DNA from: Candidatus Cloacimonadota bacterium
Lineage (GTDB): Bacteria > Cloacimonadota > Cloacimonadia > Cloacimonadales > TCS61
Assembly (NCBI GenBank): GCA_030596265.1
Contig: JAUVKM010000131.1
Location: forward strand, 1 to 6,372
Length of the DNA: 6,372 nt
Reading direction: 5' to 3'
The stretch's first letter is position 1. Each line of letters begins with the position of its first letter. A program made the position numbers and the translations under genes. The notes under the pieces were generated by a model. It had not been told where the DNA came from. It saw nothing but the letters and a program-made list of their open reading frames with translations, and did not search any database. Positions 1 to 6,372 of this stretch are shown here, piece after piece.

Positions 1-1
1 A

Positions 2-1564
2 GATACACAGATAAAAATGAAAGAGATCATCGAAGAATATAAATTAAACAGAGTAGTCGTGGCTTCTTGTTCACCCAGCACTCATGAAGCACTTTTCCAA
101 GAAACCATGCGTGAAGCCGGTTTAAACCCTTACCTGTTTGAGATGGCGAATATTCGTAATCAATGTAGCTGGGTGCATCGTGATGATCATGCCAAAGCTT
201 CTGAAAAAGCGAACCGATTAATTAAGATAGCTTTAGGAAAATCAAGATTATTGCAGCCCTTACATGCTATTTCACTTGAAGTAACTCAAAAAGGGATTGT
301 AATTGGAGGTGGATTGGGTGGTATGACCGCAGCACTTTCTATAGCGAATCAGGGTTTTGAAGTAGCATTAATAGAACGTGCTGAAAAACTGGGTGGCAAC
401 TTGAACGGATTATATCATACACTGGACGGACAGAGTGTTCCTGCCTTCCTACAAAATATGAAAGACGAAATAGATGATCATCCGCTTGTTAAAGTCTATT
501 TGAACGCTACTGTGAAGAAAATGGATGGTTACATTGGAAATTACAAAACTACCTTTGAATATAAGGATAAAGAGAAAGAATACGATCATGGCATTATTAT
601 TATTACAACCGGAGCAAATGCATCAAAACCAAAAGAATATCTTTATGATCAACACAAAAATGTAATTACGCAAAGAGAATTAGAACATGATCTGGAAGAG
701 AATGAAAAAGATTATAAAAAAGTTAAAAGTGCTGTCTTTATCCAATGTGTCGGTTCTCGTGATGAGGAACATCCGTATTGCTCACGCATCTGTTGTTCTC
801 AGGCTGTGAAAAATGCTACGAGATTGAAAAAATTGAATCCCAAAATGGATGTATCAGTTCTCTATCGTGATATAAGAACTTTTGGATTCTACGAAAAATA
901 TTACCAGGAAGCACGACAGTTAGGTGTAGTTTTCATTCGTTATGAAGAAGATGCAAAACCTGAGATCGATATTGACAGCAAAAAAGTTGTTTTCGGAGAA
1001 AATGCATTGATCATTAAACTTAAGGATCATATTCTGGGAATTGACATAACTCTGAACCCGGAAAAGATCATTCTTTCACCGGCAATTGTACCTCAGGAAG
1101 ATGTTGAAGTTATTTCGCAGATGTTGAAAATCCCTCTCAATGAAGATAAATTCTTTATGGAAGCGCATGTGAAACTTCGACCAGTTGATTTTTCAGTTGA
1201 AGGGATATTCCTGGCAGGATTGGCTCATTCACCTAAAGGAATGGAAGATACGATCTCACAAGCTAAAGCAGCAGCAGAGCGGGCATGTGCGATAATCAGT
1301 TCCAAAGAATATATCTCAGAAGCTAATATAGCCCGGGTTGATCTGGATACATGTGCCGGTTGTGGAATGTGTGTATCTGTTTGTCCGTATGGTGCTCCAG
1401 AGCTTATTTGGATGAACGGTAAAGAATATGCCTATGTTAATTCTGCCCTTTGTAAAGGGTGCGGAAGCTGTGCAGCAATTTGTCCTTCGGGAGCAATGCA
1501 GCAGCTTGGTTACAGGGAAGAACAGCAATTAGCTATGTTGAATGAAGCATTGGAGATCTGGTAA
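2..1564 (+). CDS. hdrA: HdrA-like heterodisulfide reductase subunit A (FAD/iron-sulfur), 5'-truncated by window edge
   Basis: This is the flavoprotein subunit of heterodisulfide-reductase-like complexes, which act in the cytoplasm in electron bifurcation or transfer between ferredoxin, a hydride donor and disulfide-type acceptors. Numbering from the first visible ATG (base 17): the N-terminal HdrA region has conserved cysteines C18 (ASCSP) and C50 (NQCSWVH). The FAD-binding motif GGGLGGMTAA is at 97-106. The HdrA signature IQCVGSRD...YCSRICC is at 242-260. Two C-terminal [4Fe-4S] motifs C-x2-C-x2-C-x3-C lie at 446-456 and 479-489. The frame stays open to base 2 and the sequence begins inside the N-terminal domain, so the ATG at 17 is internal. 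Judging from family alignments I remember, about 55-60 residues are missing. No extra ferredoxin motif is inserted in the flavin domain, unlike methanogen HdrA. The gene ends in TAA. The partners hdrB, hdrC and mvhD are not seen downstream. Confidence 0.93.
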   Translation, partial: DTQIKMKEIIEEYKLNRVVVASCSPSTHEALFQETMREAGLNPYLFEMANIRNQCSWVHRDDHAKASEKANRLIKIALGKSRLLQPLHAISLEVTQKGIVIGGGLGGMTAALSIANQGFEVALIERAEKLGGNLNGLYHTLDGQSVPAFLQNMKDEIDDHPLVKVYLNATVKKMDGYIGNYKTTFEYKDKEKEYDHGIIIITTGANASKPKEYLYDQHKNVITQRELEHDLEENEKDYKKVKSAVFIQCVGSRDEEHPYCSRICCSQAVKNATRLKKLNPKMDVSVLYRDIRTFGFYEKYYQEARQLGVVFIRYEEDAKPEIDIDSKKVVFGENALIIKLKDHILGIDITLNPEKIILSPAIVPQEDVEVISQMLKIPLNEDKFFMEAHVKLRPVDFSVEGIFLAGLAHSPKGMEDTISQAKAAAERACAIISSKEYISEANIARVDLDTCAGCGMCVSVCPYGAPELIWMNGKEYAYVNSALCKGCGSCAAICPSGAMQQLGYREEQQLAMLNEALEIW

Positions 1565-1616
1565 GTCGAGATCGAGGTTAGGATCGAGGAGTGAAGATGA
1601 TTTCTTTGAATAATCT
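1565..1616 (+). repeat. Short direct repeat just after hdrA stop
   Basis: GATCGAGG occurs at 1570-1577 and again at 1582-1589, a 12-base period, directly behind the hdrA stop codon and preceded by a partial copy (GTCGAG). It is short and could be chance or the decayed end of a repeat. No function can be assigned. Confidence 0.4.
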
Positions 1617-1663
1617 ATATTGGAAAAATAAACGAATGATTTGTTCGTTTATTAACCCAATAT
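1617..1663. repeat. AT-rich two-part hairpin behind hdrA
   Basis: The inner stem AATAAACGAA (1627-1636) pairs perfectly with TTCGTTTATT (1644-1653) around a 7-base loop. After a 3x3 internal loop, the outer arms ATATTGG (1617-1623) and CCAATAT (1657-1663) also pair. It could end hdrA transcription, but no T-tract follows, so a classical intrinsic terminator is not supported. A dispersed palindromic element is equally possible. Confidence 0.6.
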
Positions 1664-1669
1664 GGAATG

Positions 1670-1691
1670 CTAAGCGACATATTTCGTTTAG
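1670..1691. repeat. Second hairpin upstream of zinc-ribbon gene
   Basis: CTAAGCGA (1670-1677) pairs with TCGTTTAG (1684-1691), with one G-T wobble and a 6-base loop. It shares the 8-mer TTCGTTTA (1683-1690) with the preceding hairpin (1644-1651). GCTAA (1669-1673) can alternatively pair with TTAGC (1699-1703). It lies in the leader of the gene at 1730, so it may be part of that transcript's 5' region or a palindromic repeat unit. Confidence 0.45.
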
Positions 1692-1729
1692 GAAGTAGTT
1701 AGCTGAAATATCATTTTAAAATCAAAACA

Positions 1730-2125
1730 ATGAGAAGATTTATGAGTAACACAAAGCGAATAGAATGCTCTAATTGCGGCGAAAGAAACGATTTTGATAA
1801 TCAAAAATGCACATATTGTGAAACCGAGCTTAATAAAGATGGTAATAAAGAATGTCCAAATTGCGGGGTTTTGATTTCTACTAATTTGAGATTATGTAAA
1901 TTATGTAGTGCATTGAAAGCAAAAAGTGGTGCTCCTGGATGTATATTTGCACTTTCTATTCTATCATTTCCCATTGGAATTGTTTATTTGTTTATTGAGT
2001 TAAAATTGGGATTGAAGATTATTATTATCTCTGTTGCTATATATTGTATTCTAGTTTTATTCGTCAAATTCAAGTTTACCCAAATAGAAAACAGATATAA
2101 TGTTAAAAGAAAAATACCATTATAA
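1730..2125 (+). CDS. Small membrane protein with N-terminal double zinc ribbon, function unknown
   Basis: The 131-residue product has two treble-clef-like zinc ribbons of identical spacing: C13-x2-C16-x10-C27-x2-C30 and C42-x2-C45-x10-C56-x2-C59, as in bacterial DZR/zinc-ribbon families. Two hydrophobic helices follow, at about 70-90 and 94-113, then a short basic tail. The zinc domain is probably cytoplasmic and anchored to the inner membrane. No catalytic residues are evident. The start is uncertain: ATG 1730 has no Shine-Dalgarno, whereas ATG 1742 has AGAAG at 1733-1737 with 4-base spacing and may be the true start, giving 127 residues. The next gene begins 18 bases after this stop, so the two are probably cotranscribed. 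I do not recognise a specific function. Confidence 0.8.
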   Translation: MRRFMSNTKRIECSNCGERNDFDNQKCTYCETELNKDGNKECPNCGVLISTNLRLCKLCSALKAKSGAPGCIFALSILSFPIGIVYLFIELKLGLKIIIISVAIYCILVLFVKFKFTQIENRYNVKRKIPL

Positions 2126-2143
2126 GAAAGGAAATGTAATTAT

Positions 2144-2476
2144 ATGAATTTTATCTTATTTTTATTAACAGCAATTGTCATGACCGCTTTATTTTGGGCT
2201 GTATGTAGCATTCTTGGAGGAAAATACCCTTTTAATATGATTGTTCTACTTATAAATACTGTTGTATATGGGATAACTTTAGCATATGCTGTTATTTACT
2301 TCTCTAAATCTGCCGAGTACAAATGGCTGTATTATGTCTTTGGTGGTTTTATAGCATTAAGTGGCAATTGGGCAAATCTGTTATCTTCCCGTGGAGAAGT
2401 AAAATCGCAAGCAAGCGCCATTTTTAGCCTTATCACCTTAATAATATATGTTATTAGTATGTTTATTATTTTGTAA
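2144..2476 (+). CDS. Small four-helix integral membrane protein, function unknown
   Basis: The 110-residue product is almost entirely hydrophobic, with four predicted membrane segments at about 2-24, 31-53, 61-80 and 89-109. Loops are short; the third connection (SSRGEVKSQ, 81-89) carries charge. AAGGA (2128-2132) lies 11 bases before the ATG, and an earlier ATG at 2134 is followed at once by TAA, so 2144 is the reasonable start. It follows the zinc-ribbon gene by 18 bases and likely shares its transcript, so the two products may work together at the membrane, though this rests on context only. There are no motifs I recognise. The attC-like element begins about 30 bases after its stop. Confidence 0.75.
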   Translation: MNFILFLLTAIVMTALFWAVCSILGGKYPFNMIVLLINTVVYGITLAYAVIYFSKSAEYKWLYYVFGGFIALSGNWANLLSSRGEVKSQASAIFSLITLIIYVISMFIIL

Positions 2477-2506
2477 TTTCTTTTACGGTGCAAGTAATGA
2501 CACTTC

Positions 2507-2586
2507 GGCTAACAGCGGATAAAAGACTACGCTTCACTCCGCCCAAATTGCCTTCGGCAACTTCTTTTAGCCGCAAACCGTTGTAA
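2507..2586. repeat. attC-like palindromic element (possible integron cassette site or dispersed repeat)
   Basis: An imperfect palindrome flanked by GGCTAAC (2507-2513) and GTTGTAA (2580-2586). The first matches the integron simple-site consensus RYYYAAC with one mismatch. The second matches GTTRRRY only in GTT plus part of the rest. GCGG-A-TAAAAGA (2515-2526) pairs with TCTTTTA-G-CCGC (2563-2574) except for one A/G mismatch. A nested small hairpin TTGCC-TTC-GGCAA lies at 2548-2560. The overall size (about 80 bases) and the AAC...GTT ends resemble attC. Spacers are asymmetric (1 versus 5 bases), and no integrase gene is in the window, so this may instead be a palindromic intergenic repeat. Confidence 0.5.
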
Positions 2587-2656
2587 ACTATTAATGATAT
2601 ATTTACCTAAATAATATGAAAATAATTACATTAATTACATTATTCAAACCGTTGTA
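2574..2656 (+). repeat. 12-bp direct repeat CAAACCGTTGTA, two copies 71 bp apart
   Basis: CAAACCGTTGTA occurs at 2574-2585, the right edge of the attC-like palindrome, and again at 2645-2656. The second copy lacks the rest of the palindrome. The repeated core includes the GTT where an integron integrase would act, so the 71-bp unit could mark a recombination or deletion scar. The bases between are AT-rich and contain no gene. Confidence 0.6.
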
Positions 2657-2692
2657 CAAAATTATTTGGCATTAACATAATAGGAGATATAT

Positions 2693-3109
2693 ATGAAAAA
2701 CTTAATAAGTTTTAAAATTGCATCTAATTTTCTTTTACTTATCTATTGTTTATTAATAGTATTCCACTTATTAATGATAATTGGAGCTGGATTTTATAAT
2801 TTTATTCCAATAGATATTGTTTGGGGTGGAAAAATAAAAGATCAAGCGCAACTAATAAACTTTGAATTAATTGCCTTATTTGTTAGTAGCATTTGTTTAA
2901 TTTTAACTATTATAAAAATAAAATATAAAAAAAATAATAAGCTGAAAAAAGTTTCACATTATTTTATGTGGTTAGCTTTTGCATATTTTTTAATAAACAC
3001 ATTAGGCAATATTTTAGCAACAACTAATTTTGAAAAATCATTAGCAATAGTAACTATACTAATAAGTTTATTTTCATTGCGACTTGCTTTAGAAAAAGAA
3101 AAGCGGTGA
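2693..3109 (+). CDS. Four-helix membrane protein, function unknown, very AT-rich
   Basis: The 138-residue product has membrane segments at about 10-32, 55-75, 89-108 and 115-132, and a lysine-rich cytoplasmic loop at 76-87. The IVWGGKI motif (42-48) after helix 1, and INTLGNILATTNFEK (101-115) after helix 3, resemble an uncharacterised membrane protein family I associate with Bacteroidota; that resemblance is from memory. A strong AGGAG (2682-2686) lies 6 bases before the ATG and fixes the start. The gene is noticeably richer in A+T (many AAA, TTA, ATA codons) than hdrA, suggesting separate acquisition. It ends in TGA, showing TGA used as a stop in this genome, and converges on the MarR gene with a 7-base gap. 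Confidence 0.78.
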   Translation: MKNLISFKIASNFLLLIYCLLIVFHLLMIIGAGFYNFIPIDIVWGGKIKDQAQLINFELIALFVSSICLILTIIKIKYKKNNKLKKVSHYFMWLAFAYFLINTLGNILATTNFEKSLAIVTILISLFSLRLALEKEKR

Positions 3110-3116
3110 ATTTTTA

Positions 3117-3581
3117 TTAGCTAATTCTGCAGGGATTCTCTGAAGAATCAGTTATTGTTTTATCATAAGCATCAATGAATAATTTAAGATAGTCGTAAGT
3201 CTTATCAATCTCATCGTCCGGTATTAATTCCAATACTTCCTGCTGAAATTTATTCAATTTATATTTTGTATCTTCTGCCATTTTACTGCCTTCGTCGGTG
3301 ATGCGAGCAAACAAGCTGCGTCGGTCATCTTCGCTATAATATCTCTCAACAAATTCCATCTTAACAAGTTTGTCTATAACACGTGTTACTTTTGCATTTG
3401 ATATTTTATACATCTCTGCAATTTCCCGCATCTTGAGAGGACTGTTTACTTTGTACAAAAACCGTAATAATGCGCACTCAATATCTCCAATAAAAATGCA
3501 CAAAGTATATGAACTATCTCTCTCGTGAAAAAGCTTTTGCAGTCTTGCAGTTAATTCAATAAATTCTTGAGGACTTCTCAT
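3117..3581 (-). CDS. MarR-family winged helix-turn-helix transcriptional regulator
   Basis: The 154-residue product has the usual MarR length and layout: a dimerisation helix at the N-terminus, a helix-turn-helix at about 49-78 (PLKMREIAEMYKISNAKVTR), and a wing at 79-98 with the family-typical DDRR (85-88) before SLFARITDEG. C-terminal dimerisation helices complete it. MarR proteins bind DNA as dimers and usually repress nearby genes until a ligand or oxidation releases them. C28 and C36 lie in the ligand/dimer region and C151 near the end, but redox sensing is speculation. GGAAG (3587-3591 on the minus strand) lies 5 bases before the ATG. No neighbour transcribed in the same direction is visible, and the target is unknown; the gene may autoregulate or act on the convergent membrane-protein gene. 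Confidence 0.9.
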   Translation of the reverse strand: MRSPQEFIELTARLQKLFHERDSSYTLCIFIGDIECALLRFLYKVNSPLKMREIAEMYKISNAKVTRVIDKLVKMEFVERYYSEDDRRSLFARITDEGSKMAEDTKYKLNKFQQEVLELIPDDEIDKTYDYLKLFIDAYDKTITDSSENPCRIS

Positions 3582-3702
3582 AATTACTTCCTATTGAAAT
3601 TCTTTTGATATGTTTGAAAATTCTGTGCATTACTTTGTCAATAATTTATTTCAAGTGTTAATATACATAATTTCTTACTCCTAATTTCGTTTACTTCGTT
3701 CG

Positions 3703-3826
3703 TTCAATCGTCCCGATTGAATGAAGTATTATAACCAGATCGTCCCGATCGGTAAATAGAAATGGTTCATAAATTACACCGAGACGGTGTTAAAGAGAAA
3801 CAAATGGTTCAATCGGGACGATTGAA
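3703..3826. repeat. Two exact inverted copies of a 19-bp palindromic unit
   Basis: TTCAATCGTCCCGATTGAA at 3703-3721 and its exact reverse complement at 3808-3826 differ only in the orientation of the 3-base loop (TCC versus GGA). The first is extended by ACTTC (3693-3697) and GAAGT (3723-3727). The second is extended to an 11-bp perfect stem TGGTTCAATCG/CGATTGAACCA (3805-3829). A shorter relative, ATCGTCCCGAT, sits between them at 3739-3749, and TCCCGAT/ATCGGGA recurs at 4177-4192. The exact copying points to one repeat family present several times here. Confidence 0.8.
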
Positions 3827-3867
3827 CCAACCATTTTTAAAATAATAATCCAACAGGATTCAACGTG

Positions 3868-3897
3868 AATATTCGCAAGTAGAACTTGCGGAATATT
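3868..3897. repeat. 13-bp hairpin with 3-base loop
   Basis: AATATT-CGCAAGT (3868-3880) pairs with ACTTGCG-G-AATATT (3884-3897), leaving loop AGA and one bulged G at 3891. It is the longest stem of the array. No T-tract follows, so it is not an obvious terminator. Confidence 0.7.
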
Positions 3898-4062
3898 GTC
3901 TCTTTCCAAAACAACCCTGAAGGGGTTGAAACTTTGCGGTTCTATATTTTATTAGAGCCTGTAAACCACAGATTGCATCTGTGATTATTTATATTTAACT
4001 GCTTTGCAGTTTTGGCAATCTGCATGATGAGTTAAGAAATCTTAGATTCTTCCAAAGAACAT

Positions 4063-4078
4063 TCCGGCAGCTGCCGGA
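4063..4078. repeat. Perfect 16-bp GC-rich palindrome
   Basis: TCCGGCAGCTGCCGGA reads the same on both strands and stands out in an AT-rich interval. It could fold as a hairpin or be a dimeric protein-binding site. A second perfect 16-bp palindrome, TCCCGATTAATCGGGA, lies at 4177-4192 and is itself enclosed by CTTCCGA (4143-4149) and TCGGAAG (4198-4204). Confidence 0.7.
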
Positions 4079-4204
4079 TCAGAAAGACAAATTTTCCTAA
4101 TTTCACTTTTCCCTTTTGAGAACATCGGAATGTGCAATAGCTCTTCCGATTGTTCGAATTCAGCCACTCAACATTCTCCCGATTAATCGGGACACATTCG
4201 GAAG

Positions 4205-4359
4205 TTTCGTAGAAGTAAACACACTTTCCAATTATTTATTAACTCCTTTGATAGCTGTTTAGTATTTTAACAACGAAAGAAACATGTTCAAGTGATATTC
4301 CATTTGACAATTAAATGACCCAAAAAAAGTTAATATCAAAATTAAAATAGGATATTTGC
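4205..4359. other. AT-rich gene-free leader
   Basis: I see no gene here. TTGACA at 4304-4309 followed by TAATAT at 4331-4336 could be a promoter for the remnant at 4360, but the 21-base spacing is longer than the usual 17, so this is weak. The segment may be the original upstream region of the broken gene that follows. Confidence 0.3.
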
Positions 4360-4470
4360 ATGAAAAGAAAGCATAGTTGTTTTGCGTTATTTTCAGGTGG
4401 GTTGGACAGCATATTCTGGTACTGCGCAGATCAGATTTGTTTTCGGAAGTGCAAGTCTTTTCACCGGTGA
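4360..4470 (+). pseudogene. Possible 5' remnant of a PP-loop ATP-pyrophosphatase-like gene
   Basis: An ATG at 4360 with AGGA (4349-4352) 7 bases upstream opens a 36-codon frame starting MKRKHSCFALFSGGLDS. The SGGLDS string (residues 12-17) is the PP-loop nucleotide-binding signature of ThiI/QueC-type ATP-pyrophosphatases and sits where those proteins carry it. After it the reading (IFWYCADQI...) no longer resembles that family and stops at TGA 4468-4470. The overlapping +2 frame from here on is clearly a different protein's end. The reading is therefore a truncated gene joined to another remnant at about 4395-4410. The match is short and could be chance. Confidence 0.35.
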
Positions 4471-4654
4471 AGGCTGGTATATCGATGATATCCATTATTC
4501 CAATACTACTGGTAGTAATAATGACACAATAATTCCTATCACAAATCAACTGTTTTCCAACTTCCCCAACCTTTTCAATCCAACCACCACCATTCCTTAT
4601 GAAATAAGGGAATTTAGCCTAACAGTTTTTTCTGAGAGTGTAGTTTCAATTTAA
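4364..4654 (+). pseudogene. C-terminal remnant of a secreted protein with MAM-like/peptidase-associated domain and degraded sorting tail
   Basis: The frame opens after TGA 4361-4363 and reads VGWTAYSGTAQIRFVFGS (about 4397-4450), then GEGWYIDDIHY. This is the closing part of the jelly-roll/MAM-like module seen at the end of immune-inhibitor-A-type and other secreted proteins, which usually has SaYSG..qIRFrf.....GWyiDDI. It continues into NFPNLFNPTTTIPYEI, a Por/FlgD-like sorting tail in which the usual NPFNP has become NLFNP. The reading then ends at TAA 4652-4654 without the rest of the roughly 80-residue sorting domain. No ATG start, signal peptide or catalytic region remains; the only start codon in frame is TTG 4382. 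Both ends are lost, so I call it a pseudogene fragment. Confidence 0.7.
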
Positions 4655-4704
4655 TGAGGTGATGATGGATCATCAAGCAGCATAGAAAGAAAAATTGTTT
4701 TTCG

Positions 4705-4739
4705 AATAACCCATCCGATTGAACCGGATGGGTTATTTT
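4705..4739 (+). terminator. Strong intrinsic terminator
   Basis: A perfect 13-bp stem AATAACCCATCCG (4705-4717) / CGGATGGGTTATT (4725-4737) with a 7-base loop, followed by TT and a T-rich stretch. The A-rich start and T-rich end also allow function in reverse. It separates the upstream remnants from the gene at 4789, suggesting the remnant once ended a transcription unit. Confidence 0.85.
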
Positions 4740-4788
4740 GGTACATTTATTGCAATAGTAACAAATAAATTTGTATTAAGGTGTTATT

Positions 4789-6117
4789 ATGAGATTAAAA
4801 ATAATATTATTGTTTATGTTTATTGTAACTTTGCTTGCAGCACAGAATATATTAATTTGGGATAGAGATGGTGGATCTGAAATATCTGATCCTGAAGAAC
4901 CATGGTCATATGTTGGTTTGGAATCTGGAATAAAAGCAGCATTAACTGCAAACGGTATTTTTCCAGTAATAGATACTCTATTGGCAGATGATCTATCAGA
5001 ATATGATATTATATTTGCAACTGCTGGTATTTGGTGTGGTGACTGAGGATGGACTCCACCAGATCCGGTCGGATCTGAAGATATACAAAAATTAATAGAT
5101 TTTTTAGAAACCGGTAAAGCTGTATATATTGAAAGTGCCATTATGGGTACAGGAGATCATGCTTTATTACGCCCTTATTTTGGATTGGGCAATCATTCCA
5201 TTCCAAATAGCTTATACACAGGAATTGAAACTATCATTGCAGATAGTACAGAAACTTTTTCAGGATACACTTTAAATTATCTGTATGGCACTAATGCCGA
5301 TTATGGTCTTGATGTACTAGATGCAGAGTTAGGCAATCCCTTTACACATTCTCAGGATGATGCTGTCCGTGGTGTTTATTATGATTCCGGACTTTATCGA
5401 ACAATTGCATCTTCCTCTTTCTTTGGAGCAATGGCTGATGGTATTAATAATAACACTAAAGCAGATGTTATGGCACAATTTCTTAGTTTTCTTATTGGAG
5501 ATCCAGCACCAAATATTGTTGCTTCAGAAGATGAACTTGATTTCGGGATAACCTTACCGAATGTTTCTTATACACTTGAATTAGAAATTTCTAATACTGG
5601 ACTAGAGACACTTTTTGTAACAGATGTTGTGATCTCAGGAGAAGGTTTTAATTATTATGGATTAACGGAATTCGATCTAAATACTTCGGAACAACAGGTT
5701 CTTGAAATTGAATTTGAAAAGGATGAACTCGGTCAATTCTACGGTGAATTATCAATTCTTAGTAATGACCCAGATACTCCAGAACTACTTATATTATTGA
5801 CTGCAGAATGTTTGACAGATGCGGATGACGATTTGATCTCAACAACAAATAAGCTAATTGGAAATTATCCTAATCCGTTTAACCCATCTACAACGATATC
5901 GTTTGAATTAGATACAGAGAACACCGAAGATACCAAATTGATGATTTACAATCTGAGAGGTCAGAAAGTGAAAGAATTTTCGAATCTTAGAAATCAGACA
6001 TCTATTACTTGGAACGGTACCGATGACAATAATCAACCCGTCTCATCAGGCATTTATTTCTATAAAATGAAATCAGGTAATTTTGAAAAGACAAAAAAAA
6101 TGATATTGATGAAGTAA
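4789..6117 (+). CDS. Exported amidotransferase/ThuA-like protein with Ig-like and Por sorting domains, interrupted by in-frame TGA at codon 86
   Basis: One continuous frame of 442 sense-or-TGA codons; the only interruption is TGA at 5044-5046. AAGG (4778-4781) lies 7 bases before the ATG. Residues 1-18 are a signal peptide (MRLK, then a hydrophobic run ending LLAA). Residues 19 to about 235 read like a glutamine-amidotransferase/ThuA-type fold: ILIWDRD, EYDIIFATAGIWCGD, then LIDFLETGKAVYIES. No complete catalytic triad was identified. Residues about 245-340 (LDFGITLPN...LEISNTG...ILSNDPDTPE) resemble ASPM/SPD-2/Hydin-like Ig modules. Residues 358-442 (NYPNPFNPSTTI...GQKVKEF...GIYFYKMKSG) are a FlgD-like Por secretion tail, so the product is probably exported. 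Restarting at ATG 5143 would lose the signal peptide, so two separate genes are unlikely. Options are selenocysteine at 86 (C83-G-D-U86), a recent nonsense mutation, or a sequencing error. Confidence 0.75.
5060..5077 (+). promoter_or_regulatory. SECIS-like hairpin downstream of in-frame TGA
   Basis: CAGATCC (5060-5066) pairs perfectly with GGATCTG (5071-5077) around loop GGTC. The stem begins 13 bases and the loop 20 bases after the TGA at 5044-5046. Bacterial SECIS elements sit just inside the reading frame after UGA and carry one or more G in the first loop positions; the E. coli fdhF element also has GGUC in its loop. The bulged U of the fdhF stem is absent here. The hairpin is seen directly; its role in recoding is inference. 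Confidence 0.45.
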
Positions 6118-6138
6118 CATAATTATAGAGATGTTCTT

Positions 6139-6170
6139 ATAACGCTCCGAGTTTTCGGAGCGTTATTTAT
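6139..6170 (+). terminator. Intrinsic terminator after exported protein gene
   Basis: A perfect 12-bp stem ATAACGCTCCGA (6139-6150) / TCGGAGCGTTAT (6155-6166) with tetraloop GTTT, followed by TTAT. It lies 21 bases after the stop codon at 6117 and ends that transcription unit. Confidence 0.88.
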
Positions 6171-6215
6171 TGTTTAACTTAAATATACTGAATAATTAAT
6201 ACAAATAACTATTGA

Positions 6216-6347
6216 CATAGAGAATCACGTAACTCCTTTTTTGTAGACGTAGATGAGGAAGCTATGCCCGATGATGTCATTGAGATCGTTAAAGAATGGA
6301 GAACCAATGAGCAAAAAATATTTTCTCTCAACATTTTTATTACTTAG
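6216..6347 (+). pseudogene. Possible small coding remnant overlapping the next gene's start
   Basis: A frame open from 6216 to TAG at 6345-6347 reads VDVDEEAMPDDVIEIVKEW at about 6243-6299, an acidic, amphipathic stretch that looks like real protein rather than random AT-rich translation. It has no convincing start: ATG 6264 has no Shine-Dalgarno of note, though GAGGAA lies at 6255-6260. From 6307 it overlaps the signal-peptide gene in another frame. It may be the tail of a deleted gene or chance. I do not recognise the family. Confidence 0.2.
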
Positions 6348-6372
6348 TTTTGTATTTTCACCATATTATAAA
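6307..6372 (+). CDS. Start of an exported protein gene, truncated by window edge
   Basis: ATG at 6307 with GGAG (6298-6301) 5 bases upstream opens a frame that remains open to the last base (22 codons). It reads MSKKYFLSTFLLLSFVFSPYYK: a short basic N-terminus followed by a hydrophobic run, typical of a signal peptide. The product is probably secreted, as is that of the preceding gene. The mature part lies outside the window, so its function cannot be stated. Confidence 0.65.
   Translation, partial: MSKKYFLSTFLLLSFVFSPYYK

Follow-up and report, generated by a model that had tools for sequence, protein, structure and literature searches.

The gene at positions 4789 to 6117 on the plus strand of the window (the whole 6,372-nucleotide stretch of Candidatus Cloacimonadota bacterium DNA that was analyzed) very probably encodes a selenoprotein in which the TGA at 5044 to 5046 is read as selenocysteine; on the comparative sequence evidence, we put the probability of this reading at roughly 0.93. 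Our computations show that the UGA is conserved, that Cys and Sec exchange at its position, that a SECIS-type hairpin covaries behind it, and that the relatives carry the sel machinery. The gene is one frame of 442 residues followed by its end stop, and its sole internal stop is the TGA at codon 86, in the context I-W-C-G-D-(TGA)-G-W-T-P-P. A preliminary description made from the letters alone had reported a frame broken only by this TGA, in W-C-G-D-(TGA)-G-W, which was confirmed on the sequence. The features of the gene are listed below.

4778 to 4783, plus strand: putative Shine-Dalgarno-like AAGGTG ahead of the start codon, judged from the sequence itself.
4789 to 6117, plus strand: whole candidate selenoprotein gene, 442 residues with the TGA as selenocysteine; relatives share the frame and the TGA.
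4789 to 4842, plus strand: signal-peptide-like N-terminus, judged by inspection of the sequence.
4840 to 5523, plus strand: CxxU domain with a predicted GATase1-like fold, without a Pfam or NCBIfam match.
5035 to 5046, plus strand: C-G-D-U motif (Cys83 and putative Sec86), its Cys at position -3 kept in 53 of 53 family sequences.
5044 to 5046, plus strand: TGA codon probably read as selenocysteine, TGA in 51 of 53 family sequences and TGC in 2.
5060 to 5077, plus strand: bacterial SECIS-type hairpin of 7 bp with loop GGTC at 5067 to 5070, from conservation, covariation, and folding.
5524 to 5784, plus strand: Ig-like domain of the HYDIN/ASH/choice-of-anchor-D kind, approximate extent, from a sub-cut-off PF22544 match and a fold match.
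5866 to 6105, plus strand: type IX secretion sorting tail, PF18962 and TIGR04183 both above cut-off.
6141 to 6164, plus strand: terminator-like 10-bp hairpin followed by a T-rich stretch directly 3' of the gene, judged from the sequence itself.

The TGA codon is conserved among the relatives of this gene. A protein search returned 31 database relatives, including the window's own open reading frame, of which 28 start downstream of codon 86 and 3 are full-length with Trp at the site. Scanning genome contigs located the gene at six loci (L001 to L006, Cloacimonadota or Tenebribacter), all six with TGA at this codon, and two loci of other phyla that match the sorting tail only. A profile of the family (A2) run against 124 genomes of the relatives' phylum gave 66 matches in 49 genomes. 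We read 58 of these in DNA (the eight left out are weak, E 3e-7 to 9e-5, and stop-free), and 3 of the 58 are partial and end short of the codon, so that 55 matches plus the window give 56 sequences at the column: 51 with TGA, 2 with TGC, and 3 remote sequences with CAC or CAT. The 52 family members apart from the window therefore comprise 50 with TGA (from 44 genomes), 2 with TGC (Cys), and none with TGG. In 51 of the 53 family sequences, the in-frame UGA is flanked on both sides by homologous coding sequence. Across 59 domain stretches, TGA occurs 51 times, once per TGA-bearing sequence, and TGG 124 times; TAA and TAG do not occur. The three remote domains (L085, L086, and L087, same phylum) are matched by this profile (E 8e-14 to 2e-10) but differ from the family in having neither Cys nor Sec and a loop like GIYSDNHVLT. 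A search of two genomes from other phyla with a mixed alignment (A5, a 955-position model) was dominated by matches to sorting tails and other shared domains; three matches in genome G126 fell in the CxxU-domain part of the model (38-239, 61-241, and 49-238) and were stop-free. Two observations concern individual records. The protein P0041 carries the label Armatimonadetes but shares 99% identity, over 45% of the query, with L047 from a genome of the Cloacimonadota phylum, so one of the two labels is probably wrong. In L001, the gene at 4146 to 5807 contains one more stop, other than TGA, which precedes the final nine residues of the sorting tail.

Where the codon is not TGA in the family, it encodes Cys. 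The two TGC loci are L045 and L053, and the L045 protein used as a query returned five proteins (P0033 to P0037). Each of the five has C-x-x-C at the motif; two, P0033 and P0035, are the counterparts of these loci, and the other three are further database proteins with Cys. In a tree of 59 sequences built with this column masked, the Cys sequences formed two supported sets (2 and 3 sequences) that share an unresolved fork (92/86) with five Sec sequences, inside the Sec-bearing set. Because the Cys sequences nest among Sec sequences, Sec is probably the older state in the family, as far as a tree whose root is not known can indicate.

The stretch behind the TGA forms a hairpin of the SECIS type. 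It consists of CAGATCC (5060 to 5066), the loop GGTC (5067 to 5070), and GGATCTG (5071 to 5077), a perfect 7-bp stem; the distance from the TGA is 13 nt to the stem and 20 nt to the loop, in line with the preliminary description; folding of 5044 to 5085 returned the same hairpin at -13.2 kcal/mol. The bSECIS model, as given in the available text of PMC13188914, specifies a loop of 3 to 9 nt, a stem of 4 to 16 bp, a distance of 16 to 37 nt from the UGA, a G in the first two loop positions, and a minimum free energy (MFE) of at most -7.5, and the window hairpin agrees with it in each of these points. A search of the window against Rfam at E up to 1 returned no SECIS family and two sub-cut-off sRNA matches. 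Taken alone, the energy of the hairpin is unremarkable (z -0.99, with 37 of 200 shuffles folding at least equally well), and given that a lone hairpin of this composition is not unusually stable, the case for it rests on comparison. As a control, we drew 200 versions of each sequence in which synonymous codons were redrawn, weighted by the gene's own usage, so that the peptide was held fixed. Stems of at least 5 bp that fit the published model were present in 46 of the 51 TGA sequences (90%, versus 45% expected), and stems of at least 6 bp in 39 (76%, versus 19% expected). The best SECIS-type loop started 20 to 21 nt past the TGA in 43 of 51. The mean MFE z was -0.80 and was negative in 44 of 51, and the MFE of the 42 nt after the UGA was at or below -7.5 kcal/mol in 45 of 51, with 6 missing this threshold. 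Five of the 51 were weak: the best fitting stem was 4 bp in L032, L049, and L054, and no fitting uninterrupted stem was found in L034 and L038. Both Cys loci fold strongly in the same place (z -2.58 and -2.29), which means that the hairpin does not depend strictly on the TGA and was not lost along with it at these two loci.

The alignment of these stretches resolves into two pairing registers, in which paired positions sum to 49 or to 50. Each sequence was placed in whichever register paired better, which makes the percentages of paired cells lean towards structure. Register 49 holds 19 sequences (15 unique), including the window and its close relatives, with 85% of cells paired and 13 double-change cells against 5.7 in shuffles. 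Register 50 holds 32 sequences (29 unique), with 99.3% of cells paired; its double-change cells number 38, against 11.4 in shuffles. In both registers, the paired share and the double changes were reached by none of 2,000 shuffles, and slid controls paired 16 to 54% of cells. The number of pair types in register 50 was no higher than in shuffles (1,820 of 2,000 reach it). The covariation can be seen at pair 20/30 of register 50, which is A-T in 13 sequences, T-A in 9, C-G in 6, and G-C in 1. Within the loop, all 44 of the 44 unique sequences have T at position 25, and 42 of 44 have G at position 24; because this GT also starts a conserved Val codon, its near-invariance is not independent evidence and is indistinguishable from protein constraint.

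The machinery for selenocysteine insertion is encoded in the relatives. The preliminary description had proposed looking for the sel genes, and we checked the six genomes that hold L001 to L006, whose completeness is not given. All six have a tRNA-Sec above the Rfam cut-off with anticodon TCA, selA above cut-off, and selB, in each case close to the tRNA-Sec gene on the same contig; a Cloacimonetes type of tRNA-Sec is reported in the available part of PMC5330540. A full-length selD above cut-off is present in four of the six (none was found in G005 and a fragment in G004, again for genomes of completeness not given), and each copy has one in-frame TGA near the N-terminus (L091 to L094), which is where the Sec of SelD is located according to the accessible portion of PMC13188914. 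The stretch behind the selD TGA can form a hairpin like AGTCC-GGC-GGACT, which is part of the lowest-energy fold in three of the four, L093 being the exception. Phylum-wide, a selA match occurs in 61 of 124 genomes (58 above cut-off): in 39 of the 44 genomes with a TGA-form gene (under cut-off in G071 and G083) versus 22 of the 80 others, an association with a Fisher p of 2.7e-11 that is not corrected for relatedness. Among the five TGA-form genomes without a selA match, three have selB above cut-off, G080 has a contig-end selB under cut-off, and no selB was found in G120 (1.1 Mb). Six genomes with neither the family nor selA have no selB above cut-off, and both Cys-form genomes retain selA and selB.

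We considered whether UGA might instead be read as tryptophan, through a changed code or a suppressor tRNA. Three database proteins read as protein only (P0001, P0002, and P0006) have Trp at the site, one of the residues that the preliminary description had named as counting against selenocysteine (Trp, Arg, or Gly), whereas none of the three residues occurs among the relatives read in DNA; we suspect that the Trp comes from gene calling with TGA set as Trp. The 18 open stretches of more than 250 codons in L001 to L006 also lend this reading something, given that none ends in TGA (14 TAA, 4 TAG), as does the UGA release factor gene prfB, which is above cut-off in just three of the six genomes. 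However, Trp in the same domain stretches is written TGG at 124 codons with TGA at this one codon only, the relatives without TGA have Cys, the selA and selB matches above cut-off in the six genomes hold no TGA, and a tRNA-Sec and a covarying SECIS-type hairpin exist. We therefore rejected global reading of UGA as Trp, in agreement with the earlier judgment that whole-genome reassignment was the less likely course, and regard any tryptophan reading as very improbable. An equally slim chance attaches to the idea that the TGA and hairpin act as a regulatory stop or a switch for readthrough: selenium supply would decide the product, and a short one of 85 residues would matter as well. The UGA lies early, so that only this 85-residue piece would be made without selenium; however, conservation of the domain extends to either side of the codon, and the reading frame of the Cys forms runs through it without a break, which argues that the full-length product is the conserved one. 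A lone stop in a single frame of one contig usually points to a sequencing error or a recent nonsense mutation in a gene that is otherwise intact, but this explanation was rejected as next to impossible given the identical TGA in 50 further sequences from 44 genomes, the absence of TAA and TAG across the 59 domain stretches, and the covarying hairpin. Selenocysteine, which the preliminary description had put forward as a candidate reading, is supported by the sel genes of relatives, the Cys homologues, and the conserved covarying hairpin.

The best reading of the protein's layout is a signal peptide, a GATase1-like CxxU domain, an Ig-like domain, and a type IX-type sorting tail. For the CxxU domain, which lacks a match in Pfam and NCBIfam, the GATase1-like fold was assigned from the predicted structure by a second-look aligner, which agrees with the amidotransferase-like fold suggested earlier. 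The CxxU loop has a pLDDT below 50 in this predicted structure, and modelling the domain by itself gave a poor result (mean pLDDT 56.2), which was left unused. The matches listed by Foldseek for the whole model were mostly Ig-like domains. A search of the domain profile against PDB sequences gave two matches, at E 0.57 and 0.59, both reductases, which we took as chance. In class I glutamine amidotransferases, the nucleophile Cys sits at an elbow after the strand following a helix. The strand at this place in our protein, located by topology only, reads AVYIESA and has no Cys. The Ig-like region matches PF22544 at 24.3 bits, under the cut-off of 25.5, and CEP192 and HYDIN domains by structure comparison. 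The sorting tail, which had also been noted from the letters, matches TIGR04183 at 44.5 bits (cut-off 23) and PF18962 at 41.6 bits (cut-off 27), so the protein has the C-terminal sorting domain of type IX secretion cargo.

The mode of decoding is of a known kind, and the family appears to be new. Table 1 of a 2026 inventory (PMC13188914, in the part available) holds 119 selenoprotein families by the inventory's count, and none of these, compared by description alone, fits by name, domain, or motif. The bacterial CxxU selenoproteins covered there (HdrA, GrdA, AhpD-like, SELENOW-like, and others) share with our protein the in-frame UGA, Cys-x-x-Sec, Cys homologues, a hairpin 16 to 37 nt downstream, and the loop-start G; unlike them, as far as these descriptions go, the Cloacimonadota protein combines a GATase1-like fold with a signal peptide and a sorting tail. 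The CTP synthase C-terminal region-related selenoprotein (NF004836) is likewise a Sec protein of the amidotransferase kind, but its motif in the accessible text of PMC13188914 and PMC12013277 is GxUxG, whereas ours is CxxU and lies, by topology, in another loop. NF004836 was not among the NCBIfam matches to E 0.1 for four proteins. The OS_HP2 and DUF1573 selenoproteins (NF041425, PF07610) resemble the Ig-like region, with matches that leave the CxxU domain untouched: for PF07610, the window is just under cut-off (23.4 of 26.1 bits) and L002 and L045 are above it, and NF041425 is far under cut-off. The family is not described in the available portions of PMC13188914, PMC12013277, and PMC9312934, and we found no description in the literature on selenoproteins with Cloacimonadota, Tenebribacter, T9SS, or gingipain, where most subscription papers were outside reach. 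With the codon and its hairpin recurring across dozens of related bacteria, the protein seems to represent a family of exported selenoproteins in Cloacimonadota that has so far gone undescribed.

A gene for a C25 gingipain-like peptidase lies upstream of the selenoprotein gene in L001 to L006. In the window, 4382 to 4654 is a remnant of such a gene (35 residues with 88.6% identity at 4412 to 4516), and the peptidase gene appears mostly lost. Downstream on the opposite strand in L002, positions 7698 to 11615 encode a 1,306-residue protein with an fn3 domain and a sorting tail, and equivalents in L001, L003, and L005 bring this to four of the six loci. The window also holds, at 2 to 1564, an FAD/4Fe-4S protein truncated by the window start, which we read as HdrA-like from its Pfam matches and which has no in-frame TGA in its visible part; elsewhere, HdrA counts among the known selenoprotein families (PMC13188914). 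In the intergenic stretch at 3690 to 4240, short palindromic pieces are repeated around AATCGGGACGATT, as judged by eye.

Collectively, our findings suggest that SelB and Sec-tRNA(UCA), directed by the hairpin at 5060 to 5077, would insert selenocysteine at the UGA at 5044 to 5046, which would create a Cys-x-x-Sec pair in the GATase1-like domain. The signal peptide would export the protein, and the sorting tail points to a type IX-type route that would bring it to the cell surface. At the surface, the CxxU pair would most likely be a thiol/selenol redox center that forms a reversible selenylsulfide; its substrate is a guess, and we advance a role as a surface thiol/selenol oxidoreductase only tentatively. 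A broader proposal, which we consider unlikely as a whole, is that of a phylum-wide, surface-exposed selenoprotein family whose GATase1-like domain has its Sec at a place other than the usual nucleophile position. In the Tenebribacter-like clade, the protein would cooperate with the gingipain-like C25 cysteine peptidase whose gene lies immediately upstream; it might, for example, keep the peptidase thiol reduced extracellularly. If this partnership were true, extracellular protein digestion would be selenium-dependent.

In summary, our analysis adds a probable selenoprotein family, present as TGA-form genes in 44 of the 124 genomes searched in the phylum, and links selenium use there to a protein that is exported. 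Its N-terminal part is missed by standard gene calling, as in the 28 of 31 database relatives that begin past the codon. The SECIS-type hairpins, with their two pairing registers, offer material for studying SelB recognition, and the naturally occurring Sec and Cys forms of the family make it possible to test what is gained from selenium.
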